A DNA stretch of 53,494 nucleotides from Bacillota bacterium. GTDB taxonomy: Bacteria; Bacillota; Limnochordia; DTU087. The position numbers and the translations under genes are program-made. Position 1 is the first letter of the stretch. Every line of letters begins with the position of its first letter. The stretch spans positions 1 to 53,494 of the forward strand of contig JAAYQZ010000033.1 of the NCBI GenBank assembly GCA_012519025.1. The letters are read 5' to 3'. Positions 1-53,494 of the stretch are shown here, in pieces. The notes beneath the pieces are model-generated. The model saw only the letters and a program-made list of their open reading frames with translations, ran no database searches and had not been told where the DNA came from.

Positions 1-223
1 CCAAAGGCATTAAAATAAGGCGGCGATCGCGAAAGCCAACTACCTCCGCCGGTACCCCTTGTTGGGAATCAGTATATATGTGGCAGATCTCACCCATGCG
101 AGCCCGAGGTCCATTAGCCTCTACAGTCAGGCCAATTACCTGTGTGACCTCACCGTATTCCGTAACACACGAGGTTGCGTCTACCGACTGCAGATACTTA
201 GCTAAGGGAAAAGAGAAGCTCAC
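1..223 (-). CDS. fliI: Flagellar export ATPase FliI, N-terminal part (cut by window edge)
   Basis: FliI is the hexameric ATPase that drives type III export of flagellar subunits, working with FliH at the cytoplasmic face of the basal body. Only the first 74 codons are in the window. Translation from the GTG at 223 gives a FliI-like N-terminal domain, including EYGEVTQVIGLTVEANGPRA followed by a GEIC stretch. The GTG overlaps the fliH stop codon (GTGA), and AGGAGGGG lies about seven bases upstream inside the fliH end, so the two genes are translationally coupled. The Walker motifs would lie beyond the left edge and cannot be checked. Confidence 0.93.
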   Translation of the reverse strand, partial: MSFSFPLAKYLQSVDATSCVTEYGEVTQVIGLTVEANGPRARMGEICHIYTDSQQGVPAEVVGFRDRRLILMPL

Positions 224-1035
224 AGCTTCCCCTCCTCTAAATTTTTACCGAGAGCTTCACGGAGATTTGCAAATCTGGTTTCTAAACGTGCATCCAGTCG
301 TCCGAAGGCGGTTTCAACCACACAGCCACCCAGAGCGATATCGGAATCGCCTGCAAACTCAAACCCGTCAAACACACCGCTGCCTTCAGCAGTGTTTACA
401 TCATTTAATACAGCGGCAACACTCGGATGCACTTTGATAATGCCGCCCTCTGAGTGTTTGAGCCCTTCTACAACCTCTTTTATTATGCCGACAGTCTTTT
501 CCGGTGCTTTCTCGAAGTGGCTTGCAGCTATTTTTTGGGCAATGGCAAGACTCAAAACCAAAATATCCCTTTCTGCCTGGGCAATACTGCGGCTTCGAAT
601 AGAACGGCATTCCCCCAAAATGGAATCTACTGCCTCTTTAGCGGCCTGAAACTGGTTTTCAACTGCAAGGCTGCTCTCTTGATAGCCTACATTAAAGCCA
701 TCTTCATATCCTTCTTCATAGCCCGCCTTTTGACCAAGTGAAACTCCCTTTTGGTGTGCCTTTTCTTGTATAATGCCGGTTTCGTTTTCAGCCGCCAACA
801 CAAGTTCAATGGCACGGCTTTCTGCTTGGTGGAGTATTTCTGCCGCCCTTTCCTTGGCAGCACTCATCACTTTAGCAGCATCGATTATGGCCACAGCAGC
901 ATCAGATGCTCCTTCTCTGCTGCTTTTGGTTGGTTCTTGTTTTGAAAACTGCTTATGCAGTTTTTGCTCTTCCAATCGTTGTGTGCCGCCCACATCTATA
1001 ATCGGCTCAAAACCTGCTTTAATAATCCTAGACAA
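220..1035 (-). CDS. fliH: Flagellar assembly protein FliH
   Basis: FliH is the stator-like partner of FliI; it binds the export ATPase and links it to the C-ring. The 271-residue product has a long Ala/Glu/Gln-rich helical stretch at about residues 40-90. A glycine-spaced helix follows at about 95-120, with GxxxG-like spacing typical of FliH. The C-terminal half resembles FliH/HrpE/V-type ATPase subunit E. The start overlaps the fliG stop by eight bases and the stop overlaps the fliI start, so it is an internal operon gene. FliH is poorly conserved, and the call rests on both the sequence pattern and the fliG-fliH-fliI order. Confidence 0.93.
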   Translation of the reverse strand: MSRIIKAGFEPIIDVGGTQRLEEQKLHKQFSKQEPTKSSREGASDAAVAIIDAAKVMSAAKERAAEILHQAESRAIELVLAAENETGIIQEKAHQKGVSLGQKAGYEEGYEDGFNVGYQESSLAVENQFQAAKEAVDSILGECRSIRSRSIAQAERDILVLSLAIAQKIAASHFEKAPEKTVGIIKEVVEGLKHSEGGIIKVHPSVAAVLNDVNTAEGSGVFDGFEFAGDSDIALGGCVVETAFGRLDARLETRFANLREALGKNLEEGKL

Positions 1036-2041
1036 TTATCTCGTCCTCCCCGCCCCGAGAGATAATAATCTCACCGGTTTCCTCAAGACGCCGGATGGTG
1101 GAGACGATTCTTTGCTGTGCTTCCTCTACATCCCTTAATCTGACAGGTCCCATGTATTCAATGTCTTCTTTCAACATATCGCCGGCACGCTGGGACATAT
1201 TTCTATAAACAGCAGCAGATACTTCACTACTAACTGTTTTAAGTGCCAAAGCCCAATCTTTTGTATCAACTTCACGAATAACCTGCTGAATAGAGCGATC
1301 ATCGAGTTTAACAATGTCCTCAAACAAAAACATGCGCTTGCGAATCTCATCTGCCAATTCCGGATCTTCTTCTTCCAGCGAATCCATGATCGTTCGCTCT
1401 GTCATGCGATCCACCCGGTTCAAAATGTCTACAGCAGCTTCAACACCACCGGCTGCTGTGAAGTCTTGGATCATGAAGCTGGACAGCCGCCGCTCTAGTG
1501 TATCTTCTATTTCTCGCAAAACATCGGGACTTGTGCGATCCAACGTTGCCAATCGCCGGGCCACATCTGCTTGACGCTCCGGCGGCAGGGCTGACAAAAT
1601 GATGCCGGCCTGTTCAGGCTGTAGATAGGCCATGATTAGTGAGATAGTCTGTGGATGTTCATTTTGGATGAAACTCAACAGCTGCCCGGGATCGGCTTTG
1701 CGCGCGAAATCAAAGGGGCGTACCTGCAGTGAGGCAGTCAAGCGAGCGATGACTTCATGGGCCCGCTCATCCCCCAATGCCCGTTCCAGCACTTCTTTGG
1801 CATACTCAATACCGCCTTGGGAAAGATACTCGCTTGCCAAGCACAGATCATAAAATTCAGCTAAAATTCCGTCTTTGTGCTCCGGCTCCACTCTGCGCAT
1901 AGCTGCAATCTCAAATGTCAAATCTTCTATCTCATCGTCACGAAGATGCTTGAAGACTTTGGCTGAAATATCCGGTCCTAAACTAATCAGAAGTATTGCG
2001 GCTTTTTGTTTTCCCGTCAATTCCGATAACCTCATAGACAT
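1028..2041 (-). CDS. fliG: Flagellar motor switch protein FliG
   Basis: FliG forms the upper C-ring, binds FliF, and interacts with the stator through its charged C-terminal domain to generate torque. The 337-residue product has normal length. It starts with the FliG N-domain (LTGKQKAAILLISLGPD) and contains an EHPQTISLIMAYL middle-domain motif at about residues 128-140. The C-terminal domain (KRMFLFEDIVKLDDRSIQ, about 236-253) carries the conserved charged residues. It lies between fliF and fliH. A second in-frame ATG two codons downstream is equally possible as the start. Confidence 0.97.
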   Translation of the reverse strand: MSMRLSELTGKQKAAILLISLGPDISAKVFKHLRDDEIEDLTFEIAAMRRVEPEHKDGILAEFYDLCLASEYLSQGGIEYAKEVLERALGDERAHEVIARLTASLQVRPFDFARKADPGQLLSFIQNEHPQTISLIMAYLQPEQAGIILSALPPERQADVARRLATLDRTSPDVLREIEDTLERRLSSFMIQDFTAAGGVEAAVDILNRVDRMTERTIMDSLEEEDPELADEIRKRMFLFEDIVKLDDRSIQQVIREVDTKDWALALKTVSSEVSAAVYRNMSQRAGDMLKEDIEYMGPVRLRDVEEAQQRIVSTIRRLEETGEIIISRGGEDEIIV

Positions 2042-2083
2042 TTGTCTTAAGCCCCCAAACTTACCTTCAGGATGTTTCTCATT

Positions 2084-3631
2084 TTAGTCATCGGCCATCC
2101 AAGCCCGTAACAGTCTTGATAATTCTTCAGGATCATCCTCTGCCATACGTTCCAACTGGCGTCTGATGCGCAGGCGCTGCTCTTCTTCGGGAGACAGCTC
2201 GCGCTCAGGCCCTTCGAATTCCTCTTCTTCCTCAGTTGGGATAGAGGGAAGTTCCTCGACTTCTTCTGCGGCTGACCTGCGGCGCCTTACCCATACGACC
2301 AGCAGGATAAGTAAAAGGGCTAAAACGACAGCTAAAAGCCAAATTCTCCAGTCACTCAGTCCCGGAATACCCGGTACCGCACTTGCCGGAACAACTGCTT
2401 CGGGGGCAAAAGGCATTGATGCAATTTGCACAATATCCCCCCGCTCCGTTCTGGTCCCCGCGGCTGAAGACACCATAGCTGCCAGTTGGGTTCGGTCTTC
2501 TTCAGCAAGCTCACCATCGATCCAAACTGCCACAGACATCTTCTGCAGTTCCCCGGGGGCCTTTACTCGGTACATTTCACTTACATTAAGTTCATAGTTT
2601 CTTGTGGTTTCTTCCTTTTCATACTCGATTTCGCCAGCACCATCACCGATAGCGGCATAACCCGGTATGTTGGAAGCCACACCCGGTACTCCCCCGCCTG
2701 CGGCGGTACCTTGGTAGGTCTCGCTTCGCATTTCTTCACTGACAACAACACCTTTACTGCCAATTACCGGTTCACTGCGTTTTTCCCGCAGCTCCTCGTA
2801 ATGGAAATCCAATTCGGCCTTTACACGCACCACAACCCTGCCTACACCGAAGATGCGCTCAAGCATTGCCTGGATACTGCGTTCTACAGCGTATTCATAA
2901 CTCCGTTCGATCTCCAATTGCTGCAGTACTTGCCCACTTTTAATTTTATCCGGGGAACTGCTTAAAGCATCTGATAAGACTGTGCCATTATTGTCGATAA
3001 TGGTTACATGCTCAGGCTTTAAGCCCTCCACACTGCTTGCGATCAAATGGGTAATTCCACGGATTTGTGTTTCATTAAGCCCTCGGCCGCGTTTCAAAAC
3101 TAGAAACACTGAAGCAGTAGCAGGATTTTGGGCCTCAATAAACAAAGTATTTTCCGGCAATACGATGTGAACGCGGGCATTATCAATAGCCTCGATTCCC
3201 TGCAAAGTGCGGGTTAATTCGCCCTGTAAAGAGCGCAAAAGCCGAATACGCCTATCAAAATCTGTTTCGGTTAAAGAGGTCTTGTCCCAAATTTCGAGCC
3301 CGACCACGCCACCTCTGGGCAGACCTTCTGCCGCCAGTTCCATTCTTATTTCCGGAACCTTGTCTTTGGTTACTAAAACTGCAGTACCCTGCTGTCCAAT
3401 TTGGAAAGGGATATTGGCCTGCTGCAGGTACTTCGTAATCTCGGCGGCATCTTCAAACTCCAGTTGGGTGAAAACAGGCGCATAAGCCGGCCTGGTCAGA
3501 TATGTAATCCCAAAAATTAAGAACAAAAGTACAGCCGCGGTGGATCCCGCTACCAGTAAGCGGCGACCGCGACTCATTCCTGCCCAGATCGCCTTCACCT
3601 GTTCTTGTAAGTTTGCAAAGAACTCGTTCAA
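2084..3631 (-). CDS. fliF: Flagellar MS-ring protein FliF
   Basis: FliF oligomerises in the cytoplasmic membrane to form the MS-ring, the base on which the rotor and export gate assemble. The 515-residue protein has one membrane segment near residues 24-44 and another near 428-450. Between them are the ring-building domains, including the YPPARVHIVLPE-type region (here NARVHIVLPENTLF). The C-terminal tail is acidic and is the FliG-binding end. The start is a TTG at 3631 preceded by GGTGG; an ATG just upstream is in another frame. Length and order (fliE-fliF-fliG) are canonical. Confidence 0.97.
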   Translation of the reverse strand: MNEFFANLQEQVKAIWAGMSRGRRLLVAGSTAAVLLFLIFGITYLTRPAYAPVFTQLEFEDAAEITKYLQQANIPFQIGQQGTAVLVTKDKVPEIRMELAAEGLPRGGVVGLEIWDKTSLTETDFDRRIRLLRSLQGELTRTLQGIEAIDNARVHIVLPENTLFIEAQNPATASVFLVLKRGRGLNETQIRGITHLIASSVEGLKPEHVTIIDNNGTVLSDALSSSPDKIKSGQVLQQLEIERSYEYAVERSIQAMLERIFGVGRVVVRVKAELDFHYEELREKRSEPVIGSKGVVVSEEMRSETYQGTAAGGGVPGVASNIPGYAAIGDGAGEIEYEKEETTRNYELNVSEMYRVKAPGELQKMSVAVWIDGELAEEDRTQLAAMVSSAAGTRTERGDIVQIASMPFAPEAVVPASAVPGIPGLSDWRIWLLAVVLALLLILLVVWVRRRRSAAEEVEELPSIPTEEEEEFEGPERELSPEEEQRLRIRRQLERMAEDDPEELSRLLRAWMADD

Positions 3632-3710
3632 TCATGCCACCATCCCTGTCAACCTCAGATACACAGTATACCATTCCAATACTTCTAACTGTAGCCTTTG
3701 AAAAAATCCA

Positions 3711-4001
3711 TTAGATCTGCATACGCATGATCTCCTGATAGGCCTCTACTAATTTGTTGCGGATGGTGACTGTTAAATCCAAGGCCAAGCGGGCTTTCTC
3801 TGCTGCCAGCACTACATCATGAACCTCGATGGAGTGTTGACCCAAAACAAAGGCTTGTGTCACATCATCTGCCTCTTTTTGCAGTTTATCTGTGGATACA
3901 AGCATTCCATTGAGCATTTCACCGAAATTCAACGTCTCCGTTTCCCGCTCAGGATGGTTTCCCTTGAGCAGCATCGGTTGATTTACCGCGTTAATTTTCA
4001 C
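3711..4001 (-). CDS. fliE: Flagellar hook-basal body protein FliE
   Basis: FliE is a small export substrate that joins the MS-ring to the proximal rod and opens the way for rod assembly. The 96-residue product carries the family signature FGEMLNGMLVSTDKLQKEAD, then GQHSIEVHDVVLAAEKA, and ends with a helical AYQEIMRMQI typical of FliE. The start is a GTG preceded by GGTGAG. It lies between flgC and fliF, as in most Bacillota. Confidence 0.97.
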   Translation of the reverse strand: MKINAVNQPMLLKGNHPERETETLNFGEMLNGMLVSTDKLQKEADDVTQAFVLGQHSIEVHDVVLAAEKARLALDLTVTIRNKLVEAYQEIMRMQI

Positions 4002-4064
4002 TTACTCACCTTCTTACCCGACGTAAGTCGACATTAAACATCATAGACACGTTAATTAAAGTTT

Positions 4065-4487
4065 CTACCCTCGCCCAATTTCCAGCGCCTTCAGTGCCAT
4101 GCTGCGTGTAGAATTAAGTAAATTTATATTTGCTTCGTAAGCCCTGGTCGCGCTGATCATATCCACCATTTCAGTAACGACATTTACATTGGGATAAGCA
4201 ACATAACCGTCAGCATTTGCGTCAGGATGGCTTGGTTCATAGACAAGTCTCGGAGCCGTTTGGTCTCTTTGGATGCCTACAACCTCTACACCAGCACCTT
4301 TAAAATTGCGACTACTCAAGGCGTCGTGCACCTTGGCGGCGAAAACCGGCATCTGCCTTTGATAAGGCCCGCCTTCAGCCGTTCGCGTGCTTGTGGCGTT
4401 GGCCAAATTATTTGATATAGTATCCATCCGGAGTCTTTGAGCGGTTAATGCAGAACCGCTGATCCGAAGTGTATTAAAAATACCCAT
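4065..4487 (-). CDS. flgC: Flagellar basal-body rod protein FlgC
   Basis: FlgC is a proximal rod subunit exported by the flagellar type III system. The 140-residue product begins with the rod/hook N-terminal heptad motif (SGSALTAQRLRMDTISNNLAN). It ends with the matching C-terminal helix around VTEMVDMISATRAYEANINL and LNSTRSMALKALEIG. The central GGPYQRQMPVF segment is typical of FlgC. It is 13 bases from flgB, in the same operon. Confidence 0.98.
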   Translation of the reverse strand: MGIFNTLRISGSALTAQRLRMDTISNNLANATSTRTAEGGPYQRQMPVFAAKVHDALSSRNFKGAGVEVVGIQRDQTAPRLVYEPSHPDANADGYVAYPNVNVVTEMVDMISATRAYEANINLLNSTRSMALKALEIGRG

Positions 4488-4500
4488 TTGCCCAACTCCC

Positions 4501-4911
4501 TTATGTTACTCTCTCACTGATTACTGTCCTTAACTGCCTGATCTCTTTAGTCAGCTGTTCGGCCAGGACTTGGTAGCGAATGGCTGTTTCTTCCAAGGCT
4601 ATCATTTCCTGCTCAATATCGACATTATTACCATCGTATCGCATGGTTGAGATTTGGTCAGCAACAGCCCTTGGATTGGCCCCCTTGGTGCTTTTGCCAA
4701 TGTGTCGACTGTGTGTCGTTTTTAGAACCACAGAGTCTTCATGGCCCTGCAGCTCTGCTGCCAAATAACGCTCAAATTCCACGTCTTGTCGTTTATATCC
4801 CGGTGTATCGACATTGGCCATATTTTGGGACCTAACTTGATACCGAAAGCTTTCAGCACCGAGTGCTTTGTGAAGGATATCTCCTGTGCGACTCAACAAA
4901 TTAAGAGTCAT
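4501..4911 (-). CDS. flgB: Flagellar basal-body rod protein FlgB
   Basis: FlgB is the rod subunit closest to the MS-ring and the first gene of this flagellar operon. The 136-residue product has the rod motif QVRSQNMANVDTPGYKRQDV near residues 27-46 and the C-terminal helix with NNVDIEQEMIALEETAIRYQ. The ATG is preceded by AAGGTGG. About 240 bases of leader lie upstream and contain a c-di-GMP-I aptamer and an intrinsic terminator, so flgB and all genes behind it are probably controlled by premature termination. Confidence 0.97.
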   Translation of the reverse strand: MTLNLLSRTGDILHKALGAESFRYQVRSQNMANVDTPGYKRQDVEFERYLAAELQGHEDSVVLKTTHSRHIGKSTKGANPRAVADQISTMRYDGNNVDIEQEMIALEETAIRYQVLAEQLTKEIRQLRTVISERVT

Positions 4912-4961
4912 GTTTGCACCACCTTATAAAAACCGAAAAATCATTCCATAACGTTACTGTC

Positions 4962-5011
4962 AAAAAAGGGATTCAAAGGCCGATGGGCGCAAACCAAAAG
5001 ACCAGAATCCC
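4962..5011 (-). terminator. Riboswitch expression-platform terminator ahead of flgB
   Basis: On the minus strand GGGATTC (5011-5005) pairs with GAATCCC (4974-4968), with an extra inner GGTC/GGCC pairing. Six T residues (4967-4962) follow immediately. It lies about 50 bases downstream of the c-di-GMP-I aptamer and 50 bases upstream of flgB, where a transcription-control platform is expected. It could stop RNA polymerase before the flagellar operon. Confidence 0.85.
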
Positions 5012-5065
5012 AAATTAACCGCTGAAAGCGCTGCCGTTGCTAGCCGCGCTTCGTAGTCTAATTGA

Positions 5066-5150
5066 GTAATCGGCGGTCCGGCTGCCATTGCTGCATTTGG
5101 CTTTAGGCCCGTGACTTTGCGTCACCGTCTTTCAACGGATTTGCCCTTGA
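5066..5150 (-). promoter_or_regulatory. Cyclic di-GMP class I (GEMM-I) riboswitch aptamer
   Basis: The minus strand carries the conserved GEMM-I elements in order: GGGCAAA; a P2 stem capped by GAAA (CCGTTGAAAGACGG); GACGCAAAG; GGCCTAAA; and the P3 tetraloop-receptor arm ATGGCAGCCGGACCGCCG. This matches the known class I c-di-GMP consensus base by base at the invariant positions. It lies in the leader of the flgB-fliI operon and is followed by an intrinsic terminator. By analogy with clostridial flagellar operons it is probably an OFF switch, with c-di-GMP favouring termination. The direction of switching is inference. Confidence 0.95.
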
Positions 5151-5312
5151 TAATATTATTTTACACCAAGCAAAACCACTTGTTTGGTTGTACTCAATTT
5201 CCACGTTATTCCTTAGATTCCTGCCCAAATTTCCATTAAGTCCCATTTTGGTACTAAAGACCCTCGATTCCCCGCAGTAAACTGACTTAAGTCCCAGATA
5301 CTTCGGAATCCA

Positions 5313-7436
5313 CTAGTCTGTTTCCGGTAAATCTGTCCGGTAACCACACTCTTTGTTGGAGCATTGCGCCCAGGGTGCTTGACCTCGGCGCTGTCTTTGT
5401 ACAAGGTAATGCCCGCACTCGGGGCAATCTTTGCCTATTGGCCGCTGCCAGCTGCTGAACTCGCATTCAGGATAGTTGGCGCACCCAAAAAACGTCCGCC
5501 CCCTGCGTGTGGTTCTTTCTACAACTTCACCTTTGCAAAGTGGGCATTTTACTCCGATCTCTTTTAGTAAAGGCTTAGTGTTGCGACACTCAGGAAAGCC
5601 GGGGCAGGCCAAGAACCGCCCATACCGCCCTTGCTTGATCACCATATTACGGCCGCATTTTTCACAAATCTCATCGCTTTCCTCATCAGCTATCTCGACT
5701 TCTTCCATATGCACTTCGGCTTTTTTGAGGTCGGTGTAAAACGGCTCCCAAAACTCTCCCAAAAGCTCTACCCAATCGGCGCCACCTTCGCCGATGCGGT
5801 CCAACTGTTCCTCCATTTGTGCGGTAAACTCAACATCAATGATGTTGGGAAAATGCTCTTTGAGAAGATCGACCACGATGCAGCCCAACTCTGTTGGAGT
5901 GAATCTTTTATCTTCAACAAGCACGTATCCGCGCCTTCTAATTGTATCTATAATCTGGGCATATGTGCTGGGCCGCCCGATACCCAACTCCTCCAGGGTT
6001 TTGACCAACATCGCCTCTGAATACCGAGCCGGTGGTTGGGTAAAGTGCTGATTAGGCGTTAGGGCCTTAACGTTTAAGGGCTCGCCTTCAATCAAATCAG
6101 GTAAAATACCCTCTTCCTTGGCCTCGTTATTGTCAGTATTCTCTATATAAAGAATCATAAATCCAGGGAACTTGATGGTGGAACCTGTTGCTCTAAAAGT
6201 ATATATGCCGGCTGTTACTGTAACTGCCACTGTATCCAATACAGCAGGTGCCATCTGGCTTGCCAGGAATCTATCCCAAATCAAACGATAAAGCCGGTAT
6301 TGATCTCTTGTGAGAGCCCCTTTTACAACATCCGGGGCTCGATCCATGGATGTTGGACGAATGGCTTCATGGGCATCTTGGGCACCGGCCCTGCCTTTGT
6401 ATATTGGAGGCTTCTTCGGCAGATATTCTGATCCATATCGTTCCTGGACAGTCTTTCTGGCCGCAGTCTGGGCCTCTTCGGCGACTCTTGTCGCGTCGGT
6501 GCGAATGTATGTGATCAACCCAACAGTTCCTCCCGGCCCTACATCTAAGCCTTCATACAGCTGCTGTGCCACCCTCATCGTGCGAGCCGCTGTAAACCCA
6601 AGTCGGCGAGATGCCTCTTGCTGCAGACTGCTTGTGGTAAAAGGTGCAGCGGGATTGCGCCGCCTTTGCCTGCGTTTTACTGATTGGACTTTAAACTCCT
6701 CTTGCTGAGCCCCCTCCACTGCAGCGGCCGCCTCGGTCTCGTTTTTTATCTCAACTTTTTTGCCATCTATTTGATGCAGTTTGGCAGTAAAAGTCCTGGG
6801 ACCGATTTTACCATTTTGTTTCTGCTCAATATTTTCCGGTGCCTCCAGGTCCGCCGTTATTGACCAATATTCCTCAGGTTCAAAGGCATCTATTTCCGCT
6901 TGTCGGTCGCAAATGAGACGTATGGCAACCGACTGCACCCGGCCTGCACTGAGACCCTTTCTAACCTTAGCCCAAAGCAAGGGGCTGAGTTTGTATCCCA
7001 CCAACCGATCAAGAATTCTTCTGGCTTGTTGGGCATCGACCAAATCCTGGTCTATGGGACGGGGCGTTTTAATAGCCCTTTGTACCGCATCTTTTGTGAT
7101 TTCATTGAATTCCACGCGACAGGCGTCTGCTCCATCTACCCGCAGCGCTTGCGCCAAATGCCAGCTGATTGCCTCACCTTCGCGATCCGGGTCAGTGGCG
7201 AAATAGATTTGTTTAGACTTTTTGGCGGCATCCCGCAGTTCTTTCAAAATCGGCCCTTTCCCTCGGATCGTTATATATTTAGGTTCAAAGTTATTGTCTA
7301 CGTCAACACCTAGTTGGCTCTTGGGTAAATCCCGGACATGGCCCACTGAAGCTTTCACAGTATAGCGCTTTCCCAGAAATCTGCCAATGGCCTTTGCTTT
7401 GGCCGGAGATTCCACAATCACCAAAGATTTAGTCAC
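5313..7436 (-). CDS. topA: DNA topoisomerase I (type IA)
   Basis: TopA relaxes negative supercoils by cutting one DNA strand. The 707-residue product starts with the Toprim domain (SLVIVESPAKAKAIGRFLG, then DPDREGEAISWHL near residue 81). The catalytic tyrosine lies in GLITYIRTDATRVAEEA near residue 306. The C-terminus has three four-cysteine zinc ribbons (CEKCG...CPGFPEC; CPLCKG...CANYPEC; CPECG...CSNKEC). The start is a GTG with AGGAGGG upstream. It follows smg and dprA. The xerC-hslV-hslU-codY genes that follow topA in Bacillus are absent here, and the flagellar operon comes directly next. Confidence 0.98.
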   Translation of the reverse strand: MTKSLVIVESPAKAKAIGRFLGKRYTVKASVGHVRDLPKSQLGVDVDNNFEPKYITIRGKGPILKELRDAAKKSKQIYFATDPDREGEAISWHLAQALRVDGADACRVEFNEITKDAVQRAIKTPRPIDQDLVDAQQARRILDRLVGYKLSPLLWAKVRKGLSAGRVQSVAIRLICDRQAEIDAFEPEEYWSITADLEAPENIEQKQNGKIGPRTFTAKLHQIDGKKVEIKNETEAAAAVEGAQQEEFKVQSVKRRQRRRNPAAPFTTSSLQQEASRRLGFTAARTMRVAQQLYEGLDVGPGGTVGLITYIRTDATRVAEEAQTAARKTVQERYGSEYLPKKPPIYKGRAGAQDAHEAIRPTSMDRAPDVVKGALTRDQYRLYRLIWDRFLASQMAPAVLDTVAVTVTAGIYTFRATGSTIKFPGFMILYIENTDNNEAKEEGILPDLIEGEPLNVKALTPNQHFTQPPARYSEAMLVKTLEELGIGRPSTYAQIIDTIRRRGYVLVEDKRFTPTELGCIVVDLLKEHFPNIIDVEFTAQMEEQLDRIGEGGADWVELLGEFWEPFYTDLKKAEVHMEEVEIADEESDEICEKCGRNMVIKQGRYGRFLACPGFPECRNTKPLLKEIGVKCPLCKGEVVERTTRRGRTFFGCANYPECEFSSWQRPIGKDCPECGHYLVQRQRRGQAPWAQCSNKECGYRTDLPETD

Positions 7437-7486
7437 AATTCTGCCCTCCTACAATTGCTCATCCTGCGGCATAGGGCACCGCATAA

Positions 7487-7519
7487 GGGCTAACCTCCAA
7501 GTTAAGGGAAGGTTAGCCC
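7487..7519 (-). terminator. Hairpin between smg and topA, possible weak terminator
   Basis: A perfect 10-base inverted repeat, GGGCTAACCT and AGGTTAGCCC, separated by 13 bases, lies between the smg stop and the topA start. On the minus strand the stem is followed only by TTAT, so it is at best an attenuator or an mRNA-stabilising stem. Confidence 0.45.
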
Positions 7520-7559
7520 CAAAGAGTGTACACATCAAAATCGGCTGCCGGTAGGTTAA

Positions 7560-8033
7560 TCAATTCCACCGACCACCTGTCTTATCAGACGCTAAAGGTG
7601 CCGTAGAAAGCAGGTAAGAACGCATTTCATCTTCTACGACTCTTCCCACTATCCACTGCACCTCACGAATCCCTACTTGGGAAACCTGTAGGGCAACGGC
7701 CTCATCAAGCACGTGTTCCAGTTCTGCATGATCCAAAAGATTAGCCGTAACCAAGCCCAGTAGATAATCTTGGGCATCAAGCTCCAACTTAAAGCGCTCC
7801 ATTGCAGAAAAAACTCGCATAGAGTGAACCCAAGCCGGATGGCTTACCTCATCGATACCACCATAAATCAGATCTGGTAGCGAAAAGACCAATGACAATG
7901 CCTGTTCAATTTCATCGGCGTCATAACCTTCCCGTATAAGCATTTTAATCAAGTCTAATCCATCGACAGACTCTTTACCAGCGTGCAGCACTTCCGCAAC
8001 AAGCCGATGAATAATCTCTGTAATACGCTGCAT
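7560..8033 (-). CDS. smg: Smg family protein (DUF494)
   Basis: The molecular function of this family is unknown. Residues 25-50 (LIKMLIREGYDADEIEQALSL pattern) and 68-130 (SMRVF...ELDAQDYLLGL, then REVQWIVGRVV) line up with the E. coli Smg protein as I recall it. The flanks support this: in gamma-proteobacteria smg lies directly downstream of dprA, next to a topoisomerase-related gene, and here it sits between dprA and topA. The protein is all-helical in appearance, with no signal peptide or membrane segment. A strong promoter (8070-8098) starts just upstream, so smg and topA are probably co-transcribed. Confidence 0.78.
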   Translation of the reverse strand: MQRITEIIHRLVAEVLHAGKESVDGLDLIKMLIREGYDADEIEQALSLVFSLPDLIYGGIDEVSHPAWVHSMRVFSAMERFKLELDAQDYLLGLVTANLLDHAELEHVLDEAVALQVSQVGIREVQWIVGRVVEDEMRSYLLSTAPLASDKTGGRWN

Positions 8034-8069
8034 TGCCCTGCCCCCTTCTCTCTCCAGTTTCTTCTATAC

Positions 8070-8098
8070 ATTATAGTAGCTAAAACATTCGTTGTAAA
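8070..8098 (-). promoter_or_regulatory. Sigma-A type promoter for smg-topA
   Basis: On the minus strand TTTACA (8098-8093) and a perfect TATAAT (8075-8070) are separated by 17 bases. The expected start point is about 30 bases ahead of the smg ATG. It lies in the gap between dprA and smg. Confidence 0.8.
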
Positions 8099-8142
8099 CA
8101 TTGCCCCTTTACAAGAGTGTATAGTTTGAGCGCCACTTGGGC

Positions 8143-9273
8143 CTAACCAATCCTTTGAAACACTCCTTTTGTCAGTTCCTCAACCAAACCTTTCAGCTCA
8201 AGCTGGATCAACCCACTGGTCACATCGGCCGCCGGCAGGTTTGTTTTCACAGCGATTTCATCCAAATGCAAGGGTCCATCAAGACAGTTAAGCAAACGAC
8301 CCAGGCTCTTGTCTAACTTTGATATCCCCGACGCTTCCGAAGGAGCGGTCTTTCCATGTTCTTGACTTATCGGCAGTTTCAGCTGCCGACTGAGGTACAT
8401 TTCCTCCAGGACATCTTCTGCTCCAAAAATCAATTTTGCCCCATCTTGGATCAAACGATTTGGCCCTGATGCCCCTACATCCAGTGGATCACCGGGTACA
8501 GCATACACATCGCGATTTTGTTCTACTGCAAGTGATGCTGTTATCAAAGACCCGCTGCGTTCTCCTGCCTCTACAACGATCACCCCACGGCTCAAACCGC
8601 TGATGATGCGGTTGCGAGCAGGGAAATTGCCCCTCAATGGTGGAGTCCCTGATGGAAATGGACTGATTAAAACGCCTTTCTTGGGTATTGCCCGGGCTAG
8701 CCTGTTGTTAGCCCTAGGGTAGATCCGATCCAAGCCGCTGCCTAAAATGGCCGCTGTCATCCCCGTCTCCAGGGCACCGGCATGGGCAGCGGCATCAACA
8801 CCCAGGGCAAGCCCACTAACAATGGTTATGCCAAAACTTGCAAGCTCCCGGCCCAGACGCTTGGCCCAGCCGATGCCCCGCGGGCTTGCTTTTCTGCGAC
8901 CAACGATGGCTATGGTGGGCCTTGTCAGGCATTCTAATTTGCCCCAAAAATATAACACAAGAGGTGGATCGGGAATCTCATGCAGCAAAGGCGGGTAATC
9001 TCTGTCTAACCAAGTGATTAACCCCTTGTTATTTTTGCCGCCAATGAATTCCTCGTTAAGAACCTTCCACTTAAGAGCAAGATCCAACTGTTCTCTCGCA
9101 CTGACAACTTCTTTGGCATTCTTGAAACTCAGCCCACCTGCCGCACAAAGTTCCCGAGTATTTGCCCAAAAGGCCTTGGCCTCGCTGCCCAATACGTTGA
9201 TCAGCCGTTTAGCAGTAATACTGCCGACATGGGGCAGAAGACTCAAACCCCAAAGGTACATTCTGGGCGACAT
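8143..9273 (-). CDS. dprA: DNA-processing protein DprA
   Basis: DprA binds incoming single-stranded DNA during natural transformation and loads RecA. The 376-residue product has an N-terminal helix-hairpin-helix/SAM-like region (GSITAKRLINVLGS). The Rossmann core carries IAIVGRRKASPRGIGWAKRL, IVSGLALGVDAAAHAGAL and AARNRIISGLS-type motifs (here PARNRIISGLSRGVIVVEA). It ends in a C-terminal winged helix (HLDEIAVKTNLPAADVTSGL). The ATG is preceded by AAGGGGAG. The 96-residue zinc-ribbon gene and comM lie upstream, giving a small competence-type cluster. Confidence 0.97.
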   Translation of the reverse strand: MSPRMYLWGLSLLPHVGSITAKRLINVLGSEAKAFWANTRELCAAGGLSFKNAKEVVSAREQLDLALKWKVLNEEFIGGKNNKGLITWLDRDYPPLLHEIPDPPLVLYFWGKLECLTRPTIAIVGRRKASPRGIGWAKRLGRELASFGITIVSGLALGVDAAAHAGALETGMTAAILGSGLDRIYPRANNRLARAIPKKGVLISPFPSGTPPLRGNFPARNRIISGLSRGVIVVEAGERSGSLITASLAVEQNRDVYAVPGDPLDVGASGPNRLIQDGAKLIFGAEDVLEEMYLSRQLKLPISQEHGKTAPSEASGISKLDKSLGRLLNCLDGPLHLDEIAVKTNLPAADVTSGLIQLELKGLVEELTKGVFQRIG

Positions 9274-9306
9274 TAAAACTCCCCTTCCCTGTGGTGAAAG
9301 TTTCCT

Positions 9307-9597
9307 TTAGTCGAAGTGTTTGTCATCTTCGAAGTCCTGCTCCAGGCTGCCGAGAATTTGCCTAAGTTCTTCTTCCCAATGCAGCTGGTACAAGTAAAGC
9401 TCATCACTTTGTACTAACGAACCTGTAGTGCAGTTGCTGCATACTAAAGCCAAGGTTTCATCTTTTCGTCCTTTGATAATGTGGGGGGTATCTGCTTGGC
9501 ATGTTGGACAACTATAAATTTTAGTTTTCCCTATGCTTTGCTCACGTTCCAAAGATGCCCTTCCTTTCCAAAAAAGCCGGCCAACTTCTTTTGTCAT
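9307..9597 (-). CDS. Small zinc-ribbon protein of unknown function
   Basis: I do not recognise this 96-residue protein. It has two cysteine pairs, CPTC near residue 30 and CSNC near residue 53, separated by 19 residues, which is the layout of a zinc ribbon. The N-terminus is basic and the C-terminal 25 residues are strongly acidic (EQDFEDDKHFD end). The start is an ATG just after AGGTGG. It lies between comM and dprA on the same strand with short gaps, so it probably shares their transcript. A role in DNA or RNA binding is only a guess from the fold. Confidence 0.65.
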   Translation of the reverse strand: MTKEVGRLFWKGRASLEREQSIGKTKIYSCPTCQADTPHIIKGRKDETLALVCSNCTTGSLVQSDELYLYQLHWEEELRQILGSLEQDFEDDKHFD

Positions 9598-9689
9598 ATG
9601 CCACCTGCTTTAGCATGGCTTAAAGCGAAAGCCTATATCCAAAACGCAAACATTTGTTCCCGATGCGTAAAAGGGCCGATGGCAAGGTC

Positions 9690-11156
9690 TTAAAGAGAAA
9701 GGCGATATGTCAGGGCTTCGGCAACATGTTCTGCACCAATTTGACAAGATTGGCCCAACAAGGCAACAGTGCGGCTTACCTTAATGGTTTTTTGAACAGC
9801 TCTTGCAGAAAGCCGAAACCGTTCAGCGGCTGTTTCTAAAATCTGCCTGGCGCAAGCAGATAGATCTGCAGGGCCCAAGTTAGTGTCACAGGTGTTATCA
9901 CCGGCCTTTCGAGCGGCAACAACCCGTTTTCTTACCTTATCAGAGCTTTCTTGTTTTGTGTGGTAATCTTTGGGTTTCAAGGCATCCATCCATACCTGCA
10001 GATCAATTCGATCGAGCAAAGGACCGGAAAGTCGTCTGCGGTAGGCTGCAATTTCCCGTCCGGTGCAGGTGCACTCTTTGATGCTGGAACCCAAAAAACC
10101 GCAAGGACAGGGATTTGCTGCCATAACTAATTGACATTCAGAGGGATATTTTACACTGTAACCGTAGCGTACTAAAGACACTACACCATCTTCAAGCGGT
10201 TGTCTCAAGACATCAAGTACGGAACGACCAAACTCACCGACTTCATCTAAAAACAACACACCGCGATGGGCCAATGTAACCTCACCGGGATGGGGCAAAA
10301 GGCCGCCTCCGATTATACCGGCTTTTGTTGAGGAATGGTGTGGACTTCGAAATGGAGGTGCCAAAGTAAGCTTCAACTGACCAAGCCCGCCATTTGCTAC
10401 CGAATATATGCGAGCAACTTCGACGGCTTCTTGATTGGAAAGTGGGGGTAAAATTCCCGGTAAACAGCGGGCCAGCATTGTCTTGCCACAACCAGGCGGA
10501 CCTACCAACAAAAGATTGTGCCTTCCTGCCGCGGCAATTTCAAGGGCTCTTCTGGCTGTCAGTTGTCCTTTGACTTCCGACAAGTCGTTTACAGCAGAGT
10601 ATCCAGTTTCTAGAAATTCGGCGGGTTTTGGTACAGCTGCACTCCGACACCCTGTCAAAACTCCAACTGCCTCGGCTAAATCCTGAACAACGACAGCAGA
10701 CAAACCTTGAACCAGACCTGCTTCACTGCCATTGTCTACAGGGACTAAAGCTTCGGTAATACCTTCGCAGACCGCTGCCATTGCCATGGGAAGTACTCCA
10801 CCTACCCCTCGGATTTTACCGTCTAAAGACAATTCACCGAGGACTAATACATCCTGCAGCCGATTTTCCGGAATTAGGCCGCCGGCAGCCAAAATACCAA
10901 GGGCAATAGCAAGATCAAAGGCAGAGCCCGTCTTTCTTAAATTCCCGGGGGCTAAATTCACGGTCAGCCTGTGCATAGGAAAGGCGTATCCTTGATTTTT
11001 TAAGGCGGCCCGAACCCTCTGACGGCTCTCCCGCAAAGCGGTATCCGGCAAACCTACTATTTCAAAGCTCGGTAAGCCCCGTGCTAAATCCACCTCAACA
11101 TCAACGATGTGGCCGTTTACACCCAATACTGTAGCTGCCTTGGCCACTGCAAACAT
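9690..11156 (-). CDS. comM: YifB/ComM family AAA+ ATPase (Mg-chelatase-like)
   Basis: ComM is a hexameric branch-migration helicase that helps integrate transforming DNA. The N-terminal Lon-protease-like fold is visible (DLARGLPSFEIVGLPDTALR). The AAA+ core has Walker A GPPGCGKT and Walker B VLFLDEVGEF. A cysteine cluster (NPCPCGFLG...CTCTG) precedes the sensor region LSGPLLDRIDLQVWM. The start chosen is the ATG at 11156 (488 residues). It has AAAGGGGTGG eight bases upstream and fits the family N-terminus; a longer frame reaches 11195. Confidence 0.96.
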   Translation of the reverse strand: MFAVAKAATVLGVNGHIVDVEVDLARGLPSFEIVGLPDTALRESRQRVRAALKNQGYAFPMHRLTVNLAPGNLRKTGSAFDLAIALGILAAGGLIPENRLQDVLVLGELSLDGKIRGVGGVLPMAMAAVCEGITEALVPVDNGSEAGLVQGLSAVVVQDLAEAVGVLTGCRSAAVPKPAEFLETGYSAVNDLSEVKGQLTARRALEIAAAGRHNLLLVGPPGCGKTMLARCLPGILPPLSNQEAVEVARIYSVANGGLGQLKLTLAPPFRSPHHSSTKAGIIGGGLLPHPGEVTLAHRGVLFLDEVGEFGRSVLDVLRQPLEDGVVSLVRYGYSVKYPSECQLVMAANPCPCGFLGSSIKECTCTGREIAAYRRRLSGPLLDRIDLQVWMDALKPKDYHTKQESSDKVRKRVVAARKAGDNTCDTNLGPADLSACARQILETAAERFRLSARAVQKTIKVSRTVALLGQSCQIGAEHVAEALTYRLSL

Positions 11157-11219
11157 ATAAAAAGCCACCCCTTTAAGCACCCTCATCAAGGGCAATAAAG
11201 CGTGGTGACATGGGTTCTA

Positions 11220-11249
11220 ATTCTAGGTTTAGTCAAATTATCCTGCCAA
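11220..11249 (-). promoter_or_regulatory. Candidate sigma-A promoter for comM
   Basis: On the minus strand TTGGCA (11249-11244) and TAGAAT (11225-11220) are separated by 18 bases, about 60 bases before the comM ATG. The hexamers are each one base from consensus and the spacing is slightly long. Confidence 0.45.
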
Positions 11250-11293
11250 GGGCTGCTTGTTTTAAAAAGCCTAAGGGGCATTTCCACAAAAAA

Positions 11294-11674
11294 TTATGAG
11301 AACGCAGATTTGATATGGTTAATTTGGCACTTCTGGGGCCCTTTATCATAAACTGCAACTACATCGAAGCGACAAAGGTGATCTGTTTTCTGTCTGGACC
11401 ACAAAAAATATTCCGCTGCCTGCCGGATGCGGTTTTGTTTACGCCAATCCACTGCTTCCTCTGGTAAACCAAAGGCACAGGTTCTGCGTCCCTTCACCTC
11501 AACAAACACTATTAAGGCTCCATCTTCCGCTATGATATCGATTTCACCTTGCCGGCACCGAAATTGTCTTGCCACAATTTTATATCCGCGTTCCTTGAGA
11601 TATCCTGCAGCCATATGTTCGTATCTGTTGCCCTGTCTGCGCAAATTAATCCCTGCCACACCTCCTTGAACCAC
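11294..11674 (-). CDS. yraN: UPF0102 protein YraN (endonuclease-like)
   Basis: YraN proteins have a restriction-endonuclease-like fold and unknown biological role. The core motifs are present: LKERGYKIVARQFRCRQGEI with the acidic EIDIIAEDG, then VFVEVKGRRT, the D-ExK arrangement of this superfamily. The frame runs up to a GTG at 11674, but an AAGGAGGT sequence lies inside codons 3-5. The true start is therefore uncertain. It may be nearer 11644-11650, giving an N-terminus like LRRQGNRYEH as in homologues, although no ordinary start codon sits at good spacing. It lies between rnhB and comM. Confidence 0.9.
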   Translation of the reverse strand: MVQGGVAGINLRRQGNRYEHMAAGYLKERGYKIVARQFRCRQGEIDIIAEDGALIVFVEVKGRRTCAFGLPEEAVDWRKQNRIRQAAEYFLWSRQKTDHLCRFDVVAVYDKGPQKCQINHIKSAFS

Positions 11675-11731
11675 GATCGTCTGAAAATCGACTATTCACC
11701 ATACATTACTTAACAGATAAACTGCTTTGTC

Positions 11732-12403
11732 TCAAGAAGTATCTTGTTTGGCAGTATTGTCTTCAGCCCACTGAAATAGACTTTGATGGGCAAGGCGCAC
11801 CGGTGCAAAGGAAAATCGGTGTACAGGGCAGGGCCCATATGTCTTTAAAGCCGCAAGATGTTTGGGCGTGGGATAACCTTTGTGACTTGCAAAACCGTAT
11901 TGGGGATATTGCTCATCTAATTCCAGCAAAAGCTTATCTCTGGTCACTTTGGCAATGATTGAGGCCGCTGCCACACAATCAACCTGGGCATCACCCAAGA
12001 CTACAGCCTTTCCGGGGATCTTAAGGTTAGGTATGCGGAATTTCCCATCGACTATGTAAAAATCCGCTTTCAGCTTTAAATGGGTCACAGCCTTGTGCAT
12101 GGCTTCCAGAGTAGCATTGTGGATATTGATCTCGTCAATTCGTCCAGGACTGACTATTCCAATGCCAACTGAAACAGCGACCTTGAAAATATGTTCGTAC
12201 AGTTTCGCTCGTTTCTTTTCCGCAATCTGTTTGGAATCACACACTAAAAACGGCAGTTGTTGTCTCGGTAAAACGACCGCCCCAGCAACTATTGGGCCGG
12301 CAAGAGGCCCCCGCCCGGCTTCATCAACACCGGCAATTTTATCAAACCCACGTTCTTCAATCTGTCGTCTGAAATCATATAGCTGTCTTGCTCCATTCGA
12401 CAT
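11732..12403 (-). CDS. rnhB: Ribonuclease HII
   Basis: RNase HII removes single ribonucleotides and RNA primers from DNA:RNA hybrids. Catalytic acidic residues are visible in GVDEAGRGPLAGPIVAGAVV, in VDGKF and in VDCVAAASIIAKVTRD. The reading frame extends upstream to 12460, but the ATG at 12403 (223 residues) has GGAGAG six bases upstream and does not overlap the HD-GYP gene, so it is preferred. It lies downstream of rbgA, as in Bacillus, but with an HD-GYP gene inserted between them. Confidence 0.97.
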   Translation of the reverse strand: MSNGARQLYDFRRQIEERGFDKIAGVDEAGRGPLAGPIVAGAVVLPRQQLPFLVCDSKQIAEKKRAKLYEHIFKVAVSVGIGIVSPGRIDEINIHNATLEAMHKAVTHLKLKADFYIVDGKFRIPNLKIPGKAVVLGDAQVDCVAAASIIAKVTRDKLLLELDEQYPQYGFASHKGYPTPKHLAALKTYGPCPVHRFSFAPVRLAHQSLFQWAEDNTAKQDTS

Positions 12404-12434
12404 GAACATCTCTCCAACAACTTTGCTCAAACCA

Positions 12435-13487
12435 TCACAACATACGGGGACCGACGGCATCTGCCCGCAAATAAAGGCTTACAGTGGGTCCTTCTGCCTC
12501 CAATTCATCGGCTTCTTCGTGCGGCATGAGTCGAACAACAATTTCACCCGGTCGGGGATTATCAACTACCATGCCAACATCACCATTTGCTAATTCCACC
12601 TTGCAGCCGGGAGGATATGGAACTACGGATTTCAAAAATATGTCCACCAGCTCGGGGTCAAACTGGAGGCCTCGCAATCCGGCAATAGCCTGCAGCGCCA
12701 AATGGGGAGGTACTCCTTTCCGGTAAACACGATCACTTGTCATGGCATCATAAGTGTCGGCAACAGATGCGATGCGGGCAAACAAGTGAATCTCATCGTC
12801 CACTAGGCCCCGGGGATAGCCGCTGCCGTTGACACGTTCATGATGTTGGTAAGCCACGTGGGCTGCCTTGGCAGAAAGCTCCGGCTTAAGTCTCAATAAA
12901 TCAAAACCAAAGCGGGCGTGGCGCTTCATTTCTTCCCATTCCACCGCGTTAAGTTTGGACGATTTCAGCAGAATCTTCTCCGGTATTTGAGTCTTGCCCA
13001 CATCATGCAGCATCGCCCCCATAGCTAGTTCAGCCAAATTGCGTTGATCTAATTCCAAGGCAATACCCATAACGATAGACAGCACACAAACATTAACTGA
13101 ATGTCCGAATGTGTAATCATCATGGCTGCGGATATCGGTTAAATGCACTGCCACATCGCTGTTGATGATAACTTCATCGATCATGGAATACACCACATCT
13201 TCAATAGGTGCAAGGTCGAACGTGCCTCCAACCTTCACAGCGCTGAAACCTTCATGAAGGACCTTCATGGCTTTGTGTCTGGTTACCTCGCTGATGGGTT
13301 CCTTGACACGGGCAGCCACTGCAGGATCTCCAATATAAACAGCGGGGTACCCAAATTCTATGAGTCGCTTAATATACGACTCTCTCAAGATGGTACCGGC
13401 ACTTAATAAGATCCGACCGTCTGAAGTGTAGATTGTTCTTGCAAGCTGCATACCGGGTTTTAGGGCCTCTACCCGTTTTATCTGCAT
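12435..13487 (-). CDS. HD-GYP domain protein, probable c-di-GMP phosphodiesterase
   Basis: HD-GYP proteins hydrolyse cyclic di-GMP to GMP or pGpG. The N-terminal third (about residues 1-120) starts with a region like LKPGMQLARTIYTSDGRILL and has no recognised sensor domain or membrane segment, so this is probably cytoplasmic. The HD-GYP core is intact: H132 region, HDVGK (about 164-168), a histidine near 193, HHE (218-220), GSGYPRGL (224-231) and the D247 region (numbering from the upstream TTG at 13496). The ATG at 13487 has AAAAGGA upstream and is preferred. It is downstream of rbgA and upstream of rnhB, inside a translation operon. Confidence 0.93.
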   Translation of the reverse strand: MQIKRVEALKPGMQLARTIYTSDGRILLSAGTILRESYIKRLIEFGYPAVYIGDPAVAARVKEPISEVTRHKAMKVLHEGFSAVKVGGTFDLAPIEDVVYSMIDEVIINSDVAVHLTDIRSHDDYTFGHSVNVCVLSIVMGIALELDQRNLAELAMGAMLHDVGKTQIPEKILLKSSKLNAVEWEEMKRHARFGFDLLRLKPELSAKAAHVAYQHHERVNGSGYPRGLVDDEIHLFARIASVADTYDAMTSDRVYRKGVPPHLALQAIAGLRGLQFDPELVDIFLKSVVPYPPGCKVELANGDVGMVVDNPRPGEIVVRLMPHEEADELEAEGPTVSLYLRADAVGPRML

Positions 13488-13616
13488 AGGAGTCAATCCT
13501 TTTCCACATACAATACACCAGATAAAATTGTTCGTGATAAATACATGCTTCGTTTCTTTTCGACTAAATTACCCAGTTTCCTGCATGATGGTATTTAGTG
13601 AATTGTCCTGTGCCAT

Positions 13617-14465
13617 TTAGGGTTCTTCTAGGGTAAAAGGTCCTAGCAGGCCCTGGCGAAATTCTCGCAACAATAAAGATGAGGCTTTTTCCACATCAAC
13701 CAAACCGCCGGACACTAATAGCCCTCTCCGTCTTCCGATGGATTCCAGCAAACTGGGCCCATCTAAAGGAACCTCTTCTAAACGATATCTTGCCTTAAGG
13801 GCCTGAGGCCTACAGTTTGCAATGTGTTCTGCCAAAAGCGCGCTCACTTCTACATAATTGAATACATCGTCGCTGATAGCACCGGTTACTGCCAAATTAA
13901 ATGCTGTTGATGAGTCGTCGAATTTGGGCCATAATACCCCGGGAACATCGAGCAGGCGCATGTATTTTCCTGCCTTAACCCACTGCTTGCCCCGGGTCAC
14001 TCCGGGTTTCGCCCCTGTTTTAACAATATTTCGCCCCGCCAAGCGATTTATCAGGGTGGATTTACCGACATTGGGGACACCAACCACTATGCCTCGCAAA
14101 GTGCGGTCCTGTCTGCCGCGGGCCTGCAGCCGCCTGCGGCTGGTGGAATAGACGGCTTGGATGTGTTCCTGAAGTTTGCGCAGACCGCGTCCTTTTTGTA
14201 GATCTGCGGCCGCAACCGATAACCCGGCGCCTTGTAGATGCTCCATCCAGCTTCGGGTAAGTTTTTTATCAGCTAAATCTGATTTGGCCAAAATAGTAAT
14301 CACAGGTTTGCCCACTGCCAACTGGCCAAGATCAGGGTTGTGGCTGCTTTTGGGTATACGGGCATCGCGGATTTCCAAAACTAGATCCGCCAGGGACATA
14401 ACTTCTCCAAGCTCCCGCTTGGTTTTAGCCATATGACCAGGGTACCACTGAATGTTGTGCTGCAT
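13617..14465 (-). CDS. rbgA: Ribosome biogenesis GTPase RbgA (YlqF)
   Basis: RbgA is a circularly permuted GTPase needed for late 50S subunit maturation. The permuted order is visible: the G4-like LAKSDL near residue 59 precedes G1 (VVGVPNVGKSTLINRL near 126) and G3 (DVPGVLWPKF). The N-terminal YPGHMAKTKREL motif is the family signature. At 282 residues the length is normal. It lies between lepB and the HD-GYP gene, with the conserved neighbours rplS and trmD further upstream. Confidence 0.97.
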   Translation of the reverse strand: MQHNIQWYPGHMAKTKRELGEVMSLADLVLEIRDARIPKSSHNPDLGQLAVGKPVITILAKSDLADKKLTRSWMEHLQGAGLSVAAADLQKGRGLRKLQEHIQAVYSTSRRRLQARGRQDRTLRGIVVGVPNVGKSTLINRLAGRNIVKTGAKPGVTRGKQWVKAGKYMRLLDVPGVLWPKFDDSSTAFNLAVTGAISDDVFNYVEVSALLAEHIANCRPQALKARYRLEEVPLDGPSLLESIGRRRGLLVSGGLVDVEKASSLLLREFRQGLLGPFTLEEP

Positions 14466-14495
14466 GCTTATATACCCTTTCTTGGAATTTCAAAG

Positions 14496-15038
14496 TCACT
14501 TTGTAAAAGTGTCCGGCAGTGGGAGAATCCCTACTGATCTGAAAGGCCAGTAACTTACAACAGCCCTTCCCATGAGCAAATCCTTAGCTACAAATCCCAC
14601 GTCAGGGAAACGGCTGTCATCACTGTTGTTGCGGTTATCCCCCATGACAAAATACCGGCCGGATGGAACCTTCTTAGGACCCCAGTCGCCATAGGTCGGA
14701 CCGTATATATAGTTTTCTGCCAGTGCTCTCCCATTTAGATACACTACCGAATCCCGAATCATAATCTCATCGCCGGGAATACCGATAATCCTTTTTATGA
14801 ATTTGCGCCTCGGATCCGCCGGATAGCGAAATACAACAACCTCACCCCGCCCCGGAGGACGGAACCTGTAAGAGAGCTTGTCGACCAAAAGGCGCTGTCC
14901 GTGATACAAAGAAGGCTCCATGGACCGGCCCTGCACAACAAAGGACTGGGCTATAAAGGTAATGATAAATAAAGCTAGGACAATGGCAATCACAAAAGCC
15001 TCCAGATATTCCCGCAGTTCGGATTTTTGTCCCGCCAT
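14496..15038 (-). CDS. lepB: Signal peptidase I
   Basis: LepB removes signal peptides from exported proteins at the outer face of the cytoplasmic membrane. The 180-residue product has one N-terminal membrane segment (about residues 10-32). The catalytic serine is in SMEPSLYHGQRLLVDKLSY and the catalytic lysine in RRKFIKRIIGIPGDEI. The conserved GDNRNNSDDSR box lies near residue 132. GGAGAGGT precedes the ATG. It is the single-membrane-anchor form typical of Gram-positive bacteria and lies in the rplS-rbgA interval, as in many Clostridia. Confidence 0.97.
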   Translation of the reverse strand: MAGQKSELREYLEAFVIAIVLALFIITFIAQSFVVQGRSMEPSLYHGQRLLVDKLSYRFRPPGRGEVVVFRYPADPRRKFIKRIIGIPGDEIMIRDSVVYLNGRALAENYIYGPTYGDWGPKKVPSGRYFVMGDNRNNSDDSRFPDVGFVAKDLLMGRAVVSYWPFRSVGILPLPDTFTK

Positions 15039-15068
15039 TTGGACCTCTCCCTTCGACTGTTATAGCAG

Positions 15069-15094
15069 AAAAAGGGACTGAGATAGCCCCTTTC
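15069..15094 (-). terminator. Probable intrinsic terminator after rplS
   Basis: On the minus strand AAAGGG and CCCTTT pair across an 11-base loop, and the second arm runs on into further T residues (CCCTTTTTC). It lies between the rplS stop and lepB. It may only reduce read-through, because lepB has no obvious separate promoter. Confidence 0.5.
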
Positions 15095-15109
15095 CGATCC
15101 TTAGTAACT

Positions 15110-15457
15110 TTACCAGGTTCTGCGCTCTCTAATACGAGCAGCACGACCGATTCGGTCCCTAAGATAATACAGTTTAGCCCTGCGTACTTTACCTCTTCGA
15201 ATCACTTGAATGTCAACGACTCTGGGGGAATGCAGGGGAAATGTCCTTTCCACTCCCACTCCTTGGGTTGCCTTTCTTACAGTGAAGGTTTCCCTAATGC
15301 CACCACCGGAACGGGCGATTACCACTCCTTCAAAAATCTGAATTCGCTCCCGCTCTGCTTCTACAACCCTTACATGGACCCGCACGGTATCACCGGCTCG
15401 AAATTCGGGGACGTCTTGCTTTAATTGCTCTTTTTCAATTGTCTGCAAAATATTCAC
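15110..15457 (-). CDS. rplS: 50S ribosomal protein L19
   Basis: L19 lies at the 30S-50S interface. The 115-residue product starts [19 protein letters not shown] (GTG start read as Met). It has the KOW-like core [21 protein letters not shown] and ends RIRERRTW, all family hallmarks. The frame is open further upstream to 15499, but the GTG at 15457 has AGGAGG nine bases before it and matches the conserved N-terminus. It follows trmD directly. Confidence 0.98.
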
Positions 15458-15488
15458 AGCCAACTTCCTCCTTTCCTGCAAAAACCAT

Positions 15489-16226
15489 CTACGATTCATC
15501 GCATTCGGATTGAATGATTGCTAATAATTCCATATCTTCCGACGTCAAGTCAATCTTATCTAAAAGATCCGGACGCCGCCTTAATGTTCGCCGCAGTGCC
15601 TGCTTTTTCCGCCACCTAGCAATTTTACCGTGATCCCCGGAAAGGAGTACCTCGGGAACCAACAGCCCCTCAAACTCCCGCGGTCGTGTATACTGAGGAT
15701 ACTCAAGTAGTCCCATGCCGAAGGAATCAGTTTTTACGGCACTCTCTTCACCCAAAACACCGGGCAAGAAGCGCACCACCGAGTCGATCACAACCATGGT
15801 CGGCAGCTCTCCCCCGGTCAAAACATAATCCCCAATGGAGATCTCTTGGGTTGCAAGGGATTGTCGAATGCGCTCGTCAAACCCTTCATAGTGGCCGCAG
15901 ATGAAAAGCAAGCGAGGTTCCGAAGAAAGTTCTTCGGCAAGCCTGTGGTTAAAAGTTTCACCCTGGGGAGTCATGAGTATCACTGGACTTTCTTCCTTTT
16001 GCAAAATATGGCGCACAGCAGCAAAAACCGGCTCAGGCTTCATCACCATACCCACGTCCCCTCCGAAAGGATAGTCATCTACCTGACGGTGGCGATCGCG
16101 GGCAAAATCCCGGATATTCCATAGGTGCAGATCCACAATTCCCGCGGTCTGTGCCCGCCCGATTATGCTGTGATTAAGGGGCCCATCAAACATCTCCGGA
16201 AATAGGGTTAATACATCTATTCGCAC
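15489..16226 (-). CDS. trmD: tRNA (guanine-N1)-methyltransferase TrmD
   Basis: TrmD methylates G37 next to the anticodon using S-adenosylmethionine and prevents frameshifting. The 245-residue product shows the SPOUT trefoil-knot signature [20 protein letters not shown], with the N-terminal [20 protein letters not shown] and the C-terminal [17 protein letters not shown]. The start is a GTG with AGGAGCG upstream. It lies between rimM and rplS in canonical order. Confidence 0.98.
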
Positions 16227-16246
16227 CTAGAAACGCTCCTTTTTGC

Positions 16247-16774
16247 CTACTCATCCAACAGACCCGGCAGCAAGCGGACAAGCATGCGGCCGCTTTCCAA
16301 ATCAATGTCTAAGATAACATCATTGATGGCCGGCAGTAAAATCTGTTTTTTTGATTCTGCCTGTTCTACGATATAGACATCATTAGCTCCGGGCTTGATC
16401 ACCTCTTTTAATGTGCCCAAAAGGGCGCCATCTTCGCTGTGCACAGAAAGCCCCACTAAGTCGAAGATATAGTATGCTCCCGGCTCCGGCTTTACAGCTA
16501 AAGCCCTGGGGAGCAGAATCAAAGCACCCCGCAGCTCGCCAGCAGAATCCCGATCCGAGATTCCTGTTATTTGACACACCAATTGCCCACCTGTTTTTGC
16601 AACAAGTCTAAAGCCCGATTGTTTTGGTTCTGCATTACCTTGTTGTACATACACGCAGGTAAGATCGTCAAACCTATGGGGAAAATCAGTATGCATACGA
16701 ACTTTAACATATCCTTGGAGCCCGTGAGGTCTGGTAATCTCGCCAATAACTACCCAATCATTAGGCGACTCCAT
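16247..16774 (-). CDS. rimM: 16S rRNA processing protein RimM
   Basis: RimM binds ribosomal protein S19 and helps mature the 30S head. The 175-residue product starts with the GEITRPHGLQGYVKVRMHTD motif and ends with a PRC-barrel domain (YYIFDLVGLSVHSEDGALLG; PAINDVILDIDLESGRMLV). It lies between khpA and trmD. The ylqD gene found at this place in Bacillus is missing; the 97 bases upstream contain no supported gene. Confidence 0.96.
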   Translation of the reverse strand: MESPNDWVVIGEITRPHGLQGYVKVRMHTDFPHRFDDLTCVYVQQGNAEPKQSGFRLVAKTGGQLVCQITGISDRDSAGELRGALILLPRALAVKPEPGAYYIFDLVGLSVHSEDGALLGTLKEVIKPGANDVYIVEQAESKKQILLPAINDVILDIDLESGRMLVRLLPGLLDE

Positions 16775-16871
16775 ACTACCTGCCGCCCTTCCTTAAAGCT
16801 GTTAATTTTTTTGAGTTTTGCGCTTATCCGTGATTTTGACTTCCCATTGGTCGCCCACTCCATGATGACGT

Positions 16872-17102
16872 CTAATCGATAATCTCCACGTGCACCATTT
16901 TGCCTTCCTTCGTGGCGGCTGCCTTTACAACGGTACGCAGGGCTCTAGCAATCCGCCCTTGTTTACCGATAACCTTGCCCATATCATCGGCAGCAACTCT
17001 CAGCTCAAGAATCAAGGATCTTTCGCCTTCCACTTGACTTACCTGGACGGCTTCAGGATGATCAACTAACGCTTTAGCCATAAACTCAACGAGGTCTTTC
17101 AT
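16872..17102 (-). CDS. khpA: KH-domain RNA-binding protein KhpA (YlqC)
   Basis: KhpA is a small KH-domain RNA-binding protein that, with KhpB, affects cell division and mRNA fate in Gram-positive bacteria. The 76-residue product has the KH loop [20 protein letters not shown] near residues 44-63. GGAGGG precedes the ATG. It lies between rpsP and rimM, its conserved location. Confidence 0.95.
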
Positions 17103-17115
17103 TTAAATTGCCCTC

Positions 17116-17391
17116 CTATTGCGCATTCTTGCGCGCTGCAGCAAACTTGTCCATAACTCCTACTTTGGTAAGCAAGTGCTTGGCGGTGTCCGAGGGCTGA
17201 GCACCTTTCTGTAACCAGTCTAAGGCCTTTTCCTCATCAATAACGATCTTTGCCGGTTCTTCCAAAGGATCGTAATATCCTACGGTATCGATAAACCTGC
17301 CATTCCTGGCCGCCCGTTGATCGGCAATCACCAATCGGTAAAACGGCCTCTTCTTTGCACCCATTCTTTTCAAACGAATTCTTACTGCCAT
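17116..17391 (-). CDS. rpsP: 30S ribosomal protein S16
   Basis: S16 is an early-assembly protein of the 30S body. The 91-residue product begins [19 protein letters not shown] and contains [15 protein letters not shown], both diagnostic. Two in-frame ATGs compete: one at 17400, three bases from the GGGAGG ribosome-binding site, and one at 17391, twelve bases away. The second matches homologues and is used here. Confidence 0.97.
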
Positions 17392-17496
17392 AAAATACAT
17401 CTGCCTCCCTTCTTAAAATACCTTTATATGTCAGCTGCAGTCCGACGAATGCCGTCCGGCAGCCAGCTCACCATCGATTTTATCAAGCGGGCCGGC

Positions 17497-18843
17497 TCAT
17501 TGAAACAGGTTGAACAACCCACCTCTACGCCTGGCTTGTTTCTCTAAAGCACCAAACTGCTTAAGCATTTGCCGCGTCTGATTGAACTGTTTAAGCAGTC
17601 TGTTTACATCCTGCACTCTTGTGCCGCTTCCATTGGCAATGCGGCGTTTTCGGCTGCCATTAATGGCATCAGGACGGCGCCGCTCCTCCACAGTCATAGA
17701 TTGTACAATGGCTTCGACCCGATCAAATTGCTTTTCATCGACTTCAAGCCCCTGCAGACCTTTCACGCCCGGCATGCCCGGCATCATGCCGAGGATTTGA
17801 TCCATGGGTCCCATTTTCCTAACTTGCTGGAGCTGTTCCAAAAAATCTTCTAACGTAAACTCCGCTGTGCGAAGTTTTTGGGCCATTTGCTCCGCCTTTT
17901 CCTGATCAATTTGGGCTTCCGCCCGTTCAATTAAGGTCAGAATGTCCCCCATTCCTAAAATTCTGGAGGCCATCCGTTCCGGGTGAAAAGGCTCGAGTGC
18001 ATCGAGTTTCTCACCGGTGGCTGCAAATTTTATGGGCTTACCTGTGACTGTTTTAATGGAAAGCGCTGCACCACCCCGGGCATCGCCATCAAGTTTAGTT
18101 AGGATAACACCATCAATATCTAGTTTTTCATGGAAACTTGCGGCCGCGTTAACAGCATCTTGCCCTGTCATAGAGTCCACAACCAAAACTATCTCGTGGG
18201 GAGTGAGAGCATCATCGATCTCTTTTAGCTCTGCCATTAGTTCTTCATCTACATGCAGCCTGCCGGCGGTATCGATTAAGATGACATCATTGCCGTGGCG
18301 TTTTGCATGTTCCAAAGCACCTTTGGCAATATCTACTGGGTTTATTTGATCCCCCATAGCAAAAACGGAAATATCCAGCTGCTCTCCTAAGACCTGCAGC
18401 TGTTTTATAGCCGCCGGTCTGTATACGTCGGCAGCAGTTAAAAGGGGACGATGGCCTTGTTGGCGCAAAAGGTTGGCAAGCTTTGCCGCGCTAGTTGTCT
18501 TACCTGCCCCCTGCAGCCCAACCAACATAATCACACTGGGAGGTTTGGAGCTTAGGTTCAGCTTGCTTTGGCTGCCACCCATCAGCTCAGTGAGCTCTTC
18601 ATGAACTATTTTTATAACTTGATGGGCCGGTGCTAGTGAGTTAAGTACCTCTTGTCCCACTGCCCGTTCTCGGACTTTTCGGGTGAAATCTCCAACCACT
18701 TTGTAGTTAACGTCAGCCTCCAAAAGTGCCAACCGCACTTCACGCAGGGCACTCTGTACATCCTTTTCGGTCAGTTTGCCTCTACCTCTTAGCCGGCCTA
18801 AAGTCTCCTGAAGTTTATCAGCAAGATTTCCAAACACCGCCAT
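17497..18843 (-). CDS. ffh: Signal recognition particle protein Ffh
   Basis: Ffh is the SRP54 homologue that binds signal sequences and 4.5S RNA for co-translational targeting. The 448-residue product has the N domain (GNLADKLQETLGRLRGRGKL). The G domain carries GLQGAGKTTSAAKLA, DTAGRLHVDEEL and TKLDGDARGGA. The methionine-rich M domain contains MDQILGMMPGMPG and the RNA-binding NGSRKRRIANGSGT. The ATG at 18843 has GAGGAGGG five bases upstream and fits the family start; the frame is open to 18861. It is downstream of ylxM. Confidence 0.98.
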   Translation of the reverse strand: MAVFGNLADKLQETLGRLRGRGKLTEKDVQSALREVRLALLEADVNYKVVGDFTRKVRERAVGQEVLNSLAPAHQVIKIVHEELTELMGGSQSKLNLSSKPPSVIMLVGLQGAGKTTSAAKLANLLRQQGHRPLLTAADVYRPAAIKQLQVLGEQLDISVFAMGDQINPVDIAKGALEHAKRHGNDVILIDTAGRLHVDEELMAELKEIDDALTPHEIVLVVDSMTGQDAVNAAASFHEKLDIDGVILTKLDGDARGGAALSIKTVTGKPIKFAATGEKLDALEPFHPERMASRILGMGDILTLIERAEAQIDQEKAEQMAQKLRTAEFTLEDFLEQLQQVRKMGPMDQILGMMPGMPGVKGLQGLEVDEKQFDRVEAIVQSMTVEERRRPDAINGSRKRRIANGSGTRVQDVNRLLKQFNQTRQMLKQFGALEKQARRRGGLFNLFQ

Positions 18844-18874
18844 TACAACCCTCCTCTCCAATCAATCAAATCTC

Positions 18875-19237
18875 CTAAAACTCCGCGAGCATTTCGCCGA
18901 CCAGTTGCTTAATGGCTGCCAATTCATCTGAAACAGACTTTTGAAGCGACTCCCTTTCTGACAAATCCTCCAGGCGGTTTTTGATCATTTCCAGCTCATG
19001 ACTTTGTCTGGCATAGCGTTTGGCTAGGCCGAGTTTCCCCTCAAGATCGAGAAGACTTTTTTGGGAACGCTGCAAAAGATCGTAAACTGCCTGTCTAGTC
19101 ACTCCATATTCATCGGCAATCTCGCCTAAAGACATATCCTCTTGATGGTACAACTTAAAATACTGGCGCTGCTTTTCAGTAAGCAGCGGTCCATAAAAAT
19201 CCAACAATAGTCCCAGGCGCACTGTCTTATCTATCAT
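18875..19237 (-). CDS. ylxM: YlxM/p13-like helix-turn-helix protein
   Basis: YlxM is a small DNA-binding-like protein associated with SRP genes and reported to affect Ffh function in streptococci. The 120-residue product has a sigma-factor-type helix-turn-helix (LGEIADEYGVTRQAVYDLLQRS near residues 35-57). An N-terminal LLTEKQRQYFKLYHQEDMS and a C-terminal helical tail flank it. It is the first gene behind a strong promoter and precedes ffh by about 30 bases. Confidence 0.95.
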   Translation of the reverse strand: MIDKTVRLGLLLDFYGPLLTEKQRQYFKLYHQEDMSLGEIADEYGVTRQAVYDLLQRSQKSLLDLEGKLGLAKRYARQSHELEMIKNRLEDLSERESLQKSVSDELAAIKQLVGEMLAEF

Positions 19238-19277
19238 GTTTTTCCGCCTCTGTTAAGCATAAATGCTTTACAGCCGT

Positions 19278-19306
19278 AGTATACTAGGCTTCACTTGGTT
19301 TGTCAA
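19278..19306 (-). promoter_or_regulatory. Sigma-A promoter for ylxM-ffh-rpsP operon
   Basis: On the minus strand a perfect TTGACA (19306-19301) and TATACT (19283-19278) are separated by 17 bases, in the gap between ftsY and ylxM. The expected start is about 35 bases ahead of ylxM. It would drive the SRP and ribosomal genes to its left. Confidence 0.85.
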
Positions 19307-19331
19307 CGATAAAACCACAGGAATATCACAG

Positions 19332-20375
19332 CTATTCAAAGAGTGCCGCCACAAATCCATCGGGGTCAAAATCCCTTAGATCATCATATGCTTCACCGAT
19401 ACCAATCAGCTTAACAGGCAAATTCAACTCTGCGGCAATAGCCACAATAATCCCACCCTTGGCCGTGCCATCGAGTTTGGTCAGCACCACACCGGTTACA
19501 TGGACTGCCTCACTAAAAAGTTTAGCTTGAGCAAGAGCATTTTGCCCGGTTGTGGCATCAACAACCAGCAAAACCTCTTGTGCGCCGTGCCCGAGCTCTC
19601 GCTCCACCACCCGGCCAATTTTGTTCAGCTCCTGCATCAAGTTGGTTTTCGTTTGCAGACGCCCGGCAGTATCGATTATCACCACATCGGCATTTCTTGC
19701 CTTACCTGCCTGTATGGTGTCGAAAGCCACTGCAGCAGGATCGGCTCCGGCATTATGTTTTACTATTTCTACACCTACTCTATCCGCCCACACCTCCAGC
19801 TGCTCAATGGCTGCGGCTCTGAACGTATCACCGGCACCCAAAAGGACTTTCAATCCTTGGTTTTTGAATCGATGGGCCAACTTGCCTATGGTTGTAGTTT
19901 TGCCTGATCCATTAACCCCTACTACCATGATTACTGTTGGGCCTGGCTTTGCCAAGTCAATTGTACCGCTGTTTTTGGCCAGAATATCATGGATCTTGTC
20001 CTGTAAGATGGGCTTGATGTCCGCCGGATCGGTTATCTTTGCAGACTGGACAATCGCTTTGATATCGGCCACAAGTTCTAAGGTTGTGCCTACACCCACA
20101 TCGGATTGAATCAAGAGCTCCTCCAGTTCTTCGTAAAACTCATCCCCTACCGCTGTATAACTCGATAAAAGGCCATCGATTTTATCCACAAGGGATGCCC
20201 TAGTTTTAGCCAATCCATCTTTCAGCCTGGCAAACAGCCCTTTTCCGGTCTCCTCTTCCGAATCTGCTTGTGCTTGATCGTTTGACTCTGTTTCGTTTAA
20301 TTCACTTTGTTCTGATAAACGCTCACCGGTTTCGTCGGGTGTTTCCTTTCGCCTAAACCATCTGCCAAGTACCAC
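19332..20375 (-). CDS. ftsY: Signal recognition particle receptor FtsY
   Basis: FtsY is the membrane-associated SRP receptor GTPase. After a short acidic A domain (about residues 10-45, rich in Glu, Asp and Gln) comes the NG domain. It carries GVNGSGKTTTIGKLAHRF, DTFRAAAIEQLEVWADR, DTAGRLQTKTNLMQELNKI and TKLDGTAKGGI. The frame is open to a TTG at 20393, but the GTG at 20375 has AAAGGGG seven bases upstream and is preferred (347 residues). It begins right after the smc stop. Confidence 0.97.
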   Translation of the reverse strand: MVLGRWFRRKETPDETGERLSEQSELNETESNDQAQADSEEETGKGLFARLKDGLAKTRASLVDKIDGLLSSYTAVGDEFYEELEELLIQSDVGVGTTLELVADIKAIVQSAKITDPADIKPILQDKIHDILAKNSGTIDLAKPGPTVIMVVGVNGSGKTTTIGKLAHRFKNQGLKVLLGAGDTFRAAAIEQLEVWADRVGVEIVKHNAGADPAAVAFDTIQAGKARNADVVIIDTAGRLQTKTNLMQELNKIGRVVERELGHGAQEVLLVVDATTGQNALAQAKLFSEAVHVTGVVLTKLDGTAKGGIIVAIAAELNLPVKLIGIGEAYDDLRDFDPDGFVAALFE

Positions 20376-20396
20376 GGCAATGCCCCTTTCCAACTG

Positions 20397-23300
20397 TTAT
20401 TCCCCCAGTACTGCAGCGGCCGCTTCCAATTGCACCGCAACAAGCTGGGATATGTTTTCTCTATTCATTGTGACGCCATACAAAATATCAGCGGCTTCCA
20501 TAGAACCTAAGCGATGTGTAATCATTATCAGCTGTGTATCTTGGGCGAATTCACTAAGCAGTTTTGCAAAACGCCCAAGGTTCCCCTCATCTAAAGTAGC
20601 ATCTATTTCATCAAGCACACAAAATGGACTGGGTTTGACCCGCAACAGTGCAAACTGCAAGCTGATGGCTGTCAAGGCTCGCTCTCCACCGGAAAGCAAA
20701 TTCATGTTTTGCATTCTTTTCCCCGGCAAACGAATGCTAATTTCAAGCCCGGCCTCTTCCGCCTTTTCGGCTTCACTTAAGTGCAGTTTTGCTGCACCGC
20801 CCCCAAAAAGTTTAACAAAAATGCTCTGAAATTCCCTTTGTACTTCCCTGAACGTTTCTGAAAACTTGGTTTTGCTAACTTCATCCATGTCCTCGATGAC
20901 AACATGCAGCTGTTGTTTGGCTTCAAGCAAATCGGCTTGCTGTTTTTTAAGGAAATCATAGCGTTCCTGTACTGCCACACATTCCTCTACAGCTTGAAGA
21001 TTGACCGGCCCTAAATCCTGCAGCTTATTTCTCAAATTTCTAATCTTCTGCTTCAGCTCATCAACTTCAGCTGTTGTCCTTTGTTCACCCTTGCGATCCA
21101 ACCAAGACAAAGTTTTTGCTGCTGCATCTTCCTCAACCCCATACTCATTAACAAGCGCCTCTTCAATTTGGGATTTCGTTGCCGCTATTTTATCCAATGC
21201 ACGCAGATTCTGGTTCATCTTTTTTTGTAGCTCTTCTTTGGCAGCTTGTTTATCCCTAAATGAGTCTTGTGCATCTGCCACGTTTTGTTCCATTTCTTTC
21301 CGCCTGGCACCGGCCTCAACCATCTGCTGCCTACATTGCCTAATTTTCTCTTCCAGTCCTGCTAGGACACATTCCGCATCTTGGGTAGATTCATATAGAG
21401 CCCTTTCGTTCTCAATCACAGTTTCTTCCGACTTTTCCAACCTGCAGAGTTCTTCAGAGATCTCATCGAGGGTTTTTCGATACCTGAGGATATCTTGGTC
21501 AAGCCCTTGTAATTGGCTTTTTGTAGTGGCCACTGCTATTTTGGAGTTCGTAAACAATTCTGTGTGATCAGCATCATCTGCAAGGATGCTCTGCAGCTCT
21601 TTTTCTAGATCTTGGGCCCTATTTTGCCAATCGGCTTCTTGGGCAATCAAAGCGTCTATTGTGGAAACATCAAATGATTGTACTTTAGACCCTTCGGCGA
21701 TTTTATGTTGTAGCTCCTCAACCTCTTGTTTAATGTGTGTGTTCTCCCGTTCCCAGCTGTGGAATTCCTCTTCCAAAAGCACGGCAGCTTGCCGTCGGTC
21801 TTGTATTTTTTGGTTGAGTTTTTGCAGTTCTTCTTGCATGTCACTGAGCATGTCTGTCTGTAATTTGGTGTCTTTCTGAAGCTGTAAGGCGCTTTGTGTT
21901 TCACCGGCAAGAATCTTTTCTTGGTTTTTTATATCCCGAGCTAAAGAGCTGACCTCCTGCCGCCGCCTTAAAAGTCCTGTTCTTTCCCTTTGCGGGGAAC
22001 TGCCGCCGGTAATTGCACCGCCCGCGGAAATTGTATCACCTTCCAATGTAACAATTCGATAGCCTCCGCCCAGCTTTCTGCTTAATAGTGCGGCAGTGTC
22101 CAAATCTGCGGTCACAATTACTCTTCCCAAAAGATAATCTGCGAGCCGCTGGTATTTTGCACTGTAACCAACTAAATCTTTGCCAAGACCCAAAACATTT
22201 TTCTGATCCAGCAAAGGTATGAGTCTTTGCGGAAACGGTGAAAACCTCAGTCCATCCAATGGCAGAAATGTTGCCCTACCTGCCCGGTGCTTCTTTAAGT
22301 AGTTAACTGCCTGCAAAGGGCCAACATCATTCTCAGTTACAATGTTTTGCAGTGCACTCCCCAAAATAACTTCAATGGCCACGGCCAATTCCGCAGGTAC
22401 TTCGATCAGCTCGGCAACGACTCCGCAAATTCCCGTAAATAGTTTGCGGTTCTGTAAAACTTTCCGCACGCCATCATAATAGCCGGCATAATCTCTTTCA
22501 AGAGCAGTTAAGGCTTCCAATCGGGAGCGCTTTGCCCGTAAGGCCTCTCTAATTTTACCAACTGCATCTTCCTGTTTAGTCCACGCTTTTTGCAGCACCT
22601 TTGCGTTCTCTTGCACCTGTTCACACTTTTCCTTCAAAACAAGCTTCTTGGCTTGTCCGTTCCTAACGGCAGTTTTATGCTCTTCGACCATCCTGGTAAA
22701 CGTATTCAGCTGTCGAGCTACTTCGTTTTGACGATGAGATAAAGCCTGCAGCTGCTCTTTCCAAAGGCTTTCCCGGCTTTGGTTAGCCTGAAGATCAGCT
22801 TGCAAAGAAGCAATTTCTTGTCGAATACCGGCTTTCTTTTGCTCTATTTCCTTCAATTCATCAGCGAAATTCCGACGCTTTTGTTGATTGGCTTCTTTGA
22901 GCCCTGCTAGTTTTGCCATTTTCCGAGCGGTTTCTTTTAGCATCGTGTTTAAGGACCTTTTCTCCCACACTTTCCTCGCCAAAGCCCTTCTCGTTTCGGT
23001 GCGATGTAGTGAAGTTTTCTGCTTTTCAAGCTGCAGTCTGTTTCGTTCTGTCTGCATGTATGAGGCTCTTTCCCTGGCTTGGATGAGCTGTGTTTGCATT
23101 TCTTCTTTTTGATCTGTCTTTATCTTTAAAGAGGTGTCCAGCTCCTCAAGGTTTTTCTCAACTTCCAAGATCCTTTGTTTAAGCTGAAAAGCTCGAACAT
23201 CTTCTCGCTTTTGAGCCTTTTCTAAGTGATTCAGCTCATTTGTAAAAGCCGATTGTTCACGTTCGAGCTTTTTGTCTTGTGTGTTCAGTGCAGCCCATTG

Positions 23301-23996
23301 AAACGCACAAAGATCCCGGCCTTTTTGTTCATACTTGGTGCGCAAAGTTAGAAAAACTTCTGCTTTTGCAGCACTTTCCACCAATGGTCCCAGCTGTCTT
23401 TCCAATTCTCCAAGGATGTCTTTTAATCGCTCCACTTTTCCTTGCGTTGCAGCTAGTTTTTTTACCGCCTCGGCTTTGCGGGTTCGATATTTTCCAATCC
23501 CCGCGGCTTCTTCTATAATCAGGCGCCTTTCTTCAGGCCGCGCCTGCAGGATGGCATCTATCTGTCCTTGGCCAACTAAGGAATACCCTTCTCGACCCAG
23601 ACCGGTATCGCGAAACAGATCTAAAATATCCTTAAGTCGACACTGTGTTTTGTTGATCAAGTATTGGCTTTCCCCTGACCTATACAGCCGTCGGGTAACA
23701 GTAACCTCATCAAAACCCAAATCCAGTTTTTTCTCACAACCGCCCAATGTCAAGGAAACCTCTGCCATACCTAAAGGACCTTTACCATCACTCCCGGCAA
23801 AAATAACATCCTGCATGGTGTTGCCCCGCAAAGATCTGGCACTCTGTTCACCGAGCACCCAGCGTACTCCGTCGGCGATATTACTTTTGCCGCTTCCATT
23901 GGGTCCCACTATAGCTGTAACACCCCGCTCAAATTCAAGTTGAACTTTCTTACCGAAAGATTTAAAACCATGCAGTTCCAATCTTTTGAGAAACAT
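20397..23996 (-). CDS. smc: Chromosome segregation protein SMC
   Basis: SMC forms the ring-shaped condensin core with ScpA and ScpB and organises the chromosome. The product (1199 residues from the ATG at 23996) has the N-terminal ATPase lobe with Walker [17 protein letters not shown]. Two very long coiled coils (about residues 160-500 and 670-1020) flank a hinge near 510-660. The C-terminal lobe has the ABC signature [16 protein letters not shown] and Walker [22 protein letters not shown] precedes the ATG by four bases; the upstream frame to 24017 is less likely. It lies between the sigma-factor gene and ftsY. Confidence 0.98.
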
Positions 23997-24018
23997 CGAA
24001 CCCCCCCTTCCTTTCACT

Positions 24019-24046
24019 ATTTCACATCAATAATTGTCTGTGCCAA
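24019..24046 (-). promoter_or_regulatory. Candidate promoter for smc
   Basis: On the minus strand TTGGCA (24046-24041) and TGAAAT (24024-24019) are 16 bases apart. They lie between the terminator at 24052-24079 and the smc ATG. The -10 element is weak, but a promoter is expected here because a terminator stands just upstream. Confidence 0.35.
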
Positions 24047-24051
24047 TCAGC

Positions 24052-24079
24052 AAAAAGCCCGGCAAAGAAGCCGGACTTT
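24052..24079 (-). terminator. Intrinsic terminator after the SigH-like gene
   Basis: On the minus strand AAAGTCCGGC and GCCGGGCTTT form a ten-base-pair stem (one G-T pair) around TTCTTT, and the second arm continues into TTTTTG. It lies about 80 bases downstream of the sigma-factor stop and just upstream of smc, separating the two transcripts. Confidence 0.88.
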
Positions 24080-24160
24080 GAAATATTCGCTAACTTACGG
24101 TGCCATCCCTTTTTCCCCACGGTCTTAACGGGTATTTTCAGCTTCAGCTGCTCTTAGAAT

Positions 24161-24859
24161 CTACTCAGCTTTTATGCCTACGGGAATCTGCCGATACAAA
24201 TCTTCCCGCCTGCGGATTCTACCCGGAAGCTTGGGATTCAATAAGGAACCGTACTCACTGAGAATGCGGCGCAGTTTAAGCTTTACCCTGGTGCGTGCAT
24301 TGTCAACAGCCTTTCGGTTTACTCCAATCGCAGCTTCAATTTCACTGCAAGAATATCCCCTCAAAATCAGCCTTATCACCGTATATTCCAACACAGACAA
24401 ATGGCTTTCCAGCACGTTATTTAGAATCTGGTCAGTAACTTTTTCCTCTACAGCTGTCAGCGGATCGGAGAATATATCGTCAGAAGTTATGAAATCCAAC
24501 ACTGTTCGGGTTTGTTCCGGGTTGAGAAAAGCATGCAGCGAAACTGCCTCATTCAGCGCTTTATGCCGATTGCCGTTGGTGTGTTTGATCACATTGTAAA
24601 TTTTTCTAATGATGCAAAGATAGGCAAACGACGAAAACTTGACCTTTTTCTCCGGCTTGTATTCGTCTATGGCGCTCAAAAGTCCGATTAATCCTTCCTG
24701 CAGCAGATCCTCAAACTCCAAAAAGCTCGCATAATGATTTCCAACAATGTGCTTCACCATGGGGATGTACTTGCAAACCAGTTCCTCTTTGGCAGCCAGA
24801 TTGCCCTGTCGGATCTTGTGGATTAATTCCAAATCCCGCGCTTGATTCTTCTCGCCCAA
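24161..24859 (-). CDS. Sigma-70 family RNA polymerase sigma factor, SigH-like
   Basis: The protein has a region 2 like that of sporulation sigma-H: EFEDLLQEGLIGLLSAIDEY (2.1-2.2), then VKFSSFAYLCIIRKIYNVIK (2.3-2.4). Region 4 carries LRGYSCSEIEAAIGVNRKAV followed by DNARTRVKLKLRRIL, matching the SigH pattern of a DNAR/QRVKRKL recognition helix. There is no region 1.1 or full region 3. The frame runs up to an ATG at 24916 that has no ribosome-binding site. The TTG at 24859 has AAGGAGGAG at ideal spacing and is preferred (232 residues). It lies between rnc and smc, an unusual site, with terminators on both sides. It may be Spo0H itself or a paralogue. Confidence 0.85.
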   Translation of the reverse strand: MGEKNQARDLELIHKIRQGNLAAKEELVCKYIPMVKHIVGNHYASFLEFEDLLQEGLIGLLSAIDEYKPEKKVKFSSFAYLCIIRKIYNVIKHTNGNRHKALNEAVSLHAFLNPEQTRTVLDFITSDDIFSDPLTAVEEKVTDQILNNVLESHLSVLEYTVIRLILRGYSCSEIEAAIGVNRKAVDNARTRVKLKLRRILSEYGSLLNPKLPGRIRRREDLYRQIPVGIKAE

Positions 24860-24933
24860 TGGGTACTCCTCCTTGTCCAAGGGTAATCCTAAGACAATAT
24901 ATTGCTTGTCTATCATAAATAGAACATTGGGCG

Positions 24934-24963
24934 AAAAAAGCCCCCTAATTAACCGGAGGCTTT
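24934..24963 (-). terminator. Intrinsic terminator overlapping the end of rnc
   Basis: On the minus strand AGCCTCC and GGGGGCT pair around a nine-base loop containing the rnc stop codon, followed by six T residues. It lies between rnc and the SigH-like gene. It would cut read-through from the fatty-acid/rnc transcript into the sigma gene. Confidence 0.8.
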
Positions 24964-25710
24964 GTCTTTTATTAAGTTCTTTTTGCCGGCAAACTTTGAA
25001 AGTGCGTTTTTAGCCGCAGCTTGTTCTGCTTCTTTTTTGGTCTTGCCGCGGCCTTTCCCCAGATTTTTACCCTGCCATCGAACTACAACAAAAAAAGTCT
25101 TGTCATGTTGTGGGCCTTGTTCATCATAGACTTTATAAATTGGTGTTTGTGTACTGAATTGCTGGATCCTTTCCTGTAGGGCACTTTTGGGATCGATGAA
25201 GTCCTTTGACTCCCACAAATCCTCGACATCATCCTCAAACAGACCCAAAATAAAGGCTCTGACCTGAAAATAGCCCATCTCTAAATAAAGGGCCCCGATG
25301 ACAGCCTCAAGTCCGTTGGCCAACAAAGAATCAAGCCTCCGACCTCCCGTATGTTCCTCTCCGTGGCCGAGCAGCAGATACTCCCCAAGATCAAGTTCCC
25401 TTGCTTTATTTGCCAAACTATGTTCAGAGACTACAGCCGCCCTTAAACGTGCTAAGTCCCCTTCTAAAGCCGAAGGAAAATTGAGAAAAAGGTATTCGCT
25501 GATTACCAGCTCTAAAACGGCATCCCCCAAAAACTCCAAACGCTCGTTATCAAAGTCCAAGTCGCGTTCCTTAGCATAAGATCTATGGGTCAGTGCTTCA
25601 TTGAGCAAGTCATTCTTGGGAAACACTGCACCCAGGCGGGCCTGAAGAACCTTTAGGTCCCTGTTTCGTTCACCCCCGGGTGCACTACCTGCATCTTCCA
25701 TTTCAACCAT
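24949..25710 (-). CDS. rnc: Ribonuclease III
   Basis: RNase III cleaves double-stranded RNA in rRNA precursors and mRNAs. The 253-residue product has the catalytic signature [20 protein letters not shown] near residues 54-73. The second acidic site lies in [17 protein letters not shown]. The C-terminal dsRNA-binding domain ends [19 protein letters not shown]. The start overlaps the fabF stop; a second ATG three codons later is also possible. Its place next to smc and acpP/fabF matches Bacillus. Confidence 0.98.
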
Positions 25711-26941
25711 CCAACTTCCTAATAATCAATACGGCATTGTGTCCGCCAAAACCAAAGGAGTTGCTCATGATCACTTCAAGTTCTGCCGGTCGGGCAGTAT
25801 TAGGAACGTAATCCAAATCACAACGGGGATCCGGCTCTTCGTAATTAATAGTCGGCGGTATCAATTCGTGTTCCATTGCCAAAAGACATGATATGAGTTC
25901 GACCCCGCCGGCTGCACCCAATAAATGACCAATCATAGACTTTGTGGAACTGACAGGCAAGGAATATGCATTTTCCCCAAAAACACGTTTGATAGCAATG
26001 GTTTCAAAGTAGTCGTTGTATTCTGTCGAGGTACCGTGGGCATTTACGTAATCCACCTGTGTCGCGTCAATACCAGCATCACCAAGTGCCGCACGCATTG
26101 CCCTTACCGCTCCATCGCCTTCCGGTGCCGGTGTAGTAATATGATAGGCATCTGCCGTGGCACCATAACCGACTAGTTCAGCGTATATTTTAGCTCCTCT
26201 TTGCCTTGCATGCTCCAGTTCCTCTAGAATAACGATACCGCTCCCCTCACCCATAATAAAGCCATCACGCTGGGCATCAAAAGGGCGGCAAGCCTTTTCC
26301 GGCTCATCGTTGCGCACAGATAAAGTCTTTGCCGAGCAAAATCCGGCCATCGCAAGTTTCACCAGTGGGGCTTCCGCTCCACCGCTGATCATCACATCGG
26401 CATCTCCGCGCTGAATTACCCGAAACGCATCTCCAATGGAGTGGCTACCCGAACAGCACGCAGTAACAGTGCAAGCATTGTGGCCTTTAGCACCAAACTG
26501 GATAGATACTTGACCGGCTGCCATGTCGGCGATCATCATTGGTACGAAAAATGGACTGATTCTGTTGGCACCTCTTGTTATCAGGGTCTGACACTGAGTT
26601 TCTAAAGTCTCCAGACCTCCGATACCGGAGCCGATTAAAACACCTGTACGCTCCCCCAGCGGTACCTTTTTATCCAAACCGGCATCAGATAAAGCCAGAG
26701 AGCTGGCTGCTACGGCATATTGCGTAAATCGATCCATGCGCCGCGCTTCTTTGCGATCCATAAACTGCAGGGGATCAAATTCCGGCACCTCACCGGCTAT
26801 TTGACTGGTAAGGTCACTGGCGTCGAATCGCGTGATACGCCTGACACCGGAACGCCCGTTAACTATTCCTTCCCAAAGGACATCTTTCCCCAAACCAAAG
26901 GGGGTCACCGCTCCGATTCCGGTTATCACTACTCGCCTCAT
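25703..26941 (-). CDS. fabF: 3-oxoacyl-[acyl-carrier-protein] synthase II
   Basis: FabF condenses malonyl-ACP with the growing acyl-ACP in fatty-acid elongation. The 412-residue product has the nucleophilic cysteine in [15 protein letters not shown] near residue 162. The two catalytic histidines lie in [12 protein letters not shown] and [12 protein letters not shown], and the C-terminus has [19 protein letters not shown] lies upstream of the ATG. It lies between acpP and rnc, with a hairpin separating it from acpP. Confidence 0.98.
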
Positions 26942-26981
26942 TTGCCTCTCACCTCATCGTTAGGCTCACTTCATAAAACGC

Positions 26982-27003
26982 GAGTCCCGCGCACGCGGGA
27001 CTC
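26982..27003 (-). terminator. Hairpin between acpP and fabF, possible attenuator
   Basis: A perfect nine-base-pair stem, GAGTCCCGC with GCGGGACTC around a GTGC loop, lies 12 bases after the acpP stop. On the minus strand it is followed by GCGTTTTATG, so the T tract is short and offset. It could partly terminate transcription so that acpP mRNA exceeds fabF mRNA. Confidence 0.5.
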
Positions 27004-27014
27004 ATACTTAAAGC

Positions 27015-27248
27015 CTACTCGACCTTGGATTTAATGTACTTTTCTGCATCGCCAACGGTGCCGATCTCCTCAGCGTCTTCGTCGGGAATCTCAAGATCGA
27101 ACTCCTCTTCAAAAGCCATCACCAACTCCACGATATCAAGGGAGTCAGCGCCTAAGTCATCTACAAAAGAAGCCTCACTGGTGACTTCTTCCAAATCAAC
27201 TCCAAGCTGCTCTACAACGATTTCCTTAATGCGCTCTAAGACATCCAT
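27015..27248 (-). CDS. acpP: Acyl carrier protein
   Basis: AcpP carries acyl chains on a phosphopantetheine attached to serine. The 77-residue acidic product has the attachment site [20 protein letters not shown] near residues 33-52. The ATG at 27248 has AGGAGGTGA eight bases upstream and gives the usual N-terminus [16 protein letters not shown]. The longer frame from 27260 begins inside the ribosome-binding site. It lies between fabG and fabF. Confidence 0.98.
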
Positions 27249-27341
27249 TCTGCCGGTCACCTCCTTAACTTCTGCAAGATTGCTTTATAAACTAGAGCCG
27301 GGACAGGACTGACTGCTGTCTTGGACAGGCAAAAGGGATGA

Positions 27342-28079
27342 TCAGTCCATTACCAACCCACCATCAACATTCACAGTTTGCCCAGTTATATAACGGGCAC
27401 AGGGGCTTGCCAAAAACCTCACTGCCGCAGCCACATCATTGGGCTGTCCCATGTCTCCCACGGGAACTTGATCCATTAAGGATTTTTTTTGCGCCTCAGT
27501 CAAAGCATCAGTCATGTCGGTAACGATAAACCCCGGTGCAATGCAGTTGACTGTCACGCCCCTTGTGGCTACTTCTCTGGCCAGGCTTTTACTAAAGCCA
27601 ATCAGTCCTGCTTTAGATGCGGCGTAGTTTCCTTGCCCGGGGTTGCCCATCAGACCCACAACTGAGGCTATGTTAATAATCCTGCCGTTCCGCTGCCTGA
27701 GCATAGGCCGCAGTACTGCTTGACTAAATAAAAAAGCCCCTTTAAGATTTACATCCAGAACTGCATCCCAATCGGACTCTTTCATCCGCATGAGTAGGCC
27801 GTCCCGGGTTATCCCCGCGTTATTCACAAGGATATCTATTTTACCCCATTTAGACAATATTTGTCCAACGGCTTCCTCTACCTGGGATTTATCTGTGATA
27901 TCAACTTGAAGGGCTAACGCTGTCCTGCCCAGCTCTTCTATACAGGCGGCAGTGTCTTCACCGGACTGTACGTCACATATTGCCACATTTGCACCGGCTT
28001 CAGCCAAATTGAGAGCAATGGCTTTACCGATGCCCCGGGCACCGCCGGTAACTATTGCCACCTTATTAGCTAGTCTCAT
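27342..28079 (-). CDS. fabG: 3-oxoacyl-[acyl-carrier-protein] reductase
   Basis: FabG reduces 3-oxoacyl-ACP with NADPH. The 245-residue short-chain dehydrogenase has the cofactor motif TGGARGIGKAIALNLAEAGA. NNAGITRDGLLMRM follows, and the catalytic Ser-Tyr-Lys set lies in NIASVVGLMGNPGQGNYAAS plus the following lysine. The C-terminus ITGQTVNVDGGLVM is typical. The start overlaps the fabD stop by four bases, indicating translational coupling. Confidence 0.98.
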   Translation of the reverse strand: MRLANKVAIVTGGARGIGKAIALNLAEAGANVAICDVQSGEDTAACIEELGRTALALQVDITDKSQVEEAVGQILSKWGKIDILVNNAGITRDGLLMRMKESDWDAVLDVNLKGAFLFSQAVLRPMLRQRNGRIINIASVVGLMGNPGQGNYAASKAGLIGFSKSLAREVATRGVTVNCIAPGFIVTDMTDALTEAQKKSLMDQVPVGDMGQPNDVAAAVRFLASPCARYITGQTVNVDGGLVMD

Positions 28080-29029
28080 CTTACTATATCCCCTTTCGTT
28101 ATTTCAAGTACTTTTTCCAGGTCCTGCATTCCCCGAAAATTAACAACTCTACTTTCTCGTGAAATGCGCCGAATAAGGCCGGTCAGCACTTTACCGGGGC
28201 CTATTTCAATAAAGGTTTGAAAACCGTCGTTAACTAAACGTCTGATACTCTCTTCCCAGCGCACCGGTCTATACAGCTGCTTGGTCAAAAGTTTACGAAG
28301 TACACCAGTATCTGAAACATAGTCTGCTGTCACATTGGCCACTACAGGAATCACAGGCTCCGCCCAACTTATTTGCTTAAGCAAACCGGTGAATTCTTCA
28401 GCAGCGGGACGCATTAGTGAAGAATGAAACGGGCCACTAACTGCCAATTCCATGGTTCGTCTTGCACCTTTCTCCCTACCGAGGGCTAAGGCTCTTTGAA
28501 CAGCTGAAGAAGCACCGGATATAACGATTTGACCCGGACAGTTGATGTTAGCAAGCTCAAGCACCTCACCCTGAGCAGCTTCTTGGCAGACTTTTTCAAT
28601 CTCCTGCTCATTAAGGCCTAAAAGTACTGCCATAGAACCCTCGCCGGCGGGAACCGCTTTTTCCATGAGACTACCCCTTTGGGCAACAAGCCCTACACCT
28701 TCGGGAAATGATAGGCAATCGGCTGCAAATAAGCCGGCATACTCTCCGAGGCTGTGTCCCGCGGTTCCATCAGGCTCCAAACCGCTGCTTTTAAGAACAT
28801 AAGTGAGCATTGCGCAAACAGTAAATAATGCAGGCTGGGTGAATTTTGTTTTTTGGAGTTTTGACGAAGGACCCTCAAAACACAAATGTGCTAAATCGTA
28901 ACCTAAAATCGCGTTTGCTGTATCAAGGTAATCCTTTGTCTTTGGCACCGCTTCCACAACATCCTGACCCATCCCCACTGATTGGCTTCCCTGCCCGGGA
29001 TATACCCATGCAACCTTCCCCATCGTCAT
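28076..29029 (-). CDS. fabD: Malonyl-CoA:ACP transacylase
   Basis: FabD transfers malonyl from CoA to ACP. The 317-residue product begins with AWVYPGQGSQSVGMGQDV, has the active-site serine in GHSLGEYAGLFAA near residue 93, and the histidine region GPFHSSLMRPAAEEF near 200. It overlaps fabH upstream and fabG downstream by four bases each, making a tightly coupled fabH-fabD-fabG block. Confidence 0.98.
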   Translation of the reverse strand: MTMGKVAWVYPGQGSQSVGMGQDVVEAVPKTKDYLDTANAILGYDLAHLCFEGPSSKLQKTKFTQPALFTVCAMLTYVLKSSGLEPDGTAGHSLGEYAGLFAADCLSFPEGVGLVAQRGSLMEKAVPAGEGSMAVLLGLNEQEIEKVCQEAAQGEVLELANINCPGQIVISGASSAVQRALALGREKGARRTMELAVSGPFHSSLMRPAAEEFTGLLKQISWAEPVIPVVANVTADYVSDTGVLRKLLTKQLYRPVRWEESIRRLVNDGFQTFIEIGPGKVLTGLIRRISRESRVVNFRGMQDLEKVLEITKGDIVR

Positions 29030-30024
29030 CTACCCCACTTTAAAATCGCCGAGGCCCAGGTAAGACCGGCACCAAAACCCACTAAGGCCACTATGTCGCT
29101 ATCATGAATCAGCCCTTCATGATAAGCCTCATACAAAGCAATGGGAACTGAGGCTGCTGAAGTATTGCCGTATGCATGCACATTCACAAAAACCTTTTCA
29201 TCCTCGATACCCAACCGTCTGCACGCCGCGTCAATAATTCGAATGTTGGCTTGATGGGGAATAAAAACATCAATATCTTTAGAAGTAAGTCCACATTTAG
29301 CCAGTGCTTTTTTAGTGGTTTCACCCATTACCCTGACCGCAAATTTGTAGACCTCGTTGCCATGCATGTGTATATAATGCTGTCCGCCTTCCACAGTTTC
29401 CACACTTGCCGGTGTTCTAGAACCTCCCGCAGGCAGCGTCAAAAAGTGGCCACTTTTTCCAACTGCACCTAAATCAGCGGCCAACAGTCCCTTGCCATTT
29501 TGAACAGGGCCCACAACAGCTGCACCGGCACCATCTCCAAAGAGCACGCATGTACTGCGGTCACTCCAATCAGTAATCTTGCTGAGTACATCGGCACCAA
29601 TTATAAGAACCCGCTCATAGGCTCCACTTTCAATGGTGCGGGCGGCGATGTCTAAAGCATACACAAAACCTGAACATCCAGCAGATAAATCAAAAACCGC
29701 GGCATTATCTGCGCCCAACTCCATTTGAACTATACAAGCAGTGGCGGGAAAACTCATATCAGGAGTCACAGTGGCGACAATGATCAAGTCCAACTGCTCT
29801 GGTTCGACGCCGGCACCTTCCAAGGCCTGTCTTGCTGCCCTTGTCGCCAGATCACTCGTTGCCTCACCCGGGGCAGCTATGCGTCGTTCCTTTATCCCTG
29901 TTCTAGTTGTAATCCACTCATCCGTCGTCTCTACCATTTTTTCCAAATCGGCATTGGTCAATATTTTTTCCGGCACAGCCATGCCCAATCCCCAGATTCC
30001 TGCTTGCCGTAAATTTTTCGTCAC
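29026..30024 (-). CDS. fabH: 3-oxoacyl-[acyl-carrier-protein] synthase III
   Basis: FabH starts fatty-acid synthesis by condensing an acyl-CoA with malonyl-ACP. The 332-residue product has the catalytic cysteine in FDLSAGCSGFVYALDIA near residue 117, the histidine in IPHQANIRIIDA and the asparagine in VHAYGNTSAASVPIAL. The N-terminal WITTRTGIKERRIA motif is typical. It overlaps plsX upstream by four bases. Confidence 0.98.
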   Translation of the reverse strand: MTKNLRQAGIWGLGMAVPEKILTNADLEKMVETTDEWITTRTGIKERRIAAPGEATSDLATRAARQALEGAGVEPEQLDLIIVATVTPDMSFPATACIVQMELGADNAAVFDLSAGCSGFVYALDIAARTIESGAYERVLIIGADVLSKITDWSDRSTCVLFGDGAGAAVVGPVQNGKGLLAADLGAVGKSGHFLTLPAGGSRTPASVETVEGGQHYIHMHGNEVYKFAVRVMGETTKKALAKCGLTSKDIDVFIPHQANIRIIDAACRRLGIEDEKVFVNVHAYGNTSAASVPIALYEAYHEGLIHDSDIVALVGFGAGLTWASAILKWGR

Positions 30025-31028
30025 GATTTGTCACCACCCAATTTATTCACAGTATCTAAAATGCTATTCCTAAGGCCCTTTGCTACAGCATTTTCAGCAA
30101 CCTTCAGTGCGTTACATACAGCCAAGGCATTGGAGCTTCCGTGACAGATGATCGCAACACCATCTACGCCAAGCAGCGGTGCGCCGCCGTATTCCGTGTA
30201 ATCTAGAATATGCCTCAACTTATCAAATACTTTTTTAGCCGCCGAGTCCTCCCCGGTATCCGTTTGTTTAGAGACGAGTTCATTCCATAACACTCCTAAA
30301 ATCAGCCCAGCTAAACCTTCAGAGACTTTCAGCACCGCGTTGCCGACAAATCCATCGGAAACGATCACATTAACTTGACCGCTGAAAACTTGCCTGCCTT
30401 CAATGTTTCCAACGAAGTTCAAACCGCTTTCTGAAAGCATCTGATAGGCCTTTGTGGTCAATTCATTGCCTTTAGAACTTTCTGCACCTATATTCAAAAG
30501 GGCGACACTGGGCTCCGGAATATCCCTCACCTTTTGCATATATGCCCGACCCATGCCCGCAAACTGCAAAAGATGACGTGGTCGGCAATCCACATTGGCA
30601 CCAACATCCAACAAAATCGTTTCTCCATCAATTACCGGTAACGGGCTAACAATAGCTGGTCGTTCAATCCCCGGTATCCGTCCCATATGTATGAATGCCG
30701 CAGTCATTGCAGCCCCTGTGTTGCCCGCGCTGACGAAAGCATCGGCTAGACCCTGCTTTATCTGTCGGGCAGCAACAACCATGGAAGAATCACTTTTGTG
30801 CCTGACTGCCTGAACCGGATGTTCATGCATATCGATAACTTCCCAAGCCGGCACAACTTCCAATTGATGATGCCCATATTCCGATACTAAGGGTTCGAGA
30901 ATTTGAGGATCCCCTACCAATTGAACAACTGCATCACTGGTCTTGATGAAATCAGCAGCACCTTCCACACAAGCCGTGGGGCCGTAATCACCCCCCATTG
31001 CATCCAATGCGATCTTCACATACTGCAC
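30021..31028 (-). CDS. plsX: Phosphate acyltransferase PlsX
   Basis: PlsX converts acyl-ACP to acyl-phosphate, the acyl donor for PlsY in phospholipid synthesis. The 335-residue product has the N-terminal IALDAMGGDYGPTACVEGA, SNTGA-like VSAGNTGAAMTAAFIHMG, and C-terminal GGAPLLGVDGVAIICHGSSN. GGGAGGT precedes the ATG. It lies between fapR and fabH. Acyl-phosphate from the FakA/DegV kinase encoded at 37453-40018 would enter the pathway here. Confidence 0.98.
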   Translation of the reverse strand: MQYVKIALDAMGGDYGPTACVEGAADFIKTSDAVVQLVGDPQILEPLVSEYGHHQLEVVPAWEVIDMHEHPVQAVRHKSDSSMVVAARQIKQGLADAFVSAGNTGAAMTAAFIHMGRIPGIERPAIVSPLPVIDGETILLDVGANVDCRPRHLLQFAGMGRAYMQKVRDIPEPSVALLNIGAESSKGNELTTKAYQMLSESGLNFVGNIEGRQVFSGQVNVIVSDGFVGNAVLKVSEGLAGLILGVLWNELVSKQTDTGEDSAAKKVFDKLRHILDYTEYGGAPLLGVDGVAIICHGSSNALAVCNALKVAENAVAKGLRNSILDTVNKLGGDKS

Positions 31029-31067
31029 CTCCCAAACATCCTCTTGATGCGGACACGTAAGGCTGTC

Positions 31068-31643
31068 TTAAGTTTTATTCTCTGCAACATCAACCCGGGC
31101 TACTTCAAAATTCCCGTTGAATACTGTCTTGCCGCCTACCTTGCTGACTACCTCAATCAAAATACGGTTGCCTTTTACTTCTTTTACATTAGCTTGACTA
31201 AAAATTGTCTCACCGATGTAAACAGGACGCCGAAATCGAATATCCGCCGATACAGTCAACACCGTTGGATGCTCAATCAAGGCAACAGCTAAAGAATTCG
31301 CCTGGGCAAAAATATGGTGTCCGCGGATGACTCCTGTCTTGCTAAAACCCATATCTTCAGTTGTCTCCAAAATTGAACTCCCCTGTTTACCAAGTTCCAC
31401 GTCCAAAAGCTGTCCGAACAGCTCTCCACCGCTTAAAGCCTGCAGCTTGTCATAAGCTGTTTCGGCCAAATTTTTAATTCTTTCCCGCATCTCGGGTATA
31501 GAAAGCTCAAGACGATCGAGACGAATTGTCTGCACACTCACCTCGAATGTTTTGGCTAGCTCATCATCAGTAAGAAAAGGTTCTAGATTGACCAATTCTA
31601 CCAGTTTTTCTTGCCGCTTCCGCTTGCCTCGAGTCCTGCTCAT
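31068..31643 (-). CDS. fapR: Fatty-acid biosynthesis repressor FapR
   Basis: FapR represses lipid genes and is released by malonyl-CoA. The product (191 residues) has an N-terminal DeoR-like helix-turn-helix (FLTDDELAKTFEVSVQTIRL). A linker helix and a C-terminal hot-dog domain follow; the latter includes RGHHIFAQANSLAVALIEHP and ADIRFRRPVYIGE. The ATG at 31643 has AGAGGAAG seven bases upstream; the frame is open to 31661. It is the first gene of the plsX-fab operon and has a probable self-operator at 31780-31796. Confidence 0.96.
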   Translation of the reverse strand: MSRTRGKRKRQEKLVELVNLEPFLTDDELAKTFEVSVQTIRLDRLELSIPEMRERIKNLAETAYDKLQALSGGELFGQLLDVELGKQGSSILETTEDMGFSKTGVIRGHHIFAQANSLAVALIEHPTVLTVSADIRFRRPVYIGETIFSQANVKEVKGNRILIEVVSKVGGKTVFNGNFEVARVDVAENKT

Positions 31644-31779
31644 TAAAATGCTTCCTCTCAAACCAAATGCTTATGACCAAACACCGGCTGCTCTCTTAAC
31701 ATGCGCTTTAGTTGCATTTATATCGATCTTGTCGATGGATAGTATCATTTCATCATAGGCTTTTTATTTTGGGTTCGTC

Positions 31780-31796
31780 CTAGGACCTGGTCACAA
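31780..31796 (-). promoter_or_regulatory. Probable FapR operator
   Basis: The minus strand reads TTGTGACCAGGTCCTAG, which matches a FapR-type box TTAGTACCAGGTACTAA (recalled consensus) at 12 of 17 positions, including the central ACCAGGT. It lies over the expected transcription start, just downstream of the -10 element of the fapR promoter, where bound repressor would block initiation. An overlapping perfect palindrome GTCCTAGGAC lies beside it. Confidence 0.65.
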
Positions 31797-31806
31797 TCAT
31801 GCCTAT

Positions 31807-31835
31807 ATTTTAACCCATTTGGTTTCGAATGGCAA
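31807..31835 (-). promoter_or_regulatory. Sigma-A promoter of the fapR-plsX-fab operon
   Basis: On the minus strand TTGCCA (31835-31830) and TAAAAT (31812-31807) are separated by exactly 17 bases. The expected start falls at about 31800, leaving a leader of about 155 bases before fapR. The promoter lies just after the rpmF terminator. Confidence 0.8.
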
Positions 31836-31853
31836 GTTAGAACCACTGCAAAT

Positions 31854-31880
31854 AAAAAAAGACCGAGCGACCTTAGGTCT
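31854..31880 (-). terminator. Intrinsic terminator after rpmF
   Basis: On the minus strand AGACC and GGTCT pair around an 11-base loop and are followed by a run of seven T residues. The stem is short. Its position 38 bases after the rpmF stop and directly before the fapR promoter supports a terminator. Confidence 0.6.
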
Positions 31881-31917
31881 CCCAGCCTCTCTTTAGTTTA
31901 TGATTTCATCCGCGGCA

Positions 31918-32094
31918 TTAATCCACTGCCAGCACTCGGCGCCCTTTATAATAGCCGCAGCTGCGGCACACTCGATGGGGTAAACGGGCTTCATGGCACT
32001 GGGGACACTCCACAGTACCCGGGGCCTCAATAGACCAGTTAGCCCGGCGTTTGCGCGTGCGGGACTTTGATTGTCGACGTTTTGGAACAGCCAT
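31918..32094 (-). CDS. rpmF: 50S ribosomal protein L32
   Basis: L32 is a small zinc-ribbon protein of the large subunit. Translation from the ATG at 32094 gives 58 residues starting AVPKRRQSKSRTRKRRANW. The cysteine pairs CPQC and CRSC form the zinc site, and the product ends YYKGRRVLAVD. AGGAGGTGAC lies six bases before the ATG. It follows the DUF177 gene, the conserved yceD-rpmF pair. Confidence 0.97.
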   Translation of the reverse strand: MAVPKRRQSKSRTRKRRANWSIEAPGTVECPQCHEARLPHRVCRSCGYYKGRRVLAVD

Positions 32095-32149
32095 TTACTT
32101 GTCACCTCCTGACAGCTTTTGCTGCCATAATATAAATGCAGCTTTATCC

Positions 32150-32701
32150 CTAATCTGAATCCAACAATGTTCGCAGTATTTCCATACCGGGATTGATATC
32201 TTCAATCTCGCAACCACAATCACCTTGCTGTAAATCATGGCCGCATTTGGGACAAAGCCCGGGACAGTCTTGGCTGCAAAGAGGTTTAATGGGAACAGCT
32301 AAAAGCAAATTTTCCAGCACTACTTCCCCTAAATCAATAGTCGATCCGGAAAACCACTGTACGTCTTCATCAGCCCATTCGTCCGCATCTTCCAACTCTT
32401 CACTCAGTAGTTCATGTTCAACTTCATGCTCAGTTTGCAGAAATTCCTCTAAAATGTCAGATTGGATTTTGATGGTGTTGGGCTTCAGGCATCGGGCACA
32501 TTCTACTTCAATTTCGGCTTCGGCCCTGCCCCTCAGCAAAAAGCTTTCACCCGTCCAGCCTATTTTGCCGCTAAACTCTACCAAACCAACGAAACCAAGA
32601 TGCTGTCCATCTCTTTTTATATCTGACCAATTTTCCTTGAAATGAAGGGGAAGTTCCCCGCCCTTTTGGGCTCTAATGGGACCTATATGAATCTGCACCA
32701 T
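32150..32701 (-). CDS. yceD: DUF177 family protein (YceD/YlbN)
   Basis: This family is found upstream of rpmF in most bacteria and is linked to large-subunit rRNA or ribosome accumulation. The 183-residue product has the C-x2-C (CARCLKP) region near residue 73. A second cysteine-rich stretch (CSQDCPGLCPKCGHDLQQGD) near residue 140 and a very acidic middle (ELLSEELEDADEWADED) follow. The ATG at 32701 follows GAGGTGAGTG; a GTG one codon earlier is possible. It sits directly behind a perfect consensus promoter. Confidence 0.92.
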   Translation of the reverse strand: MVQIHIGPIRAQKGGELPLHFKENWSDIKRDGQHLGFVGLVEFSGKIGWTGESFLLRGRAEAEIEVECARCLKPNTIKIQSDILEEFLQTEHEVEHELLSEELEDADEWADEDVQWFSGSTIDLGEVVLENLLLAVPIKPLCSQDCPGLCPKCGHDLQQGDCGCEIEDINPGMEILRTLLDSD

Positions 32702-32715
32702 CACTCACCTCTAAG

Positions 32716-32744
32716 ATTATAATAACCACTAATTCTTATGTCAA
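32716..32744 (-). promoter_or_regulatory. Perfect consensus sigma-A promoter for yceD-rpmF
   Basis: On the minus strand TTGACA (32744-32739) and TATAAT (32721-32716) are separated by 17 bases: both hexamers and the spacing are the exact consensus. The expected start is only about eight bases before the yceD ATG, so the leader consists of little more than the ribosome-binding site. Confidence 0.92.
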
Positions 32745-32755
32745 GCACCGGACAC

Positions 32756-33643
32756 TCATCTTCCCTCATAGTATGCCGCCTGCCGAACAGCCTCTTGATG
32801 TTCTTTATCTACTTTATTGCCTGAATGAAGTCGGCTTCCGAGAAAGTGAATGCAAAAATGCCCGGGAAAACCATTGTCGATAGTACTCCTGCCGTGGGGA
32901 TAGCCGTTCATGGATGCCGCAATCCGATATTCCCCAATTTCAACAATGATGGGCCTTCTATTCCAAGACCATTTACCACCTTGAAACCGCCTTATCGTGT
33001 CGGTATCATGTTTTGTCAATGGTTCACAATCAGCGTGATTGGTGCCAAACAGGCGTTTAACTCTAAAACGTGCCCCACTTTTAACATCAATTACAGATAC
33101 AGCAGCACCCTTGGGGAATAATTTATTTACTTCCTGCCACTGCATCATGCTGACCCCCATCTTAGTTCCGGTTCTCCCGGACGGAGGCACAACAAGCGAA
33201 GTCCCAATGGAGATGCGGTTGGGATTGGGAATTTTATTCTCATCCGCTAGTTCTGACACAGTTGTGCCGAGCTTTTGGGCAATAGCCCATAGTGTTTCAC
33301 CTTGCTCAACAACATAGATCCTTTGGTTCTTTGACTCCAATTCCACGATGATATCCCAAGTTGCCCGACCAACGATACCATCGACAGCCAATCCTTGATC
33401 TTTCTGTAATGCTTTAACCGCAGCTAGGGTGTCGGGGCCAAAATACCCATCAACTGCGCCGTGCAGATAGCCCTGCTCCTTTAAGCAATCCTGCAGACAC
33501 AAAACATCGCTCCCTGTCATGTCTATCCTTAATTTTGGCCTTTGCATTTCTTTACCAAGGAGCCTTGCTTGACTTGCGAAAACAAAAAATACGATGAGAG
33601 CAAACCCTAAGCCCCGCAGCAATCTGAATTTATGAAAAGTCAT
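32756..33643 (-). CDS. Secreted peptidoglycan-binding and LysM protein
   Basis: The 295-residue product has an N-terminal hydrophobic signal (about residues 10-27). A PG_binding_1 domain follows (GSDVLCLQDCLKEQGYLHGA and VDGYFGPDTLAAVKALQKDQ, about 43-95), then a LysM domain (YVVEQGETLWAIAQKLGTTV, about 109-152). The C-terminal region (about 165-290) is conserved in many Firmicutes, to my recollection, but not functionally assigned. It has conserved-looking HADCEPLT, AASMNGYPHG and a GHFCIHFLGSRLH stretch that resembles a cysteine/histidine catalytic site. AGGTGGGG precedes the ATG. It is divergent from ylbJ, suggesting a cell-wall or spore-wall role. Confidence 0.85.
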   Translation of the reverse strand: MTFHKFRLLRGLGFALIVFFVFASQARLLGKEMQRPKLRIDMTGSDVLCLQDCLKEQGYLHGAVDGYFGPDTLAAVKALQKDQGLAVDGIVGRATWDIIVELESKNQRIYVVEQGETLWAIAQKLGTTVSELADENKIPNPNRISIGTSLVVPPSGRTGTKMGVSMMQWQEVNKLFPKGAAVSVIDVKSGARFRVKRLFGTNHADCEPLTKHDTDTIRRFQGGKWSWNRRPIIVEIGEYRIAASMNGYPHGRSTIDNGFPGHFCIHFLGSRLHSGNKVDKEHQEAVRQAAYYEGR

Positions 33644-33779
33644 CTTTCAACCCCACCTCTGTGTACACAAGCCCAATTCTACTGTGACATATTCCTGAAA
33701 GCCTGTTCATATAGATGGATTGATAATCAACAAGCTGATAATATTGGCCGACAAACCCGCGGTCAAAGCGGAGGGAAGC

Positions 33780-35015
33780 ATGTTGACAAACACTGCCCAC
33801 ACCAGGTGGTCCACAAGATTCCAGGCGGCTTTAGCAGTACTTTTAACTGTCACGATTGTACGCTACCCCCAAGTTGCATTTCATGCCTCATTGGAAGGGT
33901 TGAAAATTTGGTTTGATATAGTTTTGCCGGCGCTGCTGCCATTTTTCGCCATGTCCGAAATCCTCATGGGGCTTGGCGTTGTTCATTTTATGGGTGTGCT
34001 GTTGGAACCTTTAATGAGACCACTCTTTCGGCTGCCCGGAACAGGGGCTTTCGCAGTTGCCATGGGGCTTGCCTCTGGCTATCCTATCGGTGCGAAAATC
34101 ACCGGCCAACTGCGCCGCGAAAATCTGTGTACCGGTCCTGAAGGCGAACGCCTTATCGCATTGGCTAACACAGCTGATCCTTTGTTTATGGTAGGAGCCG
34201 TTGCCGTAGGTATGTTTGGAATGGAAGAGATTGGTTGGACAATAGCGGCGGCTCACTATCTCTCTGTCCTGTTGGTAGGACTTTTGCTGCGATTTTACCC
34301 TGATCCTTCTTACAAAAAGCCACCTAAAAAAAGCCCCAAACGCGGGGTGTCTATGCTGGCAAGGGCCTTCGATGAAATGGAACTGGCTCGTCTGCAAGAT
34401 GGGCGCCCCTTTGGTCAGCTATTCGGCGACGCTATAAAAAATTCCTTCACATCCATGCTGTTTGTGGGGGGCTGTATAATGGTTTTTTCAGTCTTGGGCA
34501 GGATCGCGGATGTAGCCGGCGTTACAAACTTTCTGCAAGGAATACTGGAAAGCTTTGTCTCAATTTTCGGTGTTGATACCAATATTATCCCAGCTGTGCT
34601 GCGGGGGTTTACTGAAATAACAATCGGCTGCGAAGCAGCCAGCCAAGCCGCAAGTTCCCTTTTTTGGCGCACAGTTACTGCTAGCCTGATCATCGGGTGG
34701 AGCGGCCTCTCGGTGCACGCCCAGGTTGCAACCATGATACACGGAACAGACATTCGACTTCGGCCTTACCTTGTAGCCAGGCTTGCCCACGGCATTTTAG
34801 CAGCAGCCTTTACAGCCATTCTTTGGCGCCCAATTTCGAAGGCCTTCGCTGTGCAGAAACTGCCTTTTTTGGCAGGATCGTACCACACTGCATTTTTGCC
34901 ACGATTGACCCTAGCCGCAGGTTGGTCCATTTTGGCAGTCGCTGTTTTGCTCGGGCTGGGTCTTGGACTCAGTTTGCTTGGCAAAATAAAGATCATAAGC
35001 ATCCGCATTCCTTAA
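33780..35015 (+). CDS. ylbJ: Sporulation integral membrane protein YlbJ
   Basis: YlbJ is a polytopic membrane protein needed for spore cortex formation in Bacillus. The 411-residue product has about eight hydrophobic segments, NupC-like gate motifs, and the signature LPALLPFFAMSEILMGLG followed by MGLASGYPIGAKI. The ATG at 33780 has GGAGGG four bases upstream; the frame is open to 33720. It is one of only two plus-strand genes in the window and is convergent with msrA, with only seven bases between the two stop codons. Confidence 0.92.
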   Translation: MLTNTAHTRWSTRFQAALAVLLTVTIVRYPQVAFHASLEGLKIWFDIVLPALLPFFAMSEILMGLGVVHFMGVLLEPLMRPLFRLPGTGAFAVAMGLASGYPIGAKITGQLRRENLCTGPEGERLIALANTADPLFMVGAVAVGMFGMEEIGWTIAAAHYLSVLLVGLLLRFYPDPSYKKPPKKSPKRGVSMLARAFDEMELARLQDGRPFGQLFGDAIKNSFTSMLFVGGCIMVFSVLGRIADVAGVTNFLQGILESFVSIFGVDTNIIPAVLRGFTEITIGCEAASQAASSLFWRTVTASLIIGWSGLSVHAQVATMIHGTDIRLRPYLVARLAHGILAAAFTAILWRPISKAFAVQKLPFLAGSYHTAFLPRLTLAAGWSILAVAVLLGLGLGLSLLGKIKIISIRIP

Positions 35016-35022
35016 CTCCGGA

Positions 35023-35598
35023 CTATTCACGCAGCCTGCCTTGGAAGTCTTTCCGAAACTTGGCAACCTTGGGGCCAATCACAGCCCGACAGTATGGTTG
35101 ATTAGGATTCTCATTGTAATAATTCACATGATATGCCTCTGCAGGATAAAAATCCCCTAAGGGGACCACTTCAGTCACTATAGGCTGGTCAAATACCTCC
35201 TGAGCCTCTAGATCACTGATCTTGGCTAAAGCTTCCTGCTTTTGTTGGTTCGAGGCGAAAAAGATAGCAGAACGATATTGTGTACCGATATCAGCACCCT
35301 GCCTGTTTAACGTCGTCGGGTCATGGATGTGGAAAAACACTTCCAACAGATCGTCAAAACTTATAGTGAGTGGATCATAGGTTATTTGTACTACCTCGGC
35401 ATGGCCTGTTGTCCCTTTGCACACCTCATCATATGTAGGGTTGGGCAATGTTCCACCTGTGTAACCTGATACAACACCGCTAACTCCCCGCAAATCTTGA
35501 AAAACAGCCTCTAAGCACCAAAAACATCCACCTGCCAGTGTGGCCACTTCGCGACTATGTTCAACATGCTCGGTGCCGGAATTTGAATCAGAGGACAT
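35023..35598 (-). CDS. msrA: Peptide methionine sulfoxide reductase A
   Basis: MsrA reduces methionine-S-sulfoxide in damaged proteins. The 191-residue product has the catalytic [16 protein letters not shown] near residue 20, then [16 protein letters not shown], and [20 protein letters not shown]. The C-terminus [19 protein letters not shown] supplies a resolving cysteine. AAGGAGGAA precedes the ATG. It is downstream of the coiled-coil gene and may be its co-transcribed partner. Confidence 0.97.
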
Positions 35599-35627
35599 TG
35601 CTGTTCCTCCTTGTTAGGTATTGTTAA

Positions 35628-36083
35628 TCAATCCATATGATTTAGGTTGTCCAATCCACCCTCAACTATTGTTAGGTTTTCTTGTAAGGATTTCCTCAAC
35701 ATTTCCAGCAGTCTCTCCGTATAGACCTTGGCCCCGGACTTGAGTTCATATGCTTGCTTGTGGGCCTCTTCCATAATGTGCTGTGCTTCCAGTTCGGCTA
35801 ATCTAGTTAGCTCATTCTCCCTCAATAGCCTGGCAGCCTGTTCCTCAGCTTGAGCGATCATTCGCTCCGCCCTGCGTTGGGCATCTTCTAATATGCGATC
35901 CCGCTCTTGGGAAAGTGCGTCTGCCCTGCGCATTTCTTCCGGCAGCGATGTCCGTATTTTAGCTATAATATCCAGCATATCATCTTCATCTACCAAACTG
36001 CGCCCAGACAGGGGAATTTTAGGTGCAGATTCCACTGTTTCCTGCAGGCGATCCAGCAGGATGACTATGTTTCTACGATTCAA
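35628..36083 (-). CDS. Coiled-coil protein of unknown function upstream of msrA
   Basis: This 151-residue protein is not recognised by name. Residues 50-130 form one long Ala/Glu/Arg-rich helix (EERDRILEDAQRRAERMIAQ pattern), resembling the b subunit of ATP synthase or a DivIVA-type coiled coil but without a membrane segment. The start is a TTG with GGGGCGG upstream. Similar genes are, to my recollection, common next to coaD in Clostridia. It may be a scaffold or ATPase accessory factor, but no function is assigned. Confidence 0.7.
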   Translation of the reverse strand: MNRRNIVILLDRLQETVESAPKIPLSGRSLVDEDDMLDIIAKIRTSLPEEMRRADALSQERDRILEDAQRRAERMIAQAEEQAARLLRENELTRLAELEAQHIMEEAHKQAYELKSGAKVYTERLLEMLRKSLQENLTIVEGGLDNLNHMD

Positions 36084-36119
36084 ACTAACCGCCCCCCAAC
36101 TCCAATACCTGCATCTAGT

Positions 36120-36626
36120 CTAACCGATGTCAATGCCGCTTTCAGCCAGCATGGTATATTTTCCAGCCAGAGCTTCTGCCACAAAGCTCGGCACCCAGGC
36201 ACTTACGTCTCCACCCAAACTGGCGACTTCCTTGACAGCACTGGAACTCAAAAACGAATATTTATTATTGGTCATCATGAACACCGTTTCTATGTCTTTA
36301 TCCAAATGATGGTTCATGGATGCCATTTTAAGTTCATATTCAAAATCAGTAACTGCCCGCAGTCCCTTGACCATGGCAACAGCACCCCGCATTTTAGCGT
36401 AATCTATGACCAACCCAGAGAATGTCTCACAATGAACGGTATCAAACTCCGCGGTTGCTCTTTTCAGCATATCTACCCTTTCATCGGCAGTAAACAGCGG
36501 CTGTTTAGAAGGGTTTGTCAACACAGCTACATAAACTCTGTCAAACAGATCCGTGGAACGGGCAATAATATCTAAGTGCCCATAAGTAACGGGGTCGAAA
36601 CTGCCCGGGCATACTGCAATCTTCAT
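36120..36626 (-). CDS. coaD: Phosphopantetheine adenylyltransferase
   Basis: CoaD makes dephospho-CoA from ATP and 4'-phosphopantetheine. The 168-residue product has the nucleotidyltransferase motif CPGSFDPVTYGHLDII at the N-terminus. It also has RAVTDFEYELKMASMNHHLD near residue 90, and the C-terminal YSFLSSSAVKEVASLGGDVS. It lies downstream of rsmD, the conserved rsmD-coaD pair. Confidence 0.98.
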   Translation of the reverse strand: MKIAVCPGSFDPVTYGHLDIIARSTDLFDRVYVAVLTNPSKQPLFTADERVDMLKRATAEFDTVHCETFSGLVIDYAKMRGAVAMVKGLRAVTDFEYELKMASMNHHLDKDIETVFMMTNNKYSFLSSSAVKEVASLGGDVSAWVPSFVAEALAGKYTMLAESGIDIG

Positions 36627-36687
36627 GATCCAACAATCCCTTCTTCCCTACAAATTTCCATATTCCTGTTTGTTATTCCGCAAATAA

Positions 36688-37239
36688 CTAGACTGACTGT
36701 TTAAGAAAAGTAAGTACTGTATCTCCATATACCTTTTGGCGGACATTAACCAATGCCCCGACGGTTTCGGGGATATCCTCCTTGCGGTGGTGTTCCGCGA
36801 TGACAACAGTCTCATGGGAAAGCAAAACCGGATCAATTCCGGCAAGCGTTTCCATGATCAAACCCTCATTATAAGGAGGGTCTAAGAAAATGCATCCAAA
36901 CCGTCTGCGTTCGCCTGCAAGGCGGCGAAGGGCCCGTGTTGTGTCCAGCAAATAGATCTCAGATTGTTCCATAAAACCCGTGTTTGTGAGGTTGTTTCTT
37001 AGTGTACTTGCAGCCCTTTTGTTTCTTTCGACGAAAACTGCTTTCGCTGCGCCCCTACTCAAGGCCTCTATGCCAATGCTTCCGGAACCGGCAAATAGAT
37101 CGAGGAAATCACCAATGAGAATCGCATCTGCCAAAATAGCAAACAAAGACTCCTTTACCCGATCTTGGGTAGGGCGAGTCTTTTGGCCTTTCACCGACTG
37201 TAGTTTTCTACCTCGAGCGGATCCCGCTATCACCCGCAT
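36688..37239 (-). CDS. rsmD: 16S rRNA (guanine-N2)-methyltransferase RsmD
   Basis: RsmD methylates G966 of 16S rRNA. The product (183 residues from the ATG at 37239) begins MRVIAGSARGRKLQSVKG. It has the SAM site FLDLFAGSGSIGIEALSRGA and the catalytic FLDPPYNEG. The frame is open to 37314, but homologues start at MRVIAG. The recG gene that lies beside rsmD in many Clostridia is not present here. Confidence 0.96.
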   Translation of the reverse strand: MRVIAGSARGRKLQSVKGQKTRPTQDRVKESLFAILADAILIGDFLDLFAGSGSIGIEALSRGAAKAVFVERNKRAASTLRNNLTNTGFMEQSEIYLLDTTRALRRLAGERRRFGCIFLDPPYNEGLIMETLAGIDPVLLSHETVVIAEHHRKEDIPETVGALVNVRQKVYGDTVLTFLKQSV

Positions 37240-37415
37240 ATTAGGCACCGCCCATCCAGTTTTTCCCAGCCACCTTTTGCTCTGCGACAAGCATAGTCTG
37301 GCCCTAAAAGACACACATTAGTATCGGAGTACGGTTTAACCCTCCCCCAAATGCATAGGAAGTGCGGTTGGCCCAATTTGCCAAGTTGCTCTTCCTCCGG
37401 TTTCTCCTCTCCCCC

Positions 37416-37443
37416 GATGGCGGTCTGCAACCAGACCGCCATC
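37416..37443. repeat. Perfect inverted repeat after degV
   Basis: A 12-base arm, GATGGCGGTCTG, is repeated exactly in inverted form after four bases (CAAC on the plus strand), nine bases beyond the degV stop codon. Neither strand has a T tract after the stem, so it is not a classical terminator. It may be an mRNA 3'-end stabiliser or a remnant of rearrangement, in the gap between degV and rsmD. Confidence 0.8.
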
Positions 37444-37452
37444 GTGCTTTGC

Positions 37453-38292
37453 TTAGATAGACGCGGGCTTCCAAATCAGGCCTAAAATTCCCGGGCCGCC
37501 GTGGGAGCCAACGACAGGACTTATATAATTCAAATATATCTGTGCACACTCTGCAAGTCCTTGGACTTCCTGGATGAGTTCTTTGGCTTCTGCCTCAACA
37601 CCGCCGTGGACGACAGCAACATCAACCGCGGTGCCGCCGACTCTCTCTTTAAATATTTCCAGCAAGCGCCTATAAGCCCTGCGGCTGCCGCGCACTTTCT
37701 CTGTAACGTCAACAGTCCCATCTGTAAAGGTCAAAACCGGCTTAATCTGAAGCAAGCTGCCCAGCAAAGAGGCAGCACGGCCAATTCTGCCGTTTTTTTC
37801 CATATATTCCAAGGTATCTACCAAAAATAGGAGACCCAACTGCTTTTTTGCGTCTAAAGCGGCCTGGCGGGCCGTTTCTAAAGTGTGGGAATTTTTGGCA
37901 GCCGCGATCACCTGCATACCAAGACCAAGGGATACTGAAACTGAGTCCACCACAGTAATGTGCTCTTTACCAACCATTTCCGCGGCCAAGGAAGCCGCCT
38001 GGTAAGTGCCGCTCAGTTTACTGGAGATATGGATTGACAAAACTTTACGCCCAGCTTCCACAGCTTTACGATATACATCGGCGAACTGTCCCGGTGCCGG
38101 CTGTGAAGTCGTAGGGATTTTCGGTTCTTGTCTCAGCTTTTCGTAAAATTCCTTGGCCGTCAAGTTGACCCCATCTATATACTGCTGGTCACCGAAATTC
38201 ACACTTAAAGGCACTACCTTGATGCCGTACTCTTTGACCACGTCTTCCGGTAGATCAGCCGTAGAATCGGTGACAATTTGCAGATTACCCAT
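37453..38292 (-). CDS. DegV family fatty-acid-binding protein (FakB-like)
   Basis: DegV/FakB proteins bind a fatty acid and present it to the kinase FakA, giving acyl-phosphate. The 279-residue product has the N-terminal IVTDSTADLPEDVVKEYGIK, the PTTSQPAPGQFADVYRKA motif that contacts the carboxylate, the SSKLSGTYQAASLAAEM loop, and the C-terminal SPVVGSHGGPGILGLIW. AGGAGGAAGG precedes the ATG. It lies just downstream of fakA, which strongly suggests they work together. Confidence 0.93.
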   Translation of the reverse strand: MGNLQIVTDSTADLPEDVVKEYGIKVVPLSVNFGDQQYIDGVNLTAKEFYEKLRQEPKIPTTSQPAPGQFADVYRKAVEAGRKVLSIHISSKLSGTYQAASLAAEMVGKEHITVVDSVSVSLGLGMQVIAAAKNSHTLETARQAALDAKKQLGLLFLVDTLEYMEKNGRIGRAASLLGSLLQIKPVLTFTDGTVDVTEKVRGSRRAYRRLLEIFKERVGGTAVDVAVVHGGVEAEAKELIQEVQGLAECAQIYLNYISPVVGSHGGPGILGLIWKPASI

Positions 38293-38329
38293 GTCCTTCC
38301 TCCTAACTTATGCGGCCGCCCTTAGGCTC

Positions 38330-40018
38330 CTATTCGATTGCAACCAAATAATAGTATAGGGGTTGACCGCCTTCATACAGTTCCCACTCCGGTTCAGGGA
38401 ACTCCGCGCGAAGCTGCTGCAATAGATCCTTGGCAGCAGCCTTGATAACATCTTTTCCGTAAAAGAGACTGACAAGATCCACCTTATTCTTTTTCAGAAG
38501 TTTGCGTATCAGTCCTTTGGTTGTCTCAATGAGTTCACCACCGGCAACAACGACTCGTCCTTGTTTTAGGCCAATGAAATCCTCTTGGTTGATTCTTACA
38601 CCATCAGTGGTAGTGTTTCTGACCGAATATGTCACCGCGCCGCTCACTAATGCATCACCGGCCTCTTGCATGCGCTCTGCCAGAAGATCCAGTTCAAGCC
38701 TTTCATCATAAACGGTAGCGGCTGCAATGCCGGCAGTCAGATCGTGGGTAGGAATCACCTTCACTTCTTTATTTGCCATCTGGGCCGCCTGTTCTGCAGC
38801 AAATAAAACGTTTTTGTTGTTGGGCAAAATAATTACACTTTCAGCCGGCACCTGCTCTATAGCTTCCACCAGCTCCTCGGTGCTTGGATTCATTGTCTGA
38901 CCACCGTTTAATACAACATCAACACCCAAACCTTGGAAAATAGCTTTAAAGCCTTCTCCTAGACTGACTGCCACCATGCCCAATTTGCGATTTGCTTGGG
39001 CTTCTGCATCGGCATTATTTGCTGCTATTTGCGGCGTTTCCTCGAAAGTGTTGTTGTTTACGTTGTTGGACTGCATACTGGCCGCATAATTCTGTTCCGC
39101 CATATTATCTATATCAATGCCGGACATTTCTCCATATGCACCGCAAATTTCAAGTACTTGACCGGGGTTATTGGTATGCACATGGATTTTGCAAGCATTG
39201 GCATCTCCTACAACCAACAGTGAATCCCCTAGCGGCTCCAGCGCCAGCTTCAGTTTTTCTAAAGGCACTTCTCCTGTTACCAGCAGCTCGGTACAGTAGC
39301 GAAACTCTATGTCTACTTCTGCAATGGCAGTCTTGGAGATCCGACCGACAGGTTCAGAAACCTGCTGCCCCGATGACACGCCAGCTAACTCCGGTACGTC
39401 CGAGTCAGACAGCGCGGAATACATGCCGGCAAAAATAGTGACAACACCTTGCCCTCCGGCATCTACTACATCCGCCGCCGCTAAAGCCGGCAGCATTGTT
39501 TTAGTCTCTGCCAAAGCTTTTTCCGCTGCTTCCAATACTCCACCAAACCACACAATAATATCTGGCTCGCGTTTGGCCAAGTTCCTACCCGCTTCGGCCG
39601 CTACACGGGACACAGTCAACATTGTCCCTTCCACCGGCCTCATTACAGCTTTATAAGCCATTGCCGCTGCTTCCTGCAGCCCTTTGCCGAAATCATGGAC
39701 AGTGGCCGTATGTTTTCCCTCCATTACCTCGGCAAATCCCCGAAACAGTTGGGAAAGAATGACACCTGAATTCCCCCTGGCACCCATTAACGAGCCTTTG
39801 GCAGCGGCTTGTGCTAACTCTCCCACGGATTCAGAAACACTGTCTCCAACCTCTTGGGCTGCTGCCATGAAGGTCAATGCCATATTTGTCCCGGTATCAC
39901 CATCAGGTACCGGATAGACATTCAAAAAGTCAATCTCTTTTTTCTCCTGCTCTAATCGGTTGGCTGCGGCGTAAATCATGCGCCGAAACATGCCGCCGGT
40001 TAAATACTGTCGCTCCAA
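38330..40018 (-). CDS. fakA: Fatty acid kinase subunit FakA (DAK2/DegA family)
   Basis: FakA phosphorylates fatty acids held by FakB. The product (562 residues) has the DhaL-like nucleotide domain (YPVPDGDTGTNMALTFMAAA, GNSGVILSQLFRGFAEVM). A central domain and a C-terminal DegV-like region follow (VIILPNNKNVLFAAEQAAQM). The frame opens at a TTG at 40024. The next TTG at 40018 is six bases from GAGCGAGG and is preferred. It lies in the conserved asp23-fakA order, divergent from rpmB in most Firmicutes. Confidence 0.95.
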   Translation of the reverse strand: MERQYLTGGMFRRMIYAAANRLEQEKKEIDFLNVYPVPDGDTGTNMALTFMAAAQEVGDSVSESVGELAQAAAKGSLMGARGNSGVILSQLFRGFAEVMEGKHTATVHDFGKGLQEAAAMAYKAVMRPVEGTMLTVSRVAAEAGRNLAKREPDIIVWFGGVLEAAEKALAETKTMLPALAAADVVDAGGQGVVTIFAGMYSALSDSDVPELAGVSSGQQVSEPVGRISKTAIAEVDIEFRYCTELLVTGEVPLEKLKLALEPLGDSLLVVGDANACKIHVHTNNPGQVLEICGAYGEMSGIDIDNMAEQNYAASMQSNNVNNNTFEETPQIAANNADAEAQANRKLGMVAVSLGEGFKAIFQGLGVDVVLNGGQTMNPSTEELVEAIEQVPAESVIILPNNKNVLFAAEQAAQMANKEVKVIPTHDLTAGIAAATVYDERLELDLLAERMQEAGDALVSGAVTYSVRNTTTDGVRINQEDFIGLKQGRVVVAGGELIETTKGLIRKLLKKNKVDLVSLFYGKDVIKAAAKDLLQQLRAEFPEPEWELYEGGQPLYYYLVAIE

Positions 40019-40071
40019 TCCCAACCTCGCTCCTTCTACATATATATAAACTCAACCCTCTGATCCTGCTG

Positions 40072-40437
40072 TTAATCTTGGGGCTGGGTCACTCTGACTC
40101 CCTCTACCCTGACATCAACCTGCTGTACAGGAATGCCGCAGGTAGTCTCTACAGCATATTTGACCCTTTGCATAACGTTATGTGCAACCTCGGATATTTT
40201 AGTCCCGTATTCCACCACAATATGCAGGCGGACAATGATCTGATTATCTTTGGCTTCGACTTCAACACCCCGCTCATAGTGTTCCTGACGCAAAAGATCA
40301 ATCAAACCATCTTGCACATTGCGAGCTGCCATACCCACCAATCCATAACACTCAGAAGCGGCTGTGCCGGCGATAATCGCTATCACCGCGTCGGATATCT
40401 CTACACTGCCGAGCGCGGTCGTAAAGTTGCCTGCCAC
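40072..40437 (-). CDS. Asp23/Gls24 family envelope protein (YloU-like)
   Basis: These proteins associate with the membrane and are linked to envelope stress in Firmicutes; the exact role is unclear. The 121-residue product has the Asp23 core (GSVEISDAVIAIIAGTAASE, GLVGMAARNVQDGL, VRLHIVVEYGTKISEVAHNV). The start is a GTG with GGAGGGAG five bases before it. It is the first gene of an asp23-fakA-degV transcript with a candidate promoter at 40588-40616. Confidence 0.93.
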   Translation of the reverse strand: MAGNFTTALGSVEISDAVIAIIAGTAASECYGLVGMAARNVQDGLIDLLRQEHYERGVEVEAKDNQIIVRLHIVVEYGTKISEVAHNVMQRVKYAVETTCGIPVQQVDVRVEGVRVTQPQD

Positions 40438-40587
40438 ACGTCTCCCTCCAGTATTTTATTCTTTTTGGGCTGTGTGCTACCGTAGACTATTCTGCAAAGA
40501 ACCTAAAATTTCCTTTCCCGCCGTAGCCATCCAGCCGCATTCAATTTGAGTTCGATATACTAATCATATTCATCACTCTGTCGTCTC

Positions 40588-40616
40588 ATCTTACCATATA
40601 GCTCTTTCCATGCAAA
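40588..40616 (-). promoter_or_regulatory. Candidate sigma-A promoter for asp23-fakA-degV
   Basis: On the minus strand TTTGCA (40616-40611) and TAAGAT (40593-40588) are separated by 17 bases. Each matches four of six consensus bases. It follows the terminator hairpins of the upstream gene. Confidence 0.4.
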
Positions 40617-40639
40617 GACCCCGGCTCTGACAAGACCCC

Positions 40640-40698
40640 AAAAACCTCTTGTACAAGGACCTTTACAAGACATTCCACGAAAAGGTGATATTTCACCT
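40640..40698 (-). terminator. Tandem weak terminators after the Crp/Fnr gene
   Basis: On the minus strand the first stem is AGGTGA/TCACCT with an AATA loop, followed by TTTTC (40698-40680). The second is TCTTGTA/TACAAGA with a ten-base loop, followed by GG and five T residues (40670-40640). Each is modest; together they probably end the regulator transcript. Confidence 0.55.
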
Positions 40699-40751
40699 GT
40701 TTGGCTACACTGGTAAGACAAATACCGAAAGCTAACCACCTTACATGCAGT

Positions 40752-41459
40752 CTAACGAGATGACATCTCAGCCAATTCTTCCAGATCATGGATAACCAAG
40801 CTGCGGTGTCCGGCGAGAGTCAGCACACCCTCTTCCTGCAAACTGTTTAGCCTGCGGCTTACTGTTTCCGTGGTGGTACCCAAAAGCTGGGCCAATTCTT
40901 CCCTACCAAGATCTAAAACGATCTTTACTGCACTCCCCTGCCTTTGTCCTGTTTGGGACCGCAGCAAAAGCCATGATAAAAGACGTTCTTCTACAGTTTT
41001 AAGGCTGAGGTCGCTGATAACACCTTCAGCATGTGACAGACGATTGCCCATTGCCTCCAGTAAAGCCAAAGCAACTTTAGGTTCTTGCCTCAGCAGCACT
41101 TTAAGATCAGATTGTTTCAACTGGCATACGTCACTGGGTTCCATCGTTTCGGCGTAACAAAACTGTTTTGTAGCTTGGAAAATAGTTAATTCTCCAAAAA
41201 AATCACCGTGGTGAAGAATCCTTATGATTTGCTGCCTACCTTCCGATGAAATATCATATAGTTTAACACGCCCACTTCGCACAATATATAAATGGACAGC
41301 AGGATCACCTTTGTTAAATAAAAACTCTCCCCGTTCGTAAGATGAGGAATTGATCAATTGGTTAACTTTTGCCAACCCCTCTTCATCCAAATTGGCAAAA
41401 ATCGGTACAGTTCGGGCACACACATGACCCACACCTTCATATTTGAGACAACCTTCCAA
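40752..41459 (-). CDS. Crp/Fnr family transcription regulator
   Basis: The 235-residue product has a cyclic-nucleotide-binding-type beta-barrel (YERGEFLFNKGDPAVHLYIV, then HHGDFFGELTIF). A C-terminal winged helix follows with the recognition motif LAQLLGTTTETVSRRLNSLQ, the E-SR contact set of Fnr-like proteins. Four cysteines (about residues 7, 17, 104 and 115 of the longer frame) recall the arrangement of iron-sulfur Fnr proteins but the spacing differs. The TTG at 41459 has AGGAGG eight bases upstream; the GTG at 41468 lies inside that site. It is divergent from rpmB. The signal is unknown. Confidence 0.9.
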   Translation of the reverse strand: MEGCLKYEGVGHVCARTVPIFANLDEEGLAKVNQLINSSSYERGEFLFNKGDPAVHLYIVRSGRVKLYDISSEGRQQIIRILHHGDFFGELTIFQATKQFCYAETMEPSDVCQLKQSDLKVLLRQEPKVALALLEAMGNRLSHAEGVISDLSLKTVEERLLSWLLLRSQTGQRQGSAVKIVLDLGREELAQLLGTTTETVSRRLNSLQEEGVLTLAGHRSLVIHDLEELAEMSSR

Positions 41460-41500
41460 CCAACCCACCTCCTACATTTATTTTAGCGGATTCATTACTC

Positions 41501-41528
41501 TTTATAAATATATCAATTAATTGGCCAA
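41501..41528 (-). promoter_or_regulatory. Candidate promoter for the Crp/Fnr gene
   Basis: On the minus strand TTGGCC (41528-41523) and TATAAA (41506-41501) are 16 bases apart. It lies 17 bases from the -35 element of the divergent rpmB promoter. Confidence 0.5.
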
Positions 41529-41544
41529 GAGCCTATTGGAGATC

Positions 41545-41573
41545 TTGCCGGCAACAAGGGGGTGTGTTACAAT
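41545..41573 (+). promoter_or_regulatory. Sigma-A promoter for rpmB
   Basis: TTGCCG (41545-41550) and TACAAT (41568-41573) are separated by 17 bases on the plus strand, about 50 bases upstream of the rpmB ATG. Confidence 0.75.
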
Positions 41574-41628
41574 GGGAAAAGTAAAGCAATTGAGAGCGGT
41601 TTCTTTGATGCAAGGGGGTGCAGAAAAT

Positions 41629-41820
41629 ATGGCCAGACGCTGCATTGTATGCGATAAGGGCACTGCTTCAGGCAATAAGGTCTCTCACTCGAATCGTAAA
41701 TCCAGACGTCGGTGGAGCGCAAACCTTCAGCGGGTTAAAATTGATCTCGATGGCAAGATTACCAGCCGGTACGTGTGTACTCGCTGCCTCAAGGGTGGCA
41801 AAGTGAAGCGAGCCCTCTAA
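41629..41820 (+). CDS. rpmB: 50S ribosomal protein L28
   Basis: L28 is a small large-subunit protein. The 63-residue product starts ARRCIVCDKGTASGNKVSHS and has a CxxC pair near each end (CIVC and CTRC), the zinc-binding form. A longer frame reaches 41521, but the ATG at 41629 has AGGGGGTG eight bases upstream and fits the family. It lies divergent from the asp23-fakA side, as in Bacillus, but with a Crp/Fnr gene inserted between. Confidence 0.97.
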   Translation: MARRCIVCDKGTASGNKVSHSNRKSRRRWSANLQRVKIDLDGKITSRYVCTRCLKGGKVKRAL

Positions 41821-41891
41821 AAGTCGGGTTTTTGCTACCTCCGGAAAGCCATTCAGTTTAAATATTTGAAGGTGCTTTGACGATATAGTCA

Positions 41892-41920
41892 ATTGCCGCT
41901 AAGAAACTCTTAGCGGCAAT
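41892..41920. terminator. Bidirectional hairpin between convergent rpmB and VOC gene
   Basis: A perfect 13-base inverted repeat, ATTGCCGCTAAGA and TCTTAGCGGCAAT, with a three-base loop lies between two convergent genes. T tracts are short on both sides, but position and symmetry favour a shared transcription stop. Confidence 0.65.
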
Positions 41921-41932
41921 CTGGTTTATATG

Positions 41933-42307
41933 TTACTTTTCACGTGGTTGGAATAGCTCCAAAACCTCTCCATCCGGTCCTTTGAAAAAGAAAATGCGAC
42001 AACCCTCCAAGGCTTCCCGCGGTTTGGTATCAGTCAGTTCTGCCTTACCTTTTAGTTTTTCTACAACAGCATCTATATCGTCTACGGTGAAAGCTAAATG
42101 GGCAATGACGCCCTCATCTTTTTTGTCAACTCCATCTTTAGGGCACAAAAGCTCTAATTGGCTGTCACCAACTCCGATAAAGCCTATCTCCAAATTGCCG
42201 CTCGTTGTGCGTTCAACCAACTCAAGCCCCAATACTTCTGTATAAAATGCAATGGACGCGTCGAGATCATTGACAAAAATACCTACATGTTCAATTTTTT
42301 TAAGCAT
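41933..42307 (-). CDS. VOC superfamily protein, methylmalonyl-CoA epimerase-like
   Basis: The 124-residue product is one vicinal-oxygen-chelate module pair: KKIEHVGIFVNDLDASIAFY, then VIAHLAFTVDDIDAVVEKLK and the C-terminal FKGPDGEVLELFQP. The metal ligands expected for epimerases and glyoxalases (His near residue 6, Gln/Glu near 50, His near 70, Glu near 117) are present. The ATG at 42307 has GGGAGG five bases upstream. It could be a methylmalonyl-CoA epimerase or a lactoylglutathione lyase-like enzyme; no mutase gene is nearby to decide. Confidence 0.8.
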   Translation of the reverse strand: MLKKIEHVGIFVNDLDASIAFYTEVLGLELVERTTSGNLEIGFIGVGDSQLELLCPKDGVDKKDEGVIAHLAFTVDDIDAVVEKLKGKAELTDTKPREALEGCRIFFFKGPDGEVLELFQPREK

Positions 42308-42341
42308 GGTATCCTCCCTATGCAAGCATAGTAAACTGCCG

Positions 42342-42369
42342 ATAATACCCTTGTTTCTTCTGCTTTAAA
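42342..42369 (-). promoter_or_regulatory. Candidate promoter for the VOC gene
   Basis: On the minus strand TTTAAA (42369-42364) and TATTAT (42347-42342) are 16 bases apart, just downstream of the last Tad gene. The -35 element is weak. Confidence 0.35.
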
Positions 42370-42401
42370 GGACCAAATCCTTTCCCTAACCCTATTGACA
42401 T

Positions 42402-43262
42402 TTAAAATGAACCACCTAAAGATACCGGACCAAACAAAACCAAAAGCAGGCTGGGAAAAATAAAAAATATTAAAGGGAACAGCATTTGAACCGGTGCCCT
42501 GTTAGCCCTCGCCTCTGCTCGGTGTGCCTGGTTGAGCCGAATCTGTCGGGCAAGAAGAAGCAAAGTCGAATTAATGCTTGTTCCAAGCTCATCAGCCTGG
42601 ATCAATGTAGCGCAAACCGACCGCACATCCGGCTGCCGGCACCTGTCTGCCATGCTTCGCAGGGCATGTCTGCGACTTTCACCCATACGCATATGGTGGA
42701 GTACTTGATTAAACTCATCGATTAAGGGATTTGGTGGGCTTTTTTGAATCAGTACATTTATGGCTGCATCAAAAGTCAAACCGGCACCGGTACAGATCAC
42801 CAATAGGTCTAAAACACCGGGCAGTGCACGGCGAATAGCTGTCTCCCGCTGACTGGCTTTGTAACTCAACCAAAAATATGGCAGCCTGCTGAATAGATAG
42901 CTAGCCAACCCGGCCAATATTAAATTGCTCTCTAAAAATTGGATAGTGGCAAATCCACCGAAAGCCAACACCAAGCGCCACCCCCAAAGCTCTTGGCCTG
43001 ATAAATGCCGAGGGGTTCCCGCTAAGGCCAATTTCGTTTGGGTACGGTTTTTATATTTTGAACTGAGGAACTGCTGCCACAACCAACCACCTAAACCGGC
43101 CACCAAGCCCCTAAACACCAATATCGCCAGTTCCGTATTAGTGCCCTGAAAATTGCCGCCGGTGAATTCCCATTGAACAAGCCACAAAGATTCCATTTCA
43201 CTGTACCAAAGGCATAATGAAGCTAAAGTAAAACCAGCACAGATTAGGGATAAAATCACCAT
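42402..43262 (-). CDS. tadC: Tad pilus inner-membrane platform protein TadC
   Basis: TadC and TadB form the membrane platform on which the Flp pilus is built. The 286-residue product has N-terminal membrane segments, a cytoplasmic T2SSF domain (RALPGVLDLLVICTGAGLTF; VLHHMRMGESRRHALRSMAD), and ends with a hydrophobic anchor (MLFPLIFFIFPSLLLVLFGP). The ATG at 43262 has GAGG eight bases upstream; the GTG at 43271 lies in that site. It is the last gene of the Tad operon. Confidence 0.9.
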   Translation of the reverse strand: MVILSLICAGFTLASLCLWYSEMESLWLVQWEFTGGNFQGTNTELAILVFRGLVAGLGGWLWQQFLSSKYKNRTQTKLALAGTPRHLSGQELWGWRLVLAFGGFATIQFLESNLILAGLASYLFSRLPYFWLSYKASQRETAIRRALPGVLDLLVICTGAGLTFDAAINVLIQKSPPNPLIDEFNQVLHHMRMGESRRHALRSMADRCRQPDVRSVCATLIQADELGTSINSTLLLLARQIRLNQAHRAEARANRAPVQMLFPLIFFIFPSLLLVLFGPVSLGGSF

Positions 43263-43272
43263 TTCAATCACC

Positions 43273-44106
43273 TCACGCTTCCACGCGGCAGATTTTACTC
43301 ATTATCCAAATGCCTACTATTTCCAATGCTGAGGCTATTCCCAAAAGCACCTGACCAATGGGATTGAAAATCAACGGTTCGATAAAGCCCGGCATTATAA
43401 AGTAAATGATTATGCCAAGTGCCATAGGCAAAATGGCAATAATCATCCCTGTCAACCGTCCTTGAGATGTAACTGATTTGAGCTTTTCCCGCAAGTTAAT
43501 TTTACCCCGAATTGTTTCTCTTAAAGTTTCCAAGACAAGACCAAGATCGCCTCCCATTTCCCGCTGAATGGTGACAGCAGTAACCAGCTCCCCAAATGCT
43601 TCGTTGTTGACGGCTGTTCCTGCCCTTTGCCACGCCACATCCATGGGTACACCGAGCTGAACTTCTTTCGCTATGCGTCCCGCAATAAGGCAAAAAGGGG
43701 CATCAGCTTCCCTGGCTACTAATTCCAGCACCTGATACAAGTTAAACCCGGCCTGCAATCCGCCCTGCATCAGACTCAGACCATCAAGTAGTTGAGCTTC
43801 AAGCTTCACCGCCTGCCTGCGCGCTTGTATATTCGCCACAACCAAAGGCAGAATATAGGCCCCGATGCCCGCCATAAGACCAATTTGCAGGTTCTTAAAC
43901 ACCCCACCCATAATAAATCCGACTGCAGCCCGAGAGAATCCATGTCCCATACAGTGCTTGCCAAATTTAGCGACAATGTCCACTAGATCCTTTGAGCCTC
44001 GCTGTATAAAAACCCCGCCATAGGTTTGAAGCCCAAGAACAGAGCAAAACACTGCCAAAAATGATACTGTTTTAATAACATCTGGCAATAAATCTGCAAA
44101 CTGCAT
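43273..44106 (-). CDS. tadB: Tad pilus inner-membrane platform protein TadB
   Basis: TadB is the second T2SSF-type platform subunit. The 277-residue product has a hydrophobic N-terminus and a pair of membrane helices near residues 60-85. The T2SSF domain follows (LLDGLSLMQGGLQAGFNLYQ, LVTAVTIQREMGGDLGLVLE), with two C-terminal membrane segments (MIIAILPMALGIIIYFIMPG). The ATG at 44106 follows AAAGGATC. It is immediately downstream of the fused ATPase gene and upstream of tadC. Confidence 0.9.
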   Translation of the reverse strand: MQFADLLPDVIKTVSFLAVFCSVLGLQTYGGVFIQRGSKDLVDIVAKFGKHCMGHGFSRAAVGFIMGGVFKNLQIGLMAGIGAYILPLVVANIQARRQAVKLEAQLLDGLSLMQGGLQAGFNLYQVLELVAREADAPFCLIAGRIAKEVQLGVPMDVAWQRAGTAVNNEAFGELVTAVTIQREMGGDLGLVLETLRETIRGKINLREKLKSVTSQGRLTGMIIAILPMALGIIIYFIMPGFIEPLIFNPIGQVLLGIASALEIVGIWIMSKICRVEA

Positions 44107-44135
44107 CAAATGATCCTTTCGTTTGACCCCTTTAC

Positions 44136-46226
44136 CTAATAAAATACTTTTGTTAAGCCTCGATCTTCCAGCATCGTTTTGAACGCGGGTGGAAATTCCC
44201 GCTGTTGAAATTTGCCTTGCCGAAAGATGAACAGGGGTGCCAATTTAACAGAGTCTTCTTCCATACCCTCTACCCAAGCAATTTCCGTAATTTTGCGGCT
44301 TCCATCCCGCAGCCTGCTTTGCTGAACAATAACATCAAGCGCAGCCGCAATTTGTTCCCTAATGGCACTGAGAGGGAGCTCGATTCCCCCCATCATCACC
44401 ATCGTCTCCAGCCTGGAAAGCAGATCTTTAGGCGAATTAGCATGGGCGGTTGTCATGGAACCATCATGCCCGGTATTCATGGCCTGCAGCATATCCAAAG
44501 TTTCTTGGCCCCGGACTTCACCAATAATGATTCGATCAGGACGCATACGAAGGGCGTTGCGCAGTAAATCTCTAATCGTGACTGCACCTTTCCCTTCAAT
44601 ATTGGGTGGACGGGCCTCAAGGCGCGCCACATGGGATTGGCGAAGCTCCAATTCGGCTGCATCTTCAATAGTGAGCACACGTTCACCGCCCGGTATAAAG
44701 CTGGATAACACATTCAACAGTGTCGTTTTGCCGGATCCTGTACCGCCTGAAACAATTAAATTAAACCGTGCCTTCACACACTGTTTTAAAAAAGCTGCTA
44801 CTGTTTCATCCAATGATCCAAACTGGATCAATTCATCTATACCTAAAGAGTCATTGTGAAATTTGCGGATGGTCAACATAGGACCATTAAGCGCCAAGGG
44901 GGGGATAACTGCATTAACTCTTGAACCATCGGCCAACCGGGCATCAACCATTGGTGAGCTTTCATCTATCCGCCTGCCTATTGGAGCAATAATGCGCTCG
45001 ATGATTTTGGTCACAGCAGCATCATTTGTAAACTGCTTTTCAGTCAGAATGAGCTGGCCTTTCTCTTCCACATAAATTTGTTTGGCACCATTTACCATAA
45101 TCTCACTAATTTGCGGGTCTCGTAAAAGAGCTTCCAAATGCCCAAGTCCCAGTATTTCATCAAGCATATCTTGACGGAATTGGTGCTTTCTTGCTTGATT
45201 CCAAGCATCACCTACCTCATCTTTGATGACATCGTCAATAACCTGCATGACCATTACTCTCAGATTCATTGTTGGATCACTGTCGTTTTGACGATATTCA
45301 AGGTAAGTAGGACCAAGGTGCTCTATTACTCGGCTGTGGACCAGGTTTTGTACCTCATGTTCCACTACATGCCCTTTTACTTTTACACACTCTTCTTTTT
45401 TTGAGTCCTGGCGGATGAAGCCAGAGATGAGGGGGAAAATCCACCCGCCGGATGTTGATGTATTCTCCTTTTTTGGGCCCTCTACTAGCGCATCTACCAA
45501 AGGACTGAGCCCCTTGGTCATTTCCGTATTGGCGTTCCCTTGGATCAGGTCGTGTGCCCGGGTTTTTTTGGCGGAAATCTCAGGAATGACGTGGGCAAAA
45601 TTGGTGCCGATCAGCTGCTCCATTTCGGGAATTGATAGCATTTCCTTGCCGGTCCACTTATTCAGTACTACGACTGTATGGGTAATGTAACCCAAAAGAC
45701 GCATAAGTTTAGCAAGGCTTTGCATATTTTGTAGGGCCATTCGTTCCGGTGTCAAAAGAGCCACAATCTTGTCGCTTATGGGCAATACAGCCAAGACTCT
45801 GTTGTCAAAGCCACCAGCCAGATCAACAATTACATAATCATATCGGTACCGAAGCAAGTGGATAGTTTTTTCCACATGCCCTTCCTGAACCCGCTGCCAC
45901 TTATCAGGCGTGTTCGGAGCAGCTAAAATTCTCATGCCACTGGTGTGGGTCAACAAATAGTTTTCTATGGACGTTGGTTCTAAGGAATGAATATCCGGTA
46001 TCAGATCCGCGAAACTTCGATCAGCATCCAGCCCCAATGCCAATACCAAATCGCTTCCCAACCGCAGTGTCAAATCAACTAAAACAACCTTGTGTCCCTT
46101 TTCGCTAAGTGCTGTTCCTAAGGCGGTCGCAACAGTTGTTTTGCCGACTCCGCCTTTACTTCCCAAAATTGAGATCACGTGCCCCAAAGGCCGGGGCTGT
46201 GCAACAGCTGCCGGCATGGCTGCCAT
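44136..46226 (-). CDS. Fused CpaE/TadZ localisation ATPase and CpaF/TadA pilus motor
   Basis: One frame of 696 residues joins two proteins that are normally separate. Residues 15-250 are a ParA/MinD-like ATPase (Walker A SKGGVGKTT at 23-31 with the signature lysine, Walker B YVIVDLAGG at 131-139), the CpaE/TadZ module that positions the Tad machine. After a linker (250-285) comes the CpaF/TadA secretion ATPase. It has Walker A GGTGSGKTT (494-502), acidic box LTIEDAAELE (518-527), Walker B RIIIGEVRG (565-573) and His box TGHDGSMTTAHANS (585-598). No frameshift signal or internal ribosome-binding site with a start codon was noticed near the junction. AGGAGGG precedes the ATG. It sits between the secretin and tadB. 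Confidence 0.93.
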   Translation of the reverse strand: MAAMPAAVAQPRPLGHVISILGSKGGVGKTTVATALGTALSEKGHKVVLVDLTLRLGSDLVLALGLDADRSFADLIPDIHSLEPTSIENYLLTHTSGMRILAAPNTPDKWQRVQEGHVEKTIHLLRYRYDYVIVDLAGGFDNRVLAVLPISDKIVALLTPERMALQNMQSLAKLMRLLGYITHTVVVLNKWTGKEMLSIPEMEQLIGTNFAHVIPEISAKKTRAHDLIQGNANTEMTKGLSPLVDALVEGPKKENTSTSGGWIFPLISGFIRQDSKKEECVKVKGHVVEHEVQNLVHSRVIEHLGPTYLEYRQNDSDPTMNLRVMVMQVIDDVIKDEVGDAWNQARKHQFRQDMLDEILGLGHLEALLRDPQISEIMVNGAKQIYVEEKGQLILTEKQFTNDAAVTKIIERIIAPIGRRIDESSPMVDARLADGSRVNAVIPPLALNGPMLTIRKFHNDSLGIDELIQFGSLDETVAAFLKQCVKARFNLIVSGGTGSGKTTLLNVLSSFIPGGERVLTIEDAAELELRQSHVARLEARPPNIEGKGAVTIRDLLRNALRMRPDRIIIGEVRGQETLDMLQAMNTGHDGSMTTAHANSPKDLLSRLETMVMMGGIELPLSAIREQIAAALDVIVQQSRLRDGSRKITEIAWVEGMEEDSVKLAPLFIFRQGKFQQREFPPAFKTMLEDRGLTKVFY

Positions 46227-46237
46227 TTTTCTCCCTC

Positions 46238-49162
46238 CTATTCAATAGCTTTCTGTGTCGGCTGTAACGCGTCTGCCCACACAGGATCATCGTCCTGCAC
46301 CAACCTAGGACTTACTATAACGACTAGATCTGTCTGTTGGCCGCCTTGGACTTCACTGCGAAAGAGTGAACCCAAAATGGGCAGCTCCCCCAAAAATGGT
46401 ACCTGTTTTTGGCGGCGATGGTCTTCCTCCTGGATCAGACCACCTATAGCCAGTACTTTCCCCGGTGCAAGAGCGGCTTGTGTTTTCCACCTTCTGGTGA
46501 TTAACCCCGGTATGGTAGTATCCTCCATCTGTACGGCATTTTCCCAATCCAAAGAGCTCACTTCCGGTTCTATATGCATGTGGATGGTTCCATTTGGAAG
46601 TATTGTAGGCTGCACATTCAGACCTACCCCGTAAGGTTTCCAATCTATGCCGCCCTCTAATGGTACAGGTATTTCACCACCGGCTAAGAACTCCGCTTTT
46701 GCACCGTTCTCAGCCAATATTGACGGAGAAGCCAGCACTCGTGCAGCACCATTTTGCAGTAAACTGCGCAGTTCAACTTTAGCCCACAAAGGACCTAACA
46801 TCAGGCCAAAGGGATTTGGTGCCTGCCCGGGACCAACATCCAATCCCACCCCCTGTATCTGTACATATTGGGCTTCACCATTCTCTTCTTCCAAGCTCAT
46901 TTGCCACTCAAAACCCAGCTCCTTGATGGTGCTTTGAGATATTTCCAACATGCAAACATCCACCCAAATTTGCTCAATTGCTGGTTCCACCACAGTCAGG
47001 AGATTGTGAACAGGCACTTGCAAGATGGAAACAGCTTTTTCCGCCCGTTCGATCTCCTTTTCATGTTTTACAGTGCCCTGCAGCACTAAAACAGAACCAA
47101 CATATCGGCAGTGAACATTGGGGTTGTCCAACAAAAGCTTCACATCAGCTAATTCCGGCAGCGGTGCCGGTGTTTCGTAGATGCGCAACCTGTTCAGCCA
47201 ATCTGGAAACTCCCTATCCATCAGCTGAGTTAAATAAGCGGCATCTTCCGCAGAAACTGTGCCTTCCAGTACAGGACTCTGTCCCACTAGATATAATTTG
47301 ACACCATATTTTTCTGCTTCCTGGGTCAAGTGGGTCCAATCAGTTTCAGACTCATCTTCATTCTTTTGAAAGACATTCACTTCAATAAGATCAATGACTT
47401 CCCCAAAGGTCGAGGCAATGAGAGCAGCCTTGGTTTTATCTATGGTATGATCAACAATACCTTCTAAGATGATAAATCCGTTGATTACATTTACTTCAAT
47501 ACTGTCAATTGAGATGGTTTTTTGTATTTCTAAAGCAGACAGTTCTTTGGCTGCAGCCGCTTCGGTAGTCTTAATCACCATCCCGTCCACAACGGGGTAG
47601 CCAAAGGCGTTTGCTAAAGCTGCCGCTTTAACCTTTTGTGCTTCACAATCCACTTCACCTTGTAAAATAAGGGTGTTTTCCACCGCTGAAATCTGTAAAG
47701 TATCTGAGCCCAAAAGCCGGCTTATTTCGTCTAATACAGGCTGATTCAAGCCTATCTCATCGATCAAATCGACAACACTGTCAGCAAATTCATTGGCCAA
47801 TACTACTGCAGCTTTATGTTCTTTGGGAGGTAAGCCACCTTGTAAGATCAGGCTGTCACCGAGCCAACGCATTGAAAGTCCCGGGATTCCAATCAGTTTT
47901 TTAATGGTTTGGACTGGTTGTCTTTCCCCGTTCTGGTCTTCTTCGGTGTCCTCAAGCTGTATCAAATTGGAAATCCCGATACCAAGCGGTACGGCGTAAT
48001 CTGCGGCAATGTCATAGGCTAGATCTACAGTTTGAGTATTTTCCCCTAAGCCTTTAAGCACCAGGCGTTTCCCTATTTGCGCAACCTCTATATCACTCAA
48101 ACCCGGCAGTTCGCTGAGCGCCCCAGTCAGCTCATCTATACAAAGCTCGTCTTTTGGCACTTTCTCCACGGATTCTTCAACCGCCGGCAGATGCTTTCGC
48201 GTTATGTCGACATAGTAGACATCTACAGTCTGTAACAGCTCTTTTACTGCCATTGTTTGTTTTGGATCTTTTTCTGCACCTTCTAAAAGAAGAATTTCAC
48301 CAAGCCATCTTAAATCATAGCCCCATTCGCTGCAAAGCAGTTCGATATCTTTCAGCGAAACCAGCGGGCTTTTTTCAGCAGTGCCTGGTTTGGGTACAGT
48401 TTCATCGGCATCGGGCATATCTTTTTCAACCGGTTTGGTCTTAATTAAATTCAGGACTTTTGGGCTAAATTCTGCCGCAATTTGTTCGGCTTTTACCTGC
48501 TCTGCCTTTGATGATACCGTGCCCTCTAAAATGATGAGATCTTTGATAACCTGCACCGTTATCTCAGGTGAATTCAATGCTCTTTTCAGACTACCTAGGG
48601 ACACTGATGCATCTAATCTTGAAAAGCTATCTTGCTGACTATGTACCTGTATGAGATTAAGCACAGGTTCCCATATACTCTCAATTAGACCAATAATAGT
48701 GTCCTTATCATTTTCTGTACGGACGCTGCCTTCAACTACCAAGTATTCATGCCACCAATCAAAGCTTACGTCCCAATCTGCAAAAAGCTTCACCAGGTAA
48801 TTGAGATCCACAGGCGGTCGACTGGTGACAGTTATCTGGCTTGCGGCAGCACCTCTTTTCGTCCAGACAATCAGAGTTGTGCGTCCAGGCTCCATGCCCA
48901 CAAGTAAACACGCATCTTGGTCAAGAACTTTTACATCCGCAACTGTCGGGTCACCCACCGCGACCCTTGCAAGCCCTTCTATTTCCAGACAACGGCTTTC
49001 GCCAACATGGAGGGAAATATCTTCCCTGCTTTCTACAGATAAGTATGAAGCAACCGATTCCGCAAAAACAAAGCTTCCATGCAGACAAATCATTGCCCCT
49101 GTCAGTAATACTGCCAATGCGTATCCCGCGGCCCGTTCGCAAAATCGAAAAGCAAGCCCCAT
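46238..49162 (-). CDS. Tad secretin (CpaC/RcpA-like) with nine tandem BON-like modules
   Basis: Secretins form outer-membrane pores for pilus exit. The 974-residue product has a signal peptide (about residues 10-35). The pilus-assembly N-domain follows (about 40-115: ISLHVGESRCLEIEGLARVA, GDPTVADVKVL). Nine repeated modules then span about 120-725, each with a strand-turn such as LIILEG, LILQG or LVLQG (near 141, 209, 290, 367, 438, 498, 564, 630 and 692). The C-terminus is a full secretin domain (RVLASPSILAENGAKAEFLA, VGLNVQPTILPNGTIHMHI, VPFLGELPILGSLFRS). Ordinary CpaC proteins are roughly 450-550 residues, so this is nearly double. The start is ATG 49162, TTG 49165 or GTG 49174; the GTG overlaps the ribosome-binding site. 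Confidence 0.9.
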   Translation of the reverse strand: MGLAFRFCERAAGYALAVLLTGAMICLHGSFVFAESVASYLSVESREDISLHVGESRCLEIEGLARVAVGDPTVADVKVLDQDACLLVGMEPGRTTLIVWTKRGAAASQITVTSRPPVDLNYLVKLFADWDVSFDWWHEYLVVEGSVRTENDKDTIIGLIESIWEPVLNLIQVHSQQDSFSRLDASVSLGSLKRALNSPEITVQVIKDLIILEGTVSSKAEQVKAEQIAAEFSPKVLNLIKTKPVEKDMPDADETVPKPGTAEKSPLVSLKDIELLCSEWGYDLRWLGEILLLEGAEKDPKQTMAVKELLQTVDVYYVDITRKHLPAVEESVEKVPKDELCIDELTGALSELPGLSDIEVAQIGKRLVLKGLGENTQTVDLAYDIAADYAVPLGIGISNLIQLEDTEEDQNGERQPVQTIKKLIGIPGLSMRWLGDSLILQGGLPPKEHKAAVVLANEFADSVVDLIDEIGLNQPVLDEISRLLGSDTLQISAVENTLILQGEVDCEAQKVKAAALANAFGYPVVDGMVIKTTEAAAAKELSALEIQKTISIDSIEVNVINGFIILEGIVDHTIDKTKAALIASTFGEVIDLIEVNVFQKNEDESETDWTHLTQEAEKYGVKLYLVGQSPVLEGTVSAEDAAYLTQLMDREFPDWLNRLRIYETPAPLPELADVKLLLDNPNVHCRYVGSVLVLQGTVKHEKEIERAEKAVSILQVPVHNLLTVVEPAIEQIWVDVCMLEISQSTIKELGFEWQMSLEEENGEAQYVQIQGVGLDVGPGQAPNPFGLMLGPLWAKVELRSLLQNGAARVLASPSILAENGAKAEFLAGGEIPVPLEGGIDWKPYGVGLNVQPTILPNGTIHMHIEPEVSSLDWENAVQMEDTTIPGLITRRWKTQAALAPGKVLAIGGLIQEEDHRRQKQVPFLGELPILGSLFRSEVQGGQQTDLVVIVSPRLVQDDDPVWADALQPTQKAIE

Positions 49163-49179
49163 CAAACCCTTCACCCCCT

Positions 49180-49995
49180 CTATGACTCATCTGTTACAAA
49201 TGTTGATACTGTTCCTTTGATCACTTCAACTCGCCATATGGGTTCATTTGTCACGTCTTTTGCAATATGTACAGCAGTTTCAGGCGCTTCAAGCTCGGGC
49301 AGGTCAAGTAAATCCGCCGTAGCAAGGGGTCTAGTTTGCGCTGTCTTGCCCTTATCTGCTTCGGAAGATCTGATCAGAAGCTGCAGTGAACCACTGGTAT
49401 TAAACAAAGCAAGTCTTTTCGCCTCTTCGGGTGTTACCGCCAAAACAACTGTTTGCTTACCATGTGCTTCACCGTAAGGATCAGATTGAGCAGTCAGATC
49501 CAAAAGGGTAACTCCCTCCAAAACCAGTAAACTATGCTCTACACCGGATCGATAGTCAAGCAAAGTACCGAGAATATCGACCTGTGTGCCAACAATTAAT
49601 TCCTGTTCCAAACCGCTGACTCCGGCAAGGGATACCGCAAAAGCCCTTTGGTTTGGTTCCAACTGCCAAGCAATGCCCTGTTCTTCGGGATTTAAAAGTC
49701 TGTCTGCAATAATTACCTCCCCTGCAGTCAGTTCTATGGCACTGTGCTTCCCTTCAACACCCTGCAGTTCGCTCACAGCCCCGCGGGGGACCAGATGACT
49801 TGGAACAAGCCTTTCTTCAACCAGTCGCTGTTCTAATTCTGTGCCTTTTTCTACAGAACTTTTTGCCACCACCACACTGGTATGTTGACCTTTGCCGGCA
49901 ATCTCGTTCTCCAATTTTTCAATATACAGTCCCATTATAAGTGCACCTAAAACAGCGAACACAGCAGCTAATATAAGGTACCTGTGTCGAAACAT
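49180..49995 (-). CDS. cpaB: Tad pilus assembly protein CpaB/RcpC
   Basis: CpaB/RcpC is a periplasmic or membrane-anchored factor that works with the secretin. The 271-residue product has one N-terminal membrane segment (about residues 6-24) and a SAF domain (VVVAKSSVEKGTELEQRLVE, ELTAGEVIIADRLL). The family core follows (RAFAVSLAGVSGLEQELIVG, TQVDILGTLLDYR, VLAVTPEEAKRLALFNTSGS). The ATG follows GGTGATGGT. It sits next to the secretin as in other tad loci. Confidence 0.93.
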   Translation of the reverse strand: MFRHRYLILAAVFAVLGALIMGLYIEKLENEIAGKGQHTSVVVAKSSVEKGTELEQRLVEERLVPSHLVPRGAVSELQGVEGKHSAIELTAGEVIIADRLLNPEEQGIAWQLEPNQRAFAVSLAGVSGLEQELIVGTQVDILGTLLDYRSGVEHSLLVLEGVTLLDLTAQSDPYGEAHGKQTVVLAVTPEEAKRLALFNTSGSLQLLIRSSEADKGKTAQTRPLATADLLDLPELEAPETAVHIAKDVTNEPIWRVEVIKGTVSTFVTDES

Positions 49996-49999
49996 ACCA

Positions 50000-50818
50000 T
50001 CACCACTCCAGATTATAAGACTCTAGGATGGTATACTTTGTCTTCCCGCTTTTGGAATCAGGTGATATGACTATACCAAGCTGCCTGTCCCCCAGAAGAC
50101 TACCACCAAAGAACTCAAGACCAATTTGGTGGAATGCCCAACCGTTTGATTGTTCGTAATAATCTGCAACAGCCTGTGGAGAACATGATGTCTCGTACTC
50201 GAATATGTCCCAGTTGAATTGGTCTGTCTCAGAAAGTAAAATGCACGAGCATTGGGACCCGGGGACAGGACCCCAAGACAATTCAAGCGACAAATGCGGC
50301 TCTGGATCGTTCTTTTGTGGATTAGTTAAAAGCCCGACATAAACACTCGTACCCTCGATCCCAACAAACTGACCGTTACCATCCTGATCGAAAATATCCC
50401 CAGCAAACATTGCTCTTGCTTCCCAAGGTCCCTGATTCATCTGAATCTGCTCAGTAAAGGAAAAAGCTGCTAAAAACAAAAGCAGTTCGCGGGGGTCTGC
50501 TTCAAGGTAACTCGCCATTATCGGCCCAAACAGGTCTTGAATCTCCAGCATCAAATCATCGACTGCATCACCACTAGTGATATTTTCCCAACCCTGTTTG
50601 ACAAGCGCTGTTTTAACTTTGTTAACGTCGTCCATAAACAAACCCATTTCAACTGCAAACCATTGATCATTTTGCCAGATCCAGTTGACGTACGACATCT
50701 TGTCTTCCGCACCAAACAGCTCAGGGTGCCAAAATGCCACCGGACGCGCCCAGGCATAGGATGTAATGATGGCTATGCACATAAACGCTACAACGAGTGA
50801 TGTGAATTTTCTATTCAT
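50000..50818 (-). CDS. Secreted protein of unknown function inside the Tad locus
   Basis: I do not recognise this 272-residue protein. It has a signal peptide (about residues 6-24, ending near SYAWA). The mature part is acidic and rich in tryptophan and phenylalanine (HPELFGAEDKMSYVNWIWQN), with a DQDGNGQ calcium-loop-like segment near residue 150. C-terminal cysteines (CSC, then one more) could form a disulfide. The ATG at 50818 has GCAGGTAAG upstream, overlapping the stop of the TadE-like gene. Being between the pseudopilin genes and cpaB, it may be a pilus-associated or surface protein, but this is inference. Confidence 0.75.
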   Translation of the reverse strand: MNRKFTSLVVAFMCIAIITSYAWARPVAFWHPELFGAEDKMSYVNWIWQNDQWFAVEMGLFMDDVNKVKTALVKQGWENITSGDAVDDLMLEIQDLFGPIMASYLEADPRELLLFLAAFSFTEQIQMNQGPWEARAMFAGDIFDQDGNGQFVGIEGTSVYVGLLTNPQKNDPEPHLSLELSWGPVPGSQCSCILLSETDQFNWDIFEYETSCSPQAVADYYEQSNGWAFHQIGLEFFGGSLLGDRQLGIVISPDSKSGKTKYTILESYNLEW

Positions 50819-50822
50819 TTTC

Positions 50823-51278
50823 TTACCTGCTTTCATTCAATTTTCGTTTAAAGCTTCTTATATCATTCGCTGTGGGCAGCCGATTGAGGCTGAATATCTC
50901 CCGGGCAACTGTTAAAGAGGCCGTGACTGTAGGTTTCTTTTTGAGCCAGGCGGTGCCGGGTAAGAGCGGTGGATCAATTGAAATTTCAATGGTTTCATCA
51001 AAGAACGTGCTTTTCCATTGGACACACACCTCTTGTGCCTGCATAACCGGGTATCGCTGGAAATACCTGGCTATTTCCGCTTGTATTTGTTTCTTAGTTC
51101 TTCCCTGCCAATGCATTTCAACAGCATGTCTTACAGCCATGTGGGCCATTAAGTTTGTGCGGCATACTAAAGCCAACTGCATTATTCCCACTAATAGAAC
51201 CAACAGTAAGGGCATGACAACAACCAGTTCCAAAAGAGCTTGGCCTGCATCACAGCCTTCCCAAAGATACCTTTTCAA
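50823..51278 (-). CDS. TadE-like minor pseudopilin (first in gene order from secretin)
   Basis: TadE and TadF are pseudopilins processed by TadV. The 151-residue product has the TadE N-terminal pattern DAGQALLELVVVMPLLLVLL near residues 11-30: Gly, then Glu at about +5, then a hydrophobic helix. A moderately basic extracytoplasmic domain follows. The frame opens at 51293 with a TTG; the next TTG at 51278 has GGAGGGG six bases upstream and is preferred. It overlaps the start region of the unknown secreted gene. Confidence 0.82.
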   Translation of the reverse strand: MKRYLWEGCDAGQALLELVVVMPLLLVLLVGIMQLALVCRTNLMAHMAVRHAVEMHWQGRTKKQIQAEIARYFQRYPVMQAQEVCVQWKSTFFDETIEISIDPPLLPGTAWLKKKPTVTASLTVAREIFSLNRLPTANDIRSFKRKLNESR

Positions 51279-51305
51279 AACAGGCCCCTCCAACTAATAA
51301 AGTGC

Positions 51306-52025
51306 TCACCATGGCTTCGCGTCTAAGTAATCCTGGATCAATTTTCGGGGATCTTCCCGGACTTTACCTAACTTCCCCTTGAAATTGGGTATGGCAAGAC
51401 CCCAACCACTGACTGATCCCTCTGCCGCCGCACCCACATAAGGCATACTCCGCAGCAGCTCCCTTGAAAAAGGCTCCCTGATCAAGTCAGGTACTTTCGG
51501 TGAAAGTGCGGTACCTACCCTCACATACCTGCGTCCGATTCGACCCGGTCTAAGCCGGTCGTGAAACAATTTAGGTGAAAACGGTATGGTAATACCTAAA
51601 AAGTCTGGTTGTCTGTAATCGACTTCCAAATTCGGCATATTGGTTGGTACTGCAACAACACCATTTTTCCAGCCAATTTCTACAATCCGGGCAGTCGCAA
51701 AGGCCGGAGCACCATGTCTGCACACTGTTGTTGCACCGGATACTGCAGTGCGCAAAGCGGACCCAAGGCTCCGTGATAGATAGGAAGAGGTTTTTATCCA
51801 ATTACTGAGCGTTAAAATGTCCAGCACATCGGCTAAAGCGCCAGAACCTGCGACCGCGGCCGCGTCAGCTGCATTTTGCGCCTGAATTTTGGCAGTAAGA
51901 TATGAAGAGGTTATGTAAAGCCCACATGCAAAGGCCATAATCATGCTGGTCGCGATCAGCAAGAACACTGCTGCCTGGCCTTCATCCCCCACAAACAGCT
52001 GTGCAGAGAGCAAACCCTTTTTCAT
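51306..52025 (-). CDS. TadG-like pilus assembly protein, short form
   Basis: The 239-residue product begins like TadG proteins: GDEGQAAVFLLIATSMIMAF, then ITSSYLTAKIQAQNAADAAA, giving one membrane helix with a pilin-like start. Full TadG proteins usually carry a C-terminal von Willebrand A domain and are 400 residues or longer; none is present here, so this is a short form. Its ATG overlaps the stop of the upstream TadE gene (ATGA), indicating coupling. Confidence 0.78.
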   Translation of the reverse strand: MKKGLLSAQLFVGDEGQAAVFLLIATSMIMAFACGLYITSSYLTAKIQAQNAADAAAVAGSGALADVLDILTLSNWIKTSSYLSRSLGSALRTAVSGATTVCRHGAPAFATARIVEIGWKNGVVAVPTNMPNLEVDYRQPDFLGITIPFSPKLFHDRLRPGRIGRRYVRVGTALSPKVPDLIREPFSRELLRSMPYVGAAAEGSVSGWGLAIPNFKGKLGKVREDPRKLIQDYLDAKPW

Positions 52026-52429
52026 CTGCTTATCCCACCCAAGCCATAGACTATTTTCTGCTCCTTAAACAGTGATACTTGACCACCAAACCACGGACTG
52101 ATTTTATCGAGAAACGATATCTCTTTTGTAATTTCTACATCCACCCCATTTGATCTTTTGGTAACTGAAAGGTTCCCGCCAGTCATCCCCATTAGCCCTT
52201 CCAACAGCCAAATCGCCTCTTTTCGGCTTGTTGCCAAAAATTGTCTTGCCCGATCAGCACCGGCTTGTTCAGTTTCCAATAATGCGACCCGGGCGGCATT
52301 ATAAGCAGCAAAATGAAGCATCTCTGACTCAATCATGTGCATCGCAAAAGCCAACAAACCCCATATCCCGATAAACAACACAGGCAAAACAATGGCAAAC
52401 TCCAAGAGTGCTGTCCCGTGTTCATCCAT
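52022..52429 (-). CDS. tadE: TadE-like minor pseudopilin
   Basis: The 135-residue product starts with the TadE pattern MDEHGTALLEFAIVLPVLFI: Gly-Thr-Ala-Leu-Leu-Glu gives Glu at +5 after the glycine, then a membrane helix (IGIWGLLAFAMHM). The rest is a small soluble domain. AGGAGGGTGA lies ahead of the ATG. It is downstream of cpaA and overlaps the TadG-like gene. Confidence 0.87.
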   Translation of the reverse strand: MDEHGTALLEFAIVLPVLFIGIWGLLAFAMHMIESEMLHFAAYNAARVALLETEQAGADRARQFLATSRKEAIWLLEGLMGMTGGNLSVTKRSNGVDVEITKEISFLDKISPWFGGQVSLFKEQKIVYGLGGISR

Positions 52430-52464
52430 GGAATCACCCTCCTACAGATGTTTCAAGCAATTAG

Positions 52465-52941
52465 TTACTGATAAAGCCCACTTAAGATATGGTTGAAAAT
52501 CACTCCCACAGCATATAGTGCGCCGTATGGGACCCAAATCACGGGTTTCTCCTTTGCAGTTTTGAAAGATAACCTGCGAGTTTTGAGCAATTGATACATT
52601 GAATACAAACCAGCAACAAGGATTCCCATAAAGAACGCAGGGAAAGCATCACGGGGACCCAATATTAAGGCAACTGCTGCCACCAATTTCACATCACCGC
52701 CACCGATTTGCCCTTTTTGAAAGCCCAGCACCAAAGGCAAAGCCAATAGAATTGCTACCCATACAGCATGTAACAAAATACCGAAGCCGCTGACAAGGTG
52801 AATCACAACTGCCGCCGAGGAGCTCAACACAATTAACCAGTTGGGAATGATTCGAAATCGCAAGTCATAGTAGATCGAGCACCCCAAAGCCGCAAACAAA
52901 ACGAAGCTTTGCACATTTTCAAACCATACTACCGATTCCAT
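52465..52941 (-). CDS. cpaA: Prepilin peptidase CpaA/TadV
   Basis: CpaA/TadV is the aspartic protease that cleaves Flp and TadE/TadF prepilins at the membrane. The 158-residue product has five or six hydrophobic segments. The two catalytic aspartates are in YYDLRFRIIPNW near residue 26 and in the GxGD motif GGGDVKLVAAVALILG near residue 82. The ATG at 52941 has GGGGG five bases upstream; a longer frame to 53028 is unlikely. It follows flp, separated by two hairpins. Confidence 0.94.
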   Translation of the reverse strand: MESVVWFENVQSFVLFAALGCSIYYDLRFRIIPNWLIVLSSSAAVVIHLVSGFGILLHAVWVAILLALPLVLGFQKGQIGGGDVKLVAAVALILGPRDAFPAFFMGILVAGLYSMYQLLKTRRLSFKTAKEKPVIWVPYGALYAVGVIFNHILSGLYQ

Positions 52942-52978
52942 AACTACCCCCTTTATTGAGCGTTTGGCGATAGAAAGG

Positions 52979-53028
52979 GCTGCCCCATTGCCTTTATCGC
53001 AAAGGGGCAGCGTGCCCGCAAGGGGCAC
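52979..53028 (-). repeat. Two adjacent hairpins between flp and cpaA
   Basis: GTGCCC/GGGCAC (53028-53012, five-base loop) is followed directly by GCTGCCCC/GGGGCAGC (53011-52979, 17-base loop). Neither has a following T tract. They lie downstream of the flp stop and upstream of cpaA, where RNA processing or partial termination could raise pilin mRNA over the assembly genes. Confidence 0.7.
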
Positions 53029-53089
53029 TTGGTTATCCTAACCCAGATATGTCTTTAATCACCAGCCATGCCCTGAAGAGGTTATGTTT

Positions 53090-53269
53090 TTATTTTGCTG
53101 TAACGCCTTGTAATGATGTATTTAGATCCTGAAATTTCTCTTTAAGAGTCTCTCCCAGAGTCTTCACCGCCACCAAGGCAGCAATGGCAATTAACGCTGT
53201 CAACAATCCGTATTCAGCCATGCCCTGACCTGTTTGGTCCGTCCATAGCTGGGAGAGGATCTGACCCAT
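53090..53269 (-). CDS. flp: Flp-type pilin
   Basis: Flp is the main structural subunit of Tad pili. The 59-residue product reads GQILSQLWTDQTGQGMAEYG then LLTALIAIAALVAVK. Cleavage is predicted after Gly14 to leave Gln at +1 and the conserved Glu at +5 followed by Tyr, the Flp motif. The hydrophobic stretch covers residues 20-36. AGGAGGG lies six bases before the ATG. It is below the usual ORF size cut-off and is supported by motif, ribosome-binding site and locus. Confidence 0.93.
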   Translation of the reverse strand: MGQILSQLWTDQTGQGMAEYGLLTALIAIAALVAVKTLGETLKEKFQDLNTSLQGVTAK

Positions 53270-53305
53270 CGTTGCCCTCCTTTCATTTGATATTCTGCCG
53301 AGATG

Positions 53306-53485
53306 TTAGGAGCCGCTTGGCCATATTGCCACTGTCCTCACCACAGTGTGAAGAAATTTACCCATAGCCTTTCGCACCGTGTCGGCCGTTAATAGTAGTG
53401 GCAAAGCGACAAAAGCCAGAACCAGCATATATTCCAAAAGAATTTGGCCGGACTCGCTTTGCCGTGGCCCCCTGTTGTTAAACAT
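53306..53485 (-). CDS. Second Flp-like prepilin-type small protein
   Basis: This frame of 59 residues contains SESGQILLEYMLVLAFVALP. After Gly13 a Glu-Tyr pair falls at +5/+6, followed by a hydrophobic helix, the same prepilin layout as flp. The C-terminal half is basic (VRKAMGKFLHTVVRTV). The ATG at 53485 has no ribosome-binding site in the nine bases left before the window edge, and the frame stays open to the edge, so the start may lie further upstream. It could be a minor Flp pilin or a TadE-type pseudopilin. Confidence 0.72.
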   Translation of the reverse strand: MFNNRGPRQSESGQILLEYMLVLAFVALPLLLTADTVRKAMGKFLHTVVRTVAIWPSGS

Positions 53486-53494
53486 ACTGTTGCC

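Follow-up and report, generated by a model that had tools for sequence, protein, structure and literature searches.

A conserved c-di-GMP-I riboswitch ahead of flgB as the likely OFF switch of a flagellar operon in a family of Bacillota

The window analysed here, a stretch of 53,494 nt that makes up an entire contig (JAAYQZ010000033.1) of a Bacillota bacterium of the class Limnochordia, carries towards one of its ends a flagellar operon encoded in the minus strand. Six genes follow each other in the order flgB-flgC-fliE-fliF-fliG-fliH: flgB (4911-4501; TIGR01396, 114.6 bits with a cut-off of 59), flgC (4487-4065; TIGR01395, 178.3 bits), fliE (4001-3711; PF02049, 93.0 bits), fliF (3631-2084; TIGR00206, 319.6 bits), fliG (2041-1028; PF01706, PF14842 and PF14841) and fliH (1035-220; PF02108, 52.8 bits), the contig ending soon after the last one. 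The leader of this operon holds, in the direction of transcription, a full-length c-di-GMP-I (GEMM-I) aptamer (5155-5069), a spacer of 57 nt (5068-5012) with a hairpin at about 5053-5024, an intrinsic terminator hairpin (5011-4968) and a tract of six U residues (4967-4962), with 157 nt between the end of the aptamer and the first codon of flgB. A first-pass annotation of the same DNA had located the element at 4962-5150, which is right and corresponds to the minus strand, left unstated there, and had placed flgB after the terminator, as the profile match confirms.

The identity of the aptamer is supported by the Rfam covariance model for c-di-GMP-I (RF01051), the check proposed in that annotation, which scored 75.0 bits (E 5.6e-13) against a gathering score of 35 bits over model positions 1-87 of 87. 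With respect to the Rfam family, the closing pair of P3 (A40-C81) and a few further pairs are non-standard. The match is the sole one above threshold across the window, and RF01051 is also the best-scoring member of its clan. The sequence AGCAACGGCAGC of the spacer resembles the 3′ part of the aptamer and suggested a decayed second copy, an idea that was set aside, without proof, given the one above-threshold Rfam match in the window. Regarding the ligand, the alignment to RF01051 places a G at model position 11, which a reading of this alignment equates with G11 of the Cd1 riboswitch, itself described as equivalent to G20 of Vc2 (PMC9262584). The same source presents the position as a selectivity factor and not as a hard filter, and a G20A change is reported to accompany cGAMP binding (PMC6274999). 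A ligand such as 3′,3′-cGAMP, recognised by a GEMM-Ib version of the motif, would use the same fold with a choice biased by a single base; the G found at the counterpart of Vc2 G20 and Cd1 G11 (PMC9262584; PMC6274999), together with RF01051 as best clan member, makes it a very improbable one, and is in favour of c-di-GMP as the presumed ligand.

The aptamer is not restricted to this genome. Matches to c-di-GMP-I were found in 11 of the 11 genomes of the family examined, that of the window included, adding up to 41, and in one other genome of the order no such match was detected. In the 31 loci out of these 41 that were readable, flgB was sought and found 11 times, once per genome and always downstream of the aptamer; six further contigs (L032-L037) were already among the family genomes and were excluded as further evidence. 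In these 11 leaders the end of the aptamer lies 113-157 bases from the first codon of flgB, with the window at the long extreme and the starts of the relatives' genes extrapolated from the alignment. Aptamers of the other flgB leaders score 74-87 bits, and the core columns are invariant in all 11. Compared with the ten leaders of the relatives (L004-L006, L009-L012, L014, L017 and L023), the window shares the aptamer, the terminator, flgB and, where it can be read, a SigH-like element further upstream, and differs in the longest spacer (57 vs. 21-52 nt), which has the extra hairpin. A further difference is the upstream gene, which is topA (7436-5313, minus strand) in place of hslU. As judged from C-terminal sequence, hslU precedes flgB in eight of the ten relatives, with confirmation by a hidden Markov model in L004 only (674 bits). 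The same-genus L014 shares the arrangement of the window, its upstream ORF having an end that resembles topA, and in L012, cut by the contig, the upstream gene is out of reach. A remnant of the end of hslU may survive.

The first-pass annotation also spoke of a strong intrinsic terminator. A terminator with a good U-tract is indeed present, but its strength was overstated, since its -16.5 kcal/mol make it the weakest among the 11 leaders (-17.9 to -25.8 kcal/mol for the remaining ten) and a simple terminator scan did not list it, because that scan takes loops of 3-8 bases and the stem has an internal loop/bulge. A stretch of 51 bases with all but the first base of the terminator gave a z score of -2.09 (7 of 200 shuffles as good), and the spacer region (5068-5008, minus strand) one of -2.73 (1 of 200). 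Among the relatives, a hairpin of 41-44 bases followed by a T-rich tail occurs 3′ of the aptamer in every one of the 11 leaders. On a trimmed alignment of these (A2; the alternative A1 puts the end of the window terminator one column off), 90.3% of the 154 cells of the stem are standard pairs, and 4 of its 14 pairs show changes on both sides, which do not count as independent events in leaders related to one another. The covariation score of the stem was 0.221, compared to 0.170 ± 0.020 for shuffled versions, 6 of 500 of which scored as high, and to 0.113 at most for slid versions. The 5′ arm varies less than the 3′ arm, which might have pointed to a double role; this argument was dropped, since changes from C to U or from A to G opposite a G/U-rich arm are tolerated in any case.

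How the aptamer may control this terminator was approached by equilibrium folding. In a ligand-free window transcript reaching past the terminator loop, the 3′ strand of P3 plus the next base (GGACCG, 5079-5074), which is the proposed switching strand, pairs with UGGUCU (5004-4999) with a mean probability of 0.87, and CUCAA (5066-5062) pairs with UUGGG (5013-5009) with a probability of about 0.83, enclosing the spacer hairpin. The probability of the terminator is about 0.00 in the free molecule and 0.94-0.96 when P3 is held folded; a separate set-up gave 0.02 for the free RNA and 0.96 for the folded aptamer. The model suggests these two helices as the favoured antiterminator, and imposing GGACCG/UGGUCU costs 0.3 kcal/mol relative to the free ensemble. 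In the free aptamer, P3 reaches a probability of about 0.05 by the nearest-neighbour model, which ignores tertiary contacts and ligand. A different antiterminator had been put forward in the first-pass annotation, where the 5′ strand of P2 (AATCC) of the same riboswitch would pair with GGATT in the terminator arm. Five Watson-Crick pairs are possible in this way, and few mononucleotide shuffles equal the isolated duplex in the window (a fraction of 0.066) or in L014 (0.034), an advantage not seen in the nine remaining leaders (0.18-0.66). Moreover, its pair probability did not exceed 0.01 at any transcript length tried (0.00-0.01), its cost was 5.3 kcal/mol over the free ensemble, compared with 0.3 kcal/mol for GGACCG/UGGUCU, and its share stayed at 0.00-0.01 in all 11 leaders, which leaves this pairing as a highly unlikely solution.

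With GGACCG as the switching strand, the steps of the mechanism would be as follows. The aptamer would be transcribed first and, without ligand, its GGACCG strand and the neighbouring CUCAA would pair with UGGUCU and UUGGG around the spacer hairpin, engaging the 5′ arm of the terminator, so that no terminator would form and flgB would be transcribed. Upon binding of c-di-GMP, P3 and P1 would retain the 3′ strand of the aptamer, leaving the 5′ arm free to close the terminator, and the RNA polymerase would stop in the U-tract.

Folding of the 11 leaders gave a common answer for the folded aptamer and a divided one for the free RNA. Given a folded aptamer, the probability of the terminator is 0.85-1.00 in 11 of 11 leaders. 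A switch of opposite sign, where binding of the ligand prevents termination, has a precedent in the ON switches with a near-identical aptamer, such as the one of pilM (PMC9262584), but a folded aptamer that coexists with the terminator is the arrangement described for the OFF switch Cd1 (PMC9262584), and the ON alternative appears scarcely credible. Without ligand, the probability of the terminator is 0.00-0.13 in four leaders (window, L011, L009 and L005) and 0.92-1.00 at equilibrium in the other seven, the same-genus L014 included; therefore, if the switch works in the latter, the competition must be kinetic, through the order of folding, or otherwise arranged. The same preference in 7 of 11 leaders would fit an attenuator that acts constitutively, its aptamer being decayed or unable to switch, a reading at odds with a full-length aptamer of 75 bits, with counterparts of 74-87 bits in the other flgB leaders and with invariant core columns, and to which very little weight can be given. 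Only in the five g2 leaders, which are close relatives of one another, does the complementarity between the terminator arm and the 3′ strand of the aptamer exceed that of shuffled arms (fractions of 0.014-0.042); the fraction is 0.13 in the window and 0.22-0.74 in the other five.

Altogether, a transcriptional OFF riboswitch of the c-di-GMP-I class acting on the flgB flagellar operon is the best explanation for this leader, and one that can be held with high confidence. The proposal of the first-pass annotation that flagellar genes would be shut off by early termination at high c-di-GMP gains support from the covariance model, from conservation in 11 of 11 genomes and from folding, and its sign is what we infer mainly from the architecture of the leader and from precedent. 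The precedent is the Cdi1_3/Cd1 riboswitch upstream of flgB in Clostridioides difficile, described as an OFF switch whose antiterminator combines strand A of the aptamer with strands T and H (PMC3649979, PMC9262584, PMC11477304) and uses the aptamer-stabilising strand (PMC9262584). According to those descriptions, both systems would have in common the aptamer class, the target operon, a terminator between aptamer and flgB, the participation of the 3′ strand of the aptamer in the antiterminator and the OFF sign, in a comparison at the level of architecture (PMC3649979, PMC9262584, PMC11477304). They differ in the size of the leader, short in the window (157 nt from the aptamer end to flgB) compared with a 5′UTR of 496 nt in C. 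difficile, which contains a genetic switch in addition, and in the upstream element, SigH-like in the window as opposed to a flgB promoter described as SigA-dependent in C. difficile (PMC7438776). The riboswitch of the window is thus a real, conserved and ordinary new example of the switch known from C. difficile, and it extends that flgB arrangement to a family of Bacillota known here from metagenome-assembled genomes. As aptamer and flgB come together in all 11 family genomes examined, control of motility by c-di-GMP through RNA is probably an old and stable trait of the family.

The upstream element mentioned above lies at 5224-5199 in the minus strand and reads GCAGGAATC-N11-GTGGAA. The pattern RNAGGAWWN-N11-GTGGAA, with a fixed spacing of 11 nt, precedes the aptamer by 16-43 nt in all ten leaders with enough upstream DNA, L012 being cut by the contig. 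With respect to the elements given for sigma-H, RNAGGAWWW and RNNGAATWW (PMC8510167), the T of GAAT is replaced by A or G in all ten leaders, and the third W is a C in the window and in L014. Across the genome, the core of the pattern was counted 14 times and a reversed control three times. The own genome encodes a SigH over the cut-off (375.5 bits, contig C132) and a paralogue in contig C163 (252.6 bits). A third SigH-like sigma factor adjoins rnc in the window itself (24916-24161, minus strand), with SigH as its closest match, although its 114 bits fall short of the cut-off of 294.8. The element is, as far as its motif goes, a candidate sigma-H promoter and a lead to follow. A two-input control throughout the family, where a sigma-H-type promoter of transition phase or sporulation would start the leader and the c-di-GMP-I riboswitch would decide on its completion, is conceivable, with the balance leaning somewhat against it. 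If true, flagella would be made only with sigma-H active and c-di-GMP low, a difference from C. difficile with its SigA promoter for flgB, and a real sigma-H-like element would couple motility to a transition-phase sigma factor.

As for the second messenger, 10 GGDEF and 3 EAL matches over the cut-off were found in the own genome, and an HD-domain protein encoded in the window (13496-12435, minus strand) carries the motif HHERVNGSGYP; we take it to be an HD-GYP protein and probably a c-di-GMP phosphodiesterase. The genome encodes c-di-GMP enzymes, a point in favour of the riboswitch reading.

Besides the window aptamer, its genome has two more c-di-GMP-I matches, which makes three in all. The second (contig C152) is followed by a hairpin and a T-run, and then by ORFs that by eye resemble CheW and a methyl-accepting chemotaxis protein; the third (contig C85) lies ahead of a long ORF that gave no NCBIfam match over the 479 residues read. 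Moreover, tandem c-di-GMP-I aptamers with starts 175-216 bases apart occur in 8 of the 11 family genomes (G001-G005, G008, G009 and G010; for instance, loci L027, L022 and L015), with a hairpin-like stretch between the two aptamers in L022 and L027.

Follow-up and report, generated by a model that had tools for sequence, protein, structure and literature searches.

Tad secretins usually carry at most one or two modules between their pil_N domain and their secretin domain, and the secretin encoded in the window (the whole stretch of 53,494 nucleotides analysed in this study) carries nine, which raises the question of what these modules are, where they came from and what a periplasmic part of such length may do. 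Among the studied Tad secretins, RcpA of Pseudomonas aeruginosa (8ODN), the closest solved relative by sequence, has no module between the N-domain and the secretin domain (PMC10499894), and CpaC of Caulobacter crescentus has one N3 domain (PMC13170226). Both share with the window protein the pil_N/VirB9-like N-domain, the secretin domain and a tad neighbourhood with RcpC/CpaB, CpaE, CpaF, TadB, TadC and Flp. Thus, a length like that of the window protein is not standard in well-studied Tad secretins. In this study, we found that the protein belongs to the previously known Tad type, and that its novelty lies in the module number.

The assignment as a Tad secretin (CpaC/RcpA) is based on the pil_N match (PF13629, T2SS-T3SS_pil_N; residues 51-116, E 7.1e-17 in the Pfam search), the secretin domain and the tad locus around the gene (Table 1). 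Nine modules break the size norm of the type and not a defining trait, and membership therefore stands, as a variant. GspD of type II secretion was rejected (TIGR02517, 119 bits against a cut-off of 351; no PF03958 Secretin_N match), as were PilQ of type IVa pili (TIGR02515, 95 bits against a cut-off of 284) and a frame or assembly artefact, since the same ORF is carried by independent genomes. The ORF starts at a GTG at 49174; the alternative ATG at 49162, chosen in the preliminary description, gives a protein four residues shorter. On the minus strand, the gene order runs from two pilin-like genes at the contig end through the prepilin peptidase, TadE, TadG, TadE, a secreted protein, RcpC/CpaB, the secretin, CpaE-CpaF and TadB to TadC, and this is a complete Tad/Flp pilus locus. 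CpaE and CpaF are fused in every family locus covering the gene, as well as in G011 (L128) and G014 (L140), and unfused in the family's second Tad system and in other clades. The secreted 278-aa protein between TadE and RcpC (50000-50836, minus strand) has no Pfam match and is syntenic in several relatives, just 20-24% identical where detected; it is a fast-evolving candidate tip, adhesin or pilotin.

Table 1. Features of the secretin and of the tad locus in the window
Feature	Positions	Strand	Basis and remarks
Tad secretin (CpaC/RcpA type)	46238..49174	-	ORF, 978 aa; PF00263, PF13629, PF04972
pil_N (VirB9-like beta-sandwich) domain, residues 47-117	48824..49036	-	PF13629; seven strands in AlphaFold2 model
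BON-like module M1, residues 118-180	48635..48823	-	hhalign; alpha-beta-beta-alpha-beta in model
BON-like module M2, residues 186-248	48431..48619	-	Pfam, hhalign, model; best Pfam BON match
BON-like module M3, residues 272-330	48185..48361	-	hhalign, model; missing in relative G003
BON-like module M4, residues 340-412	47939..48157	-	hhalign, model; diverged
BON-like module M5, residues 415-475	47750..47932	-	hhalign, both models
BON-like module M6, residues 473-541	47552..47758	-	hhalign, both models
BON-like module M7, residues 544-603	47366..47545	-	hhalign, both models
BON-like module M8, residues 608-668	47171..47353	-	hhalign, both models; most diverged
BON-like module M9, residues 670-730	46985..47167	-	hhalign, both models; adjoins secretin domain
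Secretin domain (outer-membrane double barrel), residues 806-959	46298..46759	-	PF00263, 1.3e-40
RcpC/CpaB, periplasmic alignment-complex protein, 271 aa, ordinary length	49180..49995	-	TIGR03177, 9e-34, over cut-off; PF16976
Fused CpaE (ParA/MinD-like)-CpaF/TadA ATPase, 696 aa	44136..46226	-	PF01656/PF13614, PF00437
TadB platform protein	43273..44109	-	Position and conservation in all Tad loci compared
TadC platform protein	42402..43271	-	Position and conservation in all Tad loci compared
TadE-like pseudopilin	50823..51293	-	PF07811
TadG-like protein	51306..52025	-	PF13400
TadE-like pseudopilin	52022..52429	-	PF07811
TadV/CpaA prepilin peptidase	52465..53028	-	PF01478
Flp pilin	53090..53269	-	PF04964

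The preliminary description had noted a core strand L-I-L-x-G repeated nine times. All nine positions were found after the four-residue shift of the start, and the actual motif is looser: LVVEG at 145, IILEG at 214, LLLEG at 295, LVLKG at 371, LILQG at 442 and 502, IILEG at 568, PVLEG at 634 and LVLQG at 696 (numbered from the GTG). When nine module sub-alignments cut from ten family members were compared with hhalign in all 36 pairs, 33 pairs exceeded the 99th percentile of 288 column-shuffled comparisons, and the top-scoring pair, M2-M7, reached 87 against a shuffled maximum of 18.5; chance repeats are thus ruled out by the shuffled controls. M1, M2, M3, M5, M6, M7 and M9 are strongly related, and the assignment of the most diverged, M4 and M8, is weakly supported by sequence and leans on their predicted fold. 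The whole protein scored 66 bits with the Pfam BON model PF04972 (cut-off 27, E 3.6e-18), with two to three single stretches passing. In an AlphaFold2 model built from the ten-sequence alignment, all nine modules show the alpha-beta-beta-alpha-beta fold with pLDDT of ~70-85, preceded by the seven-stranded sandwich, and a separate model of M5-M9 agrees on the fold. These are monomer models with pTM of 0.26 and 0.30, which do not fix the relative placement of the modules. Foldseek matched the module segment to YscD, CdsD, OsmY, DolP and T3SS inner rings, and the full model to secretins on top, followed by the same BON proteins. YscD/CdsD/PrgH/EscD of type III secretion, the top matches of the module region, likewise have a chain of BON-like ring-building modules, but they are inner-membrane ring proteins with at most three modules and without a secretin domain. 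DolP, OsmY and BonA, dual-BON lipoproteins or periplasmic proteins, share the same module but have one or two copies and act outside export machines. Judged by profile comparison and predicted fold, the nine modules (residues ~118-730 in all) are homologous to each other and BON-like, as had been proposed.

Orthologues 43-53% identical to the window secretin over nearly its full length retain this architecture. Nine modules were counted in nine of ten family orthologues, with conserved length. The module profile was trained on window-family proteins, which partly builds in the counts there; with the Pfam BON model, which is independent of it, ten stretches pass in a 12-module relative and fewer in the other proteins. 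The exception is G003 (G003:C187, L137:9001-11790), an otherwise colinear orthologue with M3 deleted, and the exact module number is thus not essential. Nine family genomes also contain a second Tad system, whose secretin is not closely related to that of the window; eight modules are recognised in it, beside two stretches left unassigned. In complete genes (those of G002 and G005 are split over contigs), its N-domain-to-secretin length is 650-703 residues, compared with 609-633 in the nine-module family.

The same architecture with other copy numbers is found in other clades of this diderm Bacillota class, which have 7, 8 (plus gaps) or 12 modules, with 1-3 in some members, and in other Bacillota classes, where one, two or four modules were found. 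Outside Bacillota, almost all CpaC loci have one slot of 60-70 residues, with two slots in two Myxococcota loci and three in one Omnitrophota locus, and the earlier view of one or two such domains as the usual number in CpaC/RcpA proteins thus holds. In a secretin-domain tree, the 9-, 8-, 7- and 12-module proteins form separate well-supported clades whose deep order is unresolved. The pil_N domain is retained at the far end of every complete multi-module protein. In two loci (L126:7593-8513, minus strand; L296:3102-4049, plus strand), an additional gene with pil_N and two BON modules and without a secretin domain lies directly before the Tad secretin gene; its product is possibly an extra tube segment (compare CpaI in Caulobacter). 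The open-access literature searched yielded no paper on multi-BON secretins, although one may still exist.

Position-specific profiles give some indication of how the extra modules arose. In the clades B8, C7 and D12, it is the last module that ranks first or near first in similarity to the single proteobacterial CpaC module, and modules 4/6/8 and 5/7/9 of the 12-module clade follow each other in alternation. Together, these imply growth by insertion and duplication between pil_N and an ancestral membrane-proximal module, and, as read from the alternating profiles, the 12-module clade grew by repeated duplication of a two-module unit. In the window family, another module than the last is nearest to that of CpaC, and the order of descent is less clear.

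The host has an outer membrane. Published statements on diderm Limnochordia (PMC11456536), taken with genome features, suggest that its class is Limnochordia-like. BamA was found in 30 of 31 genomes tested, including that of the window (Omp85, E 1.2e-57), and the genome encodes proteins combining SLH, a stalk and a TM or barrel segment; BamA and these outer-membrane tethers rule out a monoderm host. OmpM-like genes were not found beside bamA with a simple pattern, and were located elsewhere in the genomes with Pfam SLH. One of the tethers of the window's genome is Omp-alpha-like (G000:C133, L258), with SLH, a proline-free stalk of 426 residues (at most 63 nm if fully helical) and a C-terminal TM helix; another is SlpA/OmpM-like (L241), with a stalk of ~380 residues. 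Coiled-coil outer-membrane tethers report the membrane-to-wall distance, as in Deinococcus SlpA with a 28-nm coil and a 30-nm gap; for the Omp-alpha of Thermotoga, a length of 45 nm is predicted (PMC9388160). The long spacer stalks therefore make a wide envelope likely in the window's bacterium.

We consider it probable that the window protein is the secretin of a Tad pilus whose ten periplasmic domains are stacked as rings into a conduit that crosses a wide periplasm. By analogy with the stacked N-rings of other secretins, the secretin domains of some 12-14 subunits would make up the outer-membrane barrel; underneath, each BON-like module would associate laterally with its counterparts in the neighbouring subunits, giving nine stacked rings, and the pil_N domain would form a tenth ring. 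This domain is the predicted inner-membrane-side end and would dock on the RcpC/CpaB dodecamer, as in Pseudomonas, where the RcpC dodecamer is bound by the N-domain of RcpA, whose periplasmic part is not long enough to span the periplasm alone (PMC12307814). The pilus would be enclosed all around by a conduit several times the length of that in Pseudomonas or Caulobacter, and Flp pili could traverse a wide periplasm while RcpC keeps its ordinary size. RcpC length offsetting module number was considered and dropped, as ORF sizes compared by eye show no trend. In Caulobacter, the Tad machine works with a single N3 domain in a periplasm of 29-33 nm (PMC13170226). The PilQ of Thermus thermophilus offers a precedent, since its N-domain rings are stacked to an unusual length where the periplasm is very wide, with six rings over 350 A and a periplasm of ~70 nm (PMC5745081, PMC4463427), but it is of type IVa, with N0 and N1-N5 of beta-alpha-beta-beta-alpha fold and without pil_N or BON, and has six rings compared with the ten domains of the putative stack here. 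Scaled from this 35-nm six-ring PilQ at ~2.5-4 nm per ring, nine module rings, the N-domain ring and the barrel would measure ~38-50 nm. The stacked conduit is favoured because the fold matches the ring-forming T3SS proteins YscD/CdsD/PrgH and secretins, and because the module count is conserved in the family and the second Tad secretin is of similar periplasmic length. It is weakened by relatives with 1-3 modules and longer spacers, by the short other secretin of the genome, by the undefined inter-module orientation in the monomer models and by the weak sequence scores of M4 and M8. For the long periplasmic tube of the preliminary description, the nine homologous modules are supported, and stacking is the best reading of them.

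Alternatively, only the one or two membrane-proximal modules may form rings, the rest being flexible arms that anchor the machine by binding to phospholipid, peptidoglycan or envelope proteins. Phospholipid binding is known from the BON domains of DolP (PMC7806268), and the unfixed inter-module orientation, the divergence of M4 and M8 and the linkers of 12-25 residues between some modules in the model would all suit such arms. However, the structural matches include ring-forming T3SS proteins besides DolP and OsmY, the modules are regularly spaced (55-79 residues here, 59-71 in the 12-module relative), and every complete multi-module protein retains, at its far end, the domain that in Pseudomonas binds RcpC close to the inner membrane. 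We regard flexible arms as unlikely.

Somewhat less likely still is that module number is a strict molecular ruler, set by the distance from outer to inner membrane in step with the coiled-coil spacers. Omp-alpha stalks have 339-369 residues in the seven-module clade, 414-431 in the nine-module clade and 399 in the twelve-module clade, all far above the ~50 residues of the Veillonella OmpM1 stalk (PMC10628300). However, the step from nine to twelve modules runs against stalk length, the independent clades are few, and the longest spacers are found in families with 1-3 Tad modules (a stalk of > 561 residues in G014; frames of 1447 and 1490 aa in G028 and G031), which are counter-examples to a universal rule and suggest that the periplasm of these families is extremely wide. 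Across the class, module number does not track spacer length; as a general rule, the envelope ruler is contradicted by families f5 and f11, and the data do not establish that module number follows envelope width in the manner of a ruler. The spacers of exceptional size are G028:C99 (L245), G028:C15, G031:C130 (L272) and G014:C17 (L244), with frames of 1386 and 1837 aa for the SLH + stalk + barrel type and of 1447 and 1490 aa for the Omp-alpha-like type. The other secretin of the window's genome (G000:C86, L186:1098-2354) is a protein of 419 aa with STN, Secretin_N and Secretin domains, and thus with short N domains only; its gene lies outside any recognisable T4P or T2SS cluster. The proposal of an unusually wide envelope, which came with the preliminary description, therefore draws support from the two long stalks of this genome and is tempered by the longer spacers of 1-3-module relatives and by this short secretin.

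Neutral expansion, in which tandem duplication raised a module number that cells merely tolerate, would fit the duplicated two-module unit, the module lost in G003 and the lack of a trend with spacer length, but it is improbable, because each well-supported clade keeps to one number, even the window family with its low identity, because the two Tad secretins that occur together in cells of the family are similar in periplasmic length without being closely related, and because the modules keep conserved cores.

Beyond the window protein, it is tempting to speculate, with rather less confidence than in the conduit itself, that the Tad secretin of this class is a modular periplasmic tube to which internal duplication adds rings in the course of evolution, adapting it to exceptionally wide envelopes; it might then provide the longest secretin conduits known, with ten domains here and thirteen where there are 12 modules, and a natural series for asking what sets the length of trans-envelope machines. 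Close relatives with 1, 3, 7, 8, 9 and 12 modules form a series in which what sets the length of a pilus channel, be it envelope width, docking on RcpC or another factor, can be tested. A family of nine- to twelve-module proteins would demonstrate that a secretin can grow longer through the stepwise addition of modules, in a lineage that is central to the debate on outer-membrane loss in Firmicutes.
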